Shown piece by piece: positions 1-64,000 of a DNA stretch of 64,000 nt (its first letter is position 1; the number at the start of each line of letters is the position of its first letter). A program made the position numbers and the translations under genes. The stretch is taken from positions 1 through 64,000 of the forward strand of contig CALGTK010000187.1 of assembly GCA_937904325.1 (NCBI GenBank). Direction: 5' to 3'. The notes beneath the pieces are model-generated. The model had not been told where the DNA came from and ran no database searches. It saw only the letters and a program-made list of their open reading frames with translations. Source of the DNA: an uncultured Planctomyces sp. GTDB lineage: Bacteria; Planctomycetota; Planctomycetia; Planctomycetales; Planctomycetaceae.

Positions 1-2
1 CC

Positions 3-392
3 GAACAGGAACGCGAAGACGCTGCTCAGAAACGTCGAAACTGGAAACGACACCAAAACAACATCGATCCTGAGCACGTCGTTTTTGGTCGATGCAACGC
101 GGGCAAAGATCAACATCACGCGGACGTATGGTCGTTAATAGCGTGGGACCCGGAGACATCGTCGTGATAGATCAGCTGTCGAGTCACAAAGTGAAAGGCG
201 TTCGGAAAGCGATCGAATCCGATCGAGCTTGCATTCTCGAAACTCAACAAGCTGCTCCGCGATGGAGCTGAGCGAACTGTTGACGCACTTTGGAATCTAT
301 GCGGTCGCATCCTCGACCAGTTCTCAAACCAAGAATGCCACAACTACTTCAAACACGGCGGCTACCGCTACGATCGAATCCAGGCCGGTTGA
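3..392 (+). pseudogene. Decayed IS630-family transposase remnant
   Basis: Four blocks of an IS630-type DDE transposase can be read in order, but in changing frames. Block 1 (3-86) reads EQEREDAAQKRRNWKRHQ and onward to HVVF. Block 2 (88-135, +1 frame) reads VDATRAKINITRTYGR and then stops. Block 3 (146-237, another frame) carries [19 protein letters not shown], the second-Asp region of this family. Block 4 (240-392) reads [15 protein letters not shown] and ends in the family-typical [10 protein letters not shown] before a stop. The sequence between blocks 2 and 3, and between 3 and 4 (normally the PPYSPDxNPIE segment with the catalytic Glu), is deleted. The element cannot encode an active transposase. 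The 5' part lies outside the window, and no terminal inverted repeats could be placed. Confidence 0.8.
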
Positions 393-405
393 ATCCAGGC
401 CGGTT
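376..405. repeat. 15-bp tandem direct repeat
   Basis: The 15-mer GAATCCAGGCCGGTT occurs twice head to tail (376-390 and 391-405). It spans the stop codon of the transposase remnant. It may mark a slippage or a decayed element end; no function can be assigned. Confidence 0.7.
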
Positions 406-922
406 GAAAGATTCTTCTCGCCGAATGACTGTGCAAATCGGGGGGGGATATGCGACGGCGGGAATTGGGCAGAATCTGGTAATTTTCGGCTACTGGGTGG
501 AGATACGACGCTCCCGCTTCCCAGGGACGATCGTCCAGTCATCTTTGCTGGCAACGTATACGCTGCCAACTACGTCTGTGAGACGGCCAGTTATGACTGA
601 CAATCTACTCTTGTTTTACGATCCCGATACTCGGCAGTCGTTGGCGGCACTCGACTGGTCATAGACGCCAAATACCCGGTCGATGTTCCTTCGATGAACG
701 CTTCTTCGATGCACGCCATTTTAGAGGTGTCGCCGTAGACAAAACCGCGTTCGCGACCAATCCGTAAGAGTCGGATTCAACTGACACCGAAAAAACGGTG
801 GTTTCAGGACTTCGTTGGAAACACCGCCAGAAGGTGTAGGTAGCATGGCCCACACGATGTCTCACTCGCCGCGTGCCAGATCACACGAACGACTTCCTCT
901 CTTCTCAACGCAAGGCTCTCAC
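393..922. other. Stretch without a recognisable gene
   Basis: Open frames here are short, mutually overlapping and show no family motif. The stretch follows the transposase remnant and is probably decayed or intergenic DNA. Its right part should hold the promoter of the TPR gene beginning near 923. The segment around 836-890 resembles the GC-rich palindromic repeats found between genes elsewhere in the window, but the match is loose. Confidence 0.4.
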
Positions 923-1642
923 ATGACCCAGGAAAACAACGCGCAGACAGAATCCGTATCAACCAGTCATCCAGTCTTTTCTTACCACCTGGCGAAACTC
1001 AGAACAGACGGGGCCATCATCGGCGGAGCGGTTCTATCCGTTGCTGCGACGCTCGGAGCCGTCGTTCTTCTTCACGAAAACGTCAACAATCTTTGGATCG
1101 TTCCGGCGACCGCCGTCGCGCTGACGGCGGTTCTCATTCCGCTCACTGTTGGAGTACGAGAAATCTTTCGTCGTCGTCGGGCTCAGCTTTCGGTTCAGCC
1201 GACAGCTTCGACGGTTCGTCCACTGGCTCTTTTTACGTGTTCGCTCGTCTTTGGCATGATCGTCACGGCGGGAGTTTCGAAGAACACTCTTGAATCTGGA
1301 TTCTACTACCAGACTGGCCAGCGTCAGCTTGAGAACCAGGACTATCTCGCCGCAGCAGAAACGTTTTCGCGATTCATCAGCATCTCGCCGCAGTACTCGA
1401 TCGGTTACTACAAGCGCGGCCTTGCGATGTACGAAGCCGGCCAGTTTGATCAGGCGTATACTGACCTGAAAGTCGCCATTGATAAGAAGCCGCGAGACTG
1501 GCACTCGCGAGTTCTGTTCCTCGGAACGCTGGACCGCCTCGGTCGCGACGACGAATTGAAAACGGAACTCGAACGTGCGGAGCAGCTGAATCCAAATGCT
1601 CGACGTTCGCTGAATCAGTTGCTCGAGTCGGTCAACGGCTGA
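923..1642 (+). CDS. TPR-containing inner-membrane protein
   Basis: A 239-residue protein. The N-terminal half has three hydrophobic segments (roughly residues 30-52, 58-78 and 102-122) with a basic RRRR stretch between the second and third, so the C-terminus probably faces the periplasm. The C-terminal half carries about three tetratricopeptide-like helices (GQRQLENQDYLAAAETFSRF, then YKRGLAMYEAGQFDQAY), a protein-interaction scaffold. The frame extends upstream to a TTG at 815, but the ATG at 923 begins the acidic MTQENNAQ leader and has an AAGG upstream, so I prefer it. No enzyme activity is implied. It resembles many uncharacterised planctomycete TPR membrane proteins. Confidence 0.7.
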   Translation: MTQENNAQTESVSTSHPVFSYHLAKLRTDGAIIGGAVLSVAATLGAVVLLHENVNNLWIVPATAVALTAVLIPLTVGVREIFRRRRAQLSVQPTASTVRPLALFTCSLVFGMIVTAGVSKNTLESGFYYQTGQRQLENQDYLAAAETFSRFISISPQYSIGYYKRGLAMYEAGQFDQAYTDLKVAIDKKPRDWHSRVLFLGTLDRLGRDDELKTELERAEQLNPNARRSLNQLLESVNG

Positions 1643-1914
1643 TCGCGGCTGATAAACTTCGATATGGCTGAAAATGGCACAACGCGGCCTGCGAGTGATC
1701 TCATTCCTCAAAGGCCGCTTTCAGATTCGGCGACCCACTCGATAGCTGAACGCATCAACGTACATGAACGCGTTACAACCAAAACCCGACGATCGTGGGC
1801 AGGCATCGCCGGAAATGTTATTTTATTACTTCCGCTTACTTTTCAGCGCTCACCGTTGAGTCGCCTGTCGCACGTTTCCCGCTCAGCGGTTTGTTGAGAA
1901 AACTCGATTCGAAC

Positions 1915-2421
1915 ATGGCATTAGAGGAAAATAACTGGATACCGGCTGCCGTTTTTGGTGGGTCACTCGTGCTGCTCGGAGCCGGCATGATGTACGGTCA
2001 CGCTCGTGCCTGGCAGCAGCAGCGCGCGGACGAATCGCTGGAAGATGCCGACCGCCAGCATCTTCGAAACCGCTATCTCAGGCGGATGCAGACGTCGGCG
2101 GTCGTTGCTTTTACTGGTTGCCTGATCGGGATCGGAGACGCATTCATCTGGCAACTTGGTCCAGCAGTTGCGACTTTTTACTGGCTGTTTGTCATCATGC
2201 TTGTGTTCTGGATCGCTCTGCTGGCGTTGGGCGACCTGACGTCCATCCGAACACATTCGCAAACGGCAATGACTCAGCTTGAAGCGACTCGAACTGAGCT
2301 GGAATCCGAACTCGCCAAACACCGGCATCGGTCAAACGGCAAACCGACCCAAAGAATAACCAATGATTTGCCAGACTCGCCGAAGCAGAACCAGCCAAAC
2401 ACATTACAAGAACCCCGGTAA
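1915..2421 (+). CDS. Small membrane protein of unknown function
   Basis: A 168-residue protein beginning [10 protein letters not shown]. It has three predicted membrane segments (about residues 8-26, 60-80 and 85-105) and a hydrophilic, Lys/Gln-rich C-terminal tail containing a short helical stretch ([20 protein letters not shown]). The frame is open from a GTG at 1795, but only the part from ATG 1915 has protein-like composition. It ends 5 bp before the threonine synthase start, so the two are probably cotranscribed. I recognise no family. Confidence 0.6.
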
Positions 2422-2426
2422 CGCTC

Positions 2427-3854
2427 ATGTCGACGCTTGAAGCTGCTTCGTCAATGACCACAAAGCAGGACACTGCCTGGCAGGTCTGCATTCACCCGGA
2501 CTGTCGATCGACCTACGGAATCGACGAAATCCTCGTTGGCTGTCCCAAGTGCGGAAACCTTCTCGACATTGCCTACGATTGGGATCGCCTGGAAGTTCCA
2601 GCGTCTCTTTCCGAGATCGAAGCACGTTGGTCGACTCGTCGAAACCCACTCGACTTCAGCGGCGTCTGGCGTTTCCGAAGCCTGCTGCCCTTCGCTCCTG
2701 AGCAGAGCATCGTGACGATCGGCGAAGGGCAGACAATCCTGCGTCAGAGCAGCCCGGTCGCGAAGTACGCCGGGCTGGAAGAATCCAATCTGCTTCTGCA
2801 GTACGAAGGTCTGAATCCGTCGGGAAGTTTCAAAGACAACGGGATGACCGCCGCGTCGACGCACGCTCGCATGGCCGGAGCGAAATACGCCGCCTGCGCA
2901 TCTACCGGAAACACCAGCGCGTCGCTGGCCATCTACAGCAGCGCTGCTCAACTCTTCAACGCGTTGGTGTTTGTGGGCAGCGGAAAAATTTCTTTCGGCA
3001 AGCTTTCGCAAGCACTCGACTACGGTGCCCGCACTCTGCAGATCGCCGGCGATTTTGACGATGCCTTAAAGCAGGTTCGTGAAGTCTGTCAGCGAGAAAA
3101 GATCTACCTCTGCAACAGCGTGAACCCATTCCGACTCGAAGGTCAGAAAACAATCATGTTCCGCGTGCTGGAAGCGTTGAACTGGGAACCGCCTGACTGG
3201 ATCGTTGTTCCCGGCGGTAACCTTGGAAACTCAAGCTCTTTCGGCAAAGCGTTTCTGGAACTGAAAGAACTGGGCCTCATCGATCGAGTGCCTCGCCTGG
3301 CCGTTATCAACGCCGCAGGCGCTAACACCCTGACTCAGCTTTACAACGGTCAGGGACTTCGCTGGAACGACGGCCGCACCGACGATGCAATGATCGACAG
3401 TTTCTTCTCGCAGATGGATGCAGAAAACCGCCGAGCATCAACACTCGCCACGGCCATCGAAATCAACCGTCCGGTCAACCTGAAAAAGTGTCTCCGAGCC
3501 CTTGAAGCCTGCAACGGCGTCGTGCGACAGGTTTCCGATCAGGAAATTCTCGACGCCAAGGCCCAGGTCGGGGCCGGCGGCTTCGGCTGCGAACCTGCTA
3601 GCGCTGCCAGCGTTTCTGGAGCAAAGCAACTGCGTGAAGAAGGAATCATCGCTCCGAGTGACAAAGTCGTATGCATCCTCACGGGACACCAGCTCAAAGA
3701 TCCAGACGCGACGGTCACCTACCATTCGTCAAATGCCGGCAACATTGATCCGAAGCTTGCGGACAAGGGTATTGATGCGGTTTCATTTGCCAACAGTCCC
3801 GTTCCTGTCGACAACGATTTGGAACGGATTCTCGACGTAATCCGAAGTCTGTAG
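2427..3854 (+). CDS. thrC: Threonine synthase
   Basis: A 475-residue pyridoxal-phosphate enzyme converting O-phosphohomoserine and water to threonine and phosphate, the last step of threonine biosynthesis. The N-terminus has the Cys pairs of the zinc-ribbon-like segment common in this class (CIHPDC near residue 25, CPKCG near 40). The PLP lysine lies in [10 protein letters not shown], and [13 protein letters not shown] forms the fold-type-II substrate/phosphate loop. A Gly-rich VVPGGNLGN segment matches the PLP-phosphate site. Length and motifs match class I threonine synthases. No homoserine kinase or dehydrogenase gene is nearby. Confidence 0.93.
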
Positions 3855-3866
3855 TTTGCTTGAATC

Positions 3867-4967
3867 ATGTACAGCAGGAGAGCCAGAGTGATATTCACTC
3901 AGCGTCAACAGAACGGAAGCCACCAGCGGAAGGCCGCTCAGGAAATCCTCGTCGCAGGGGCATGCTTTGCAATTTGTGTTCTCACTGCACGGGCTGGTTT
4001 AGCTGCGGAAGCCATCGAGTCTTGCGTAGCAAGTGGGGGCAACTTCAATCCGGCAGCTCTTAAGCACGATGAGAAAATCAGGCAATTCGAATTCGAATAT
4101 GCGAGCAAGGCAGTCGGCCTCAAGCCAGGAGCGAACGTCCGAGTCTGGTTGCCGATTCCGCCAACCAATCAGCATCAGTCGGTGTCCGTCAAGGCTGCGA
4201 AGTTTCCTGCCAAAGCCACGACGGCTCGCGAGTCGCAGTATGGAAACTGCATGGTCTATTTCGAAACGGTAGCACCTTCCAATGGCGAAGTCAGTTTTTC
4301 GATGGTTTTCGACGTGACTCGCGCTGAAGTCAAAGCTCTCGGCCGAGATGGCAAGACGCTCAGCAAAGTTGAACGCCGCATGTTTTTGAAACCAAACCGA
4401 CTCGTTCCGACGACAGGCCGACCGCTTGACCTGCTTAAAGGCATCAACGCTCCCGGCGATCAGCTCGACCTGGGGCGTTTCCTTTACGAACGCGTCGACA
4501 CACACATGAAGTACGACAAGTCCCGCCCAGGTTATGGGACCGGAGATTCCGTCTGGGCCTGCGACAGCCAGTTTGGAAACTGCACCGACTTCCATAGTCT
4601 CTTCATCTCGCTGGCGCGAGCCAAGGGGCTTCCGGCACGGTTCGAAATCGGTTTTCCAATTCCAGAATCGCGAGGAAAAGGCACAATCGGAGGCTACCAC
4701 TGCTGGGCTTTTTTCCACACGGACAAGCACGACTGGGTTCCGACCGACATTTCCGAAGCGGACAAGCATCCGGAAATGAAGGACTACTACTTCGGAAACC
4801 TCACCGAAAACCGCGTCGCCTTCTCGATCGGCCGAGACTTGAATCTGGTCCCACGCCAGGCTGGCAAGCCACTCAACTTTTTTATCTACCCCTACATCGA
4901 AGTCGACGGCAAACCGCTTTCCAAAGACAACATGGAAAAGGCGTTCCGGTATGTCGACCGCGAGTGA
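3867..4967 (+). CDS. Secreted transglutaminase-like (TGc) protein
   Basis: A 366-residue protein with a basic N-terminus and a hydrophobic segment at about residues 26-47, consistent with a signal peptide or anchor. The C-terminal half contains a transglutaminase-like cysteine-protease fold with a full triad: Cys239 in GNCTDFHSLF, His278 in GYHCWAFF and Asp294 in WVPTDIS. The family acts on amide or peptide bonds; the substrate here is unknown. It starts 12 bp after thrC, which probably reflects readthrough rather than a shared pathway. The following GRAM-like gene begins within about 30 bp. Confidence 0.82.
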   Translation: MYSRRARVIFTQRQQNGSHQRKAAQEILVAGACFAICVLTARAGLAAEAIESCVASGGNFNPAALKHDEKIRQFEFEYASKAVGLKPGANVRVWLPIPPTNQHQSVSVKAAKFPAKATTARESQYGNCMVYFETVAPSNGEVSFSMVFDVTRAEVKALGRDGKTLSKVERRMFLKPNRLVPTTGRPLDLLKGINAPGDQLDLGRFLYERVDTHMKYDKSRPGYGTGDSVWACDSQFGNCTDFHSLFISLARAKGLPARFEIGFPIPESRGKGTIGGYHCWAFFHTDKHDWVPTDISEADKHPEMKDYYFGNLTENRVAFSIGRDLNLVPRQAGKPLNFFIYPYIEVDGKPLSKDNMEKAFRYVDRE

Positions 4968-4999
4968 CCTGCACCCTTCAACTCATCAGGACATCATCG

Positions 5000-5356
5000 A
5001 TGCGAGCCAGTCTGCAAGCAGGAGAAAAAGTACTGAGCGAAGAGCTTGCTGCTTACTTCCCAAGCCGTTTCTGGCCTTGGGCGAACATGGGTAATCTTGT
5101 CGTCACCAGCAACCGAATTCTCTACGAGCCCTCAGTATTTTCGCGCTTCCTCGATGTGTTTTCGCACTGCCTCGATACAGTCGAGATTCAGCTCGCTGAG
5201 ATCGTCACCGTATCCAAGGCTCGCTGCCTGGGAGTTTCCCCGACTGTGTGCGTCACAATTGCAGACGGCAAAACTTCCTGTTTTTGCTCTTTTTCGCGGC
5301 AGCACTTGATCGAGACGATCAAGTCGGCTGCTCCTCACCTGAATCACGAACCCTAG
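5000..5356 (+). CDS. GRAM/PH-like domain protein
   Basis: A 118-residue soluble protein. Its pattern (LQAGEKVLSEELAAYF, then GNLVVTSNRILYEPS, an amphipathic strand IQLAEIVTVSK, then DGKTSCFCSFSRQHL) follows the strand order and the Gly-Asn-hydrophobic-Thr-Ser-Asn-Arg signature of GRAM-like pleckstrin-fold domains. In eukaryotes these bind membranes; in bacteria their role is mostly unknown. The frame is open from a GTG at 4964 that overlaps the upstream stop. I prefer ATG 5000 because the domain starts right after it. Assignment is by pattern only. Confidence 0.55.
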   Translation: MRASLQAGEKVLSEELAAYFPSRFWPWANMGNLVVTSNRILYEPSVFSRFLDVFSHCLDTVEIQLAEIVTVSKARCLGVSPTVCVTIADGKTSCFCSFSRQHLIETIKSAAPHLNHEP

Positions 5357-5402
5357 AGTCGTTTCAAAAACTGTATGGACTCTCGCATCCAGCCTCGGCA
5401 CA

Positions 5403-5858
5403 ATGGAATTCATGACGCGTTCCATCGGACATCTTCTGCTGATCTTCGTCGTGCTGGCCTGCCCGGTTCAGTGCGTAATCGGGGCCGCTTCGTGCTGCGA
5501 CTCCGGAGCGACTTCTGAGCACGCCGATTCAGTTAATTGTGATCGGTTGTGCACGCCAATGGGTATCTGTTGCGTGCACTCAGAATTCGCTGACGATTCT
5601 CAAGACGCCTCGAACAAGCAACCGAAGCACTCCCCTTCTTCGGACGACGCCTGCCGTTGCGATTGTCTGTGCAAGGGAGCGATCTCGACTTCCGTGCAAA
5701 TCGTTGAGGACTTTGGTGCTGCAACACTAAAGTCAGGCGGCGATTGCGACACGCTCCTGAGCCACGTGTTCGGCTATACGAATTGGCCACTGACTGATTC
5801 GCCCGACGCACATTCCGGGCGAGAGATCCGCACTCTGCGGATGTCATTCCAGGTCTAG
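5403..5858 (+). CDS. Cysteine-rich secreted protein
   Basis: A 151-residue protein with a signal peptide (TRSIGHLLLIFVVLACPVQC). The region after it has eleven cysteines, mostly paired (SCCDSG, GICCVHS, ACRCDCLCK), separated by acidic and Ser/His-containing linkers. This composition suggests metal binding or a disulfide-rich fold outside the cytoplasm; neither is proven. An alternative ATG lies at 5412. It is the first gene of a co-directional run encoding an ABC efflux system (to 11183), and a second small secreted protein with a Cys cluster (7218-7778) sits in the same run. Confidence 0.65.
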   Translation: MEFMTRSIGHLLLIFVVLACPVQCVIGAASCCDSGATSEHADSVNCDRLCTPMGICCVHSEFADDSQDASNKQPKHSPSSDDACRCDCLCKGAISTSVQIVEDFGAATLKSGGDCDTLLSHVFGYTNWPLTDSPDAHSGREIRTLRMSFQV

Positions 5859-5873
5859 TCGAGAGCTCTCGCT

Positions 5874-5897
5874 GAAGACCGCCCGCTCGCGGTCTTC
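5874..5897. other. Intergenic hairpin
   Basis: A perfect 9-bp inverted repeat (GAAGACCGC / GCGGTCTTC) with a 6-nt loop lies 15 bp after the Cys-rich gene. No T-run follows directly, so it is more likely an mRNA-stability or attenuating hairpin than a full intrinsic terminator. Confidence 0.5.
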
Positions 5898-5947
5898 AAA
5901 CCGCTTTGCTGCTTTTCACGATAAGGGTCCAACTTTGGCTGCGAATG

Positions 5948-5988
5948 CAGAGCCGTTGGACACTCTCGACTCAGCACTCTCGGCTCTG
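5948..5988. other. Second intergenic inverted repeat before the permease gene
   Basis: CAGAGCCG (5948-5955) and CGGCTCTG (5981-5988) are perfect 8-bp inverted arms with a 25-nt loop, ending 8 bp before the permease GTG start. Pairing in the mRNA could occlude the ribosome-binding region. This is inferred from sequence only. Confidence 0.35.
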
Positions 5989-5996
5989 GATTAATC

Positions 5997-7157
5997 GTGT
6001 CGCTTCTTCCGTGGGAATATGGAATTCGCAACCTGCTCCGTCGTCCGCTGCGCAGCGGATTGACGCTGCTTGGGTTAACGACCGTCGTACTGCTGGTACT
6101 CGTCGTCGTGGGCTTCATTCGAGGCTTGGAACGAGCGTTAGCTGTCAGCGGCGATCCACGAACGGTCATCGTCTTTTCACTCGGCATGGGCGAGAACCTG
6201 GAATACTCATCCGTACCGATGAGAACCTCAGACCTTGTCGCCGCCAGCATCGTCGGCGTTCAGGAACGACACGGAAAAAAGTTCGCTTCGCCGGAACTCT
6301 ACCTTGGAACCCAGATACGAACGTCGCAGGAAGGCAAGCCGGGCATGGGACTGGTTCGAGGCGTCACTCCGTCGGCATTGCTGGTCCATTCGAACATCGA
6401 AATCATCGCTGGAGACTGGCCGCAGCCCAATGAAGTAATGATCGGTCGGTTGGCAGCGACAAAAATCGGAGCAACGGAACAAGAAACTCGCATTGGCCAG
6501 TCATTGTGGCTGGAAGGTCGCGAGTGGCGTATCAGCGGTGTGTTCTCGGCCGCGGGTGCCGTCTTCGAATCCGAAGTCTGGTGCCGACTGGACGGGCTTC
6601 AGCAGGCGATGAAGCGACAGGATCTGAGCCTGGTTGCCCTGATGCTCGAACCGGATGCCGAATTCCAGGATGTCGATCTGTTCTGCAAGGAACGGCTCGA
6701 CCTGGAACTGCAGGCGGTTTCGCAGATCGAATATTTCCAAACGTTGCGAAAGGATTACGCACCCGTCCGGATGCTGGCGTGGCTGGTTGCGTTCCTGATT
6801 TTTGCGGCGGGAGTCTTCGCCGGTCTGAACACCATGTACGGAGCAGTCGTCGGCCGGGTTCGCGAACTCGCCACCTTGCGGACGCTCGGTTTTCAACGTC
6901 GAGCGGCAATCATCAGCATCGTCCAGGAAGGTACGATGCTTGCCGTAACGGCTTCGCTGATTGCTTCCGTTCTCGCATTGCTCATCGTTAACGGATCCGC
7001 CATGCGGTTCACGATGGGAGCGTTCGAATTGCAGATCGACAGCGTCGCACTTTTGTACGGATGCGGAACTGGGCTGGCTTTAGGGATCCTTGGATCACTT
7101 CCGCCGGCTCTTCGAGTCCTGCATTTGCCCGTCGTTGACGGGCTGAAATCTATTTAA
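5997..7157 (+). CDS. ABC transporter permease, FtsX/MacB type
   Basis: A 386-residue permease with one N-terminal membrane helix (about 20-42), a large extracytoplasmic domain, and three C-terminal helices starting near residue 258 (LIFAAGVFAGLNTMYGAVVG, VQEGTMLAVTASLIASVLAL, then a last one near 350). The cytoplasmic loop ELATLRTLGF is the coupling motif characteristic of FtsX-type permeases. GTG start. It belongs with the HlyD adaptor (7798), the ATPase (9329) and a second FtsX-type permease (10041). Two different permeases with one ATPase suggest a heterodimeric MacB-like exporter. Substrate unknown. Confidence 0.88.
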   Translation: MSLLPWEYGIRNLLRRPLRSGLTLLGLTTVVLLVLVVVGFIRGLERALAVSGDPRTVIVFSLGMGENLEYSSVPMRTSDLVAASIVGVQERHGKKFASPELYLGTQIRTSQEGKPGMGLVRGVTPSALLVHSNIEIIAGDWPQPNEVMIGRLAATKIGATEQETRIGQSLWLEGREWRISGVFSAAGAVFESEVWCRLDGLQQAMKRQDLSLVALMLEPDAEFQDVDLFCKERLDLELQAVSQIEYFQTLRKDYAPVRMLAWLVAFLIFAAGVFAGLNTMYGAVVGRVRELATLRTLGFQRRAAIISIVQEGTMLAVTASLIASVLALLIVNGSAMRFTMGAFELQIDSVALLYGCGTGLALGILGSLPPALRVLHLPVVDGLKSI

Positions 7158-7217
7158 CTCACTAACCAACTTTTTAATCGAATGATCGAAGAAATCACCG
7201 AAGAAATGGAGTCTCCA

Positions 7218-7778
7218 ATGAAATCACAATTCTCAGTAGTCGTCATCCTTGCCAGTTTGCTACTCGCCGTTGGGTGCACTCAGGAATCGTCAACAACGAC
7301 GACATCCACAAACACTACACCTGAAGCATCGATCGACGGTTCCAGGTTTCTGTTGAACGAAGAACCCGCTGAAGCAGCAACGGTGATTGAAGCTCGTGAA
7401 GATTCGGAAGATGGTCAGGATGTTGTTCTTGTTGGACGAATTGGCGGGAGCGTTAATCCCTGGGTCGAGGGCAGGGCAGCATTCTCCATCGTCGATCCAA
7501 CTCTCAAGGCATGCAGCGATATTCCCGGCGACGAATGCAAAAAACCGTGGGACTACTGCTGCGAGACTCACAAGCTTCCAGCATCAACGGCGTTCGTGAA
7601 GTTTGTTGGCGACGACGGACGGCCACTCTCCGCCGACGCCAGAGAGTTGCTCAACTTGAAAGAACTTCAAACGGTCGTCGTCCGCGGGAAGGCGAAACGT
7701 GACGAAGCGGGCAACTTAACCGTCCTCGCCGACGGTTTGTTCGTGCGTGACACGAGCAATCCCTTAGCTAACGAATAA
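7218..7778 (+). CDS. Lipoprotein with OB-like domain and a Cys cluster
   Basis: A 186-residue protein with a lipoprotein signal (hydrophobic stretch ending LAVGC, lipidated Cys20). An acidic, Thr-rich linker leads to a beta-rich segment (DVVLVGRIGGSV, then AFSIVDPTLKACSD, then TVVVRGKAKRDEAGNLTVLA) whose pattern resembles an OB-type barrel. Between strands sit four cysteines (ACSD, DECKKPWDYCCETH). In-frame ATGs at 7182 and 7206 are possible, but the one at 7218 directly precedes the signal and has GGAG about 8 bp upstream. Its place between two exporter genes suggests a periplasmic partner or substrate sensor, perhaps for metal. Confidence 0.65.
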   Translation: MKSQFSVVVILASLLLAVGCTQESSTTTTSTNTTPEASIDGSRFLLNEEPAEAATVIEAREDSEDGQDVVLVGRIGGSVNPWVEGRAAFSIVDPTLKACSDIPGDECKKPWDYCCETHKLPASTAFVKFVGDDGRPLSADARELLNLKELQTVVVRGKAKRDEAGNLTVLADGLFVRDTSNPLANE

Positions 7779-7797
7779 ACCTTGCGATGGTGTCACC

Positions 7798-9339
7798 ATG
7801 AGCGTTGACCTTAAAGAACTGGCAATCGATCGAGGAAGTCCTTCACGATCTCTAATTGCGCCACCCCGACGTTTCGTAACACGGTATATCCTGCCGGCGA
7901 TTCTTGTCGCAGGGTTCGTCGGTCTGTTTGCATGGGCCACTCGCGATGCGTTTCTTCCTCGTACGAAAGTAACCGTCGTTTCTGTGCATTCGACGAGGGA
8001 AGAAATTCAGGCATCGGGCACGCCCTTGTTTAAAGCCGCGGGGTGGGTCGAACCCCGTCCAACACCAATTCGAGTTGCAGCCCTCGCCGAAGGCGTCATC
8101 CAGGACCTGCTTGTCGTTGAGGATCAGGCCGTCGCCAAAGACGAGCCCATTGCGATTCTTGTTGACGATGACGCCAAATTGAACCTGGCCGCCGCGAAGG
8201 CAACGCTTGCCCTGCGAACCGCCGAACTGCAACAGTGCCAGGCAACGCTTGATGCGGCGATCACGAATCTCGAAGAACCAACGCATCTGCAGGCCGCCGC
8301 AGCCGAAGCACAAGCGGAATTGGCGAGCGTCGAAACAAGGCTGACTACGATTCCGTTTCAGGTTTCCGCCGCCGCTGCGAAGTTGAAATTTGCCGAGGCA
8401 ACCCTCAAAGCTCAACAAGAGGCGGGCAACGCGGTCTCGGAAATTGAACTCGACGAAGCATTAAGCATGCGTGACGAGATGAAGGCGATGTTCGACGAGC
8501 TTGAACGGCAAAGCTCGTCACTCGAAGCCGAGCAAAAAGCACTCGCCGCAAAACGCGACGCTGACAAACGACGACTTGAACTTAAGACCGACGAACGTCG
8601 AATCTTCGAAGAATCTCAAGCGCTACTGAAATCGGCGATAGCCAAACTGGACCAGGCACAAGTAGCAGTTGACGAAGCGACGCTGCGTCTGGACCGAATG
8701 ACGATTCGGTCGCCTGTCGATGGTCGCGTCATGCATCTGCTGACAAGTCCGGGTACGCATCTAATGGGCGGACGTGGGAAACTCGGCGAACACGATGGAG
8801 GAGTCGTCGTCACGCTGTACCAGCCGAAAATGCTGCAGATTCGCGTGGACGTACGGTTTGAAGATTTGCCTCAGACCGGCCGCGATCAGCCCGTACTGAT
8901 CGAAAGCCCTGCTCTGCTCGAACCGTTGAAAGGAAGAGTGCTGTTTCCGACGTCCTTCGCAGACATCCAGAAAAACACATTGTCAGTCAAGGTTGTCATT
9001 GACGATCCACCAGAAGTCATGAAGCCGGACATGCTGGTCGATGTGACGTTTCTCAGTCCCGAGCGAAATGATGCTGAGGATGCCGGAAAAACCGCTCCGA
9101 TGCGGATCTATGTTTCACGTCGACTGGTCGTGGCCGACAATTCCGGCAGCTTTGTATGGGTAGCCGACCAGGCAGCTCGAACAGCTCATCGAAGACGAAT
9201 CACGCTCAGAAATCCAGCGGCTCCTGGAGACATGCTGGAAGTGACCGATGGGCTGAACATTGCCAGCCGGCTCATCGACTCCGGCGCCGATTTACTGAAC
9301 GATGGTGACAGAATCGAGGTTACCGGCCATGCTGATTGA
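7798..9339 (+). CDS. HlyD/MacA-type periplasmic adaptor protein
   Basis: A 513-residue membrane-fusion protein. A short cytoplasmic N-terminus precedes one membrane helix (about residues 29-47). A lipoyl-like half-motif ([19 protein letters not shown]) is followed by a long alpha-helical hairpin (about 120-290, rich in Ala, Glu and Gln), the second lipoyl half ([20 protein letters not shown]) and beta-barrel domains. Such proteins bridge an inner-membrane exporter to an outer-membrane channel. The end overlaps the ATPase gene by 11 bp, supporting cotranscription. No outer-membrane channel gene is visible nearby. Confidence 0.88.
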
Positions 9340-10054
9340 AATTCGCAACCTTACAAAGTCATTCCAGAAGGGCGACGAGACAATCACGCCACTTCGCGAT
9401 GTCAGCCTCGATATCGACGAAGGTGAGTTTGTTTCTCTGATGGGGCCAAGCGGGACCGGAAAATCCACGCTGCTGAACCAGATTGCCGGAATCGACAAAC
9501 CAACATCCGGCACGATCGCCGTCAACGAGACTGAGATCACGACTATCTCACGCAGCCGGTTGGCGAAGTGGCGAGCCGCCAACGTTGGCTACATTTTCCA
9601 GACACACAACCTCATCCCCGTCTTGACGGCGTACGAAAATGTCGAGTTGCCTCTACTTCTTCTTCCGTTCAATCGAGCCGAACGACAGCGGCGCGTGCAG
9701 ATTGCACTCGAAGCTGTCGAACTTCTTGACCGGGCTAATCACTATCCGAGACAGCTTTCCGGTGGACAGGAGCAGCGAGTCGGCATCGCACGGGCAATCG
9801 TCACTGACCCGAAGGTTGTGGTCGCTGATGAACCAACCGGCGACCTGGACTCAGCGACGTCCTCGCATATTCTGGACCTGCTGAAGCGATTGAATTCCGA
9901 ACTTGGAACAACGCTGCTGATGGTCACTCACGACGCGGACGCGGCGGCGACTGCAGGACGACAGTTACGGCTGGACGATGGCAGGCTGATCGATGAATCG
10001 CGGCAGAAAGATGAGCTCTCACTGGCTGTACCCGAGGGCAATGCCCATGTTTAA
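9329..10054 (+). CDS. ABC transporter ATPase, MacB/LolD type
   Basis: A 241-residue ATP-binding protein with Walker [11 protein letters not shown]-loop near [20 protein letters not shown] (this [16 protein letters not shown] motif is typical of LolD/MacB ATPases), signature [15 protein letters not shown], Walker [13 protein letters not shown] and the switch His in [11 protein letters not shown] at 9302 is in frame, but the ATG at 9329 begins the usual [12 protein letters not shown] start. It overlaps both its neighbours, so translation is probably coupled with the adaptor and the second permease. Confidence 0.92.
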
Positions 10055-11183
10055 GTTCGCGCCTTATCTACTGAAAACGCTGTGGCGGCATCGCGGGCGG
10101 ACAATGCTTACCGTCAGCGGCTCCGCCGTCGCGTTGTTTGTTTTCTGCTTCGTCGGCTCCGTTCAGGAAGGGATGGACCGGTTGACCTCGCAGAGCGACT
10201 CCACGTTGATCGTTTTTCAGGCCAACAAGTTTTGCCCGGCAACCAGCCATTTGCCGCAGGACTATGATCAGATCATCGGAAAGATGCCCGGCGTGCAGGA
10301 AGTTGTGCCAATTCAGGTCTTCACGAATAACTGTCGCGCGAGTCTGGATGTTGTCGTTTTTTACGGAGTGCCGGCGGAGAAGATTCAGAAGATTCGCGAT
10401 TTCGATCTGATCGAAGGTAGCTGGGATGAGTTCGAGTCGAATCAGGACGCGGGCATCGTTGGTGAATCCGTCGCAAGGCGGCGTAATCTGAAACTCGGAA
10501 CGAAGTTCTCCGTCGGTGAAGTGAAGGTCACTGTTGCCGGCATCTTCAACAGCTCTGATCGGTCTGAAGAAGACTATGTTTACACGCACCTGGATTTTCT
10601 GCAGCGAACGCCCGGCATGAATCTCGTCGGGACCGTGACGCAGCACGAGGTTGTGCTTGACGATTCCGCCGACGCCGTCAAGACATCCAGCTTGATTGAC
10701 GATGAATTCCGTGCCGGACCGGTAGAAACTGACACACGCACAAAGGGTGTGTTTCAGGCGTCGAGTCTCGCTGATCTTGTCGAGCTGATCGAGCTTTCGC
10801 ACTACCTCGGTTATGCCTGTATCGGGCTAATGACGATGCTGATTTCGACGACAACCTTCATGGCCGTTCAGGATCGAATCAAAGAACACTCGGTCCTTCA
10901 AACGCTGGGGTTTTCTGATTCGATCGTCTTTGCTCTCGTCCTGGCCGAAAGCGTTCTCATTAGCGTTGGTGGCGGAGTAGTTGGAACTGGCGTAGCGATG
11001 CTGACGCTGGCAGGCTCAGGATTGTCAGTTGGAGCGGAAGCGGTAACGATCGCCTTCTCGCCGTCAGTCGGTTTAGCTCTGACCGGCCTGGTCGGGTCAT
11101 TGGCTGTTGGAATTGCAGCGGGAGTTCTGCCAGCAGTGGCTGCCGCACGAGCCGACATTATCAACGGGCTTCGCCAAGCCTGA
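10041..11183 (+). CDS. Second ABC permease of the exporter, FtsX/MacB type
   Basis: A 380-residue permease: an N-terminal helix ([20 protein letters not shown]), an extracytoplasmic domain, then three helices from about residue 260. The coupling motif [12 protein letters not shown] is conserved. The ORF is open from 9993, but the ATGs at 10041 and 10047, overlapping the ATPase stop, give the usual permease N-terminus ([20 protein letters not shown]). It differs clearly from the first permease at 5997, so the complex may be a heterodimer. Confidence 0.88.
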
Positions 11184-11220
11184 TTAACCGCAAACTGTCA
11201 TTGTATAAAGTTGTTTCCCC

Positions 11221-13371
11221 ATGAAACTTATTTGCATTGCTCTTCTTCTGGTTGCCACGACTGGTCTGTCTGTTTCAGCTCAAGGTCCTCACCCCAACAT
11301 CATCGTCATGATGGCAGACGATATGGGCATGGGTGATACAAGCGCCTATCAGGACTTCACGGGCAACAGTGACGACGATCAGATTCACACTCCAAGCATG
11401 GAACGTCTCGCGCGAATGGGCGTTCGATTTACAGACGCTCACACACCCTCGTCACGATGCTCGCCGACGCGTTATGGACTGTTGACAGGGCGATATCCCT
11501 GGCGAAACCGACTGAAACACTGGGTACTGTTCGGTTCGCAGGGTGATCCGATGATCGAAGCTGACCGTCCAACACTCGCTACGCTGCTGCGAGACAACGG
11601 CTATTACACGGCGATGGTCGGCAAGTGGCATGTTGGACTCAGGTATCGTCGGTCCGACGGAAAACCGGCTGCCGGCTGGGACGATGCCGACCTGACCCAA
11701 CCATTATTCGATACTCCGCTCGACCATGGATTTGACGATTGCCAGTTCACGTCAAGATCGCACGGGACATCCGGCCCGTTTCGTGGAGGCAAAAAACCAA
11801 ACGTTCCTGAACAGAACGTCGGCCCGGGGCACATTTCTGGACGGACAGCAATCGCAGCCACGAAGAACGGCAAGCAACTGATCGATGACGGTACGAAGGC
11901 ATATGTGCTTGAAGAACTCGGCGGACGCCATTCGGACAATGCGATGCGCTATCTGCAAAGTCACGTTTCAAGTGACAAATCGAGTAAGAAACCATTTTTC
12001 CTTTACTACGCAAGTAACTCGAATCACGGGCCACACACGCCGGATTCACACGTCGGAGACCAACCGGTTGCTGGAGCCGCGAAGAACGTCGCCGGCAAGT
12101 CGATTAACACACGGGGCGATTACGTTTACGAAAACGATGTCGCACTCGGTCGGATGCTCGACTGGCTGGAAGAGACGGACGACCCTCGAAACTCGGATCA
12201 GAAGCTGATCGAGACAACAATTGTCATCTTCACAAGTGATAACGGAGCCGAAATCGACACAACTGCTGCAACGGGGCCGTTCCGCAGTAACAAAGGGTCT
12301 GTCTACGAGGGCGGGCATCGCGTGCCATTTCTGGTTGCGTGGCCGGGCGGCGGAGTCGGAGACGGTAATGAGAAGACCGCCGGACGCGACAGCCACGAAC
12401 TGATCGGACTGCACGATCTGTTTGCCACGTTCGCAGAGATTGTTGGTGACGATTTGCCTGAACTACCTGCTGGTGAGAAAGGTGCAGAAGACAGCGTCAG
12501 CGCACTATCTGCCTTGCGGGGAAAGAAACATCCAGCTCGGCCAATGTTCTACCACGATCACAAACAGGCGACGGACGGAGCTGCTTCGGCAATCCGGATC
12601 GATAATCCGTCAATCAGCGGTCGAAAGTTCCATGGTAAATGGAAACTGTTTTTTGACGCAGCGTTGCTACGGCTTGGAAAAGCTCGACCCGATGAGTTGT
12701 TCGACCTGAACGTCGATCCGCAGGAAAAACAAGATCGACTGGATGACGAGTCGCTAAAACCTCTGGTCGAACATTTAATTCAACTGGCGGAGCTACATCG
12801 CAACTCGGGCGGGCATCGTCTGGCGAAGGTCGCCACCGAGAAGCAAATCACGTTCGACTGGAGTAAGAAAGGTCCTCAAAAACTGCGAGGCGGTGTCGCC
12901 ATGAACCAACTCGCAGCCGAGTTCGAAGGCAAGTCTGCTGAGCAATTGACGACCGCAGTTGATGGATTATCCATGACGATGCGAGGAGTCACCGGAGACC
13001 GTGCAATTCCGGGAGCAATCTTCAGTTTGAATGAGCGGGGCGTGGGCCTGTCGTCAGGAAAATTCAAGCAGATCGGCGATGGAGAAGCTTTGCTGATCAC
13101 ATTTGACGAGGATGTTATCGTCGAGTCTGCCGCCATTGTCGCCGGGAACGGAATCTGTGGCGGATTTTATCGAGTTGGCGGTCACGCTCCATTGGCGATT
13201 TATTGCGTCGATGCTGACATCGATGCAAAGGACCAGTCAGGGATGCTCAGCGATATTGGGGTGCTGAAGAAAGGTGAGACCTTAAGACTCGACAGCTCCC
13301 CGCACTTTGGCACGGAATCGCCGGGGCAATGGCGGCTTGGTGCTTTGACGGTACGACTTATAAAGAAGTGA
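11221..13371 (+). CDS. Secreted arylsulfatase-like sulfatase with extra C-terminal domain
   Basis: A 716-residue protein with signal peptide (residues 1-20). It has the type I sulfatase signature C-S-P-T-R at Cys80 (followed by YGLLTGRYPWR), where Cys is converted to formylglycine. Metal-ligand residues appear in MMADDMG (33-34) and FTSDNGAE. The alkaline-phosphatase-like core ends near residue 530. The remaining ~185 residues form a beta-rich segment (GVTGDRAIPGAIFSLNERG, VIVESAAIVAGNGICGGFYR) I do not recognise; it could bind carbohydrate. Hydrolysis of sulfate esters on glycans is the family role; substrate unknown. Confidence 0.88.
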   Translation: MKLICIALLLVATTGLSVSAQGPHPNIIVMMADDMGMGDTSAYQDFTGNSDDDQIHTPSMERLARMGVRFTDAHTPSSRCSPTRYGLLTGRYPWRNRLKHWVLFGSQGDPMIEADRPTLATLLRDNGYYTAMVGKWHVGLRYRRSDGKPAAGWDDADLTQPLFDTPLDHGFDDCQFTSRSHGTSGPFRGGKKPNVPEQNVGPGHISGRTAIAATKNGKQLIDDGTKAYVLEELGGRHSDNAMRYLQSHVSSDKSSKKPFFLYYASNSNHGPHTPDSHVGDQPVAGAAKNVAGKSINTRGDYVYENDVALGRMLDWLEETDDPRNSDQKLIETTIVIFTSDNGAEIDTTAATGPFRSNKGSVYEGGHRVPFLVAWPGGGVGDGNEKTAGRDSHELIGLHDLFATFAEIVGDDLPELPAGEKGAEDSVSALSALRGKKHPARPMFYHDHKQATDGAASAIRIDNPSISGRKFHGKWKLFFDAALLRLGKARPDELFDLNVDPQEKQDRLDDESLKPLVEHLIQLAELHRNSGGHRLAKVATEKQITFDWSKKGPQKLRGGVAMNQLAAEFEGKSAEQLTTAVDGLSMTMRGVTGDRAIPGAIFSLNERGVGLSSGKFKQIGDGEALLITFDEDVIVESAAIVAGNGICGGFYRVGGHAPLAIYCVDADIDAKDQSGMLSDIGVLKKGETLRLDSSPHFGTESPGQWRLGALTVRLIKK

Positions 13372-13461
13372 GGCTGTCATCTCAGTGCCTGTTTCTACGC
13401 ACGAATCGCCACGCATTTCTTATCCGAAGGTGATTCAGAACGTTATGGCACGGACCTGAAA

Positions 13462-15126
13462 CTACCCCTGACTTTCGTCATTGTGAGGCGTCTCTTTCCC
13501 TTCGTCCAACGCTGATGCATCGACGCCGCGGCTTTCCATAATACCCTCAACAGTTGCTCTCACACCGGGCAGGTGTGTTGCCAACTGCTTGAAAGCTGGT
13601 CGCGACACACTGATGACATCCGTGTCGATTCTGGCGACGACAGCAGCTGATCGAGGTTTGTCAGAGACCAGAGCGATTTCACCGAATACTTCTCCTTCGC
13701 CGATCGTTGCCACTGTGTTCCCATTGACCACGATTTCTGCCTCGCCTTTGACGACTGAGTAAAGCTTGTCGCCAAAGTCGCCCTGATCGAATATTTTTTC
13801 GCCTTGATGAAAGTGTTCCTGGATAATTGACTGGTCCTGGAAGATACGGACCTGAGTGATATCTCGCGGTAGAAGTAGATCGAGAAACCAGTCGACTCCG
13901 ATTCGAATTTGACGATCGAAGCCTGGGAACTTTGACAGATAAACGGCCCGCCAGAAGATCCAGGCAACGATACCTTTCAGCTTGAAACCAAAGACTTCTG
14001 CGACAGCTGACATTCGACCGAGCGATGCCAGCTTCCCGAGGCCCGTAAATCCAAAGCGTTTCATCTTCTTGCCGCGAATGGTTGCCAGGATGTTGTTGGC
14101 ACAGGTCTTCGCCTGGCGAAGGGCGTGCTGTGCGGTCGGTGGCGAAGTAATGCCGTCAACCTGCGGCACGGCAGCGCAGTCACCCAGGGCCCAAAGACCA
14201 GGGTGATCAGGAACGTCCAAGTATTCCGTGACGACAATACGACCTCGGTCCAGTTCGCATGGCAGACTGGTGACAAGGTCGTGCGGAGCTGATGGAACGG
14301 TCGTGACGATCGTTCGTGACGGAACAACGACCGACTCTTTGGTCGCTTTGTCCATGACGATAGCTCCGTCGCCAGAGACTGCTCGCAGGCGAACGTTGAG
14401 CTGAACTTCAACTCCACGGCTTTCAAGAATTTCCTGCGCATAGACAGCGAGACTTTCTCCGAGTTCGGGCAGGATTCGACCAGCACTCTGGAGCAACACA
14501 CAACGAATCTCTTCGCGTTTGATGCACGGGTAGGCTTTGATAGCGCTTGTCAAAAAGTCGTTCAGTTCGGCGATACATTCGACACCTGAAAATCCACCAC
14601 CGCCGACGACGAATGTGAGGAGGCGTTGTCGTTCTTCCGGGTCTTTCTCAATAGCTGCTTCTTCCAGAACACCGACTGCCTGGTTACGAAGACGCAACGC
14701 GTCGCCCAGATATTTGAACGGAATCGCGTGTTCCCGCATACCAGGCACAAGGTCGTAATTCAGCTTCGTGCCCATTCCAACGACAAGGTGGTCGTAATCA
14801 AGGACGATTGGCCGTGGGACGTATTCAGGTGCCAGTTGAACCGTTTTCTTCTCGATGTCGATTTCTTCGATCAACCGCGTGTAAAGCTGAGCGTGTTTGG
14901 CCATCCGGCGAATCGGCGTGATGCAGTGCAGAGTCTCGATCGTGCCGGAGATGACTTCCGGTAGAAACGGCTGGAAAACGATATAATTCTCGTTGCTGAC
15001 AATCGTGACTTCGATGTTCGCCCGCTCTTCTGCGGTCATCGCTTTGCCAAGATACATAGCAGTGTAAACGCCAGCGAAACCGCCGCCGAGAATGAGAATT
15101 CTTTTTTTACCGTCTGATGATGCCAT
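13462..15126 (-). CDS. ndh: Type II NADH dehydrogenase fused to a cyclic-nucleotide-binding domain
   Basis: A 554-residue protein. Residues about 1-400 are an FAD-dependent pyridine-nucleotide oxidoreductase of the NDH-2 type: the FAD-binding GGGFAGVYTA, the second nucleotide motif VVGGGGFSGVECIAEL, and LWALGDCAAVP at the FAD C-terminal motif. Such enzymes pass electrons from NADH to quinone without pumping. Residues about 435-540 form a Crp-like cyclic-nucleotide fold (FDQGDFGDKLYSVVKGEAEI) with a phosphate-binding cassette FGEIALVSDKPRSAA that keeps the Glu and Arg expected for cAMP/cGMP contact. The fusion suggests allosteric control of respiration by a nucleotide second messenger. It is transcribed divergently from rodA. 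Confidence 0.88.
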   Translation of the reverse strand: MASSDGKKRILILGGGFAGVYTAMYLGKAMTAEERANIEVTIVSNENYIVFQPFLPEVISGTIETLHCITPIRRMAKHAQLYTRLIEEIDIEKKTVQLAPEYVPRPIVLDYDHLVVGMGTKLNYDLVPGMREHAIPFKYLGDALRLRNQAVGVLEEAAIEKDPEERQRLLTFVVGGGGFSGVECIAELNDFLTSAIKAYPCIKREEIRCVLLQSAGRILPELGESLAVYAQEILESRGVEVQLNVRLRAVSGDGAIVMDKATKESVVVPSRTIVTTVPSAPHDLVTSLPCELDRGRIVVTEYLDVPDHPGLWALGDCAAVPQVDGITSPPTAQHALRQAKTCANNILATIRGKKMKRFGFTGLGKLASLGRMSAVAEVFGFKLKGIVAWIFWRAVYLSKFPGFDRQIRIGVDWFLDLLLPRDITQVRIFQDQSIIQEHFHQGEKIFDQGDFGDKLYSVVKGEAEIVVNGNTVATIGEGEVFGEIALVSDKPRSAAVVARIDTDVISVSRPAFKQLATHLPGVRATVEGIMESRGVDASALDEGKETPHNDESQG

Positions 15127-15375
15127 TTAGATTTTTGCTCGTCATGGGATGAGAATTGCAGTGCCGCGGGACGCCAGCCGGCGGCCAACTCTGAAGATTT
15201 CTGGGCAGCATAACTCTGGCCGCCACATTCGCCAATCTGGGTGAGTAATTCGTACGCTTCTGCTCATGTTCGAATGTCTGAAAAACGCATTCCGGCAGGA
15301 TGGCTTTTCCGCGACAATCCCGGACTCGTGCTCACTTTCAGTATTCGCTCATCCGGCAAAAGATTGCCACCGCCC

Positions 15376-16503
15376 GTGAACGACACCGTCTTCATTCGCC
15401 GAATCCCGTGGACTCTGGTTGGAACAGCCATCGTGCTGTTTCTGATCGGGCTGAGCGCAATTGCGCGCGGCGACGCTCTGTACGACCTCGGCGAATTCGC
15501 ACCTCGACAACGAATCTGGGCAGTCATGGGGATCGGTGTTTTCATCGGAGCCGCTTCCTGGCCGTATCAACGACTCAAATGGCTCAGCTACGGACTCTAC
15601 GGGTTGTGCCTGGCGTTGCTGGTTGTCGTTTTTTTTATGCCCGCGAAGAATTATTCACACCGCTGGATCCCTCTCGGATTCATGAACTTTCAACCATCGG
15701 AACTGGCCAAGCTGGCCTACATCGCGGCCCTTGCTCGGTACCTCATGCATCGCGACAGCTTTCGAACCTGGTTGGGTCTGGTGCCGCCGTTTCTGATGAC
15801 GCTTGTCCCTGTCACGCTGATTCTCAAAGAGCCGGACCTCGGCACATCGATGCTGTTCTTCCCGGTTCTGTTCGCGATGTTATTTGCAGCGGGGGCTCGA
15901 CCGAAGCACCTGATCACTATCGGCCTGCTGGGAGCGATGTGCGTTCCGATTTTGTGGATGCAGATGAGTGCCGAGCAGAAGTCGCGCATCGTGTCGGTGT
16001 TCACACAGAGGTCCGGCGGCGAAGCTCCGGACGACGACGGCTACCACCTTCATCAGTCTAAACGAGTCTTCGCATTGGGCGGTGTGTGGGGCAGCAAGCT
16101 GGCTGGGATGCCCATCCAAAGTCGACGCGCCTACCACCTGCCTGAATCGAGAACGGACTTCGTGTTCTGCCTGGTCGGAGAACGATGGGGACTTGTCGGC
16201 TGCCTGATTACAGTGATCCTGTTTCTGGCATTGATCGGGCGAGGGTTGCTCATTGCTGCCGATACTCGAGATCCGTTCGGCCGTTTACTGGCAGTCGGCA
16301 TCGTCTCGTTGATTGGATCTCAGACGCTCATCAACACAGGCATGTCGGTCGGGCTGCTTCCAATTACCGGCATGACTCTACCGATGATGAGTTACGGAGG
16401 GTCCAGTCTGCTTGCTACATGCCTCGCACTCGGCCTGCTGGTTAACATCGAGCTGCGTCCCACGTACGCCACTGGCTCAGAGCCGTTCCGATTTGCTGAA
16501 TGA
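15376..16503 (+). CDS. rodA: RodA/FtsW-family glycan polymerase (RodA-like)
   Basis: A SEDS-family integral membrane protein with about ten helices. Diagnostic segments are WIPLGFMNFQPSELAKLAYI, KEPDLGTSM, a loop with YHLHQSKRVFALGGVWG, LPESRTDFVFCLVGERWG and GMTLPMMSYGGSS. The family polymerises peptidoglycan glycan strands from lipid II; RodA acts with an elongation-type PBP2. The frame opens at GTG 15241 (alternatives ATG 15274 and GTG 15376). I use 15376 because it gives 375 residues and the usual short N-terminus before helix 1; the true start may be upstream. No pbp2 or mre gene is in the window. Confidence 0.82.
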   Translation: MNDTVFIRRIPWTLVGTAIVLFLIGLSAIARGDALYDLGEFAPRQRIWAVMGIGVFIGAASWPYQRLKWLSYGLYGLCLALLVVVFFMPAKNYSHRWIPLGFMNFQPSELAKLAYIAALARYLMHRDSFRTWLGLVPPFLMTLVPVTLILKEPDLGTSMLFFPVLFAMLFAAGARPKHLITIGLLGAMCVPILWMQMSAEQKSRIVSVFTQRSGGEAPDDDGYHLHQSKRVFALGGVWGSKLAGMPIQSRRAYHLPESRTDFVFCLVGERWGLVGCLITVILFLALIGRGLLIAADTRDPFGRLLAVGIVSLIGSQTLINTGMSVGLLPITGMTLPMMSYGGSSLLATCLALGLLVNIELRPTYATGSEPFRFAE

Positions 16504-16627
16504 TTATAAACTTTCAGACTCACGGTTTCATTCACGGTGATCGTTGCTCTTCCCGATCCTTGGCGTCTCCGTGATCTTACGTCAGACTCGTCACTGTTCG
16601 AGGTCTGCCACAGGTGAGGAGCCAACA

Positions 16628-17449
16628 ATGAAACTGGGACTGATCAATTCCGCATGGGCTCAGGCCGGTCGAGACACGGCCTGGGGAATTCAGAAGACGA
16701 AAGAACTCGGCTTTGACACGATCGATATCTTCACAGATCCACTCGATATTGATATTCGAGAGCGACGTCTCATCAAGGATGAGTGCGACCGTGTCGGCTT
16801 GCCGATCGTCTCGATCTGCTGCGTCGCCGTCGGATTGATCGATTTTAATCCAAGCGTACAGAAATTCAGTATCGACCGAGTAAAGGCGTATCTCGACCTT
16901 GCGTACGAGTACCAGGCAAAAAACGTACTGCTTGTTCTGGGAGAATATATCTGGGCACGGGAAGTCATTCCGCCGGCCGAACAGTGGAAGACTGGCGTCG
17001 ACAATTGCCGGCTGCTCGCCGATTACGCCGAGAGTCTGGGGGTTCAAATCGCGCTGGAGTTGGAGCCGTTTCCTCTGTCGCTTCTCAATAACGTCAACAA
17101 CATGGCTCGCTTCATCGACGACGTGAACCACCCTGCCCTGCAGGCCAATATCGACATCTCACATCTCTTGCTGGCAGATGTTGAACCCGTCGAACTCCAG
17201 AAGCTCGCGAATAAAGCGATCCACGTTCACATCTCCGACTGCGACGGCAAGATCCACGGAGATCTTCCGCCCGGTCGCGGAGTCGTCAACTTCCAGCCGT
17301 ACCTCGAAGAAATCCGTAAGCTCAACATTGAAGGAGCGATTTCAATTGAGCTGGAATACTCACCCGAACCCGACAAGATCGAAGAATGGGTCGCCGAGGC
17401 CTACTCCGCGACGGCTGACCTCCTCCTGGAAACCGGCCTTCGCGGTTGA
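16628..17449 (+). CDS. Sugar phosphate isomerase/epimerase (TIM barrel)
   Basis: A 273-residue protein of the xylose-isomerase-like / AP-endonuclease-2-like TIM barrel family. Characteristic segments are the N-terminal GLINSAWAQ, LGVQIALELEPFPLS (metal-binding Glu), NIDISHLLLADVEP, AIHVHISDCDGKIHGDLPPG (metal-binding His/Asp) and GAISIELEYSPEP near the C-terminus (last metal-binding Glu). Members isomerise or epimerise keto sugars, but substrate cannot be told. ATG 16628 is preceded by GGTGAGGAG. It is followed by a 280-bp gap before the convergent rlmN. Confidence 0.82.
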   Translation: MKLGLINSAWAQAGRDTAWGIQKTKELGFDTIDIFTDPLDIDIRERRLIKDECDRVGLPIVSICCVAVGLIDFNPSVQKFSIDRVKAYLDLAYEYQAKNVLLVLGEYIWAREVIPPAEQWKTGVDNCRLLADYAESLGVQIALELEPFPLSLLNNVNNMARFIDDVNHPALQANIDISHLLLADVEPVELQKLANKAIHVHISDCDGKIHGDLPPGRGVVNFQPYLEEIRKLNIEGAISIELEYSPEPDKIEEWVAEAYSATADLLLETGLRG

Positions 17450-17639
17450 CCTTCAAAATCCTGACCTAATGCCTGGTCAACTTTTCGCTTTGACGAAGCA
17501 CTGGTTTCTCCGCTTGCCTGAATTAAATGCCAACCTCGCACGCTGTTTGAGGCAGAGTGACTTGACCATCTGCGGTTGAGAACCAGCGAAACACGACGCC
17601 TTGCTCGCAGGTCGCAACAGATAAAAGAGTCGCTACTTG

Positions 17640-17715
17640 CACACTGCAGGTGAAGCTTCCTGTCGCTTTGCGACGCAGTCAGTCTGGCTGTGCCACGCGA
17701 GGTGGCTACCTGCAA
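17640..17715. repeat. Palindromic intergenic repeat
   Basis: Outer arms TGCAGGT (about 17645-17651) and ACCTGCA (about 17708-17714) flank an inner perfect hairpin GTCGC-TTT-GCGAC. It lies between two convergent genes and may act as a bidirectional transcription barrier or be an inactive REP-like element. The family cannot be defined from one copy. Confidence 0.35.
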
Positions 17716-17729
17716 CGGATTGGGCAGGC

Positions 17730-18794
17730 TCAGACGCGAGGCAATTCCCAATTGCTGGACATTGCAGCCTGACGATTTTCTCTTCGTACTAACTGGCCGC
17801 AGGCCGCTGCGATGTCGCTGCCGAGGGAATATCGGACGGTCGTTGTCAGACCAGCATTTTTCAGTTGTGCGGCGAAGGACCTGATCTTTGTGTCTTCCGT
17901 GCCGGTCAGGTGCGGGGCGTCTTCGATTTCGTTGTATGGGATCAGATTCACGTGAACGTTCAGACCGTAGAGCCACTCGACCAGGTGTGACGCGTCGTCG
18001 GGGAAGTCGTTCTTCCCAGCCAGCATGAGATACTCAATCATCACCGGAATGCCCTGCCGGCGATTCAGCTCACGAATTGTTTCCTGAAGTTCTTCAAGCG
18101 GGTGCTTCTTTGTCAGTGGGATAAGCTCGCGGCGGACGTCGGGATTCACGCTGTGAAGACTTAAAGCCAGATTCACTTTTGGAAAGCGATCGGCGCACTG
18201 CAGCATTCCGTCTGGAACGCCGACTGTGGAAACGAGAATGCTACCGGGCGAGCGGTTGAACAAGTTCGGCGCAGTCAAAGTGTCCAGTGTTTCGAACAGG
18301 TTTTCCTTGTTGTGAAATGGCTCACCCATCCCCATGAAGACGATGTTTTGAAGTCGTCGTCCTTCGGTAGCCAGAAGCTGGCCCGTTTGCACCACCTGAT
18401 CGAGAATCTCGGCTGACGACAGGTTCTGTGCGATCCCCATCTTGCCCGTCGCGCAGAAATCACACGCTGCAGCGCATCCGACCTGACTGGAGACGCAAAG
18501 TGTCGATCTGCCCGTCGCGATGCGCAGGATGACCGATTCGATCAACATTCCGGCTTTAGTTTTCAAAAGCAGCTTCGATGCGCCGTCGACCTGAGAATCA
18601 CACCGACGAAACAGTTCGAGCGCGTGGCAACGGACTCGGTCACGTCCAGGAAATCGGTCCAGCGCGACATCGTCGGCCTCGAACTTCTTGAATAGTCCGT
18701 TTCGCAATGCGCGAATATGCTCGGGATCAAGCCGCGTTTCTTTACGCAGCCGCTCCAGCGATTCGTTGTCAAAGATGCTTACCAGGTCGGTCAC
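17730..18794 (-). CDS. rlmN: 23S rRNA (adenine-C2)-methyltransferase RlmN
   Basis: A 354-residue radical-SAM enzyme that methylates C2 of A2503 in 23S rRNA and A37 in some tRNAs. The Cys motif GCAAACDFCATGKMG (CxxxCxxC) binds the 4Fe-4S cluster. VFMGMGEPFHN is the SAM-contacting motif, and the C-terminal GSDIAAACGQL carries the methyl-carrier cysteine. An N-terminal helical domain (residues about 1-90) matches RlmN. Cfr-like resistance enzymes share the fold, but context and length fit RlmN. It starts 3 bp from the phosphatase stop, so it is probably transcribed with it. Confidence 0.93.
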   Translation of the reverse strand: MTDLVSIFDNESLERLRKETRLDPEHIRALRNGLFKKFEADDVALDRFPGRDRVRCHALELFRRCDSQVDGASKLLLKTKAGMLIESVILRIATGRSTLCVSSQVGCAAACDFCATGKMGIAQNLSSAEILDQVVQTGQLLATEGRRLQNIVFMGMGEPFHNKENLFETLDTLTAPNLFNRSPGSILVSTVGVPDGMLQCADRFPKVNLALSLHSVNPDVRRELIPLTKKHPLEELQETIRELNRRQGIPVMIEYLMLAGKNDFPDDASHLVEWLYGLNVHVNLIPYNEIEDAPHLTGTEDTKIRSFAAQLKNAGLTTTVRYSLGSDIAAACGQLVRRENRQAAMSSNWELPRV

Positions 18795-18797
18795 GGA

Positions 18798-21131
18798 TCA
18801 ACCAAGTTTGTTTTCGCCTGCATTTTCATTCTGATGAATCGTCACTGGCCAACCCGGGAACTGGTTACCAGCTTTTCCATCGGTCGCGTCGATGAGAAAA
18901 CGAAAACAGTCCAGGTGGTACGTTTTCGCTGCTGTGTCGATCGTTACCAGACCGAAACCGCTCGCCTTCTGATGGGCAAGCTCATAGCGATTCTTGTTCT
19001 TGCCGACCTCGGGATTACCGACCGCGTAGACGTAGACTTTGTTGCCGAAGCCGTCGAGGAACTGGCCTGTGTTTTCGTGTCCGTGCTTCGGACGATTCTG
19101 ATGAGGCATGCCCATTTCGTCCGGTCGCCACCAGCGAGGATAACCGGCTGCGATCGCGGGCGTGCAGAACGACCAGTTGCTGTCTCGCTGTTTTTCGACT
19201 CCGTATTGTGAAAGAGTCGTCAGATGCTGGTCGCCGTTGATGTGCAGCGCCTTTGACTTACGGAGAATATTGATTGCGTTGTTGCGAGCGGTCTGCGGCC
19301 AGCCACCGGAATCCAGGTCGGCCTTCAAGTAACCGTTGTAGCCGCCGTGGTGAGTTGCGACTCCGGCAAAGACCGTCTGGCTGAGCAGCACTTTGATCGT
19401 GTGGCCTCGCCAGTCGTTGCCCCACTCTTCCAGGAATTTCTCCTGCCGTTCGCCGAGCAGCACCAGGCCCGGCTTGTCGAGGTGTGCTGTGGAGACATTC
19501 TGGTCTTTCACATGGTCAGCGCGACCGCTACCGGTTTCGACTCGTTCAGGCCCGCTCTTGAACTGGCGATCGCTCAGAATGGCAAAGCTGACGCCACCAT
19601 AGACCATGTCTCCGTAATAGACGCTCATGTTCTGTTTAACCGGTGTGGGGTCGTAGAAGTCTGGATGATGCCCCGCGCATGTTCGATGCACGGCGTTGAC
19701 CATCCTGACCGGTTCGCGGTAGCCGCCTTTCGACGATGCCCCCTTATCCAGTTCCAACATCGGGGCACCGCCTTCGCCCCAGTAATTTCCCTGGAAGACG
19801 TCGTGGTCATCGGGAATACAGACCGTTGGCCGGTCCTTCAAAGCGTGCCGGAACGCCCAGCCGAACATGTAGAATTTGCGAAGGTAGTTGAGGATCGCCC
19901 GATCAGCCGGGTCACGAATCAAACCGTAACCGCCGTGGTTTTCGTAGAGCTGATCGCCCGAAAAGTACAGCATGTCAGGGTCGAGTTTGACGAGGTTATT
20001 AGCAACGGGTTCGTAGGGAAATCCGTAATCTTTCTGGCAAGTCAACGCTCCCAGACGCAGTGGACGACCGCTCGGATTAGCCTTGATTGTGCCAGTCCAG
20101 TCGGAGTCAATTGTTGTACCGTCTGTTCCCTTTTCCGAATAAACCAGCCGGTACGGAGTGTCTGACTTTTCATTCCAGTTGGCGATGCGAAACGTCGCCG
20201 TCCAGGCATCGGTGTCGAGCTTGGAATTTCCAACCGACTTCCATTTTCCGTCTTTCCGAATCTGTAGTTCGACGTTCTGATTATCTTTTTCGCCAAGCGG
20301 CCCGGTCAAAGCACTCATCTTCAGAACGAAGCCTTCGTCACTGCGAGAATCGCTCAGCGAATACATCGACCAGAGAATCGGGCCAAACTTCTGTTGCGGC
20401 GAGACGGTGAAGGCGTCCCCATCGACTGCCCAGTTCTGGAATCGATATCGGCTACCGCGGGCTTTGCCTCTTTCCGGCAAAGAGAAGTTGTTGACAATCG
20501 CCACGTTGCCGAGCACGGCCTGAGCTGGCGCGTTGAACGCGACCGTTCCAATCGTCTTGCCGGACTTGTCGGTTGCTGTCAGCGCCAGGCGAAAGCGGCC
20601 ACCTTCTTCAGGTTTTCCCGTCAGGTGCAACGCGAACAATTTCGAATTAGATCCTTCTCGAATCTCGCTTTTGTTTCGCCCCAGCACGAGCGATCCATCG
20701 ACCAGCCCAGCGTTCAGGCCGTTCTTGGCGAAACTATTGCTGCGGTACTCGTTGATTTCGCTGCGGATGCCGACTCGAAATCCCGCGCCGCCTGCGGTTT
20801 TTCCGGCTTCGATTTCTTCGATGTCGACCGACATCTCAAACGAGCCTTTGAGATTTGTAATCTGGTGAGTGATGAGGTGAACGTTTCGATCGCCACCGGT
20901 CGACTGACACTCGGCTGCTCCGTCAGCGATCACCCAGTTCTCCATGGGGTTGGCCCAGAACTCGCCACCAAGCCACACGCGATCCTGCGTCGTCCCCCAC
21001 TTCCCAACGACTGAATGGCCCTTTTTGTCCCTCACAGCAGCCACGGCTGGATCATTTGCTTCGCCCGTCGCCAGCAATGTTGTTCCTGCCGCCGCGATTT
21101 TCAGAGCTGTTCGTCGATCAAGTGAAGTCAT
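18798..21131 (-). CDS. phoD: PhoD-like alkaline phosphatase
   Basis: A 777-residue protein of the calcium/iron-dependent PhoD phosphatase family. The N-terminus [16 protein letters not shown] resembles a twin-arginine (Tat) signal. Residues about 55-230 are a beta-sandwich extension of LamG type. The catalytic half has [38 protein letters not shown] and [13 protein letters not shown], the metal-site motifs of PhoD. The start at 21131 has GAGGAAA just upstream and is preferred to the in-frame TTG at 21143. The family releases phosphate from phosphodiesters and monoesters outside the cytoplasm. Confidence 0.85.
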
Positions 21132-21303
21132 TTGTTTCCTCAAAGTGAGCAGGCCGGCCGCGTGATTCCAGTGCAGAGTCTGCCGACGAAATTACGGGTC
21201 TCTCGCACGATCTTCAACACAGTCGCCACACAGGCAGTCACGAAAAACGAAAACGGGCGTAAACACAGCGATCTTCGGCTACCATCCTGCGACTAACTTT
21301 CCA

Positions 21304-22671
21304 ATGTCTCAGACCAGCCGATGTGTCATGACTTCAACTCGAATTCAAAAAGTTCATGCCCGAGAAGTTTTCGACAGCCGCGGACGGCCGACGGTCGAAG
21401 TCGAAATCGCGTGCGAAGGTTATCGGGCCGGTCGGGCGATCGTGCCCAGCGGTGCGAGTACCGGCGTGTTCGAAGCTCTCGAACTTCGAGACGGCGATGC
21501 CGACCGACTTCAGGGGTTGGGAGTTCGTCGTGCCGTGGAAAACGTCAATTCCGAAATTCGATCGGCACTCGTTGGTCAGGACGCCACCGATCAGCAGACA
21601 ATCGATCAACTTCTGATCGAATTGGACGGGACGCCGAACAAGTCCCGACTCGGCGCGAATGCGATTCTCGGCGCGTCGCTGGCTGCCGTTTACGCCGCGG
21701 CTGAAGCTGAAGATGTCCGGCCAGTCGATCAATTCCGTTTCATCTGGAACGAACACTCCACGCGTGTCAGTTCCGGGAGAACCGGTAATCCCGGTTTGGC
21801 TTCGTGCTTGCCACTTCCCATGGTGAATATGATCTCCGGAGGCAAGCACGCTGGCGGGAACCTGGACTTCCAGGACTATCTTATTTTGCCGGTCGGAGCG
21901 ACGTCGTACCCGCAGGCTTTTGAGTGGATCGTCACGGTCTATCAGCATGTTGGGCGACTGCTGACGAAATCCGGATTCGAAGGCGTGTTGGTTGGTGACG
22001 AAGGCGGGTACGGGCCGAAGCTCGCGTCGAACGAGCAGGCGCTCGACTTTGTCGTCGCTGGAATCGAAGCGGCTGGACTTCGGCCTGGCGAGGATGTTTG
22101 CATCGGACTCGACGTTGCTAGCGCGCATTTTCATCAAGAAGGGAAGTACCGACTTGCCGCAACCGGCGAGGAAGAACTCATCGCGTCGGAGGTGATCAAC
22201 CTGCTCGAAGACTGGGTCAATCGGTACCCGATTATCAGCATCGAAGACGGCCTCGACGAAAACGACTGGGATGGCTGGAAAGAATTGACGCAAAGACTCG
22301 GCGATCGAGTTCAACTGATCGGCGACGATCTCTTTGTGACCAACAAAGAACGTTTGCAACGAGGTATCGATTCCGGAGTCGCCAACAGTGTGCTGATCAA
22401 ACTGAACCAGATTGGGACGCTGACCGAGACCCTTCAGGCGATGAAGCTTGCATTGGAGAATGATTATTGGCCGGTCGTGTCCGCTCGAAGCGGCGAGACT
22501 GAAGACACAACGATCGCCGACCTGGTTGTCGCAACGGGTGCCGGGCAATTGAAAGTTGGCTCGGTCGCAAGAAGCGAGCGTCTTGCGAAGTACAACCAGT
22601 TGCTTCGCCTGTCCGAGTGCGACGAATTCAGCTACGTCGGCGGAGCAATCTTCGACGCGATCCGTAATTAG
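21304..22671 (+). CDS. eno: Enolase-like protein with altered active-site residues
   Basis: A 455-residue enolase-family protein (447 if it starts at ATG 21328; enolase usually ~430). It has the N-terminal VHAREVFDSRGRPTVEVEI, loop SGASTG, ISGGKHAGG, metal ligands in IGLDVAS, SIEDGLDE and GDDLFVTN, the proton-abstracting Lys in LIKLNQIGT, and the C-terminal GQLKVGSVARSERLAKYN. Two positions differ: the usual Glu of the QEFM motif (E168 in yeast) is Asp191 (FQDYLI), and the usual His of SHRSGETED (H373) is Ala394 (VSARSGETED). It may be an inactive or changed-specificity paralogue of the glycolytic enzyme, or still active. No other glycolytic gene is adjacent. Confidence 0.8.
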   Translation: MSQTSRCVMTSTRIQKVHAREVFDSRGRPTVEVEIACEGYRAGRAIVPSGASTGVFEALELRDGDADRLQGLGVRRAVENVNSEIRSALVGQDATDQQTIDQLLIELDGTPNKSRLGANAILGASLAAVYAAAEAEDVRPVDQFRFIWNEHSTRVSSGRTGNPGLASCLPLPMVNMISGGKHAGGNLDFQDYLILPVGATSYPQAFEWIVTVYQHVGRLLTKSGFEGVLVGDEGGYGPKLASNEQALDFVVAGIEAAGLRPGEDVCIGLDVASAHFHQEGKYRLAATGEEELIASEVINLLEDWVNRYPIISIEDGLDENDWDGWKELTQRLGDRVQLIGDDLFVTNKERLQRGIDSGVANSVLIKLNQIGTLTETLQAMKLALENDYWPVVSARSGETEDTTIADLVVATGAGQLKVGSVARSERLAKYNQLLRLSECDEFSYVGGAIFDAIRN

Positions 22672-22711
22672 ACAGAAATTCGCAGGGAGCGTCGAGACAC
22701 ACCCTACCAAA

Positions 22712-24127
22712 TTACGGGATGGTCCTTGCAGCGGTCGACGTTGCTGCTGGCAGAAACTGCAGGCTGCGAACCTGGGCGATGTCCTGACCACCGAATTGGT
22801 CGACGAGTTTGCTTTCGACGGCGTACACAAAGGCGACCTGCCGACCGTCGGGGGCGGAACACAAGTAGTAGAACCAGTGCATCGGGGCGTTGCCGGCGAC
22901 GCCGGTTGCGGTCACGCGATAGAGCCAGCGGCCGTCGGTTGTCGGAATCTGTTCGGCCCTTTCGATTTTTCGAAACTGAGTCCCGAGTGCAGTCTGAATG
23001 TCAGACTGAAACTGCGGCTCGGAAGTGTGGCTTCCGGCGGCCGCCTGCGGAACTGGCGACACGTTGCACTGTGCGATCAAGCTTCCGTTGCGAAGATAAC
23101 GGAGCACGGCGACATCTTTGGTCTGGTGAAAAACGTGCCAGTCGCGATCGCAGGCGAACGTCAGATTCCAGGGACACGAGAATCCGAGTGCAAGTTGTTC
23201 GGCTTCCGGACTGATGGGAATTGCGTCGATCGCCGAGTCCGTCAAACCGCCCTTTACTCCAGAAATCTGTCGGTCGACATAGACGGTAGCCGTGACGTTC
23301 ATGCCGGGGCTGACCGCCCCAACAGTTCGCTTTTCCGTCTGAGTAATCTTCGCCTGTCGGATGTGATTTGCTTTGCGGTCAAAGGCAATCTCACCGTCGA
23401 CCTCGATGTTGGCGAACGCGCCCAGCGTCGCTCCTTCGACTCCGCCAGAAATCTTTACGATGACGTACTGATCGTCGATCTTGCTGACCGAACATTTAAG
23501 CGAGCTTTTGGAAACCGCCTCGATGCCCGTCAGCATTGGCAGAGTCCAGTAGTGAGGTTCCCACGACGTTCCCTGCTCGACCTGAGTTGTTGGCAGCAGC
23601 GCGGCCAAAGCGAGACTGTCGCCGGGCGACCGCAATAGTTCGGTGGCAAGGTAGGACATGCGAGTGTCCGGCGACCAGACCCGGATACCGGTTGCCGTTC
23701 CTTCGGCAACGATCTGTCGAGAGTTGGCTGGAAGCTGGTTAACCGTTCTTTGCCTGTCGATCGTGATGTCTGCTTCGGCGAGTTGGTAACGCCGCAACGC
23801 TCGGAAAGCATCGGCATCCTGACCACCGGCTGCGAGTCGTCGTTCGAGGAAACTGAATTTACCGTCAACTTTCAGCTTCAATTCAGAAGGCTTCTTTGCA
23901 TTTGCGACCGCCTCTGCAGCGGCGGCCGGCTGCGACGAAGTTTCGATCGTGCCGCTCACCTGGAGCCGGCACCTCACCGAGAAAACACGTTGCTCGGTGA
24001 CCAGTTCACTGATTGAAACCGGTTCAGCCGCCGATAGCCCACCACTCAGCGACAGGAATTGCAGGATGCTGGCAGTGAAGACGGTCAAACTCCGTCCGTG
24101 TCGATATGTTCTACCCTGCCGATCCAT
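22712..24127 (-). CDS. Secreted protein of unknown function
   Basis: A 471-residue protein with a signal peptide (SLTVFTASILQFLSLSGGLS, cleavage likely near SAA/EP). The rest is beta-rich with few cysteines and no recognised domain. The frame is open up to 24397, but ATG 24127 has a strong GAAGGAG 6-7 bp upstream and directly begins the signal sequence. It lies downstream of rsgA on the same strand, separated by a 134-bp gap that holds a hairpin. Planctomycete genomes contain many such secreted proteins; no activity is suggested. Confidence 0.7.
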   Translation of the reverse strand: MDRQGRTYRHGRSLTVFTASILQFLSLSGGLSAAEPVSISELVTEQRVFSVRCRLQVSGTIETSSQPAAAAEAVANAKKPSELKLKVDGKFSFLERRLAAGGQDADAFRALRRYQLAEADITIDRQRTVNQLPANSRQIVAEGTATGIRVWSPDTRMSYLATELLRSPGDSLALAALLPTTQVEQGTSWEPHYWTLPMLTGIEAVSKSSLKCSVSKIDDQYVIVKISGGVEGATLGAFANIEVDGEIAFDRKANHIRQAKITQTEKRTVGAVSPGMNVTATVYVDRQISGVKGGLTDSAIDAIPISPEAEQLALGFSCPWNLTFACDRDWHVFHQTKDVAVLRYLRNGSLIAQCNVSPVPQAAAGSHTSEPQFQSDIQTALGTQFRKIERAEQIPTTDGRWLYRVTATGVAGNAPMHWFYYLCSAPDGRQVAFVYAVESKLVDQFGGQDIAQVRSLQFLPAATSTAARTIP

Positions 24128-24170
24128 GGCGGGCTCCTTCGATAAAACCATAAAGCCGCGATTGTGAGAG

Positions 24171-24220
24171 CGGAAATCGCCAATCCGAACGCGGTAGCAG
24201 AGCCAAAGTGGCGATTTCGG
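24171..24220. other. Inverted repeat between rsgA and the downstream gene
   Basis: CGGAAATCGCCA (24171-24182) and TGGCGATTTCGG (24209-24220) pair at 11 of 12 positions across a 26-nt loop, in the gap between two minus-strand genes. There is no adjacent T-run. It may be a processing or stability hairpin. Confidence 0.4.
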
Positions 24221-24261
24221 GCAAGATGAATCGTGGCGACGGGCGGGCCAGCCTCTAGCGG

Positions 24262-25428
24262 TTACTCGCCTTCTTCCTGGCCAGACATGATTCTGAGGTA
24301 GCTGTGGTAGCGGGTTCGGGTGATCAGGGCGTCTGAAACGGCCTGTTTCACTCGGCAGCCGGTTTCGTGGGTGTGTGAGCAGTCCGGGAAACGGCACAGC
24401 GCAACAAACGGGCGAAACTCGACAAAGAAGCCTTCGACCTCTTCAGGGATTACATCCCACAGGCCGAGCTGCCGGATGCCTGGCGTGTCGACGACCCAGC
24501 CACCGAATTCAAGCGAGACCAGAATCGCTCGCCTGGTCGTATGTTTTCCCTTGTGCGTCCAGGTGCTGACATCTTTGGTTGGCTGTGCCAGCCCAGGCTG
24601 AATCGAATTGAGCAGCGACGATTTTCCGACGCCACTCTGGCCGGTGAAGACTGACTGCTTTCCTTTAAGCAGGTTTCGCAGCAACCGTATTCCGCCACCG
24701 GTTTCAGCACTTGTCAGAACGGTCTGGTAGCCGAGCTGGCCGTACAGCCCGAGAATCGGCTGTAGTTCCACCGGGTCAATAAGGTCGGCTTTATTAATGC
24801 AGACGATTGCTTCGGTACCGCCCTTGGCAGCGCTGATGATGAACCGGTCGATAAGGCTCGGTTTGAGCACCGGGTCGACTGCCGACATCACAATCACGAC
24901 CTGGTCAACGTTGGAAACAATGACGTGCTCATGCCGCTTGCTGCCTCGCGAAAGCGTGCTGCGTCGAGGGTCGACACGTTCGATGACTCCGTGCTCTTCG
25001 TCCAGCTTCTGAAACAGTACGATGTCGCCAGCGACAACCGCGTTGCGAGCGTCTCTCGACATGGTGCGAACGACTCGCCGAACGGTGCATTCGTAGCTTT
25101 CTCCGGTGTCGGTTTGTACGATCGAGTTCAAGCCCGTGGCACTCAGAATCCGGCCGGACTGGCAGTTGGGCGAGTCGACTTCGATCGTCAACTCGCCAGA
25201 TGCGTCGTCACCGTCCTGGACGATGACTGTCCGGGATCGGGTCAGATCACCCTTCCCTGACAGCCGTTCGGCGGACGGCAAATCCTCTACACGGGCGCCC
25301 GCTGCGTCGTCGGTATCGGTAATTCCCGACGCATCTCGCGTCAGTTTGTTGTCGTTCCGCGACCGTTTGCCACGATTCTTTCGAAACGCAACCCGCTGTT
25401 TCTGTTTGTTCTTGCCGCGTTTCGCCAC
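24262..25428 (-). CDS. rsgA: Ribosome small-subunit GTPase RsgA
   Basis: A 388-residue circularly permuted GTPase involved in late 30S subunit maturation. Motifs occur in permuted order: INKADL (G4), TGQSGVGKSSLLNSI (G1), DTPGIRQLGLW (G3). The zinc-binding C-terminus reads CRFPDCSHTHETGCRVK. The N-terminus is about 70 residues, Lys/Arg-rich at first (KNKQKQRVAFRKNRGKR) and then acidic, followed by the OB domain. Such extensions occur in other RsgA proteins but this one is a bit longer. It is divergent from the gene at 25649. Confidence 0.92.
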   Translation of the reverse strand: MAKRGKNKQKQRVAFRKNRGKRSRNDNKLTRDASGITDTDDAAGARVEDLPSAERLSGKGDLTRSRTVIVQDGDDASGELTIEVDSPNCQSGRILSATGLNSIVQTDTGESYECTVRRVVRTMSRDARNAVVAGDIVLFQKLDEEHGVIERVDPRRSTLSRGSKRHEHVIVSNVDQVVIVMSAVDPVLKPSLIDRFIISAAKGGTEAIVCINKADLIDPVELQPILGLYGQLGYQTVLTSAETGGGIRLLRNLLKGKQSVFTGQSGVGKSSLLNSIQPGLAQPTKDVSTWTHKGKHTTRRAILVSLEFGGWVVDTPGIRQLGLWDVIPEEVEGFFVEFRPFVALCRFPDCSHTHETGCRVKQAVSDALITRTRYHSYLRIMSGQEEGE

Positions 25429-25501
25429 GAGGACTCCGAAGTCACTTCACCCAATTGGATTATAGTCAGTTTTTGCCGCCATCGGCTGATTTTGTTGTAT
25501 T

Positions 25502-25530
25502 TTGCAATCTCGAACACAGAGTTGCATACT
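25502..25530 (+). promoter_or_regulatory. Candidate sigma-70-like promoter
   Basis: TTGCAA (25502-25507), a 17-bp spacer, and CATACT (25525-25530) resemble -35 and -10 hexamers upstream of the gene at 25649, in the divergent gap with rsgA. The start would be about 25537, giving a leader of about 110 nt. AGGAG precedes the ATG. This is a pattern match only. Confidence 0.35.
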
Positions 25531-25648
25531 AGCCGGATTCCACGAACCCGCCGATGCAACAAAGGTTCGCCGTCCAATTTTCCTGCGGCTGAGCTTTTCC
25601 CGCCCTCAGAGTTCCAACCGGACCTGAGATATCCAAACAGGAGTCGTC

Positions 25649-26800
25649 ATGACCACCGCTTTTGATCGAATCGCTGAGCTGAAATCTTCTGAAGGGCCGC
25701 AAGCGGCAATCGATCTGCTGATCGAAACTCTGCGCGAAGAAAAGAACTACCACCGCGTGTTTGACGCTCTGCTGATGAAAAAGAAGAACGAACTCGGTCT
25801 GTCGCTGCTGAACCCGACGTCGCTGGACGACGTCCCTGCCAATCAGCGATCCGACTTCGAAAAATACTACGTCGATTGTGCTCGCGAAACCGGCACGCTG
25901 TTTCTCAAGAGCGATCAGCTCAGCGAAGCGTGGGTGTATTTCCGCACGATTCAGGAGCCCGATGCAATCTCGGAAGCTCTCGAAACCGCGACACTGCCCG
26001 AGGACTACGAAAAATCTCAGGAGCTGATCAACATCGCGTTGTACGAAGGGGCGAACCCGGTCAAAGGACTGCAGTTCCTGCTCCAGTCAAACGGAACGTG
26101 TAACACGATCACGGCGATGGACCAGGCGATGCAGGGTCTGGAAGGGGAAAACCGACAGAAGGCGGCGGCGATGATCGTCAGCCATCTTTACGACGAGCTG
26201 GTCATGACGGTGAAGTCGGAAGTCGAACGCCGTATGCCGCTTCCGCCGTCGGCCAACGAACCGACTTTGCGTGAATTGATCATGGGGCGTGAGTGGCTTT
26301 TCCAGGAAGGCAACTACCACATCGACGTCTCGCATCTGAACTCGGTCGTGCGATTTGCCAGGTTCCTCGATCCGGGTACGCCGGAACTCGAACTTGCCGT
26401 GCAACTGGCCGATTATGGCTGCAACCTGGACACGCAGTTTCAGTACCCGGGCGAGGCACCGTTCGAAGATTTCTACCCATCGCACCAGCACTTTCTGAAC
26501 GTGCTGCTCGGTCGAAACGTCGATGAAGCGATGGCGTACTTTCAGCAGAAGCTCGACGCCGAACCGGACGAACCTGATCAGCAGATGATCGCGTACGTAA
26601 TGGTCGACCTGTTGATCCGTTGCGACCGCATCGACCAGGCGATGGAAGTCGCCGAAAAACATCTGCGGTTCCTGGAAGAGCAAACATTTTCGTTCGCGGA
26701 ACTTTGCATCAAGGCCGGGAAGCTGGATGCCTGGTCCGAAGCGTCTAAAGCAAAGGGCGATCTTGTCGCATTCACAGCCGCCATTGTTCACGGTTCGTAG
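25649..26800 (+). CDS. Conserved-looking soluble protein of unknown function
   Basis: A 383-residue, mainly alpha-helical acidic protein without signal or membrane segment. Repeating helical pairs near residues 70-130 and 290-350 (SEAWVYFRTIQEPDAISEAL; RIDQAMEVAEKHLRFLEEQ) resemble TPR-type solenoids but no consensus repeat is clear. AGGAG precedes the ATG and a promoter-like sequence lies upstream, so it is probably well expressed. It is a single-gene unit. Composition is that of a real protein. No function is proposed. Confidence 0.7.
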   Translation: MTTAFDRIAELKSSEGPQAAIDLLIETLREEKNYHRVFDALLMKKKNELGLSLLNPTSLDDVPANQRSDFEKYYVDCARETGTLFLKSDQLSEAWVYFRTIQEPDAISEALETATLPEDYEKSQELINIALYEGANPVKGLQFLLQSNGTCNTITAMDQAMQGLEGENRQKAAAMIVSHLYDELVMTVKSEVERRMPLPPSANEPTLRELIMGREWLFQEGNYHIDVSHLNSVVRFARFLDPGTPELELAVQLADYGCNLDTQFQYPGEAPFEDFYPSHQHFLNVLLGRNVDEAMAYFQQKLDAEPDEPDQQMIAYVMVDLLIRCDRIDQAMEVAEKHLRFLEEQTFSFAELCIKAGKLDAWSEASKAKGDLVAFTAAIVHGS

Positions 26801-26809
26801 CACAAGCAG

Positions 26810-26898
26810 GCCGGACCAGGGAGCGAAGCGACGATGTTCCGGCAGCAACATTTGTTGATGATGCAACAATGCCGGAGCGGCGTTTCGCTTGATCCGGC
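26810..26898. repeat. Imperfect long hairpin / REP-like repeat
   Basis: Nested inverted arms: GCCGGACC (26810-26817) with GATCCGGC (26891-26898); AGCGAAGCG (26821-26829) with CGTTTCGCT (26881-26889); TTCCGGCA (26837-26844) with TGCCGGAG (26870-26877). It fills the 140-bp gap between two same-strand genes. The structure is like intergenic repeats of planctomycete genomes and could act as a terminator-like or REP-type element. Confidence 0.6.
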
Positions 26899-26940
26899 CG
26901 GTACCTATTCATTTTCAACTGGCTGCTGACGGCATCCTTT

Positions 26941-27747
26941 ATGACCAACGTCAAACAAAACCGCGCTGCGTGGAACCGCCTGGCAGAAACCGGCAGCCAG
27001 TTTGCCAGCGTCGCCACCGACGAAGAGCTGCAGAACCCTCTGCAAACGCTGGAAACTCGCGGCTGGCTGCCTCCCGAAGTCACCGGCCTGAACGTGCTGT
27101 GTCTGGCTGGCGGGGGTGGTTGGCAATCGATTCTTTACGCCGCCGCTGGCGCAAACGTTTCCGTTGTGGATCTCAGTCCGTCGATGCTGGCCCTCGATCA
27201 GCGTGAGGCCGAGCGACGCAATCTCAAAGTGAACTGCGTCGAGACTTCAATGGATGATCTCTCGGAGTTCGACGACGCGTACTTCGACATCGTGCATCAG
27301 CCGGTCAGCACGTGCTACGTCTCGGACATCGGCCGCGTCTATCGCGAGATCGCTCGCGTCTCCAGAGACAACGCCCTTTACATCAGCCAGCACAAACAGC
27401 CGACCAGCCTGCAGATCGTCCGTCGAGACCATCACGACAACTACGTGCTCGGCATTCAGTACTACCATGAAGGGCCACTGCCCGCGACGACGGACGTTGC
27501 TTACCGCGAGCCCGGCGCCGTCGAGTACATGCACCGCTGGGATCAGCTGGTGGGCGAGCTATGCCGATCGGGGTTCGTCCTGGAAGACTTGCGGGAACCC
27601 TACCGAGGCGACCCTCACGCCCAACCCGGCCACTTCCGCCACCGAGGCCGCTACATCGCCCCTTACGTCCGCATGAAAGCCCGCCGCCAACCGCGGTCAG
27701 GCGAATCTTCTGAGCAGATAATTAGCCGGATCTGGACTCCAGATTGA
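26941..27747 (+). CDS. SAM-dependent class I methyltransferase
   Basis: A 268-residue protein with the Rossmann-type methyltransferase core: LNVLCLAGGGGWQSI is motif I (SAM binding; an unusually Gly-rich CLAGGGG), ANVSVVDLSPSML is motif II with the acidic ribose contact, and FDIVHQPVSTCYV is motif IV. The C-terminal ~80 residues are more variable and basic, and may bind substrate. The substrate (small molecule, protein or RNA) cannot be inferred. It is separate from the second methyltransferase gene at 29230. Confidence 0.75.
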   Translation: MTNVKQNRAAWNRLAETGSQFASVATDEELQNPLQTLETRGWLPPEVTGLNVLCLAGGGGWQSILYAAAGANVSVVDLSPSMLALDQREAERRNLKVNCVETSMDDLSEFDDAYFDIVHQPVSTCYVSDIGRVYREIARVSRDNALYISQHKQPTSLQIVRRDHHDNYVLGIQYYHEGPLPATTDVAYREPGAVEYMHRWDQLVGELCRSGFVLEDLREPYRGDPHAQPGHFRHRGRYIAPYVRMKARRQPRSGESSEQIISRIWTPD

Positions 27748-27807
27748 GCTAATGCTGCCCAAAATACTGTGGTAAACTGAGCGAGTAATTCCTCAGGAGA
27801 CGGGCCG

Positions 27808-28681
27808 ATGAGACATCGCATAATCCGATCCAGGCATCGATTTGCGGGAGCAAGGATCAATGTCGTCGTGATGCTCCTGATTCTTGCGATACTTGCTGCA
27901 TTGGGCCTGCCCGCCGTCCAGCAAGCCCGGGAAGCTGCTCGACGGTCGACGTGCAAAGGCCGACTGAAGATGATTGGCCTCTCGCTGATGAACTACCATG
28001 ACGTTCACAGGACGCTGCCGCGTGGGGTTGTGGTGTCTCAGGTTCCCACGCCGTCCGGTGGAAACCACCTCGGCTGGGTCTATCAGATCCTTCTGTACCT
28101 GGATTCCTCGCCATTATTCGAACACTTTGATTCTAATCTCGACATTACGTCAATCGGCGCCCGTTCCAACTCGGTTATGGCTGCCGAAAACGTATACCTC
28201 ATTCGATGTCCCAGTGACTCGTCTTGGTGCAGCGTCTCCGGACGGCGGCTGCACTTTCTGGGCGGGATCTGGCAACGCTCAGAGTGACCTCATGGCATTC
28301 GTGGATCCAATGCAGGGTGGAGCAATTCCCACAATTCCTTTGTTTCAGATTCTCGGCACGACGCGTAGCGGTGTCGTTAACGATCCGACTGAAAACCCAT
28401 ACGAAGGAAACCTTGGTCCTGGAGCGGTTCTTTGGGACTCAGCACCAGGCACGATCAGAATTAACAAGACCATCGCTCGCCTCGACGGAACTGATACCGT
28501 TGTGCCAATGTCCGGCGAATACGAAGACAAAACGACTGTTGGATTCAGTAGCTGGCACTCCGGCGGAATATTCGCAGGTCTGGGTGACGGCACGGTGCGA
28601 TTTCTTAATGAGAATATCGACGTGGACATATACCAGAACCTGTCTCGACGGTCCGACGGGCTGGTGCTTGGCGATTTTTGA
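27808..28681 (+). pseudogene. DUF1559 (pseudopilin-type) gene with a frameshift
   Basis: The N-terminal part (27808 to ~28230) reads [21 protein letters not shown] and onward to [11 protein letters not shown], the typical start of DUF1559 proteins. The frame then shifts by one base at about 28228-28232 (a duplicated T in CGTCTTGG would explain it), and the second frame continues [20 protein letters not shown] to the family-typical C-terminus HSGGIFAGLGDGTVRF (H-x9-DG). Reconstructed length is about 290 residues, which fits the family. The prepilin motif G-FTLIE is missing: the sequence reads [11 protein letters not shown], without the Glu5. Either a true pseudogene or one sequencing error plus a divergent leader. 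Confidence 0.75.
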
Positions 28682-28806
28682 GTCACATAGTGACTTGCCC
28701 CGAACCCATCGTGGAAATCAATAAATTGAACCGGAACCTTGTTAGTCCACGATATGATCGCCCAATTCGTGCAGCGGGTGAGCCATGTCAGACAGATTCA
28801 ACAAGT

Positions 28807-29206
28807 GTGATCCGGAGACTCGTCGTGCAATTGCAATTGTTGGCTCTATGCATAATTGCCTTAAGCGGCTCGATTGTGCACGGCCAGGAAATTGGTCAGG
28901 TCCTGGACCGGAACATTGGGAAGGAGCCAGTTTGGAGTTTTCTCGAATAACGGAAGTCGTCTGGTTTTGCAGACGGGAGCGATGCGGTCATTGTTGGCAC
29001 GGTCGACGGTGAGCATCCGGTTCGGCTGTCCGGGCACACGAAGCCGGTGTCGGTGGCTCGGTATTCGGGGGACGGGACGAGGATCGTCACGATCGGACAG
29101 GATGAAACCATTCGACGCGGAGTCCGGAAAGCAGATTTCAGAAGTCGCTGCCTCACGCGGAGCTAGACTTACCATTGAGTCTCTACAATACGAGACTGCC
29201 ACTTAA
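28807..29206 (+). pseudogene. Short WD40-like gene with multiple frameshifts
   Basis: From GTG 28807 a signal-peptide-like start (IRRLVVQLQLLALCIIALSG, cleaved near HGQ) runs into a stop at 28950. An extra T in the TTTT run near 28937-28940 shifts the frame, and the next frame continues VFSNNGSRLVLQTG. At about 28978 the frame returns and reads VRLSGHTKPVSVARYSGDGT then RIVTIGQDETIR, a clear WD40 repeat. A third shift near 29113 gives DAESGKQISEVAASRGARL and on to the stop at 29206. Reconstructed it is about 130 residues, short for a WD40 propeller, so a larger deletion is also likely. Confidence 0.65.
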
Positions 29207-29229
29207 CCGGGAAAGGATGGATTCTCAGA

Positions 29230-30363
29230 ATGAATTCCCCGTTGCCTATAGAGTTTCCGGAATCTCAGGACTGGCTGGACTGTGGCTGGCTGGACTCACT
29301 GTCCAGCGTTCGGGCTCCGGTCGACGAGATCAATCGACGAATTGTAAATGGTGCCTTGGATGAAAAAGTGGCGTCTGTTGACGCAAAGTCACGCTGGATC
29401 GAGATCGGCGCCGGCGACGGAAAACTCCGCAAGTGGCTGCCCGATTGGTTGCGCAATCAGGTTTTCCATACGGAACCATCAGCAGAATACCTGCAACAGT
29501 TTCGCCTCGAGAACGTTGACGCGGAACCAGTTGAAGCCTCCGTTTACGATCTCCCATATGACGACAATTCGATCGATGGAATTCTTGGCCTCTGTGTCTT
29601 CGATGCCCTGCACGATCTCCCGGCGGCGGTGACTGAACTCCGTCGGAGTTTGCGGTCTGGTGGGCATGTCATCCATTTTCTCGATCTCGGTCTCGCCTGC
29701 CTTGAGACGATTTTCCTCGACATACACGAAGCCGGGCAAATCCCCGTACCAAACTACCTTGCAGAACCGGCCATGAAATCAGCTTCCTTCGCCGGGCCGG
29801 CATCGGACGGAGACGAAATCCTCAACGACCTCACGCTCTGTTCCGTCGATCGTTTTAGCCAGGTTGTGCAGTACCTCGAAAGCGTTGGACACGGCTACGG
29901 TGCACCAATGAGAAAGTGGTTGAACGCCTGGCTGGATTCGCCACGTTCCGCCGCTCGATTGTTCATGGGTATCGTTTCGCATGCCGGTGATCGAGCACAA
30001 TTCATGCAGATGTTGATCGTAGTTCACCAGCTCACAAATGCGTATCCGAATCTGGCCATGGAAGCAAAGTCGGTTTCCACCGTTTCGCTGTTTTGCAAGC
30101 GGCTTAGCTCTCTGTTCTCAGATGAGAATGGTTTTCGTGATGCCTCTTCGGAGATTCTTGTCGGCCGAGAATGGAAGTCACCCTGGCCAAGTCTACCCGA
30201 TCAGTGTTCTTACTTTGGCCGATTTGCGGGGCAGGTTGTCGCTCACCGTGCAGCCCGCCCAATTCCGATTGGACGTGTAATTTCCGAACAGGCTGGCATT
30301 CCTGCTGCAGAGTCTGTTTTGGTTGAGTCCGGCATTCTGTTCTTTCACGCCGTCGCCAAATGA
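29230..30363 (+). CDS. SAM-dependent methyltransferase (Methyltransf_11-like)
   Basis: A 377-residue protein with a SAM-binding core in residues about 55-180: WIEIGAGDGKLRKWLP is motif I, QVFHTEPSAEYLQQF motif II, and VYDLPYDDNSIDGILGLCVF motif IV. The C-terminal ~190 residues are helical and contain no recognised domain; they may select the substrate. Start ATG 29230 follows a GGAAAGGA. It lies downstream of two decayed genes and is itself intact. Substrate unknown. Confidence 0.72.
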   Translation: MNSPLPIEFPESQDWLDCGWLDSLSSVRAPVDEINRRIVNGALDEKVASVDAKSRWIEIGAGDGKLRKWLPDWLRNQVFHTEPSAEYLQQFRLENVDAEPVEASVYDLPYDDNSIDGILGLCVFDALHDLPAAVTELRRSLRSGGHVIHFLDLGLACLETIFLDIHEAGQIPVPNYLAEPAMKSASFAGPASDGDEILNDLTLCSVDRFSQVVQYLESVGHGYGAPMRKWLNAWLDSPRSAARLFMGIVSHAGDRAQFMQMLIVVHQLTNAYPNLAMEAKSVSTVSLFCKRLSSLFSDENGFRDASSEILVGREWKSPWPSLPDQCSYFGRFAGQVVAHRAARPIPIGRVISEQAGIPAAESVLVESGILFFHAVAK

Positions 30364-30554
30364 CCGCTGCTCCGCATAGAGCCAGAATGAGACGTTCAGC
30401 AGAGGAGTGTGGCTGAGTGTTCGGTCAACTGTGAAAGTCGCCAGCGGACCGTTAGATTTCCCGATCGAACGGGCGGAACGCGTCGGCCAATTTTGCCGAT
30501 GGTGGCCCGAAACTGCTCCGTACAAACCATAATCGAATCGTCGGAAGTACTGCT

Positions 30555-32576
30555 ATGATTGTCAGTTGGGACTGGCTGCTGGAATATGTCAAACCGACCG
30601 CGTCGGCGGCGGAAGTGGCTGATAAGCTCATGATGACCGGGCTGAATCTGGAAGGTCTCGACGAGGTCGGCGACGATCTGGCGATTGACCTCGAAGTCAC
30701 CAGCAATCGCATGGACTGTCTGGGACACATCGGTGTCGCTCGGGAAATCAGCGTCTGCTTCAGCGATGAACTGACCATTCCGGCGGCACAGCCTGCGGAA
30801 TCGGGCGGGACAGTTGGCGATGCGACTTCGGTGACGATCGAATGCGAAGACGTGTGCCCTCGGTACGTCGCTCGTGTCATTAAAGGCGTGAAAGTCGGTT
30901 CGAGTCCCGCGTGGATGCAGAAGCGTCTGGCGACGCTGGGCATCGCACCGGTCAACAACATCGTCGACATCACCAACTATGTGCTGATGGAATGCGGACA
31001 GCCTCTGCACGCGTTCGACTTCGACAAGCTCGCCGAAAACCGGATTGTCGTGCGACGGGCTAAAGACGGCGAGACGATCGAAGCCATCGATCACAAAGAA
31101 TACAAACTAACTTCCGACATGTGCGTCATCGCCGACGCTGAGAAGCCCGTCGCGATTGGCGGAGTCATGGGCGGAGCAGGCACGGAAATCGGCGCCGGCA
31201 CGAAAAACGTGCTTGTCGAGGTCGCTGACTTTTCCGTGAGGTCGATTCGCGGGACGGCTCGCGAGTTGAATCTGCACAGCGATTCGTCGTTCCGCTTCGA
31301 ACGAGGGGTCGATGCCGAACAACTCGACTGGGCCAGCCGTCGGTGTTGCGAGCTGATTCTGGAGCTGGCCGGTGGCGAACTGCTGGAAGGCTCGATCTGG
31401 ACGGGTGAGCAACCGCCAGCCGCACCGGATCCCGTCACTCTTCGCTTCGCACGGACAAAGCAGGTACTCGGTGTCGACGTTCCTCGCGAAGAATCGCTGA
31501 AGATTCTGGAATCGCTGGGCATGGTTCTGGTCGGCGAAGCTTCGGAAGACGAAGCATCGTTCATCGCGCCGAGCTGGCGACGTCGAGATATCAGTCGAGA
31601 AGCCGACCTGCTGGAAGAAGTGGCTCGAATCTACGGTTATGAAAAAATTCCAGAAGACGCGGCCGTTCCACTGACCGTCAGTCAGAAGTCGCTGCGTGAC
31701 CGAGTGATCGACCGCGTCTGCGAGGTTCTGACTGGCAACGGTTTCTACGAAGCCGTCACCATGACATTTACCGATGAAAAGTTGAACGGTCTCTTCACGC
31801 CTCGGAAGATCAAGCAGACGCTCAGCGTGAATCATTCGTCGCGTCGTCACGAAAACATTCTGCGACAAAGTTTGATTCCCAGTCTTCTGCAGTCGCGGCG
31901 TGAGAACGAGCGGCACGGCAGCTTTAACGCTCAGCTCTTCGAAATTGCATCCGTGTTTCTGAAATCTGATCCGGGCAACCCTGCCGCCGAGCCAAAAGTC
32001 GTTGGCATGGTCAGCGGTAGTTCGCTGGTCGAAATGAAAGGTCTTCTGCAGGCAATCGCCGAGCGAGTGAATCCAGTATCAACAATCACCGTCAAGCCGA
32101 GCGACGTTTCACAATTCGTCGAAGGTCGCGGTGCGGAGATTCTGCTGAACGGCGAACACTGGGGGTGGTTCGGAGAACTGGATCGATCGGTAACCGACCA
32201 GCTTGATCTGCGTGACGCGTGCGTTGCTGCGGAAATTGATCTTTCGTTGCTCGAGCAGTCAGCCAATCTGCGACCCGAGTTCGAAGAGTTGCCTCGATTT
32301 CCAGCGTCGACTCGTGACCTCAACTTCGTCTTGGAAGAGTCAGTCACCTGGAGCCAACTCGAAGAAGCGGTCACAAACGTCGCCGGGCCGAATTTTGAGT
32401 CCATTTCTTTCAGTGGTCAGTTCCGAGGCAAACAGCTTCCTGTGGACAAAAAGTCCTACCTTCTAACAATTAGCTATCGATCGGCTGAGCGGACGCTGAC
32501 TCATGAGGAAGTCGAGGAATCTCAGCAGGCGGTCATCAAGTCGTGCGAGTCGGCAGTCGGCGCGCAGCTTCGTTAA
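30555..32576 (+). CDS. pheT: Phenylalanine-tRNA ligase beta subunit, short form
   Basis: A 673-residue protein. It begins MIVSWDWLLEYVKPTASA and after ~40 residues enters IDLEVTSNRMDCLGHIGVAR, the start of the B3/B4-type editing region. The usual N-terminal EMAP-like tRNA-binding domain (about 110 residues in the 795-residue E. coli protein) is absent. The B5 domain (REESLKILESLGM), catalytic-like core (SREADLLEEVARIYGYEKIP) and the C-terminal anticodon-binding domain (LPRFPASTRDLNFVLEESVT) are present. It pairs with PheS to charge tRNA-Phe. No pheS gene is adjacent. Confidence 0.9.
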   Translation: MIVSWDWLLEYVKPTASAAEVADKLMMTGLNLEGLDEVGDDLAIDLEVTSNRMDCLGHIGVAREISVCFSDELTIPAAQPAESGGTVGDATSVTIECEDVCPRYVARVIKGVKVGSSPAWMQKRLATLGIAPVNNIVDITNYVLMECGQPLHAFDFDKLAENRIVVRRAKDGETIEAIDHKEYKLTSDMCVIADAEKPVAIGGVMGGAGTEIGAGTKNVLVEVADFSVRSIRGTARELNLHSDSSFRFERGVDAEQLDWASRRCCELILELAGGELLEGSIWTGEQPPAAPDPVTLRFARTKQVLGVDVPREESLKILESLGMVLVGEASEDEASFIAPSWRRRDISREADLLEEVARIYGYEKIPEDAAVPLTVSQKSLRDRVIDRVCEVLTGNGFYEAVTMTFTDEKLNGLFTPRKIKQTLSVNHSSRRHENILRQSLIPSLLQSRRENERHGSFNAQLFEIASVFLKSDPGNPAAEPKVVGMVSGSSLVEMKGLLQAIAERVNPVSTITVKPSDVSQFVEGRGAEILLNGEHWGWFGELDRSVTDQLDLRDACVAAEIDLSLLEQSANLRPEFEELPRFPASTRDLNFVLEESVTWSQLEEAVTNVAGPNFESISFSGQFRGKQLPVDKKSYLLTISYRSAERTLTHEEVEESQQAVIKSCESAVGAQLR

Positions 32577-32589
32577 GGGCTCAACCGCA

Positions 32590-33093
32590 ATGCCTGTTCG
32601 ACTCGGTTATCTGTTGGTGATTGTTATCGTCGGCTGTCGCGGCGCAGTGGACCAGGATATGGACGGTTTCGCCGCTGCCGGAATCACGATCAAGCAGAAT
32701 TCGGCAGGCGAAATTTACTGGGTCGACACGGCCGGAGCGGACTTACCCAATCACTTCTGGAAGACTCTAATCGAATTCGAACACATCGAACAACTAGCGC
32801 TAACCGGGAGCCTTGTCACCGATGCTGACCTTCCTCAACTGACTTCTCTGCATACGCTGCGGAGTCTGGATCTTTCCTACACGCGCATCACGTCGTCGGG
32901 CCTGAGCGTCCTGTCCCGCATGGAAGACCTGCAGACTCTGTCGTTAAACGGCATTTCTCTGGATGAAATGGCCATTGAGTCGCTCGGCCAGTTGACCCGG
33001 CTTCAATCGCTAAGTCTGATGGACTGTGGACTTTCCGCGGAAGAAACGGTGAAAGTGCAAAACGCGTTGCCTGCGTGCCTTGTCGTACGGTGA
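32590..33093 (+). CDS. Leucine-rich-repeat lipoprotein
   Basis: A 167-residue protein. A short hydrophobic N-terminus ends in IVIVGC, a probable lipobox with Cys16. From about residue 65 it contains LRR units: TSLHTLRSLDLSYTRITSSG, then LQTLSLNGISLDEM, then LQSLSLMDCGLSAEE. The protein is probably anchored in a membrane and exposes a small LRR surface for binding a protein partner. ATG 32590 is used rather than the in-frame upstream start inside the pheT end because the signal begins there. It follows pheT by 13 bp. Confidence 0.65.
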   Translation: MPVRLGYLLVIVIVGCRGAVDQDMDGFAAAGITIKQNSAGEIYWVDTAGADLPNHFWKTLIEFEHIEQLALTGSLVTDADLPQLTSLHTLRSLDLSYTRITSSGLSVLSRMEDLQTLSLNGISLDEMAIESLGQLTRLQSLSLMDCGLSAEETVKVQNALPACLVVR

Positions 33094-33301
33094 CTTCGAG
33101 ACCGCAGCACCCGGCAGACCGCATAGGGGCTTCATCGATTGAGACGATTTCTGTACGATAACTCAACGTTTTTTTGAAGCATTGCCGTGACAGGTTCGAC
33201 TGCCGGTCTCTGGCATGGGCAGAAAGAATTCAGAGTCAGAGACAAGATTCGGCGCTCGTTATAACGGTGAACCAGATGGCTGTTGATGGAGGAACCTGCT
33301 G

Positions 33302-33859
33302 ATGCTTGATCAATTCGCGACTGGCGAGTCTGCCGGTGCAATTGCGCATCGGATCCTCGTCATCGAGAATGACGCTGACCAGGCTGCCGAACTTAGAGAT
33401 CTGCTCCAGAAACACGGTTTCCAGGTGCAGACTGCGAAGGATGGAGGACAGGCTCACTCCGCTTTGCAAATGTACAAGCCGGACTTTGTTATCACAGGAC
33501 TGATGTTGCCAGGTGAAACGGGCTACGAAATTTGCGAACGCTTCAAGCAACGCAACTCACAGATTCCAATTCTGGTTCTAACCGAGATTACGCTCGAAGA
33601 TTCACGAAAACTTGCGACGCGAGTCGGCGCCGACGGTTACATGACGAAGCCATACACCGCGTCAGTGCTGATCAGTCAGATCTCCGAAATCGCTCAGCAG
33701 GTGTGGGACCGGACTCACCTCGGTAAGAATCAGGAAGAAGGTCGAGTTCGATTTAATTGTCGTTGCGGAAAACGTTTCAAAATGAGCCCCAAGCATCGAG
33801 GTCGGACACTCACCTGCCCGGATTGCGGCGAACCATTGGTCGTTCCTCATCACGATTGA
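33302..33859 (+). CDS. Receiver-like protein without phosphoacceptor Asp, fused to a zinc ribbon
   Basis: A 185-residue protein. Residues ~16-130 fold as a response-regulator receiver: acidic pair in ILVIENDAD (Glu22, Asp24), Thr94 in LVLTEITLED and Lys116 in YMTKPY are kept, but the phosphoacceptor position is Gly66 (DFVITGLMLP, codon 33497-33499) instead of Asp. It cannot be phosphorylated there in the classic way. Residues ~148-180 are a zinc-ribbon: NCRCGKRFKMSPKHRG then TCPDCGEPLVVP, a Cys4 MJ0042-like finger frequent in planctomycetes. No DNA-binding output domain. It is followed by an FHA-domain gene. Confidence 0.82.
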   Translation: MLDQFATGESAGAIAHRILVIENDADQAAELRDLLQKHGFQVQTAKDGGQAHSALQMYKPDFVITGLMLPGETGYEICERFKQRNSQIPILVLTEITLEDSRKLATRVGADGYMTKPYTASVLISQISEIAQQVWDRTHLGKNQEEGRVRFNCRCGKRFKMSPKHRGRTLTCPDCGEPLVVPHHD

Positions 33860-33932
33860 CACTGACTGAGTCGGCAACAAAACAACTCAGACCACCGTAA
33901 GTAAACTACCCGGAACGAAACGAGGCATCTGG

Positions 33933-34568
33933 ATGACGTCCAGGCTGATCATCATGACCGGAAAACACCAGGGCAAGAAGATGGCCTTGGTTGAAGGTTG
34001 TAAGCTGGTTATCGGTCGCGACGAAGGCGTTGCCGTTCGGTTGGCGACTTCGGAAGTCAGCCGCCGTCACTGCGCGATTCGAATTCGTGAAGGAGTAGCA
34101 ACGGTTGAAGACCTTGGCAGCCGCAACGGGACTCAGATTAATGATGTCACTATTGCCGATAAGACGGCACTACAGCCAGGCGATGTTCTGCGAATCGGGC
34201 CGATGCTGTTTCAGTACGAAGTCAAAGTGAAGGCGACCGCAGACGCCAGCAAAGACACGTCAGCTGAAATCGAATCAGAAACCGACGAGGTCATCGTCAA
34301 AGAGAGTACGGAAGACAGCATTGTCAACTGGCTGGCAGAGGAAGAGCCAGCTGCTTCTGACACCGACACTGTGGTCGGCAAGACCGATCCGGCCGCGGAA
34401 CACTCTGCCGCTGACTCGGGAATGACCACCGAAGAAGACGAGGGCGGAAGTGGCTCGTCCGAGTCAGACGGTCCGGACGTTCCACCACCATCAAAGCAAG
34501 AATTCGATTCAATAGCAGAGGAAGCTCAGGACATAATTCGGCGGCATCTCAAATTGAAAGATCGTTGA
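33933..34568 (+). CDS. FHA-domain protein with acidic tail
   Basis: A 211-residue protein. Residues ~22-95 are an FHA domain: KLVIGRDEGVAVRLATSEVS, RRHCAIRI, and DLGSRNGTQINDV, with the Arg of GRD, Ser and His positions, and the Asn of NGT needed for phospho-Thr recognition. The C-terminal ~110 residues are highly acidic and Ser/Thr-rich with a final basic helix. The family binds phosphothreonine made by Ser/Thr kinases, so it may report kinase activity. It starts 73 bp after the receiver-like protein, so the two probably work together. Confidence 0.85.
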   Translation: MTSRLIIMTGKHQGKKMALVEGCKLVIGRDEGVAVRLATSEVSRRHCAIRIREGVATVEDLGSRNGTQINDVTIADKTALQPGDVLRIGPMLFQYEVKVKATADASKDTSAEIESETDEVIVKESTEDSIVNWLAEEEPAASDTDTVVGKTDPAAEHSAADSGMTTEEDEGGSGSSESDGPDVPPPSKQEFDSIAEEAQDIIRRHLKLKDR

Positions 34569-34772
34569 TTTCAATCGTTCATTCCGCCGAAGCATCAATG
34601 ATGGAGCGATGTGCCAAACCGTTGAACTGGAAATTCCCGGCAAAGACAGTCCAATATTGGCCGCTCAGGATCGATAAGAAATTCAGAATGCAATTCGATT
34701 GAGCAGAACGTTCGACAGACACTAGCCTTGAGCCGGCCGCTCAAAACCAGGTACCTTAAATGCAGGAAAGCC

Positions 34773-35258
34773 ATGCCAATAAAAAAGCGAACAATTGCTG
34801 GCGGGCTCCTGCTTGCCGGAGCGGTGCTTGGAGCTTTCATGAGCGGGCTGCTACCTGGTTTTGGATCGGGTAACGGAATTCGGGTTCAAGGGGCGGGTGA
34901 CGACTCAACTCGTGCCAGCCAGAGTGCAACGGACGAAACGCCTCGGGAGCCGGCCCAGGCAGAAGTACCGGCGGTCGTAGACGTGAAATCACCCCCGCCG
35001 GTCGTTCTTGAGATTAGAATTGACAATCGCGACTACATCGTTCCCGATGATAGTACTGCCACCGGTGTTCGCACTGTTGACCTGGACGAAGCCGTCGAAC
35101 TCGCACAACTGACGACCGGCAACGATGATGGAATCCGAGTCCGGATTCTCAGAACCAGATCGGCCAGGCTGACTGCCTGGACAACGCTACACGACTCGCT
35201 TGTAAAATCCGGATTGTCGTTGGATTCAATTCGAATGCCGAAGGTTCTGGTCGAGTAA
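34773..35258 (+). CDS. Small secreted or membrane-anchored protein
   Basis: A 161-residue protein: a basic start (MPIKKRT), one hydrophobic segment (~8-28), then a low-complexity Gly/Ala/Asp/Glu linker and a C-terminal domain of about 75 residues (LEIRIDNRDYIVPDD and on to GIRVRILRTRSARLTAW). This composition is typical of ExbD-type or other short periplasmic proteins, but there are no clear homology motifs. ATG 34773 is chosen over an upstream in-frame TTG because GGAAAG lies just before it. Role unknown. Confidence 0.55.
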   Translation: MPIKKRTIAGGLLLAGAVLGAFMSGLLPGFGSGNGIRVQGAGDDSTRASQSATDETPREPAQAEVPAVVDVKSPPPVVLEIRIDNRDYIVPDDSTATGVRTVDLDEAVELAQLTTGNDDGIRVRILRTRSARLTAWTTLHDSLVKSGLSLDSIRMPKVLVE

Positions 35259-35316
35259 CCGCTCGGACCGACGGTGACTTTCAAACGACAACCCGATAGC
35301 TGAATAGGGCTCACGG

Positions 35317-37131
35317 ATGGTTCGACAAGCCGCGGCACTTCTTACCTGGCTGTCAGTCTTCACATCCTGTCACTCTATTTGTCGAGCTGACGATTCCTCT
35401 GCATTTCACGGCGAGTTGAAAGAGCTGGCTGAGTACTCGCCGATCAGCACGTCAATCGGTGTGACTCGGCGCGGCGTGGCTATTTCCGCGTTCCTGACCA
35501 ACGGCATGCTCGACGTGAGGAGCGATCGAACACGAATTCTGGTCGTCGCCAACCTTGCACCGGATTCGCCTGTCAGCAAGCGACTGGTTTCCGAATGGAG
35601 CGACTTGCTCTCTCGCCGCTCCTTCGAAGCGAACAAGGGCGAAGTTGAGATAGGCATTGTCCCCTTCGCGAATCCTGACCACTTCGAAACAGCATTGGCG
35701 GACAGTGACAAAGATAATACTACCGCCAAGTGGGCTTCTGAGTTTCCGCCAACCGGTGCTGCCTATAACGACAAAAACAATTCAGAACGTCACTATCTCT
35801 GGCGATGGATTGGGATGCTGGCTCCGGACATTGTTATTGTCGTCAGAGAAGGAAACGTCGATACGCTGGTTGTTCCTGAGACGCTCCCGTTGAACCGCAT
35901 CGCGGTCAATGCTCGGTTGCCGATACGGACGGCTGATTCAGGTTCACTGGCAGACGCACTGACAATCGGAGAAGCAGCGAACATTGGTCACGTACCGTCC
36001 GTCGAGTTTAGAACTTCAGGTCGCATGCCGCTGCTACCTGAATTCGTACAACTCGCCACGTCGATCCGATCGAAGGCTCGTACAGAACTTGTTCGACGCA
36101 AGGACCGCAGCCCGATCGAAGTGGCAAGCGAGCTGGCTCAGGTCTATGGACACAATCTTAAATCCGTAGCCTACATTCCCGCGTTGGCGTTGCTCGGACG
36201 TGTGCGTCTTTCCGAACTGAAGAACGACGACAGCCACCTTAAAGACGTACTCAAGATCGTCGCCCCGTACGCCAGTGGTAAAAAGTCGAGCCTTGGATCG
36301 CGGCCAGGCGGCAGCACGCTGTCCGGGCATTTGATCTTCGGAAAACTGTCAAAGGCAACTGGCGACGAACGCTTCATCAAACTTGCTCGGACCGCCGCCG
36401 ATCTTGGCTTCGACAATGATGGCAAACTTCGTGAGTCCATGCCGTTTCACAATGAGATGAGTGATGCAGTTTTTATGGGCACACCAATCCTCGTCGAGGC
36501 CGGTTACTTAACTGGAGAAACGAAATACTTCGACATGGCCGACCGGCATCTGCAGTTCATGTTGAATCTGAATCTTCGCAACGACGGACTGCACCAGCAT
36601 TCGCCGCTTGATCCTGAGCACACTGCGTGGGGGCGAGGAAACGGATTCCCGGCACTCGGTCTGGCACTTTCACTTTCTGATATGCCGGTAGATAGTAAAT
36701 ATCGACCATCGATGGCTGCCGCTTATCGCAACCACCTGCTTGCGATGATCGATCATCAGGATGAGATGGGGATGTGGCACCAGATCGTCGATCATCCGGA
36801 AAGTTATCGCGAGTTCACTGTCACCTGCATGACGACATTCGCAATCATTCGTGGTCTGCGCAACAACTGGCTTGACCGTCAGACGTTTGAACCGTTCGTG
36901 CAGCGGGCGTGGGAATCGATCAAGTGTCGGATCGGCCGGAATGGAAACCTTGTCGACGTTTGCACGGGAACCGGCAAACAGAAAAACCGACGCGCTTACT
37001 GCGACCGTACGGCAATCCTCGGCAAAGACGACCGCGGTGGAGCGATGGCTCTGATGGTTTCAACCGAACTGGCTTTTGCGGTTCGGGAAAAGTCCGTCGA
37101 ACTGGTGGAGACCGGTGATCGTTCCCGTTAG
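35317..37131 (+). CDS. Secreted GH105-like glycosidase fused to an M14-like N-terminal domain
   Basis: A 604-residue protein with a likely signal peptide. Residues ~30-240 show a pattern like zinc carboxypeptidases of family M14 (PFANPDHFETALADSD, FPPTGAAYNDKNNSERHYLW, RWIGMLAPDIVIVVREG), but the expected zinc-binding H-x-x-E and final His are absent, so it may be catalytically dead. Residues ~300-590 are an (alpha/alpha)6 barrel of GH105/GH88 type: HNEMSDAVFMGTPILVEAG, HTAWGRGNGFPALGLALSLS and MGMWHQIVD. Such enzymes hydrolyse unsaturated uronyl residues left by polysaccharide lyases. Domain calls are by motif only. Confidence 0.62.
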   Translation: MVRQAAALLTWLSVFTSCHSICRADDSSAFHGELKELAEYSPISTSIGVTRRGVAISAFLTNGMLDVRSDRTRILVVANLAPDSPVSKRLVSEWSDLLSRRSFEANKGEVEIGIVPFANPDHFETALADSDKDNTTAKWASEFPPTGAAYNDKNNSERHYLWRWIGMLAPDIVIVVREGNVDTLVVPETLPLNRIAVNARLPIRTADSGSLADALTIGEAANIGHVPSVEFRTSGRMPLLPEFVQLATSIRSKARTELVRRKDRSPIEVASELAQVYGHNLKSVAYIPALALLGRVRLSELKNDDSHLKDVLKIVAPYASGKKSSLGSRPGGSTLSGHLIFGKLSKATGDERFIKLARTAADLGFDNDGKLRESMPFHNEMSDAVFMGTPILVEAGYLTGETKYFDMADRHLQFMLNLNLRNDGLHQHSPLDPEHTAWGRGNGFPALGLALSLSDMPVDSKYRPSMAAAYRNHLLAMIDHQDEMGMWHQIVDHPESYREFTVTCMTTFAIIRGLRNNWLDRQTFEPFVQRAWESIKCRIGRNGNLVDVCTGTGKQKNRRAYCDRTAILGKDDRGGAMALMVSTELAFAVREKSVELVETGDRSR

Positions 37132-37178
37132 TTTGAGATAGCAAGTATCATCTGTTGTTCGTTAGAGGAGCAGGAAAC

Positions 37179-38105
37179 ATGATTTCCGTCGATGAATTGC
37201 GAGTCGATTATGGAAACTTCTGCGCCGTCGAGGAGTTGTCGTTTTCAGTTGCGGAAGGCGAAGTTTTCGGATTGATCGGGCCAAACGGTGCCGGCAAGAC
37301 CAGCACGATGCGTGCCCTCGTCGGATTGCTGACGCCGACCTACGGAGCGGTCCATATCGCCGGCTTCGATATCCGGGAAGAGCCACAGGCCGTCGGTCAG
37401 GTGCTTGGGTTCATGCCCGACTTCCCGCCCGTCTACGAAGACCTTCTGGTTTGGGAGTTCCTTGACCTCTTCGCCGCCAGCTATTTCATTCCGAAGCCCA
37501 GACGCAAGTCTGAAATTCTTCACCGTCTGGAACAGGTCGGCATTTCCGAGAAAACAAATTCGCTGGTCGGCAGCCTGTCGCGAGGCATGCGCCAACGATT
37601 AATGCTTGCGAAGACGTTGTTGCCCGAGCCTAAGGTATTGCTTCTCGACGAACCGGCCAGCGGCATGGATCCGCACGGTCGTGCTCAGATGAAACAGGTC
37701 ATCAGGGATTTTGCCGATGAAGGCGGTACGGTCCTCGTGTCGTCTCACATCCTTTCCGAAATGGATGAGTTCTGCACGTCAATCGGCATCATGCAGCGAG
37801 GCCAGATGATCGTCACGGGGAAGGTCGATGAAATCACAGAGAAGGTGTTAGGGCAGTCGATTCTCGAAGTCGAACTCGTCAGCGCAGGTGACGGTTTACT
37901 GAAGATTCTAGCGAGGCACGGAATTGACGCGGAGTTAGACGAATCGAAGCAGCGATTCGCGATCCCTTTCGGGGGTGACGATCGTGCAGCCAGCGATCTT
38001 TTGACAGAACTGGTGAACGCCGGCGTTCGTGTTTCATCCTTCACCAGAAAACGCGAGTCGCTGGAAGACGTCTTCCTGCAAATCGGTGCGAAGGAGTTGT
38101 CGTAA
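37179..38105 (+). CDS. ABC-2-type transporter ATPase
   Basis: A 308-residue ATP-binding protein: Walker A GPNGAGKTST, the signature region LSRGMRQRLMLAKTLLPEP (LSRGM instead of LSGGQ), Walker B LLLDEPASGMDPHGR and the switch His in LVSSHILSEMDE. The C-terminal ~80 residues match the dimer or regulatory extension of such ATPases. ATG 37179 has AGGAG and GGAAA upstream and is preferred to the ATG at 37155. It shares a stop/start overlap with the membrane gene that follows, so they form a two-gene exporter unit. Confidence 0.88.
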   Translation: MISVDELRVDYGNFCAVEELSFSVAEGEVFGLIGPNGAGKTSTMRALVGLLTPTYGAVHIAGFDIREEPQAVGQVLGFMPDFPPVYEDLLVWEFLDLFAASYFIPKPRRKSEILHRLEQVGISEKTNSLVGSLSRGMRQRLMLAKTLLPEPKVLLLDEPASGMDPHGRAQMKQVIRDFADEGGTVLVSSHILSEMDEFCTSIGIMQRGQMIVTGKVDEITEKVLGQSILEVELVSAGDGLLKILARHGIDAELDESKQRFAIPFGGDDRAASDLLTELVNAGVRVSSFTRKRESLEDVFLQIGAKELS

Positions 38106-39604
38106 TGTTGAAACAAGTGCTGCTCGACAATCCTTTGCTTGTCCGACACGTCAGATCGAATCTTCGGCCACCGCGAGCTGGTTACCTGGCCGGAATCATC
38201 GTTTCGCTCAGTAGTCTGCTGATGTTTGCTGGTTACAAAGCTGGAGGGTTAGGCAGTTCGGGATTCTTCTGCTTTTTCTTTGGTGTCCAAGCCCTGGCGT
38301 TGCACTTTGCAGGGACATCTCAGGTCGCCTCGTCGATCAGTGCTTCGAATGATTCAGGTATTCTCGACTTTCACAGAATCGCTCCGTTGTCACCCACCGC
38401 GACGACTCTGGGATTTATGTTCGGCGGCGCCGTCCGAGAACATCTGGTTGCGCTAGTTCTACTCCCCTTCACGCTGGCGTGTTCTTTGCTGAGTGACGTC
38501 GGAATCGTTGGGTTTCTAACGTCGACCATCGTTCTGATTTCAACAACGTTGCTGTTCCACGCGCTGTCTCTCACGGCCGGGCTTGTCGCCAGAAAAGGTA
38601 AGACGAGAAACGTTAATTCGGTGCTGAGCATCCTTGTTTTTGGAGCGGGTGCTTGTACGGGAATGACTACTGTCGGGATTCCGATCCCTGGAATGCTGTC
38701 TGTCGGGCCGGCGTTTATGGAAGCAGTGAATGGTGCCGCGCCGCGTAACGCCATTCCGGCGGCCACGTTTTTCGGAATTCAGCTTCCGGTGTTTCTTCAG
38801 TCGCTGTGTTACCAGATTCCCCTGACGCTGTTTCTGGTCGTAGCGACAACCCGGCGAATGGAATCTGCCACGGCGATGTTTTTCTCGAAGTCAACGGCTG
38901 TTGCGTTTCTGGCAACTATTGCGGCGTTGAGTCTTGGCGGTGTCATCAAGCACCCGCTTCTCGACGCCGTCTGGCTTGTGCCAATGCTGGCTTACGTCGA
39001 ATTCATCATTGCCGCGTTGATGATTCTTGCGATTACTCCGACTCACGGGCGGTACCAGGGGGGAGCGAGACGAGCCAAACGAAGAGGGATGGGCCGGGTA
39101 CCGCTTTGGCAGGATGACAGCTCCAATCGAGCGGCTGTTGTTGTGATGGCCAGTCTGCTGTTGGCAACGGTTCAGGTCATTCAGACTCTGGTTCCGGCAT
39201 TGAATATCGATGCTCGGTTCTGGCGAGTCGCCGGGACAGCTGCCTCGGTGGTCGCGTACTTCGGCTTTGCGACGCAGTATTATTCGTTGAAGTATCAGAA
39301 TCGTGGCAAACTGGTCCTGATGATGTTTCTGTTTCTATTCTGGATGCTGCCACTGTTCGTTGCGCTGCTGCTGGGAACGATTTTGCAGCAGGAAGATTTC
39401 GCATTTCATGTTGCCTGCATTTCTCCGTTTTTCGGGATTGGAGCTGGCTCGTGGGGAGCGTTCATCTTTGCCGCATCGATGGCGGCGATCTTCTTCGCTC
39501 TGCTGACAATGAAAGAGCGTGAGGTCTGGGACGCTTTATCCATTCGAGAGATCGTCAAAGCAGACGAACTGGCCGACGACGCGTCCGACAATCCATTTCA
39601 GTAA
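38105..39604 (+). CDS. ABC-2-type membrane permease
   Basis: A 499-residue very hydrophobic protein with about twelve predicted membrane segments. It begins at an ATG that overlaps the upstream stop (TAATG), so it is the probable partner of the ATPase at 37179. There is no clear substrate-binding signature. The pair resembles the NodJ/ABC-2-like exporters found in planctomycetes. It converges with hpnC with only 13 bp between stops. Confidence 0.75.
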   Translation: MLKQVLLDNPLLVRHVRSNLRPPRAGYLAGIIVSLSSLLMFAGYKAGGLGSSGFFCFFFGVQALALHFAGTSQVASSISASNDSGILDFHRIAPLSPTATTLGFMFGGAVREHLVALVLLPFTLACSLLSDVGIVGFLTSTIVLISTTLLFHALSLTAGLVARKGKTRNVNSVLSILVFGAGACTGMTTVGIPIPGMLSVGPAFMEAVNGAAPRNAIPAATFFGIQLPVFLQSLCYQIPLTLFLVVATTRRMESATAMFFSKSTAVAFLATIAALSLGGVIKHPLLDAVWLVPMLAYVEFIIAALMILAITPTHGRYQGGARRAKRRGMGRVPLWQDDSSNRAAVVVMASLLLATVQVIQTLVPALNIDARFWRVAGTAASVVAYFGFATQYYSLKYQNRGKLVLMMFLFLFWMLPLFVALLLGTILQQEDFAFHVACISPFFGIGAGSWGAFIFAASMAAIFFALLTMKEREVWDALSIREIVKADELADDASDNPFQ

Positions 39605-39617
39605 TCGAAAAAGACCG

Positions 39618-40610
39618 TCAGTGTGCGAGGCATTTTCGGCGAAGTCGCCGCCCGCCGGCCCTCAATAGAGACGATGTCAACATCCGCAGTGCATCCAGCT
39701 TTGTGACCACCGGACGTGTCTCTAAGACGCGGAAATCGATCTGTTCAATTCGCTGAAGAATGCACAGTCCGCCACGGGTGAAGAGATCGATGTCGATCTG
39801 AAGCGGCCCCGGCAGAGCTTCGACCAGCGGCAGGCCGCTTTCTAACAATTCCCGGGAATGGTCAACCTCGTACTTCATCAACTCCAGAAATCCGTCCGTC
39901 GTCCGGCGTGCAAGCAAGTCTTCGCGCGTCACTCCGAAGCGGTCGCGATCCTCTTTCGGAATATAGATTCGGTTGATATCGAGATCGCGGCTGACGTCCT
40001 GACAGAAGTTAGCCAGTTGCAGCCCTGTGCAGATTGAATCGGACCACGCGAATGCCTGCTCAGAAGTCTGTCGACACAAATGCAGAACAATTCTGCCGAC
40101 GGGATTCGCGCTGCGAGTACAGTAGTCCAGAAGCTGCTCCCGAGTGTCGTATTCAAGAACGTGCTGATCCTGCTCGAATGCCGAGATCAGATTGTCAAAC
40201 AGTTTCTCGGGAACGTTGAACGTCTCGATTGTTGGCCGCAACGCGACGAAGACGGGGTGTCGACAACGGTCGGAGTAGCAGAGTTGTAACTCGTCTCGCC
40301 ACCACCCGAGCAACTCAAGTGAGCGTTTCGTATCGCCGATTTCGTCGCCGAGGTCGTCGGCCCAGCGGCAGAACGCGTAGACATTGTAAAAATGTTGATG
40401 CAACCCCCTGGGTAGCAGCCACGAAACCAGTGGGAAGTTTTCATAATGACCTGTCGCCAGTGTTCGGCAATAAGAATTCGCGTCTTCGAGCGACGGATCT
40501 ATGTGTGGATGAGAAGTTTCTCCGGCTTCACCAGAACCGCCGATCGGTCGCCAATCAGCGGCCTGTTCGGCAACGGGCCGCGCGGCTTCTTCCCGGATCG
40601 TGCGGTTCAC
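39618..40610 (-). CDS. hpnC: Squalene/phytoene synthase-type HpnC
   Basis: A 330-residue all-alpha trans-isoprenyl synthase. The N-terminal region has ATGHYENFPLVSWLLPRGL, characteristic of HpnC, then YAFCRWADDLGDEIGD (first Asp-rich motif) and LANFCQDVSRDLDINRIYIP (second Asp-rich motif). In known pathways HpnC, HpnD and HpnE jointly convert presqualene diphosphate into squalene for hopanoids. HpnD and HpnE genes are not in this window. The start is a GTG (40610). An Ala/Gly/Glu-rich extension of ~40 residues precedes the core. Confidence 0.9.
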   Translation of the reverse strand: MNRTIREEAARPVAEQAADWRPIGGSGEAGETSHPHIDPSLEDANSYCRTLATGHYENFPLVSWLLPRGLHQHFYNVYAFCRWADDLGDEIGDTKRSLELLGWWRDELQLCYSDRCRHPVFVALRPTIETFNVPEKLFDNLISAFEQDQHVLEYDTREQLLDYCTRSANPVGRIVLHLCRQTSEQAFAWSDSICTGLQLANFCQDVSRDLDINRIYIPKEDRDRFGVTREDLLARRTTDGFLELMKYEVDHSRELLESGLPLVEALPGPLQIDIDLFTRGGLCILQRIEQIDFRVLETRPVVTKLDALRMLTSSLLRAGGRRLRRKCLAH

Positions 40611-40636
40611 AGAGCGACTTTCAGCGGAGTATCGGA

Positions 40637-40891
40637 TTAATAGTGTGGCGGCTTTTCATCTTCGGGGCTGGGCGATTCTTCGGCATTCAGAAGACGCTCC
40701 ATGTCTCCGTTCACTTTTGAAAGGTTCGCGTTCAAGCGTCCGATTTCTTCCTGCTGAGCAAGCAAAACGTCATGCATCTGCTGCTGGTCATTTTGAATGT
40801 GCATCAGCGATTCCTGCATCGCCAGGAATTGCTGCTGCAAACTGGCCAACTGATTCGCAGTTGTTTCATCCGGTGTGGGTTGCTCTGTCAT
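40637..40891 (-). CDS. slyX: SlyX-like coiled-coil protein
   Basis: An 84-residue protein: a long amphipathic helix with repeating Gln/Leu/Ile heptads (LASLQQQFLAMQESLMHIQN, then LLAQQEEIGRLNANLSKV) and a C-terminal acidic Pro-rich end PPHY, which is the SlyX C-terminus. Function in bacteria is not well defined. It overlaps the Gfo/Idh gene by 4 bp (ATGA), so it is in an operon with it and with hpnC downstream. Confidence 0.82.
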   Translation of the reverse strand: MTEQPTPDETTANQLASLQQQFLAMQESLMHIQNDQQQMHDVLLAQQEEIGRLNANLSKVNGDMERLLNAEESPSPEDEKPPHY

Positions 40892-42045
40892 GCTTCCGAT
40901 TCTGGATTCGTTATTGGTTCGGCGTTTCCACCGGCGGCTGATCGATAAACGGCGTGCACAACTTCGACGCAGTGTGCAGCCATATTTGCAGTTACATCGG
41001 ATTGTCTATTTTGCTCAAGGCAGTCAAGGAATACTGACGCGTCAGACTTTGCCGACGGGTTGATTGCCTGCCAGTCGTTCTTTGTTTGGACCCCGCCCGC
41101 AATTTGAGTACTCGACCAGAAGCCCATCGGATCTTCGGGGTGACCGACGGGTGGTTGGCTCCAAGGTAAAGAATCTGAGCACACTTCCAGCCGCGGCCGT
41201 TGGGCATCGATTGTGATGCTCCCGCGACTTCCGACCAGGCGGATGTCATGAACTCCGTAATCGCGATGGCTCATCCAGCCGCAGCGGCCGGCGGTGATTG
41301 TTGCTTCGATGCCATCATCCATCGCGAGCATGACGCTGGAAAAATCCTCGACGTCATTCTTCTGGTGAGCGTCGAAAAAGTAATTAGCAGTTGTCGCGTC
41401 GACGGTTGTGAAACGCTTTCCGGTCAGCCACTGAAACAGAATCAGCGGGTAATAACCGACGCAAAGGAATTCACGCTTTGAATCAATGAACGAGAATCGC
41501 TCGGCGGTTGGCTTTTCTTCCCGGGCGAAGTTCAAGTCGGCAGTGCCGGGGATTCCTTTTGCAAAAGTGACGTCGCAGTGAAGTCCGATCAGGTCACCGA
41601 TTTCTCCAGACTCGACAATCTGCTTTGCCTGCTCGCATGCCGGTAACCGGACCAGGCTGAAAGCTTGAGCAAGCAGCCTGTGTTTCTCAACGGCCGCAGA
41701 AATCTGCAATGCATCAGCGACTGTCGGTGCGGGGTCTTTATCGAGGTACAGATGCTTGCCGGCTTTTATACAGGCGATTGAGAGTGGCAGACGTCGTTCG
41801 GGCTCGGCACAGATCGACACAAAGTCAACGTCGTCACGGCTGATTGCGGCTTCGAAATCGTCCAGATACGGAATGCCTAATTCACTGGCGAGGTCTCGAT
41901 TGAGTTCCTGTCGCCGACTCGGGACGTCAGGGGCGTCAGTTAGGCCGATCAGTTGGCAGCGGTTGTCCGCGGCGAATGCTCGCGCGTAGTTCTCCTGGTG
42001 AGTTTGATTACCAGTGATCAGGAGCAAGCCAAATGGAGCGGACAT
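40888..42045 (-). CDS. Gfo/Idh/MocA-family oxidoreductase
   Basis: A 385-residue NAD(P)-dependent dehydrogenase family protein. The N-terminal nucleotide-binding domain reads FGLLLITGNQTHQENYARAF, then CQLIGLTDAPD, FVSICAEPERRL and GKHLYLDKDPAPTV (the EKP-like motif that carries the catalytic Lys, here DKDP with Lys kept). The C-terminal domain (about 130 onward) is a mixed alpha/beta substrate fold. These enzymes oxidise or reduce sugars and inositols; substrate unknown. It overlaps slyX by 4 bp and follows the propeller gene by 11 bp. Confidence 0.82.
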   Translation of the reverse strand: MSAPFGLLLITGNQTHQENYARAFAADNRCQLIGLTDAPDVPSRRQELNRDLASELGIPYLDDFEAAISRDDVDFVSICAEPERRLPLSIACIKAGKHLYLDKDPAPTVADALQISAAVEKHRLLAQAFSLVRLPACEQAKQIVESGEIGDLIGLHCDVTFAKGIPGTADLNFAREEKPTAERFSFIDSKREFLCVGYYPLILFQWLTGKRFTTVDATTANYFFDAHQKNDVEDFSSVMLAMDDGIEATITAGRCGWMSHRDYGVHDIRLVGSRGSITIDAQRPRLEVCSDSLPWSQPPVGHPEDPMGFWSSTQIAGGVQTKNDWQAINPSAKSDASVFLDCLEQNRQSDVTANMAAHCVEVVHAVYRSAAGGNAEPITNPESEA

Positions 42046-42056
42046 TGGGAAAAACT

Positions 42057-43301
42057 CTATTCGCTTTGCGCTTCCAGGCAGGCCAAACGGTGGAACGAAC
42101 GCAGGAACAATCGTCCGTTGGCGATTGCCGGCGTCGAGTGGCTGGAGTCACCCAGCTGAGTTCGTCCCAGTTCTTTGAATTCGGGTGAGGCTGCGATGAC
42201 GACGACTTCGCCGTCTTCGGCGATACAGTAAAGCTTTCCGTCAATGCAGATCGGTGAGCCGCTGTAATTGCCTCCAAGCCGTTTCACCCAGATGTCTTTT
42301 CCATTGTCCAGATCGACGCAGGCGCAAATTCCTTCGTCGCTCCATTCGTAAAGATGCCCTTCGTAGACGACGGGCGTCGGTACGTAAGGAATGACTTTCT
42401 TTCGCTCCCACACAATCTTTGCTCGGCCGTCTTCGTCGAGGTCACCGTTCAGACTGACTGCCATTTGCTGGACACCCCAGCGTCCACCTTGTCCGCAAGA
42501 CGCAATCAGCAGGCCATTTCCATAAACAGGCGATGCGACCGTTCGGAGTGGGAACGATTGCCCCTGCCAGTTCATGACTCCGGTGTGAGGATTCAGGCTG
42601 GTGATGCCCATGTTCCCGCTGACGCAGATGAGTTGCGGCTTGCCGTCTTTGTCGGGGACGACAATTGGAGTCGCGTAGGATGTTTTACGGTGGTCGCGAA
42701 CGGTGCTCCATCTGGTCTTTCCAGTCGATGCGTCGAGGGCGACAACCCGGCTGGGACCTTTCTGATCGTTCGGGCAAATGAGCATCCCGTCAAACAGGAA
42801 CAATGAAACGCCAAGATTGTGCTGGCTTTCGTACTCGCCAAGGCTCCGCCGCCAAGCGAGGTTTCCGTCAAAGTCGTAGGCGCTGACGAGGTATCGCTCG
42901 ATGTCTGCGAAGGCAACGTAAACCAGCTTGCCGTCGGTGACCGGGGTACTGGATGCCCAACTGCTCTTGCTGTGTTTGTGGCTGTCGCTCATCGGAATTT
43001 CGCGAATCCACTTTTCCTTCCCATTTGCCGGGTTAAGGCAAAGTAGTCGCCTGATGAATCCATGGTCAGTCGCTGCAGTTACAAACAGGTTGTCGCCCCA
43101 AATGATTGGCGCTGCGTGTCCTACACCCGGCAACTCGATACTCCATTTGTAGTTGCCGGCGCTCCAGCTTGTCGGAATTCCCTTCTGATAGCTGATTCCG
43201 GTGCCGTTGTTGCCTCGGAACCGTGACCAGTTTTCTGCTGACACAAAGTTTGCGCCGAGGGCAAAAATCGTAACAACGGAGAGCAATGCCAAACGCGTCA
43301 T
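42057..43301 (-). CDS. Secreted PQQ-like beta-propeller protein
   Basis: A 414-residue protein with a signal peptide (ALLSVVTIFALGANFVSA) followed by ENWSRFRGNNGTG, then repeated propeller blades with A-x-x-G-K-x-x-W motifs (NGKEKWIREIP, DGNLAWRRSLGE, TGKTRWSTV, GVMNWQGQS, NGKDIWVKRL). It resembles BamB-like or alcohol-dehydrogenase-like propellers without the catalytic Asp/Glu or Cys pair, so it is likely a binding or scaffold protein. In planctomycetes this type is very abundant. It lies between the XylR-type regulator and the oxidoreductase. Confidence 0.8.
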   Translation of the reverse strand: MTRLALLSVVTIFALGANFVSAENWSRFRGNNGTGISYQKGIPTSWSAGNYKWSIELPGVGHAAPIIWGDNLFVTAATDHGFIRRLLCLNPANGKEKWIREIPMSDSHKHSKSSWASSTPVTDGKLVYVAFADIERYLVSAYDFDGNLAWRRSLGEYESQHNLGVSLFLFDGMLICPNDQKGPSRVVALDASTGKTRWSTVRDHRKTSYATPIVVPDKDGKPQLICVSGNMGITSLNPHTGVMNWQGQSFPLRTVASPVYGNGLLIASCGQGGRWGVQQMAVSLNGDLDEDGRAKIVWERKKVIPYVPTPVVYEGHLYEWSDEGICACVDLDNGKDIWVKRLGGNYSGSPICIDGKLYCIAEDGEVVVIAASPEFKELGRTQLGDSSHSTPAIANGRLFLRSFHRLACLEAQSE

Positions 43302-43327
43302 GGCGTGGTTCCTGCTGCGTGAAAGTT

Positions 43328-43361
43328 GTTGAGATAATTGTACCGTTGAGATAATTGTACC
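43328..43361. repeat. 17-bp tandem repeat in the promoter region of the propeller gene
   Basis: GTTGAGATAATTGTACC occurs twice head to tail (43328-43344 and 43345-43361), 26 bp upstream of the propeller-gene start. Read on the minus strand each copy contains TACAAT, a -10-like hexamer. It may be an operator for the XylR-type regulator encoded just upstream. Confidence 0.6.
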
Positions 43362-43498
43362 GACGAATTACACCGGTCGACATCCGCAGAATGGTGAAAC
43401 GGCATCGGCAGTTCAAGCAAGCGACCGATGAACTGTCCCGATTCGACGCTCGAAACTAATCATTTCTGAATGGCCACGTGAACTCAAACTGCGGCTGC

Positions 43499-44740
43499 TT
43501 ACCGAGAGGCCGGACGCGTCTCGCGGCGATAGTCAGTCGGGCGTTGCTTTGTCTGTCGGAAGAACGCGTCGCTGAAGTACTTCTCGTTGGAGAAGCCTGC
43601 CTGATCAGCAATCGCTGCCAGACCTAGGTCTGTTTCAGTCAGAAGTTGCCGCGAACATTCGATCTGGATCCGCAGTAGCTCTGCTTTCGGAGTCCTGCCG
43701 AGAATCTTTTTGAAACGACGTTCGAAAACGCTTCGAGACATGGCAACGTGTCGTACGACAGCGTCGACTCGGACACCGTCGCAAGCGTGGTCACGAATGA
43801 AACGGACCGCTTTTGCAATGTCAGGATCATCAATCGCCAGCATGTCCGACGAGCGGCGGGCGACAAGTTTCTTAGGCTCGATGAGCATTGGAACTGCTGT
43901 GTCCTCTTCGCCAATCATCATGTGGTGAAGCCTTGATGCCGCCTGGTAGCCGGTGCGAATTCCATCCGTGTCGATACTTGTCATCGGCGGATTTGCCATC
44001 AGACAGAGGACGGGGTCATTGTCGACGGCCACGATCGCGACCTGATCGGGAACCTGAATAGAAGCTCGTCGGCAAGCATCGACGAGCTGATAACCGCGAG
44101 GATCGTGACAGGCCATGATGCCGACTGGCTTGGGAAGCGACTCAACCCAGCTCGCAAGATCTGCCTGCTCCTCTTCCCAGCCTCGGGTGCCGAAGTCGGC
44201 AGCGGGAATGCCCGGTGTGCCTGGTTCCGAATTCTGCCGGGAAGTTTTTTTTCTGCGTTTCGATTTCCTGACAGGCCCACCGGTGTAAACGTCGCACGAG
44301 AAACCTGCGGACTGAACATGCTGCTCGAAATGAGTCCGTCGCAGATCGAGAGTTCTCATCTGTCCGGAGGGCACACCACAGAAAGCAAAGCGTCCTAGTC
44401 CTCGATCACGCAGATGGTCGAACGCCAGACGTGTGATGGATTCGTTGTTGCCGCCGATGAATGGCAGGTCAAGTTCCGGTAGCCGGCCACGCAGATCGAT
44501 CGCGGGAAGACCAGTCGCCAGTACGGCATCCGCCATGACTGGATCATCGATTCGAGCGAGGATTCCATCGCCATCCCAGGTCGACAACCATTCTGGAGGG
44601 GCGGCTCCCAGGCCTTGAGGCTCGAAATACATCGACCAGGGGCCGTGCAGCCGGCTGTAACTGGCGATGCCTTCGATCATACCCCGCCCCAACGCTCGGG
44701 ACGATTCGATCAGGACAGCAACTCTTAATAGACGAGGCAT
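43499..44740 (-). CDS. XylR-type AraC-family transcription regulator
   Basis: A 413-residue regulator. The N-terminal half is a LacI/periplasmic-binding-protein-like sugar-sensing domain (LRVAVLIESSRALGRGMIEG; VGIMACHDPRGYQLVDACRR; VAIVAVDNDPVLCLMANPP). A C-terminal AraC/XylS helix-turn-helix domain (from about residue 310) has SVFERRFKKILGRTPKAELL and IADQAGFSNEKYFSDAFFRQ. This architecture is that of E. coli XylR and its planctomycete relatives. The inducer is not known. It is the probable regulator of the downstream genes on the same strand. Confidence 0.86.
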   Translation of the reverse strand: MPRLLRVAVLIESSRALGRGMIEGIASYSRLHGPWSMYFEPQGLGAAPPEWLSTWDGDGILARIDDPVMADAVLATGLPAIDLRGRLPELDLPFIGGNNESITRLAFDHLRDRGLGRFAFCGVPSGQMRTLDLRRTHFEQHVQSAGFSCDVYTGGPVRKSKRRKKTSRQNSEPGTPGIPAADFGTRGWEEEQADLASWVESLPKPVGIMACHDPRGYQLVDACRRASIQVPDQVAIVAVDNDPVLCLMANPPMTSIDTDGIRTGYQAASRLHHMMIGEEDTAVPMLIEPKKLVARRSSDMLAIDDPDIAKAVRFIRDHACDGVRVDAVVRHVAMSRSVFERRFKKILGRTPKAELLRIQIECSRQLLTETDLGLAAIADQAGFSNEKYFSDAFFRQTKQRPTDYRRETRPASR

Positions 44741-45007
44741 AGCGGGTGAAGGCAGCGTTGAGGGTGATGAGCGGCAGAATCTGTCGTTGAAGACGTGCGG
44801 CCGAATTCGTTTTCAATTCTCAGAGCGTGAGCATGTTTGTTTCAACTGGCGGATGATGGTCGTTGCGTGGACGCTCGTCGACATGAGCTCGTTGAAAATT
44901 CCTTGCTTACATTTCAACCCGGCCCGTATGACACTGGTTGCGTCGAGAACGATCCAGCGCGAGAATGGTCGGTAACAGCTCAAGACAACCTTCGATGAGG
45001 TAGCGAA

Positions 45008-45280
45008 ATGGCTCAGGCAATCGTTGATCCGGTGCAGCTCCGACAGTTTGCTCAGACTTTGAAGAAGTTCAACGAGGGACTTCTCGAGCAATCAACGGCT
45101 TTGGCCAACCAACTGGCGACCGTCAGTAACACCTGGCGTGATCAGGAAAACAAGAAATTCTGCGAGCAGTTTGAGCAGCACATGCGACTGCTGGCTCGGT
45201 TTGTGGAATCGAACAATGATCACATCCCATATCTGCTTCGCAAAGCCGAGCGAATCGAAGAATATCTTCAGCAGCGGTAA
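45008..45280 (+). CDS. WXG100-like small helical protein
   Basis: A 90-residue all-alpha protein: two helices linked by SNTWRDQENKKF, a W-x-D variant of the W-x-G turn of WXG100 proteins, with a C-terminal helical end (ERIEEYLQQR). The length and helix pattern match WXG100/ESAT-6-type secretion substrates, though the Gly is Asp here and the family call is not proven. It is followed 38 bp later by a second coiled-coil gene; no FtsK/SpoIIIE-type EccC ATPase is in the window. Confidence 0.55.
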   Translation: MAQAIVDPVQLRQFAQTLKKFNEGLLEQSTALANQLATVSNTWRDQENKKFCEQFEQHMRLLARFVESNNDHIPYLLRKAERIEEYLQQR

Positions 45281-45318
45281 GTCTGCTGCTTGTCATTTTT
45301 TGCCGAGCAAATGCCCTC

Positions 45319-45819
45319 ATGTCGACAGCCAACGTCCTATCTATTGAAGCCGTTCGTGACTTTCGCATTGCGTTGTTGATGTTTCAACAAAACGTCGGCG
45401 ATGCGCTGATGGCGATGCAGGAACAGGTTTACTCGGCTCTAGAGTGGATAGAAAACGATCGGCCGAGACATTGGCATCAGCAGGAACTGAAGGCTTTCGA
45501 TCAGATTTCTGAGGCGAGAATTGCACTCGAAAGTGCTCGCATGCGGAAGTCGATGGATGACTACCGCCCGTCGTTGATCGAGGAGAAGCAGGCTCTGAAA
45601 GAAGCAAAAGAGCGGCTCACCTTTTGTCAGGAAAAGATGCGAATCGTCAAAGCAATGTGTATCAAGGTGCGACACGAAGCGGACGAGTTTCGCGGGCGAA
45701 TGAGCCAACTGGATGGGTTGATTGAAACCGATTTGCCGAAGATGATCGGCCTTCTGGAGCGGATGCTGACGGCTCTGGAATCGTATGCTGAAGTCGACAC
45801 ACGCAAACATGAGGACTAA
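45319..45819 (+). CDS. Coiled-coil protein of unknown function
   Basis: A 166-residue, mostly alpha-helical protein with long Lys/Glu-rich stretches (EEKQALKEAKERLTFCQEKM), no signal and no membrane segment. It directly follows the WXG100-like gene and precedes pdxH by 8 bp. Its partner may be the small WXG100-like protein. No homology is recognised. Confidence 0.6.
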   Translation: MSTANVLSIEAVRDFRIALLMFQQNVGDALMAMQEQVYSALEWIENDRPRHWHQQELKAFDQISEARIALESARMRKSMDDYRPSLIEEKQALKEAKERLTFCQEKMRIVKAMCIKVRHEADEFRGRMSQLDGLIETDLPKMIGLLERMLTALESYAEVDTRKHED

Positions 45820-45827
45820 GAACTTCG

Positions 45828-46457
45828 ATGACGACCACGTCTGCAGAACACTCTCCGTCGAACGGTGACCACGACCCACTCTATCAGGAAGCGATCAACG
45901 CCTTTCGGGAAAAGCACGCACGGACATCCGAACTCGGAGTTCGCGAACCATCTGCAATGAGCCTCGCAACCGTCGGTGCCAATGGTCAGCCTTCGATTCG
46001 AACCGTATTGCTCCGTGGTATCGACGAGCGAGGGTTCGTCTTTTTTACGAATTCGCAAAGCCGCAAGGGTGAGCAGATGGCCGGCAATTCACAGGTCGCG
46101 TTGACGTTTTTCTGGGACGCCTGGGCTGAGCAGGTTCACGTCGAAGGTCGCGTCGAGGTCATTCCAGATTCTGAATCGGACGAGTACTGGAAGACTCGCG
46201 CTCGTTTAAGCCAGATTGGCGCGTGGGCCTCGGATCAGTCGCGGCCATTGTCCGGGCGTGATGAATTCATGGCGAGCGTCGCAGAAATCCAAAAACGCTT
46301 CAAAGATCAGGACGTCCATCGGCCGCCTCACTGGTTCGGTTACCGGGTTGTTCCCAGCAGAATCGAACTCTGGTCCGGCCGAGAAGGCCGTCTCCACGAA
46401 CGCTACATTTACGAATCCAACGGCGAAACCTGGACAAAGCAGATGCTTTATCCATAG
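45828..46457 (+). CDS. pdxH: Pyridoxamine 5'-phosphate oxidase
   Basis: A 209-residue FMN enzyme that oxidises pyridoxine or pyridoxamine 5'-phosphate to pyridoxal 5'-phosphate. Motifs: AMSLATVGANGQPSIRTVLL, GFVFFTNSQSRKGEQM (FMN-binding), VALTFFWDAWAEQVHVEGRV, and the C-terminal PPHWFGYRVVPSRIELW and GRLHERYIYE. Length matches the family. GAGG lies upstream of ATG 45828. It starts 8 bp after the coiled-coil gene. Confidence 0.93.
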   Translation: MTTTSAEHSPSNGDHDPLYQEAINAFREKHARTSELGVREPSAMSLATVGANGQPSIRTVLLRGIDERGFVFFTNSQSRKGEQMAGNSQVALTFFWDAWAEQVHVEGRVEVIPDSESDEYWKTRARLSQIGAWASDQSRPLSGRDEFMASVAEIQKRFKDQDVHRPPHWFGYRVVPSRIELWSGREGRLHERYIYESNGETWTKQMLYP

Positions 46458-46739
46458 CTCGGTACAATTTGTCGGATGGTGTTGTAAATATATTTCATAA
46501 ACAGGGTTATCGAATTCGGGACAGGTGTATTTGTCTGCTGTACTGCGAACTATTTCAGGCCTGCTGTCACCAGATCAACTCCGTCCGTGTGATTCTATCG
46601 ACCACCGTCTGTGCGATGGGTATTATCCCGGCCTTCAGTTTCCGCAGGATGCCCCGCCCCTTGACCTGCAGCAGGGAACAAACTTCCCTGCGTCCCTCCC
46701 CGGCGGCGAACCGCTGTACTCCGAACTGGCTACCTGTCC

Positions 46740-48542
46740 ATGGACACTTCGTTAATTCGCAACTTTTCTATCGTTGCCCATATTGACCACGGTAAGAGCA
46801 CGCTGGCTGATCAGTTTCTGCTGCAATCCGGAGCAATCACCGAGCGGGAATTTAAGGAGCAGATTCTTGACGACCTGGATGTCGAGCGAGAACGAGGCAT
46901 AACCGTTAAGGCTCGAACGGTGGCAATTTACCACGAGCACGAAGGTAAAACTTACGAGCTGAATCTGATCGACACGCCTGGACATGTCGACTTTCATTAC
47001 GAAGTTTCACGCAGCCTTGCTGCTTGTGAAGGCGCGCTGCTTCTGGTCGATGCTTTCCAGGGAGTCCAGGCTCAAACCGTTGCGAACACTTACGCAGCCA
47101 TCGAAGCGAATCTTGAAATCGTCCCGGTGATTAACAAAATCGATTTGCCCGTCGTTCGCATCGACGACGTTATGGAAGAGATTGAGACGATTCTTGGTCT
47201 GGACGGCCTCAGTTCGATTCTGGTCAGCGCAAAGACCGGGCTCAACGTCAAAAACGTACTCGCCGCCATCGTGGAGCAAGTGCCACCACCGGAAGGTCAG
47301 CCTGACAAGCCGCTGCAGGCGCTCGTTTTTGACAGCAAGTACGACCATTTCCGAGGCGTCGTCACTTACTTACGAGTGAAAGAAGGAAGCGTTCGGAAAG
47401 GGCAGCAGATTCAGTACATGAGGGGCGGTTCGGTACATGAAGTCCTGGAACTCGGCCAGTTTCGCCCAGACATGAAACCCTGTAATGAGCTTGGTCCCGG
47501 ACAAGTGGGTTACATGCTTTGCGGCATTAAAGAGCTAAGCATGGCGCACGTCGGAGACACCGTTACTGGCAAGTCGAATCCAGCGATAGAAGCTCTTCCT
47601 GGATATGCAACTCCACAGCAGATGGTGTTCTGCGGAATGTATCCGATCGATGCGACTGACTTCGAAAAACTACGTGGAGAGTTGCAGAAGATGGGACTTA
47701 ACGATGCCAGCTTCTCGTTCCTCGCAGAAACGAGCGATGCTTTGGGATTCGGTTTCCGATGTGGTTTTCTTGGCATGCTTCACATGGAGATCATTCAACA
47801 GCGTCTCGAGAAAGAAGCGGAAATTGATCTGATACAAACTGCGCCAAACGTTACGTACGAACTGAAGTTCAATACAGGCGAAGTCAAGCTGATCGACAAT
47901 CCGCAGGATGTTCCCGATGCCGGACAGATCGAGGAATTTCGAGAGCCGATTGCGAAAGTCACATTCATCGTGCCTTCGGAAAACATCGGTGTGATCCTGC
48001 AACTTTCAGAAGACCGGCGTGGGATTTACCTCGGCACGGAATACCTGGGCAGTAACCGGGCGCAGGTCACGTACGAACTGCCACTTGCCGAAGTTATCTA
48101 CGACATGCATGACCGACTGAAGAGCGCAACCCGCGGCTACGGCACGATGGATTACGAAATTATCGGCTACCGCCCGGCCGATCTGGTCAAGATGGACATC
48201 CTCGTCAAAGGCAACAAGGTTGACGCCTTGTCCACGATCGTCCATCGCGAAAATTCTGATCGCCGAGGTCGCGCGCTGGCCAAGCGATTAAAGGGGGAAA
48301 TTTCGAAGCACCAGTTCGAAATCGCGATTCAGGCGGCAATCGGAATGCGAGTCATCGCCCGAGAAACAATTTCTGCTCTTCGTAAGAACGTTACGGCAAA
48401 GTGTTATGGTGGCGACATCTCGCGAAAGAAAAAACTTTGGGCGAAGCAGAAGGAAGGCAAAAAACGCATGAAGCAGTTTGGGGAAGTCGAGATTCCGCAG
48501 AAGGCGTTCCTCTCCGTCCTCGAATCAGGCAAAGACGAGTAA
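46740..48542 (+). CDS. lepA: Elongation factor 4 (LepA), first copy
   Basis: A 600-residue translational GTPase: AHIDHGKSTLADQF (G1), RERGIT (G2), DTPGHVDFHYE (G3), NKIDLP (G4), SAKTG (G5), ALGFGFRCGFLGMLHMEI (domain IV/V region) and the LepA-specific C-terminus YGGDISRKKKLWAKQKEGKK. It back-translocates or remodels ribosomes. The 283-bp upstream gap shows no gene. A second, clearly different LepA lies at 61478-63274; this copy keeps a C-terminus closer to E. coli LepA. Confidence 0.93.
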   Translation: MDTSLIRNFSIVAHIDHGKSTLADQFLLQSGAITEREFKEQILDDLDVERERGITVKARTVAIYHEHEGKTYELNLIDTPGHVDFHYEVSRSLAACEGALLLVDAFQGVQAQTVANTYAAIEANLEIVPVINKIDLPVVRIDDVMEEIETILGLDGLSSILVSAKTGLNVKNVLAAIVEQVPPPEGQPDKPLQALVFDSKYDHFRGVVTYLRVKEGSVRKGQQIQYMRGGSVHEVLELGQFRPDMKPCNELGPGQVGYMLCGIKELSMAHVGDTVTGKSNPAIEALPGYATPQQMVFCGMYPIDATDFEKLRGELQKMGLNDASFSFLAETSDALGFGFRCGFLGMLHMEIIQQRLEKEAEIDLIQTAPNVTYELKFNTGEVKLIDNPQDVPDAGQIEEFREPIAKVTFIVPSENIGVILQLSEDRRGIYLGTEYLGSNRAQVTYELPLAEVIYDMHDRLKSATRGYGTMDYEIIGYRPADLVKMDILVKGNKVDALSTIVHRENSDRRGRALAKRLKGEISKHQFEIAIQAAIGMRVIARETISALRKNVTAKCYGGDISRKKKLWAKQKEGKKRMKQFGEVEIPQKAFLSVLESGKDE

Positions 48543-48705
48543 GCTTTCAACGGTTGTTCGGTGTAGTGCATATTTGAAGCGATTTTCTCGCAAAACGCCG
48601 CCCTGAGGACTCGTATAGACACGTTTCAGCTCGCAGTTTCTAATCCGTGTCCCTACTCGACCTGGAAGGTTCGAAATCCGCCTGCATGGATGCTGGAGCT
48701 ACTGA

Positions 48706-50697
48706 GTGGAAACTGCTAGCCGCCTCTTCCCGTTCGTTTGGCCGTACCGTCGGATGGCCATTCTGTCGATAATCTGCGCTCTCTTTATCTCCGTTTTATG
48801 GGCCGGAAACCTCTCGACCGTTCTGCCGATGGTCCGCGTTCTGTTTCAGCAGAAGAATCTGCATCAGTACGTCGACGAGCAGATCGACCTGGTTGAAGCC
48901 GACATCGAGCAGCGTAAGGCAGCCATCGAGGAAATGGCTGCAAGCGATGTCGAACGGCGTGCTCGCGCGCAGAGATATCAGAGTGACGCCACTCGTCAAC
49001 TGTCACTTCTGGCAACAACTCGGCAGTATGTGCTGCCGTATGTTCCGGCCGATCGATTTGACACCATAGCCCTCATCTTTGGCTGTTTTCTGTTTGCGAC
49101 ATTCCTGAAGGGCGTTTTTGTCTATCTACAGGAAGTGTTAGTTGGCGGGATCGTCAATCGAGTTATTATTGACATTCGGAAGAAGTGCTTCCGGCACGCG
49201 CTGTCTCTCGATTATCAGACGATCGCGACCGCTGGTCCGGCAAATCTGATGGCCCGGATCACAAATGACGTCGAGATTCTTGCGGCCGGTTTGCGAACGG
49301 CCCTGGTTCGCCTCGTTCGAGAGCCATTGAAAGCCGGCGGGTGCATCGCTTTTGCTTTTGTACTGAACTGGCGATTGACGCTGTTGTCGCTGCTCGTCGT
49401 ACCGTGCATTGGCTTGTTGTTTGCGAAGTTTGGCAAAAGCCTGAAGCAAGCGTCCAAGGGCACGCTGCAAAGCATGTCCGGCATCTACAAAGGGCTTGCC
49501 GAGACGTTCGATTCACTGAAAGTCGTTATCGCGTTTGGAGCCGCTCGCCGGCATCGTCGACAGTTTCATCTGGCAAACAAAGAGTATCTCGACAAATCGA
49601 TGAAAGTCGTCCGGCTCAGTGCGTTAGCTCGTCCAACAACCGAGTTGTTGGGCGCAATTGCTGTGCTCTGCGCCGTCATTCCTGGCACGTATCTTGTACT
49701 GCGAAGTACAGACGAAATCTGGGGCGTGAAACTGGCTCCCGGACCAATGGACATTGCACAGCTCTCAGCTCTGTACGCACTCCTTGCTGGTACACTCGAC
49801 TCTGTCAGAAAACTGTCATCAGTCTATAGTGACCTGAAGCGCTCGTCTGCTGCCTCTGATCGAATTTTCGAAGTCCTCAACGAGAAGACAAAAGTTCCCG
49901 AACCCACCGATCCACAAATCGTCAACCGGCATAGCAAAGACATCGAATTCAAAAATGTCTCGTTCTCGTACTCGCAGGAATCCGTGGATGGAAACCCGCG
50001 GCCACCAGCATTACGAGACCTCAGCTTCACCGTTTCTGCCGGCGAAGTCGTCGCAGTAATTGGGGAAAATGGGTCCGGCAAATCAACGCTCCTGAACATG
50101 CTGCCAAGATTCATGGACCCCGACCAAGGAGCTGTTCTGATTGACGGAGTCGATGTGCGGCAGATTCGGAGCAGCGATCTTCGCAGCCAGATCGGAATCG
50201 TCACTCAGGAAACGCAGCTCTTCGATGACACGATTGCTGAGAACATTCGATACAGCAAACCAGACGCGACGTGGGAAGAGATCGAAGAAGCCGCGAAGCA
50301 GGCACATGTGATTCCGTTCGTGTCACATCTTCCAGGTGGCTTCAGCACTCAGATCGGTGAAAAGGGGCAGAAGCTTTCGGGTGGGCAACGTCAACGGATC
50401 GCTCTCGCTCGAGCGATTCTCCGTGATCCGTCGATTCTGATTCTTGATGAGGCGACTTCCGCACTCGACTCTCAGAGCGAGAATATTATTCACAGCGTTC
50501 TCAAGCAGTTTGTCCGAGGTCGCACTGTCTTTGTAATTACCCACGTGATCAATAACACGTTCCTCGACCTTGTGACGCGAATTGTTGTCATGGATGCGGG
50601 AACTGTCGCTGCCATCGGTACTCACGACGAGTTGCTGAAAACATGTCCGATTTATCAGCGACTCTACCATTCGAACGAGCGGCAACGTGCCGCATGA
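48706..50697 (+). CDS. ABC exporter, fused permease and ATPase
   Basis: A 663-residue half-transporter of MsbA type. The N-terminal six-helix domain begins VWPYRRMAILSIICALFISV. Between the first and second helices lies an extra ~65-residue predicted helical segment (residues ~50-115). The ATPase domain has Walker A VIGENGSGKSTLLNM, signature LSGGQRQRIALARAIL and Walker B ILILDEATSALDSQ. Start codon GTG. It could export lipids or drugs. The upstream gap of 163 bp separates it from lepA. Confidence 0.88.
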   Translation: METASRLFPFVWPYRRMAILSIICALFISVLWAGNLSTVLPMVRVLFQQKNLHQYVDEQIDLVEADIEQRKAAIEEMAASDVERRARAQRYQSDATRQLSLLATTRQYVLPYVPADRFDTIALIFGCFLFATFLKGVFVYLQEVLVGGIVNRVIIDIRKKCFRHALSLDYQTIATAGPANLMARITNDVEILAAGLRTALVRLVREPLKAGGCIAFAFVLNWRLTLLSLLVVPCIGLLFAKFGKSLKQASKGTLQSMSGIYKGLAETFDSLKVVIAFGAARRHRRQFHLANKEYLDKSMKVVRLSALARPTTELLGAIAVLCAVIPGTYLVLRSTDEIWGVKLAPGPMDIAQLSALYALLAGTLDSVRKLSSVYSDLKRSSAASDRIFEVLNEKTKVPEPTDPQIVNRHSKDIEFKNVSFSYSQESVDGNPRPPALRDLSFTVSAGEVVAVIGENGSGKSTLLNMLPRFMDPDQGAVLIDGVDVRQIRSSDLRSQIGIVTQETQLFDDTIAENIRYSKPDATWEEIEEAAKQAHVIPFVSHLPGGFSTQIGEKGQKLSGGQRQRIALARAILRDPSILILDEATSALDSQSENIIHSVLKQFVRGRTVFVITHVINNTFLDLVTRIVVMDAGTVAAIGTHDELLKTCPIYQRLYHSNERQRAA

Positions 50698-51089
50698 TTC
50701 GCATGGAATGACTTAACCGAGTTTTGAGTACGCACTGCAGAAAGTCTGGGAACTAAAAGGTCGCGCACAGCGTCAAATGACGTGCAACTTGAGGTCTGTT
50801 AGCAACTAACCTGAGAAGTTCTTTTAACGCGCAGTACGTGACATATCGATAGTCAGATACAAATCTGACAGATACAAAACTACCTATCCAACTCTTTTCC
50901 CCCGTCTTCCGATAGAGTGTGGTAAGTAGTTTCCAGCGAAGCAGATTGGCGTTGCTTCTCTTGATGAATCAGCGTTACTTTTCACCCGTTGTCGCCCGAT
51001 TGGCTAGCTGTAGATTGTTAACTGCAGCCGGGTATCAACAGATTAAGTCGACTTTTAGCGAGCGACACACGAATTAGGGAGCATACGCA
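50698..51089. other. 392-bp intergenic region
   Basis: No gene. It contains the inverted repeat at 50852-50869 and should hold the promoter of the DUF3467 gene. AGGGAG lies about 10 bp before its GTG start. There are no other sites I can name. Confidence 0.5.
50852..50869. promoter_or_regulatory. Inverted repeat upstream of the DUF3467 gene
   Basis: GTCAGAT-ACAA-ATCTGAC is a perfect 7-bp inverted repeat with a 4-bp centre, immediately followed by another AGATACAAA. Its size suits a dimeric regulator's operator. It lies 220 bp upstream of the gene start, so the leader would be long. Confidence 0.4.
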
Positions 51090-51464
51090 GTGGCGAAAAA
51101 AGACGCAGCACCAGCAGAAGAGAAAAAAGCAGACGACGCACCAGCAGCAGTTGCCGAAGCACCGGCAGCGGATGCTCAGGCACAGCAGACACTGACCGTT
51201 GACGACTCAGGCGTCTCCGCTGGCTATGCCAACTTCTGCCGAGTTTCGAGCACACCAGAAGAACTCATTCTGGATCTCGGACTTAATCCTAATCCGTACG
51301 CCACCGGCGAAGTGAAGGTTCCCGTTACACAGCGGATCATCATGAACCACTTCACTGCCAAGCGTCTACTGAGCGCCCTTTCGATGGCTCTGCAGCGTCA
51401 CGAGCAGGCCTTCGGCGTTCTGGAAACCGACGTTCGTCGTCGAGTTCGACGTCAGACAACGTAA
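51090..51464 (+). CDS. DUF3467 family protein
   Basis: A 124-residue protein. A Lys/Ala/Glu/Pro-rich N-terminal extension (~1-40; [17 protein letters not shown]) leads to a domain with [20 protein letters not shown] and [20 protein letters not shown], the DUF3467 signature. The family's function is not known. Start GTG, with AGGGAG upstream. Convergent with the HU-like gene, with a terminator hairpin between. The Ala/Lys-rich leader resembles that of histone-like proteins. Confidence 0.78.
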
Positions 51465-51581
51465 GTTTGTGGATGACTCATTACTAAATTCGGCCGGCCG
51501 ATCAGTTGATCAGCTGGTCGTTTTGTTTTCGCCTATCAGCAACAGCCCTTATCCATAGTGGTGTCGCTGTGAAAACGAAAA

Positions 51582-51620
51582 ACGCCGTGACTCATTAACT
51601 GAGCCACGGCGTCTTTTTTT
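51582..51620. terminator. Bidirectional intrinsic terminator
   Basis: ACGCCGTGACTCA (51582-51594) pairs with TGAGCCACGGCGT (51600-51612) at all but one position around a 5-nt loop. A T7 run follows at 51614-51620, and an A5 run precedes on the other side. It terminates the plus-strand DUF3467 gene and may serve the minus-strand HU-like gene. Confidence 0.85.
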
Positions 51621-51694
51621 GTCAGTTGTCTCAACGTTGACTACGCCTTCAGAAGCGAATTTTTTGTCAGACGCTGAACCTTTGAAAGCAGGTC

Positions 51695-52021
51695 TTAGAC
51701 CATGTCCTTCAGAGCTTTTAGTGGAGTCACTTTGACAGCCTTTGAAGCTGGCTTGTGAGGAATGTCACGGTATTCCTGAACGAGTGGGACCCAGACATGT
51801 TTGCGAGCTGGCCTGGCGGGTTTGTCTTTAACGACGATCTTGCACAGGCCAGGAATAGTAAAGGCTCCGGGACCGTTCTTGCCAACGGACTCACTGATCA
51901 ATCCGGTCAGGCTCTCGAGCACTGCCTGGACGTCTTTCTTAGCAATTCCACTTGATTCAGTGAGACTGTTAAGAATCTGGCTCTTCGTGAGTGGCTTAAC
52001 TGCTGCGTCTTTCTTTGCCAT
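51695..52021 (-). CDS. HU/IHF-like DNA-binding protein
   Basis: A 108-residue histone-like protein. The helical N-terminal part (PLTKSQILNSLTESSGIAKK, DVQAVLESLTGLISESVGK), the strand GAFTIPGLCKIVVKDKPAR and the terminal VKVTPLKALKDMV match HU. The DNA-binding arm lacks the usual RNPxTG motif; it reads RPARKHVWVPLVQEYRDIP. The start at 52021 is chosen because GAAAGG lies 9 bp upstream of it; the upstream in-frame ATG at 52030 has no spacing. It compacts and bends DNA. Confidence 0.88.
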   Translation of the reverse strand: MAKKDAAVKPLTKSQILNSLTESSGIAKKDVQAVLESLTGLISESVGKNGPGAFTIPGLCKIVVKDKPARPARKHVWVPLVQEYRDIPHKPASKAVKVTPLKALKDMV

Positions 52022-52331
52022 CTGAGGCATCCTTTCAAAGATGTAGCTGGGTGGAAGCTGGGATACGTTGTTTTGGATTCTCGATGAAACCCGCGGTGCC
52101 GTCCAAACTGGAAGACAGGTTGAATTGAGAGTTCAGTGCCGATCAGGCAACGCTGAGCAGCGTGCGATTATTAAGGTGTGGGCTCTCGTAAAGTCAACTA
52201 ATATGCCAGAAAACCTTGAAAAACAGCATTATTTTGTATTCCAGCCGTTCAGAGTGGCAACTGAAGTCGAATTCTGTTTCGCGGCATGCCTCTGTTTCAC
52301 GACGCAAATCGATACGTGCTTAAAGACGTGG
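52022..52331. other. 310-bp gap between two minus-strand genes
   Basis: No gene recognised. It lies between the redoxin stop and the HU-like start, so it contains the HU-like promoter. No hexamers stand out clearly, and the redoxin terminator is not obvious. Confidence 0.4.
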
Positions 52332-52940
52332 CTATTCATAGTCAATGGGACATCCCACTGGCTTCGTTTCGGTAATCTCGACACGCTTGCCAGCGAGTAA
52401 CGATTCGATTGCATCCTTAAGGTAGCGTCTTTTGACTTTGTCCGGATACATGCTGTCGTCGATCCCTCCCATGTAGGCAATGCGACGTTTGCCATCGAGC
52501 AGAAAGGCACTGGGCGTCCACAATGCACCGTACTGCTTCCCGATTTTCTGTGTTGGATCCTGAAGATAGGCGAACGGATACTTCCGTTCCGCCGACCGTT
52601 TCTTCATCGCTTCAAGGCTGTCTGCTTCGTAGCGGCTCACGCTGACCGTAACCAGTTTGACGCCCTTCTGAGAATACTCGTTTGCGAGTTTGATCAGCCG
52701 CTGTTCGTAAGACTGCGCGACCGGGCAATGGTTACACGTAAACACGACGACAACAACTTTGGCTTTCTTCAGATTGTTAAGGCTATGTTTTTTGTTGTCG
52801 ACGCCGAGAAGCTCTTTCCATGTCGGAGCCTGCTTACCGATATCCATCACTCGGTTGAATTTCGCAGCCATCGTCTCTGGAGAAGCCGCTGGGCTTATGC
52901 TTGAAAAGACAACGAATAAGTAAAACCATCGTGATGTCAT
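52332..52940 (-). CDS. Thioredoxin-fold redoxin, secreted
   Basis: A 202-residue protein with a signal-peptide-like N-terminus. The redox motif is CNHC (Cys69-Cys72) in VVVFTCNHCPVAQSYEQRL, typical of AhpC/TSA-Redoxin proteins of planctomycetes. Later motifs (GALWTPSAFLLDGKRRIAYM; cis-Pro after the TP) fit a thioredoxin fold. It likely reduces or oxidises disulfides or peroxides in the periplasm. It is a single-gene unit, and its promoter should lie in 52941-53350. Confidence 0.8.
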   Translation of the reverse strand: MTSRWFYLFVVFSSISPAASPETMAAKFNRVMDIGKQAPTWKELLGVDNKKHSLNNLKKAKVVVVVFTCNHCPVAQSYEQRLIKLANEYSQKGVKLVTVSVSRYEADSLEAMKKRSAERKYPFAYLQDPTQKIGKQYGALWTPSAFLLDGKRRIAYMGGIDDSMYPDKVKRRYLKDAIESLLAGKRVEITETKPVGCPIDYE

Positions 52941-53350
52941 GAGACCAAACCTTCCTGATGATGCCTGCTTTACAGTGTCTCGTTATTTGTCGACCGATCA
53001 TGAACATGATCGCTGCAAGTTTTACCATGGCGAAGTGATGCGGGCGAGATTGCCGTCTCAAATGAAGACTTTTCAGCGTTCAACGAATCATTCGATGGCT
53101 TTTTCTTCGATGCTTCTCTGGCTGGCGAGTGACCGACTGAGTTCAGACCGGCTGTTGGTTTGTCATGGGGGAAACTCAGTCATCCGAGCGCTGTAATCAG
53201 GACACAATATTGCCAAATTGCCGTAAGCAATAGCCTTGCCCGACTCTTGTGTTTCAATCCATGTTGAGCAGAGGACGATGCATCACTCGGCACTTCGAGG
53301 TATGATTTCAGTATCTACTGATGTGTTTTGGGCTTGCGGGGATTCTGCTA
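52941..53350. other. 410-bp divergent intergenic region
   Basis: No recognisable gene. Short ORFs (e.g. 85 codons from 52939) have no family pattern and poor codon character. It should hold the promoters of the redoxin (minus) and the PSD1 operon (plus). Confidence 0.4.
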
Positions 53351-56300
53351 ATGCGGCTTTCGATTTTCATGCTCACCGCTGTTGCTGTCTTTGCGGCGCC
53401 GTTTTCTGTGCTCGCTGCAGAGCCAGAAATTCCCAGGGATGATTCTGCCGCGGTTGATTTCTTTGAGAAGAAGATTCGACCGGTTCTGATTGATAAGTGC
53501 TACGATTGTCACTCTGAGAAGGCCCAGGCGGACGGAGACCTTAAAGGTGGATTGCTGCTCGACAGCCGGCAGGCTACACAGGCAGGCGGCGACTCGGGTC
53601 CGGCCGTTGTTCCGAATAAAATCGAAGAGAGTTTGATCATCGATGCGATCAGGTACGGGGAAGATTCTTATCAGATGCCTCCGGCTGGAAAGCTCTCGCA
53701 CGCGGTCATCGCAGATTTCGAAAAGTGGGTGTCGATGGGCGCTCCAGATCCAAGGGATACTCCGACCGCCGCGTCGCCACGCAAAGAGATCGATTGGAAG
53801 CTGGCCCGCCAACACTGGTCGTTACAGCGACCTCACCAGCAGACTGTCCCGGATGTAAAGAATGTGAAGCAGATTCAGAAGCCGATTGACGCTTTCATTC
53901 TTAAGCAACTGGAAGACGCCGGACTGGAGCAGGTCGAACGCGCCGAGCGGAACACACTGTTGCGGCGAGCGTGTTTTGACCTGACTGGATTGCCGCCGAC
54001 TATCGAACAGCTTGATGAGTTTCTGAACGATGAATCCTCCGACGCCTTTGCGAAGCTGATTGACCGGTTGCTGGATTCAAAAAGCTATGGCGAGCGGTGG
54101 GCGCGGCACTGGCTCGATGTCGCGAGGTACTCGGAAGACAACACGAATATGGGGCCGCACAACGGACCTTATCCTCATGCGTGGCGTTATCGAGACTGGG
54201 TTGTCCAGGCTTTGAACGAAGATGTGCCGTACGACGAGTTCATCGTGCGGCAACTTGCGACCGACTTCCTGCCGAATACCGGCCCGGAAGATAACGCGGC
54301 ACTCGGTTTCCAGGGATTGGCACCGTCTTACCACAAGGAGGTCGCCCTTGCGAAACTGGTTCTGGAAAACCGCTACGCCGACGAGTGGGAAGACCGTGTC
54401 GATGCGATCGGTCGAGGATTGCTCGGTCTGACACTTGCCTGTGCCCGGTGTCACGACCACAAATACGATCCAGTGACGGTCGAAGACTATTACTCACTGG
54501 CAAGCATTTTCGCCTCGTGCCGGCAGACGACTCGGCCGGTGATTTCAGACGAAGAAATCGCAAAGACGCAACCGGTTCGCGACAAGGTCAAAAAGCTCGA
54601 AGAACAGATTGCCGAGTGGGCAAAGCAGATCAAAGAACTCCCCAAAGAGATTTCCGATCTTGAGAAGAAGCTCAAAGAAGATTCAGCGCCAACAGCGACC
54701 GGAGTGGAGTCAGCAGCCGACGATGCGAAACCGGAAGTGTTTGACGTCGAACAGGCCCAGCAACGAATTGCCGACGCGAAGGCTCTGATTGAAAAGGCCA
54801 AACAGGAAACTCCCAAAGCGAAGGCGGAGGTCGTCGAACTTAAGAAAACGCCGGGCTTCGAGATTCCCATTGCCAATGCACTGACCGAAGAGCAGGTTCG
54901 CGTTGAAGAGATCACCAAAGAGAAAATGAAGATCGTTTACTATGAGAACAAGCCGCGTGACTTGAACATCTTTATCCGCGGTGACGCCGGGCGACTCGGG
55001 AAACCTGTTCAGCGAGGTTTTCTGCGAGTGCTGTCTCCCGAAAAAAACGAATCTTACACGAACGGCAGTGGTCGTCTTGAACTCGCGCGGGCGATCACGA
55101 GTCGCGATAATCCGCTGACCGCTCGTGTCATCGTCAACCGAATATGGATGCATCATTTCGGAACGGGGTTAGTCGATTCGCCAAGTAATTTTGGCATCAC
55201 CGGTTCGAAGCCTTCGCATCCAAAGCTGCTCGACGATCTGGCCGTTCGGTTCATGGACAACGGTTGGTCACTGAAGTGGCTGCATCGCGAGGTCATGCTG
55301 TCTTCGACGTACCAGCAGTCTTCAGTGTCGGTCGACGCGACTCAACTTAAAACTGTCGACCCAGACAATAGACTGCTGTCGCATTTCAACCGTCGCCGCC
55401 TCTCTGCCGAAGCGTTTCGCGACTCGGCCCTCGCCGTCAGTGGGCAGCTTGATACGACGGTCGGAGGTCCATCGGGCGATGCCGACAAGGCTGATTTCAA
55501 ACGCAGGACGATTTACGCCGCGGTGTCGCGGCACAAGCTGAGCGACACGCTGCAGACGTTCGATTTCCCCGACCCTGCGATTCACTGTGAACAACGAGCG
55601 GACACCACGACTCCGTTGCAGCAGATGTTTGTCCTGAACTCGCCGTTCATGCGCAAGCAGGCCGCGGCCCTGGCAGATCGAGTCGGTAAGATTGCCGAGC
55701 TGACGGTCGAGCAGAAAATCCAACTCGCGCATCAGTTATTGTTTGCACGCGATCCGTCCCCGACGGAACTGGCGATTGCTCGCGAGTTTCTGTCCGAAGT
55801 AGAGCCGGCATCCAAATCTGCTGCTCTGTTAAGCGATACCGAAGCGGTCGCACCGACGTTTTCAGGCAAGCGAGTTCGTGCGGACATTTCAGAATTCGGT
55901 GATGATTACTCTGTCGAAATGTGGATTCGCAACACGCTGCCGAATTCGTCGCGGCCGGTGACCGGCTACTTCTTCTCACGAGGTGCAGAGAAACCTGCCA
56001 CCGACCACGGAGACCACTTCGGAATCAGCGGCACGTCGGGCGGTCAACCAGGACGGCTTCTCTTTTACAACGGCGCAACCAATAAACAGTCGATAAGCGG
56101 AGCTGAGGTGCTGAAGGAAAACCATTGGTATCACGTCGCCCTGGTGCGGAACGGCGAGACCGTGTCGCTCTACTTAAACGGCGATCTCAAACGTGGCGCT
56201 ACCGGGACGGCGAAGCTGGGATTCAAGTCCGGCGTCGAACTCCTTTTTGTCGGAGGTCGTCGTGACAACTTTGCAAACTTCCAGGGACAATTGCAGGAAG

Positions 56301-56617
56301 TTGCTGTATTCAATCGGTCGCTTGTAGCCAAGGAAGTTGTTCAACACTTCGCGGCCTCAAAGATTGTTGATACCGCAGATGAATCTGGTCGACTCACGTC
56401 TCATTCCGATTTCGCCGATGCGATACTTAAGTCAAAACCGATCGCCTACTGGCCGCTTCGAACGGACCCGACTGACGTGGGGCAAGCGAGCGATCTCTCT
56501 GAACATGCCAACCATGCTGTCTACGAAGGTCGAGGGACCAAAACGCCGATGCAGACTCGCTGGAGTCGCTACGCGCACGCTTTACTCAGCAGCAACGAAT
56601 TCCTGTACATCGACTGA
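53351..56617 (+). CDS. PSD1/DUF1549/DUF1553 cytochrome-c-like protein with LamG insertion
   Basis: A 1088-residue secreted protein (signal peptide ~1-22). It has a PSCyt1 region with heme motif CYDCH (50-54), a DUF1549/PSCyt2 region with a second C-x-x-C-H (CARCHDHKYDP, 364-368), a central coiled coil (~420-510, Lys/Glu/Ala-rich), then the PSD1/DUF1553 domain (NPLTARVIVNRIWMHHFG; DLAVRFMDNGWSLKWLHREV). From about 835 a LamG-like beta-sandwich (YSVEMWIRN; NFANFQGQLQEVAVFNRSL) is inserted before the C-terminal SNEFLYID. The family may take part in electron transfer to extracellular oxidations of glycans, but no activity is proven. First gene of an operon with DUF1501. ATG 53351 is preferred to 53321. 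Confidence 0.88.
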   Translation: MRLSIFMLTAVAVFAAPFSVLAAEPEIPRDDSAAVDFFEKKIRPVLIDKCYDCHSEKAQADGDLKGGLLLDSRQATQAGGDSGPAVVPNKIEESLIIDAIRYGEDSYQMPPAGKLSHAVIADFEKWVSMGAPDPRDTPTAASPRKEIDWKLARQHWSLQRPHQQTVPDVKNVKQIQKPIDAFILKQLEDAGLEQVERAERNTLLRRACFDLTGLPPTIEQLDEFLNDESSDAFAKLIDRLLDSKSYGERWARHWLDVARYSEDNTNMGPHNGPYPHAWRYRDWVVQALNEDVPYDEFIVRQLATDFLPNTGPEDNAALGFQGLAPSYHKEVALAKLVLENRYADEWEDRVDAIGRGLLGLTLACARCHDHKYDPVTVEDYYSLASIFASCRQTTRPVISDEEIAKTQPVRDKVKKLEEQIAEWAKQIKELPKEISDLEKKLKEDSAPTATGVESAADDAKPEVFDVEQAQQRIADAKALIEKAKQETPKAKAEVVELKKTPGFEIPIANALTEEQVRVEEITKEKMKIVYYENKPRDLNIFIRGDAGRLGKPVQRGFLRVLSPEKNESYTNGSGRLELARAITSRDNPLTARVIVNRIWMHHFGTGLVDSPSNFGITGSKPSHPKLLDDLAVRFMDNGWSLKWLHREVMLSSTYQQSSVSVDATQLKTVDPDNRLLSHFNRRRLSAEAFRDSALAVSGQLDTTVGGPSGDADKADFKRRTIYAAVSRHKLSDTLQTFDFPDPAIHCEQRADTTTPLQQMFVLNSPFMRKQAAALADRVGKIAELTVEQKIQLAHQLLFARDPSPTELAIAREFLSEVEPASKSAALLSDTEAVAPTFSGKRVRADISEFGDDYSVEMWIRNTLPNSSRPVTGYFFSRGAEKPATDHGDHFGISGTSGGQPGRLLFYNGATNKQSISGAEVLKENHWYHVALVRNGETVSLYLNGDLKRGATGTAKLGFKSGVELLFVGGRRDNFANFQGQLQEVAVFNRSLVAKEVVQHFAASKIVDTADESGRLTSHSDFADAILKSKPIAYWPLRTDPTDVGQASDLSEHANHAVYEGRGTKTPMQTRWSRYAHALLSSNEFLYID

Positions 56618-56623
56618 TTTCAC

Positions 56624-58006
56624 ATGAGCGATTTCCAACGACAACCTGTTCTGCAAGTCTCTCGCCGTGAACTTCTCAGCACGGTCGGCGGTGGTTTCGG
56701 TGCGCTGGGACTGGCTGGCCTTTTGCAGAACGCGGCGCCCGCAGCCAACCAGCTTTCGCACTTTGCTCCGCGAGCGAAACGAGCGATCTTCCTCTTCATG
56801 AGCGGAGGACCATCTCAGGTCGACACGTTCGATCCGAAGCCGTTGCTCAAAAAGCTCGAAGGCAAAAAACCACCCGGTGCCGACATTCGCACGGCCTCGC
56901 CAACGGCCGGACTGATGCCGTCGACCGTTCGGTTTTTTCCGTCGGGGCAGTCGGGAATTCCGGTTTCGGAGCATCTTCAGAAGACGGCTCGGCACATCGA
57001 CGACATGGCGATCATCCGGTCGATGCATACCGACTTTCCAAATCATGCGCCGGCGCTATGCATGATGAATCTGGGAGTGTTGACTCCGACTCGCCCGAGT
57101 CTCGGTTCATGGGTGTCGTACGGGTTGGGTACTGAGAACGACAACCTGCCCGGCTACATCGCGCTTTGTCCAGGTAAGCCGGTCGTTGGCCCAAAACTTT
57201 GGGGAGCGGCATTCCTGCCAGGCAGGCACCAGGCCACGCATATCAACAATTCGGATCTGACTCCGGCAAAGATGATCCCGCATTTGAAGAACGATTTTCT
57301 CGCGAGAGACGAACAGCGAGAGCAACTCGACCTGATTAAGAGACTGAATCGCGAGCATCAGAAACTTCGTCCGGGGGACGACTCGCTGGAAACGCGCATT
57401 CGATCGATGGAGTTGGCCTATCGAATGCAATTTGAAGCGTTAGACACTTTTGACATCGCGACGGAAACCAGGGAAACTCAGGCCGCCTACGGTAAAAGTC
57501 AGTTCTCAAAAGCGTGTCTACTGGCAAGACGGCTCAGCGAGAAAGGTGTCCGCTTTGTCCAGGTTTACTACGGAAACCGCCAGCCTTGGGATACTCACAG
57601 CAAGCACAACGAGAAGAATGAAACGCTCTGCAAAGACATCGATCAACCGGTCGCTCAATTACTAACCGATCTGAAACAGCGAGGGCTGCTTGACGAAACG
57701 CTGGTCATCTGGGGCGGCGAATTTGGAAGAACGCCAACGTCACAAAGCGGCGACGGGCGAGACCATAACCCCAACGGCTTCACGATGTGGCTGGCTGGAG
57801 GCGGTATCAAAGGCGGGACGATTCACGGTGCATCTGACGACTTCGGCTTCACGGCGGTCGAAGACAAAGTCCACGTCCATGACCTCCATGCCACGATCCT
57901 GCACCAGTTCGGTCTCGACCACGAAAAGCTGACCTATCCATACAGCGGCCGCAACTTCCGCCTGACAGATGTTGAAGGCCGCATCATCCGCAACATTCTG
58001 GCGTAA
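56624..58006 (+). CDS. DUF1501 sulfatase-like protein with Tat signal
   Basis: A 460-residue protein beginning VSRRELLSTVGGGFGALGL, a clear twin-arginine signal. The DUF1501 alkaline-phosphatase-like fold shows RAIFLFMSGGPSQVDTFDPK, MHTDFPNHAPALCMMNLG, WGGEFGRTPTSQSGDGRDHN and AVEDKVHVHDLHATILHQ. The family lacks the sulfatase formylglycine motif. It is 6 bp after the PSD1 gene, the standard pair in planctomycetes; its biochemical role is not known. Confidence 0.88.
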   Translation: MSDFQRQPVLQVSRRELLSTVGGGFGALGLAGLLQNAAPAANQLSHFAPRAKRAIFLFMSGGPSQVDTFDPKPLLKKLEGKKPPGADIRTASPTAGLMPSTVRFFPSGQSGIPVSEHLQKTARHIDDMAIIRSMHTDFPNHAPALCMMNLGVLTPTRPSLGSWVSYGLGTENDNLPGYIALCPGKPVVGPKLWGAAFLPGRHQATHINNSDLTPAKMIPHLKNDFLARDEQREQLDLIKRLNREHQKLRPGDDSLETRIRSMELAYRMQFEALDTFDIATETRETQAAYGKSQFSKACLLARRLSEKGVRFVQVYYGNRQPWDTHSKHNEKNETLCKDIDQPVAQLLTDLKQRGLLDETLVIWGGEFGRTPTSQSGDGRDHNPNGFTMWLAGGGIKGGTIHGASDDFGFTAVEDKVHVHDLHATILHQFGLDHEKLTYPYSGRNFRLTDVEGRIIRNILA

Positions 58007-58069
58007 CGGCTCGGCAGAGAGCCAGCATCAAGGTACGGCCAACTGCGATTTCTCAAACGGAGGCACGGC

Positions 58070-59470
58070 TTGTTGTTCATTCAAATTGATACATGCATCA
58101 GGCGGCTCGCGGTCTTCAGTTGCCTGGCGATGTCTGCATTCTTGATGTTCCAACCGTTGGTTCGTGCCGAAGACAAAACGCCGAACATTCTATTTATCCT
58201 GATCGATGATCTGGGTTGGATGGACCTGGCTTGTCAGGGCAATAAGCTTGTCGAAACTCCCAATATCGACCGTCTCGCGACTCAGGGCATGCGGTTCACA
58301 GATGCTTACGCAGCCGCGCCGGTCTGCTCTCCCACCAGAGCGGCAATCCTGACGGGAAAATTTCCAGCAAGGCTTCGAATCACTAACCACTTGCCGGATC
58401 GACCAGCCTTTACGCCGCCAAAGGCGAAGCTAGGTCCGGCTGAAATGCTGGATCATCTTCCACTCGAACATGTCACGATTGCCGAACGTCTTAAAATAGC
58501 TGGTTATAAGACGGGATTCTTTGGCAAGTGGCACCTCAATAGTCGAGGAGCGACGCAGTTTTATCCTGAACATCAGGGTTTCGATCTGAACGTCGGAGGC
58601 TGTGCATTCGGAGGCCCTCCGACTTTTTTCGATCCATACCGAATTCCTACGATCCAAAACCGTCAAAAGGGCGAGTACTTGCCTGATCGCCTGGCCGATG
58701 AGGCGATCAGTTTTCTGCAGCAGAATCAGGATGAACGCTTCATGCTCTTCCTGTGGAATTACACGGTGCATTGGCCCATGGAAGCTCCGGAATCGTTGCT
58801 GGAAAAATACAAGGCGCGAACAGGCCCCGGTCTGAATGACACACGGTATGGCGCCATGATTGAAGCGATGGACTTGTCGATAGGCCGAGTTCTTGGGGCG
58901 CTCGATCGGCTGCAGCTTTCCACGGATACGCTCGTCGTTTTTACATCAGACAACGGAGGCTTCGGAGGAGTCGCCGATAATCGGCCCTTACGAGCGGCAA
59001 AAGGGCATCTCTACGAAGGTGGCATTCGAGTTCCGTTGATCATTCGTTGGCCGGGAGTCATCAAACCAGAATCGATCAGCGACACACCGGTCATCAGCAC
59101 CGACTTCTACGCAACAATTGTGAATGCAGCAAGACTTATTCTAGCCGACAATGAATCGCCAGACGGTGAAAGTCTCTTGCCGATTCTGCGTGGCGATGGC
59201 TCATTGAAACGCGAGGCGATTTTCTTTCACTTTCCGAACTACGCCTGGCATCGCTCGAATCGTCTCGGCAGTGCCGTTCGAGCCAGAGATTACAAGCTCA
59301 TTGAGAGGTTTGATGATGGTTCGGTGGAGTTGTTCAATCTGAAGAATGACCTTAGCGAACGGCATAACCTTGCCGATGCACAACCCGAACGAGTTGCCAG
59401 TCTGAAAAAGCAACTCGTTGATTTTCGAAGACGTACAAACGCCGCGATGCCAGTCCCGGTTGAAAGGTAG
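58070..59470 (+). CDS. Secreted arylsulfatase-like sulfatase
   Basis: A 466-residue protein with a signal peptide (~1-33). The type I sulfatase signature is C-S-P-T-R at Cys86 (APVCSPTRAAILTGKFPAR), the formylglycine site. Metal residues in LIDDLGW (Asp46-47) and FTSDNGGFGG, and substrate-region motif GYKTGFFGKWHL. Start codon TTG 58070 with GGAGG 7 bp upstream, which fixes the start. It follows DUF1501 by 63 bp and may share its transcript. A sulfatase maturation enzyme is not in the window. Confidence 0.9.
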   Translation: MLFIQIDTCIRRLAVFSCLAMSAFLMFQPLVRAEDKTPNILFILIDDLGWMDLACQGNKLVETPNIDRLATQGMRFTDAYAAAPVCSPTRAAILTGKFPARLRITNHLPDRPAFTPPKAKLGPAEMLDHLPLEHVTIAERLKIAGYKTGFFGKWHLNSRGATQFYPEHQGFDLNVGGCAFGGPPTFFDPYRIPTIQNRQKGEYLPDRLADEAISFLQQNQDERFMLFLWNYTVHWPMEAPESLLEKYKARTGPGLNDTRYGAMIEAMDLSIGRVLGALDRLQLSTDTLVVFTSDNGGFGGVADNRPLRAAKGHLYEGGIRVPLIIRWPGVIKPESISDTPVISTDFYATIVNAARLILADNESPDGESLLPILRGDGSLKREAIFFHFPNYAWHRSNRLGSAVRARDYKLIERFDDGSVELFNLKNDLSERHNLADAQPERVASLKKQLVDFRRRTNAAMPVPVER

Positions 59471-59507
59471 CTTTGCGGTCGCCTGGACTGGATCTGCCTG
59501 GGAGCTT

Positions 59508-60839
59508 TTACCTGGGCTGCTTCGATGATGCCGCGGGAGTCAGCCGACGCCCGCTAATCTTGTGTCCTGTCTGATTTGTGCCAGAGTAGCTCGCTCCGTT
59601 TGCTGCCAGAGCGACTCGGTCAATCCAGTAGCCTCCGGGTGCTTTGGGATCCTTCCACTTCATGAGAAGTTCGCTTCCCGTTAGCTCCCATTTTGCTTCG
59701 CCTTTGGTTCCAGTGATCTCACCAGTCGACTCGAAGAAAATATCATAGTGATCACCGTCCCCAACCGAGTGATCCCAGCGACCGACCAGTGGTGAGAATC
59801 CAAGCGGTGCTGTCGTTTCTGATTCGCGGACCAGTGGCTCACCGACTTTCGGCCAGCCATCGTCGGCCCATTCCAGCGTTCGAAGCTGCAGGATGCGTCC
59901 CTCCTCTGGAGTTTTCGCATCAATCACGTGGTAGACCAGCCAGTCGCCATCGTTTGTTTGAAGCACGCTGTTGTGGCCAGGGCCTCGCCAGCGTTCGTCG
60001 CCCATCAGCAGTAAAGTGCCGCCACCTTCTGACAACCGCTTACCAGCCTTATCCAGGTATGGGCCAAGTGGTGAATCCGCTCGACCGACCATCACCTTGT
60101 ATGTGCTGTTTTCGTGAGCGCAACAGAAGTCCCATGATGAAAACAGGAAGTACGAATCTTCGTGCCTGATCACGAAAGCCGCTTCAATCGAAGTAGGGGC
60201 AACATCACGACGACTCGCCACGGCGACGGTCTTCGGCTGAGACGTTGCAAACTTTCCAGTTGCAGAGTTCAGCTCTGCGGCTTTGATTCCGGTCCAATAA
60301 GAACCCCAATAAAGGTATGCTCGCCCGTCGCGGTCAGCCAGCATCGCGGGATCAATTGCGTTGTAGTCGTTCTTCTCGGGGAACGACTCGACGACAAGGC
60401 CATGGTCCTTCCACTTGTAGCCCGGATGCGAAGCGTCAAGAGTCGTATTCGTCGCCAATCCGATCACCGACCGCTGACTGCCAAACGTCGACACGCTGTA
60501 GTACAGCCAGTATCTGCCATTGGCATATTGAATTTCGGGAGCCCAGATCGAGTCGGCTCCGGGGATCAGTTCCAACGCCCACGCAGGAACAGCTTTGTCA
60601 AAAACGCGTCCGACCTTCTTCCACGCCTTGCGGTCAGTGCTGTGCCGAATCGAAATTCCTGCCCCGGTGGCAAAAACGTAAAATCCGGAACCGTCACGGG
60701 CCTGCACACACGCCGGATCGGGAGTTCCTTTCAACAGCCACTTCCGAAAGTCTGCCGCACTCTCCTGGGCAAATACCGACACATTTAGAGCAACGCTCAA
60801 GACCACTGTCTGGAACGCCGTAGCCGACTGATAATTCAT
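59508..60839 (-). CDS. Glycoside hydrolase family 43, arabinanase-like
   Basis: A 443-residue five-bladed propeller glycosidase with a signal peptide. The three expected acidic residues are visible: Asp41 in GTPDPACVQARDG, the pKa-modulating Asp in NAIDPAMLADRDGRAYLYWG, and the acid Glu in TSIEAAFVIRHEDSYFLF. WAPEIQYANGRYWLYYS and GPGHNSVLQTNDGDWLVYHV match endo-arabinanase-type GH43. It cuts alpha-1,5-arabinan or related glycans. ATG 60839 is chosen at the start of the signal peptide. It converges with the sulfatase, 37 bp between stops. Confidence 0.88.
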   Translation of the reverse strand: MNYQSATAFQTVVLSVALNVSVFAQESAADFRKWLLKGTPDPACVQARDGSGFYVFATGAGISIRHSTDRKAWKKVGRVFDKAVPAWALELIPGADSIWAPEIQYANGRYWLYYSVSTFGSQRSVIGLATNTTLDASHPGYKWKDHGLVVESFPEKNDYNAIDPAMLADRDGRAYLYWGSYWTGIKAAELNSATGKFATSQPKTVAVASRRDVAPTSIEAAFVIRHEDSYFLFSSWDFCCAHENSTYKVMVGRADSPLGPYLDKAGKRLSEGGGTLLLMGDERWRGPGHNSVLQTNDGDWLVYHVIDAKTPEEGRILQLRTLEWADDGWPKVGEPLVRESETTAPLGFSPLVGRWDHSVGDGDHYDIFFESTGEITGTKGEAKWELTGSELLMKWKDPKAPGGYWIDRVALAANGASYSGTNQTGHKISGRRLTPAASSKQPR

Positions 60840-61477
60840 CGTGGTGCCTTTCAATGATCGACTCACGCGTGGACCGTCCTACCCACTCGCATTGGATCAC
60901 AGTCGACATCGAAGTGCAAAGAACACTCTCGCTACAGTTTAGTCTTAAGCTCACGCTTGTCGTGAATTGAGTCGTATAGCACTGCACGAAATTCCGAGGA
61001 GCATTGCGCCGGATGCCGAGGCCGTTATGATCGCGACCCAATGGGAACTCTTCTACGTTGCACATCGGTACTCAGGAATTCCGGCGCTGCCGCTTTTCGC
61101 AGAACAGTTTTGTTGCAGAGAAACCTTTGCGATCTGCAACTGACAGGTCACAACCGGGCGATGTTGCCGGTACGTGCAGGTAAAGTTGGTTCCAGAAGAA
61201 TTCCGTGACATAGCGATTCCAGTCGCGGCGGAAGCGCTTACTAAGTTCCAGAGTACCTTCGGACAGTTCAGCTTGAACAAGGCCGGACGAGCGCAAGGCT
61301 CTACGCGCCGTCTCTGTCATCTTTTCAACCGCTAACAGCCGTATTATCTGCCGGCTTTGAGAATACTGCTCCGAAGAAAATATGCTCGTTATCGTTGCCA
61401 GCAATGCAATTCGCTTGCGGATCACGACTGTTTCGATCCGTTAGTCGTGCCGGACAGATCCTGCTAAAATCACTCGA
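60840..61477. other. 638-bp region with one doubtful ORF
   Basis: It contains the promoter of the GH43 gene and that of lepA copy 2. The only longer frame is 61072-61425 on the minus strand (117 codons), beginning MIRKRIALLATITSIF. It has no family pattern, so I do not call it a gene with confidence. Confidence 0.45.
61072..61425 (-). CDS. Doubtful small ORF
   Basis: A 117-codon open frame, Arg/Ser-rich, with a weak hydrophobic N-terminal stretch. No domain, no close ribosome-binding site seen and no operon partner. It may be a chance ORF in the region between GH43 and lepA. Confidence 0.2.
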   Translation of the reverse strand: MIRKRIALLATITSIFSSEQYSQSRQIIRLLAVEKMTETARRALRSSGLVQAELSEGTLELSKRFRRDWNRYVTEFFWNQLYLHVPATSPGCDLSVADRKGFSATKLFCEKRQRRNS

Positions 61478-63274
61478 ATGAAACACATTCGAAATTTCTG
61501 CATCATTGCTCACATTGATCATGGTAAGTCGACGCTGGCCGACCGGCTGATTCAAACCTGCGGTGGCGTCACGCAACGCGATCTGCACGAACAAATGCTC
61601 GATTCGATGGACATCGAGCGTGAGCGGGGCATCACAATCAAGAGCAACACGGTTACGCTCGATTATCGACACACGGATGGGAACGACTATCTGTTGAATC
61701 TGATCGACACGCCTGGGCACGTAGATTTTTCACACGAAGTGCGGCGGTCTTTGATGGCGTGTGAAGGAGCGTTGATCATTGTTGACGCGTCTCAGGGAGT
61801 GGAGGCTCAAACCGTTGCCAATCTCTATCTTGCCCTGGAACATAACCTGACGCTTCTTCCGGTGATCAACAAAATCGATCTCCCGTCTGCCGACATCGAC
61901 CGTGCGCAAGAGGCAATCGATGCCGAGTTAGGGCTCGATCCGTTTGAGGCGATTCCAATTTCTGCAAAGAACGGAATCGGAATAGAAGACGTGCTGGTCG
62001 GCATCGTCGAGAAACTGCCGGAACCAGAGGGCGATTCCGATGCGCCGCTTCAGGCACTCGTGTTTGACGCCCACTTTGATACGTTCCGAGGAGTGATTCT
62101 GCAGTGTCGTGTGATGCAGGGCACGCTCAAACCTCGCGATACGATCCATTTTATGCACGGCGGTCGGGACTTCACGGTGGACGAGGTCGGCTACAACCAG
62201 ATGAAGCCCAATCCAAGTAAACAGCTCAGCGCTGGTGAAGTCGGGTATGTTGTCGCCGGAGTGAAGAGTGTCCAGGACATCGAGATCGGCGATACGATCA
62301 CGCATTTGAATCGTCAGGCCGAAGAGCCGATTCCCGGATACGAAGAAGCCAGGCAAGTTGTCTTTTCTTCCATCTATCCCATGGACACTGGCGATTACGT
62401 CGAGCTGGCAAAGGCACTGGACAAACTCGCCATCAACGATGCCGCGCTCACATTCGAAAAAGACAGCTCGGCCGCGCTGGGCTTTGGCTTTCGATGTGGG
62501 TTTCTCGGGCTACTTCACCTGGACGTGATTCAGGAGCGATTGCGACGGGAGTTTGATATTGGTCTGGTCATCTCGGCGCCGTCGGTGAAGTACAACCTGG
62601 CCCTGAGAGATGGATCGACTATCGAGGTTGACAATCCAAGTTACTGGCCCGACCCCACGCAGATTGAATCATGCAGCGAGCCGTATATCAAAGCGTCAAT
62701 CCTGACTCCCGAAGCGTACGTCGGACCAGTCATGGAACTGTGCCGGGACCATCGCTCGGAAAGCCAGACAATGAATTATCTCTCGGCCGACCGGATTGAA
62801 GTTATCAGTGTGATGCCGCTTGGCGAAGTGCTGTTCGATTTTTACGGCAAGCTGAAAATGCTGACCCGAGGGTACGGGTCGTTTGACTACGAACCGATCG
62901 AGTATCGAAACACGGATATCGTCAAGGTCGACATCCTGGTCAACAAGGAGCCGGTGGACACGCTTTCGTACCTCGTTCATCGTGAAAAGGCGCGACCTCG
63001 GGCATTGCACTACTGCGAACGGCTTGCCGAAGAAATCCCGCGGCACCAGTTTAAGATCCCGGTTCAGGGCGCCATCGGCGGAGAAATTATCGCAAGAACA
63101 ACGATCGCGCCATTCCGAAAAGACGTGACCGAAAAGCTGTACGGCGGCGACGTGACACGAAAGAAGAAGCTGCTTGAGAAACAGAAGAAGGGTAAGGCGA
63201 AAATGAAGCAGTTCGGCAGCGTGAACATCCCGCAGAAAGCCTTCGTCTCAGTTCTTCGCGCCGAGAAGGATTAA
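61478..63274 (+). CDS. lepA: Elongation factor 4 (LepA), second copy
   Basis: A 598-residue translational GTPase: AHIDHGKSTLADRL (G1), RERGIT (G2), DTPGHVDFSHE (G3), NKIDLP (G4), SAKNG (G5), ALGFGFRCGFLGLLHLDV, and C-terminus YGGDVTRKKKLLEKQKKGKA. It is clearly different from the copy at 46740: its N-terminus (MKHIRNFCIIAHIDHGKST) is nearer to E. coli LepA, whereas its C-terminal region (KIPVQGAIGGEIIARTTIAP) is more divergent. The role of two copies in one cell is not known. Confidence 0.93.
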   Translation: MKHIRNFCIIAHIDHGKSTLADRLIQTCGGVTQRDLHEQMLDSMDIERERGITIKSNTVTLDYRHTDGNDYLLNLIDTPGHVDFSHEVRRSLMACEGALIIVDASQGVEAQTVANLYLALEHNLTLLPVINKIDLPSADIDRAQEAIDAELGLDPFEAIPISAKNGIGIEDVLVGIVEKLPEPEGDSDAPLQALVFDAHFDTFRGVILQCRVMQGTLKPRDTIHFMHGGRDFTVDEVGYNQMKPNPSKQLSAGEVGYVVAGVKSVQDIEIGDTITHLNRQAEEPIPGYEEARQVVFSSIYPMDTGDYVELAKALDKLAINDAALTFEKDSSAALGFGFRCGFLGLLHLDVIQERLRREFDIGLVISAPSVKYNLALRDGSTIEVDNPSYWPDPTQIESCSEPYIKASILTPEAYVGPVMELCRDHRSESQTMNYLSADRIEVISVMPLGEVLFDFYGKLKMLTRGYGSFDYEPIEYRNTDIVKVDILVNKEPVDTLSYLVHREKARPRALHYCERLAEEIPRHQFKIPVQGAIGGEIIARTTIAPFRKDVTEKLYGGDVTRKKKLLEKQKKGKAKMKQFGSVNIPQKAFVSVLRAEKD

Positions 63275-63328
63275 CGGTGTAAGTGGTCTTAATGTTGTGG
63301 CGATTGGTCGCAATCAAACTGAAACACC

Positions 63329-64000
63329 TCACTCGCCCAGCTCGTTGAGCAGCTGATTGTCCGACGGGTAGGGGTGCCCTTTGTGCTGGCGGAAGGCTTC
63401 TCCGTATTTGACGCCCAGTTCCAGGCCGCGGTGAGCGCTCCATCGTTCGCAACTGTTGAGGTATTCGTCGATGCCGTGCTGCTTGAGCAGCCAGTCTCGC
63501 TGGCTGGCGTGACAAGCGAGCATCTGCTGCTTCAGCTCGAACGTCGTTGAAATGTCGATGATGAATTCCGGTTCGACTCGTTGTCCGAACCAGTCGGTGC
63601 CTTCGATCGGGTCGACATAGTAGAGATGCGGAATTTTGTCGAGTGGCGGCGCCTGTGCTGAGTCGTGAGTTTCGTAGTTCGGAATCGGAGCGTTGAAACA
63701 CGCATCGCGGACAAGCAGGCTCGTGAATTCATGATCGGGCATGTAGTCGACGGGCGGAGCTGTCAGCACGATGTCTGGTCGACTTTTTCGCAAGGCCTCG
63801 GTCACTCGGCGACGGGAGTCGTTGTCGAAGCAGATACTGAGATCACGAAATTCCAGACAGTCGTAGTCGGCTCCGAGCAGGTTGGCGGCGGCGAGCGCTT
63901 CTGCTCGTCGCATTTGAGCGATCTCTTCTGATGCGAGTTCCGCGCTGCCACAGTCACCGGGCGTCATCGTCATGATCGTAACGTGACACCCCTTCCGTTT
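63329..64000 (-). CDS. PIG-L/LmbE-family deacetylase, 5' end outside window
   Basis: The frame runs off the window end: upstream of the internal ATG at 63973 it continues open with KGCHVTIMTMTPGDCGS, which is the second strand of the LmbE/PIG-L fold. The missing N-terminus should carry the HPDD zinc motif. SRPDIVLTAPPVDYMPDHEF (PHDH-like) contains the later zinc-binding His. The family removes acetyl groups from N-acetylglucosaminyl compounds. Partial gene; the C-terminus is complete. Confidence 0.82.
   Translation of the reverse strand, partial: KRKGCHVTIMTMTPGDCGSAELASEEIAQMRRAEALAAANLLGADYDCLEFRDLSICFDNDSRRRVTEALRKSRPDIVLTAPPVDYMPDHEFTSLLVRDACFNAPIPNYETHDSAQAPPLDKIPHLYYVDPIEGTDWFGQRVEPEFIIDISTTFELKQQMLACHASQRDWLLKQHGIDEYLNSCERWSAHRGLELGVKYGEAFRQHKGHPYPSDNQLLNELGE

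Follow-up and report, generated by a model that had tools for sequence, protein, structure and literature searches.

Can an NDH-2, a type II NAD(P)H:quinone oxidoreductase, take a signal directly from a cyclic nucleotide? This question is raised by one gene in a stretch of 64,000 nucleotides (hereafter, the window) from an uncultured Planctomyces sp. The initial annotation of this DNA had reported an NDH-2 fused to a cyclic-nucleotide-binding domain (CNBD) at positions 13462-15126, and this exact span was borne out, on the minus strand, by Pfam matches and by conservation within the genus. The open reading frame starts with an ATG at 15126, ends with a stop codon at 13462-13464 and encodes 554 amino acids, and the plus strand of the same interval contains many stops. 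All features of the gene described below lie on the minus strand of the window.

The fusion gene and its oxidoreductase part

Three domains of the encoded protein exceed their Pfam cut-offs. The flavoprotein domain Pyr_redox_2, with two dinucleotide-binding domains (residues 9-339; 14110..15102; E 2.9e-36), is also supported by comparison of the structural model with NDH-2 structures. It is followed by the membrane-anchor domain NDH2_C (residues 363-422; 13861..14040; E 4.7e-10), in which the model has two helices (residues 385-399 and 403-418 by DSSP), and by the CNBD itself, cNMP_binding (residues 437-516; 13579..13818; E 4.3e-18, 65.5 bits against a cut-off of 27.5), for which a separate domain model was obtained. 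A further C-terminal helix is predicted by DSSP at residues 520-532 of the model (13531..13569), and we take it to occupy the lid position of CNBDs. The AlphaFold2 model of the whole protein, built with 45 sequences, had a mean pLDDT of 92.3 and a pTM of 0.87. None of the NCBIfam models reached its cut-off, the best being TIGR03169 with 112.7 bits against 310. The gene is flanked by a convergent sulfatase gene and a divergent FtsW/RodA gene, and no operon partner for it was found within the window.

The full 554-residue protein is present in five of the six genomes of the genus, own genome included, and the sixth genome is only 59% complete. The four other copies are 88-95% identical to the window protein. 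Among the five copies, pairwise pN/pS was 0.04-0.07 for the NDH-2 part, 0.04-0.20 for the CNBD and 0.11-0.39 for the 38-residue C-terminal tail; the low values in the CNBD and the higher ones in the tail indicate that the former is under selection and the latter is drifting. An assembly joint or a frame artefact was ruled out by the genus-wide conservation together with the low pN/pS. Among the loci read, at least 15 of 392 genomes of the phylum, own genome included, carry a CNBD fusion. The NDH-2/CNBD fusion is a genuine, conserved and widespread variant of NDH-2. The own genome (approximately 8 Mb, 99.87% complete) has a single NDH-2-like protein by sequence search, and complex I is also present, judged by one NuoH-type PF00146 match.

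The model matched NDH-2 structures with Z scores of 40-49, its first 410-430 residues aligning with bacterial NDH-2s at Z 47-49 (rmsd 1.6-2.0). The bacterial enzymes, namely those of C. thermarum (4NWZ/5KMR) and S. aureus (5NA1), B. subtilis YjlD (9A63) and mycobacterial Ndh (9MQY), have the same fold (Z 44-49). The next structural family, FSP1/SQR, followed at Z of about 35, and this ranking rules out an SQR or FSP1 identity. The sequence and fold features of NDH-2 are present: the two dinucleotide-binding domains, the fold, the catalytic Glu, the quinone motif and, by the NDH2_C match and the two predicted helices of the model, the C-terminal membrane helices. The catalytic Glu183 lies in the second nucleotide-binding motif, GGGFSGVE (residues 176-183; 14578..14601), and corresponds by motif position to E172 of S. 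aureus NDH-2 (PMC5299459). It is Glu in all 108 tabulated rows of the family (109 proteins, with L119 left out of the table). The quinone-site motif AQHALR (residues 332-337; 14116..14133) has the form AQxAxR, which is listed as a variant of AQxAxQ (PMC5299459). The catalytic Glu, the quinone motif and the NDH2_C anchor are common to the window protein and the bacterial NDH-2s, whereas the latter have no CNBD.

The residue tied to NADH specificity is a further point of difference. Gln213 (14488..14490) of the window protein aligns with Glu198 of C. thermarum NDH-2, such that the acidic residue of NADH-specific NDH-2s is absent. Blaza et al. held Glu198 responsible for the poor use of NADPH and cited a Glu-to-Gln change at this position that shifts the specificity of A. 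tumefaciens NDH-2 towards NADPH (PMC5220320). Because Gln213 replaces this residue, the window protein likely accepts NADPH and perhaps prefers it. Of the earlier designation as an NADH dehydrogenase, the assignment to the NDH-2 family stands, and the NADH label has become doubtful. Residue 213 is His in 37 and Gln in 12 of the 49 core fusions, with no acidic residue among them, and it is Glu in nine of the ten Rhodobacterales-type fusions. His or Gln also occurs in 22 of 34 CNBD-less relatives, so this substitution does not track the fusion. The frequency of His or Gln at this NAD(P)H position (alignment around residues 211-217), in fused proteins and many CNBD-less relatives, hints at a large and little noticed group of NADPH-using NDH-2s.

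The cyclic-nucleotide-binding domain and the spread of the fusion

Folded alone, the CNBD reached a pLDDT of 85.9, and its model was closest to the cGMP-bound CNBD of the M. loti channel (Z 17.4, rmsd 2.1, 102 aligned residues), followed by HCN, PKA and CRP domains (Z 15-17). It shares fold and cassette with the CNBDs of PKA-R, PKG, CRP and the M. loti channel, whose effectors are a kinase inhibitor, a kinase, a DNA-binding domain and a channel, respectively; in the window protein the domain is joined to an oxidoreductase. The phosphate-binding cassette (residues 481-497; 13636..13686) contains Glu483, Arg492 and Ser493. The residues that had been noticed at the outset are indeed present, FGEIALVSDKPRSAA forming residues 481-495, and both ligand residues, Glu483 and Arg492, are among them.

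The family set came from 80 loci found by scanning GTDB genomes and from a search of the phylum; together these yielded 109 usable proteins: 60 with a CNBD, 15 with a CNBD plus a C-terminal extension and 34 without a CNBD. L031, whose gene is split into two ORFs and has unread bases, was excluded from the alignment, the tree and the cassette counts. L119 is on the tree and outside the tabulated groups, which hold 74 of the 75 CNBD proteins (49 core, 10 Rhodobacterales-type and 15 extended fusions).

Loss of the cassette in homologues had been named beforehand as an observation that would speak against the proposed gating. Among the core fusions, Glu483 was found in 47/49, Arg492 in 45/49 and both in 45/49; both were also kept in 7/10 Rhodobacterales-type and 9/15 extended fusions. 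Retention holds for most of the core set, and in some branches the loss named beforehand did occur, one or both residues being missing in 4/49 core, 3/10 Rhodobacterales-type and 6/15 extended fusions (13/74 in all). The Arg is lost in several Verrucomicrobiota (L094, L103, L112, L113 and L117), and both residues are lost in two Pirellulales (L068 and L080). In the core set, Gly482, Glu483, Ala485, Arg492 and Ala494 rank in the top 13 of 81 CNBD columns by conservation. Most Rhodobacterales-type fusions have other residues in place of the small one at 485 and of Ala494, and by sequence their cassette counts as degenerate, those with Glu and Arg included.

In a quick tree of the NDH-2 part, for which a root was not inferred, all 75 CNBD rows fell into one branch (SH-aLRT 97). 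The lone CNBD-less row inside it, L030, has a long branch, and constraining the 75 rows to a pure clade was not rejected (p-AU 0.379). Moreover, distances in the NDH-2 part and in the CNBD were correlated (r 0.74), with none of 500 permutations as high. These patterns are most readily explained by a single fusion event, after which both parts were inherited together, with or without horizontal transfer. The fusion was found in about a dozen phyla in all: Planctomycetota, Verrucomicrobiota, Acidobacteriota, Methylomirabilota, Rokuibacteriota, Chlamydiota, Chloroflexota, Ignavibacteriota, Calditrichota, Lindowiibacteriota, Cyanobacteriota/Melainabacteria and Pseudomonadota, as assigned by record titles and by lineages on the tree; titles of MAGs can be wrong. 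One record (L058) is titled as a Bordetella parapertussis MAG, a title that looks wrong because its genome (G412) was drawn as belonging to the same phylum as the Acidobacteria genome G417.

Several side observations concern the architecture and distribution of the family. Pfam scans of four of the extended fusions found CBS domains in L018, L083 and L094 and an FHA domain in L074 (Herpetosiphonaceae). These domains follow the CNBD in the protein, as if the enzyme were collecting regulatory modules. The fusion gene at two Acidobacteriota loci is accompanied by another ORF, separate from it, that matches the CNBD portion of the query (L217, 2208-2763 of the reverse strand, in a minus frame; L218, 4411-5335). 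In addition, R. sphaeroides is described as having no NDH-2 (PMC4859585), and the related species C. ovatus and C. johrii (Cereibacter; L092 and L121) carry the fusion.

Cyclases in the own genome and beside the fusion genes

The own genome contains eight class III cyclase domains. Residue roles in these and in the neighbouring cyclases described below, including the Lys/Thr pair, follow what we take to be the usual assignments for adenylate cyclases. L034, which has a Cache sensor, carries all the residues of an adenylate cyclase; the substrate residues of six others are atypical, and L037 is truncated at the end of a contig. Five of these cyclase-like proteins (L036 and L038-L041) have a common atypical motif, DFQGD plus FGPVVN, in place of the usual Lys/Thr pair. 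Only three other CNBD proteins were found in the own genome, and no CRP-type protein was among its PF00027 matches. Two of these are L002 and L003, a Ser/Thr kinase that contains a CNBD and a protein that combines two CNBDs with a C39 peptidase and an ABC domain. A 750-residue open frame on contig C156 (L126:1-2250) contains several 4Fe-4S domains along with two CNBD segments, and possibly represents another CNBD-controlled redox protein of this genome.

Flanks of up to approximately 6 kb on each side of the loci were searched with a profile of the eight own cyclases. A class III cyclase was found within this distance at 11 of 77 fusion loci, against 0.70 expected (P 2.5e-10), and with one family collapsed, nine lineages had a cyclase neighbour (P 5.8e-8). 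The expectation was derived from the cyclase count and size of each genome, and the Poisson test takes genes to be placed uniformly and counts related genomes as independent. Per-genome cyclase counts covered 50 of the 61 fusion loci from the GTDB scan; the other 11 (L044, L089, L093, L094, L100, L103, L108, L112, L113, L117 and L119) were read for neighbours, had none, and enter the raw comparison only. In that comparison, 11/88 fusion loci and 0/51 CNBD-less loci had a cyclase neighbour (p 0.007).

The loci with a cyclase neighbour are L049, L053, L056, L057, L063, L065, L067 and L070, where the neighbours were confirmed by Pfam (PF00211), and L144, L145 and L146, which belong to one Planctomycetota family and were placed by PF00211 hits. 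At L057 and L070, the stop codon of the cyclase and the start codon of the fusion overlap by 4 nt (ATGA) on the same strand. At L063, the fusion, a small ORF and the cyclase follow each other on one strand, and at L056, 237 bases separate a divergent pair of cyclase and fusion. The cyclases of L144-L146 and their fusions are arranged tail to tail, and at L049, L053, L065 and L067 the two are 1-5 kb apart. In three genomes, namely G128 and those that contain L056 and L070, the neighbour is the sole cyclase found; for L070, this status follows from a single hit in the genome and the Pfam match of the neighbour. Glu483 and Arg492 are intact in all 11 fusions with a cyclase neighbour, and the Lys/Thr pair typical of adenylate cyclases is present in eight of the 11 neighbouring cyclases, L049, L057 and L065 being the loci without it.

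The window gene (L155) has no cyclase within approximately 6 kb, so the evidence from adjacency comes only from its relatives. It is one of 66 among the 77 fusion loci with no cyclase neighbour. None of eight Acidobacteriota fusions added later (included in the 77) had a cyclase within approximately 6 kb; in G577, a genome of this set, the only cyclase lies approximately 10.7 kb away on the same contig. The presence of any cyclase in the genome did not differ significantly between CNBD-bearing (70/77) and CNBD-less (25/32) members (p 0.11). Leaving out the Rhodobacterales type gave 65/67 (p 0.005), a comparison made post hoc. In line with the degenerate cassette of this type, a class III cyclase was absent from 5/10 Rhodobacterales-type genomes versus 1/40 others (p 0.0006); because these ten genomes are one clade, the absence represents one or a few events.

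A putative cyclic-nucleotide-gated oxidoreductase

Taken together, the domain layout, the conserved cassette and the neighbouring cyclases make it somewhat probable that the protein is an NAD(P)H:quinone oxidoreductase which associates with the membrane, pumps no protons and has in its C-terminal domain a sensor for a cyclic nucleotide. The most likely ligand would be cAMP from the class III cyclases of the cell. On the best reading of the sequences, the CNBD would bind cAMP, or less likely cGMP, and regulate the oxidoreductase. Either nucleotide would be held at Glu483 and Arg492, and its binding would move the C-terminal helices; since the CNBD comes directly after two presumably amphipathic membrane helices, this would alter how the protein docks to the membrane or how the quinone pocket is reached. 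In PKA, EPAC and cyclic-nucleotide-gated channels, the ligand relieves inhibition, which is the usual logic of CNBD effectors. By analogy, and with low certainty, the ligand would most likely relieve inhibition here as well and raise flux. cAMP would then drain reducing equivalents into the quinone pool without proton pumping, and NADPH may be among them because Gln213 suggests that it is accepted.

Other roles of the domain have to be weighed against this reading. PF00027 domains bind varied ligands, and Ser493, which follows the Arg as in CRP, does not decide between cAMP and cGMP. Both points count in favour of a different ligand regulating the enzyme, which could be a lipid, a redox-linked ligand, cGMP or some other cyclic nucleotide, as do the three neighbouring cyclases that lack the adenylate Lys/Thr pair; with that pair present in the other eight, we regard such a ligand as improbable. 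It is also unlikely, if somewhat easier to credit, that the CNBD is a structural or dimerization module that has lost cyclic-nucleotide binding. Broken cassettes in retained domains (L068, L080 and several Verrucomicrobiota) would fit such a module, and a precedent exists in the family 2B encapsulins, in which a domain of the PF00027 fold likewise sits on an unrelated protein and is reported not to bind. However, that report ascribes the loss to divergent site residues (PMC12407261), and the site columns of the core fusions are among the most conserved of the domain; nor does a structural role predict neighbouring cyclases. The position of the CNBD after the membrane-anchor helices means that docking could be the regulated step, and a cyclic nucleotide might accordingly control where the protein is located, how stable it is or which partners it binds, and not electron flow. 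No evidence for a partner or for localization was found, and we give this option very little weight.

That a second messenger can gate an enzyme of the NDH-2 class is illustrated by plant NDB1, an external NADPH-specific NDH-2 which is switched by Ca2+ through EF-hands (PMC4587368). NDB1 likewise combines an NDH-2 with an additional second-messenger sensor, and its use of NADPH is as predicted for the window protein. The sensors differ: the EF-hand domain is inserted within NDB1, whereas the window protein has a C-terminal CNBD and no EF-hand family among its Pfam matches up to E 0.1. A description of the NDH-2/CNBD fusion was not found in the open-licence full-text literature, outside of which most subscription papers fall; the architecture may well be listed in domain databases.

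A wider scenario can be put forward tentatively, although we would sooner doubt it than rely on it. A single ancient invention, now spread over about a dozen phyla, would have produced a cAMP-gated NADPH (or NAD(P)H):quinone oxidoreductase, genetically linked in several lineages to its own adenylate cyclase as a direct circuit from messenger to respiration. CBS and FHA domains would have been added later, and the sensor would have degenerated where the cyclase was lost, for example in Rhodobacterales.

In the known bacterial examples, cyclic nucleotides act mainly via transcription factors, and NDH-2 is treated as an enzyme controlled by its substrate and its expression. If the fusion protein is gated by a cyclic nucleotide, it would allow the quinone pool and the NAD(P)H balance to be adjusted directly and rapidly. 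The overlap of a cyclase gene with the start codon of the fusion would make such a circuit testable as a two-gene construct. If true, these enzymes would be a bacterial counterpart of the Ca2+-regulated NDB enzymes of plants.
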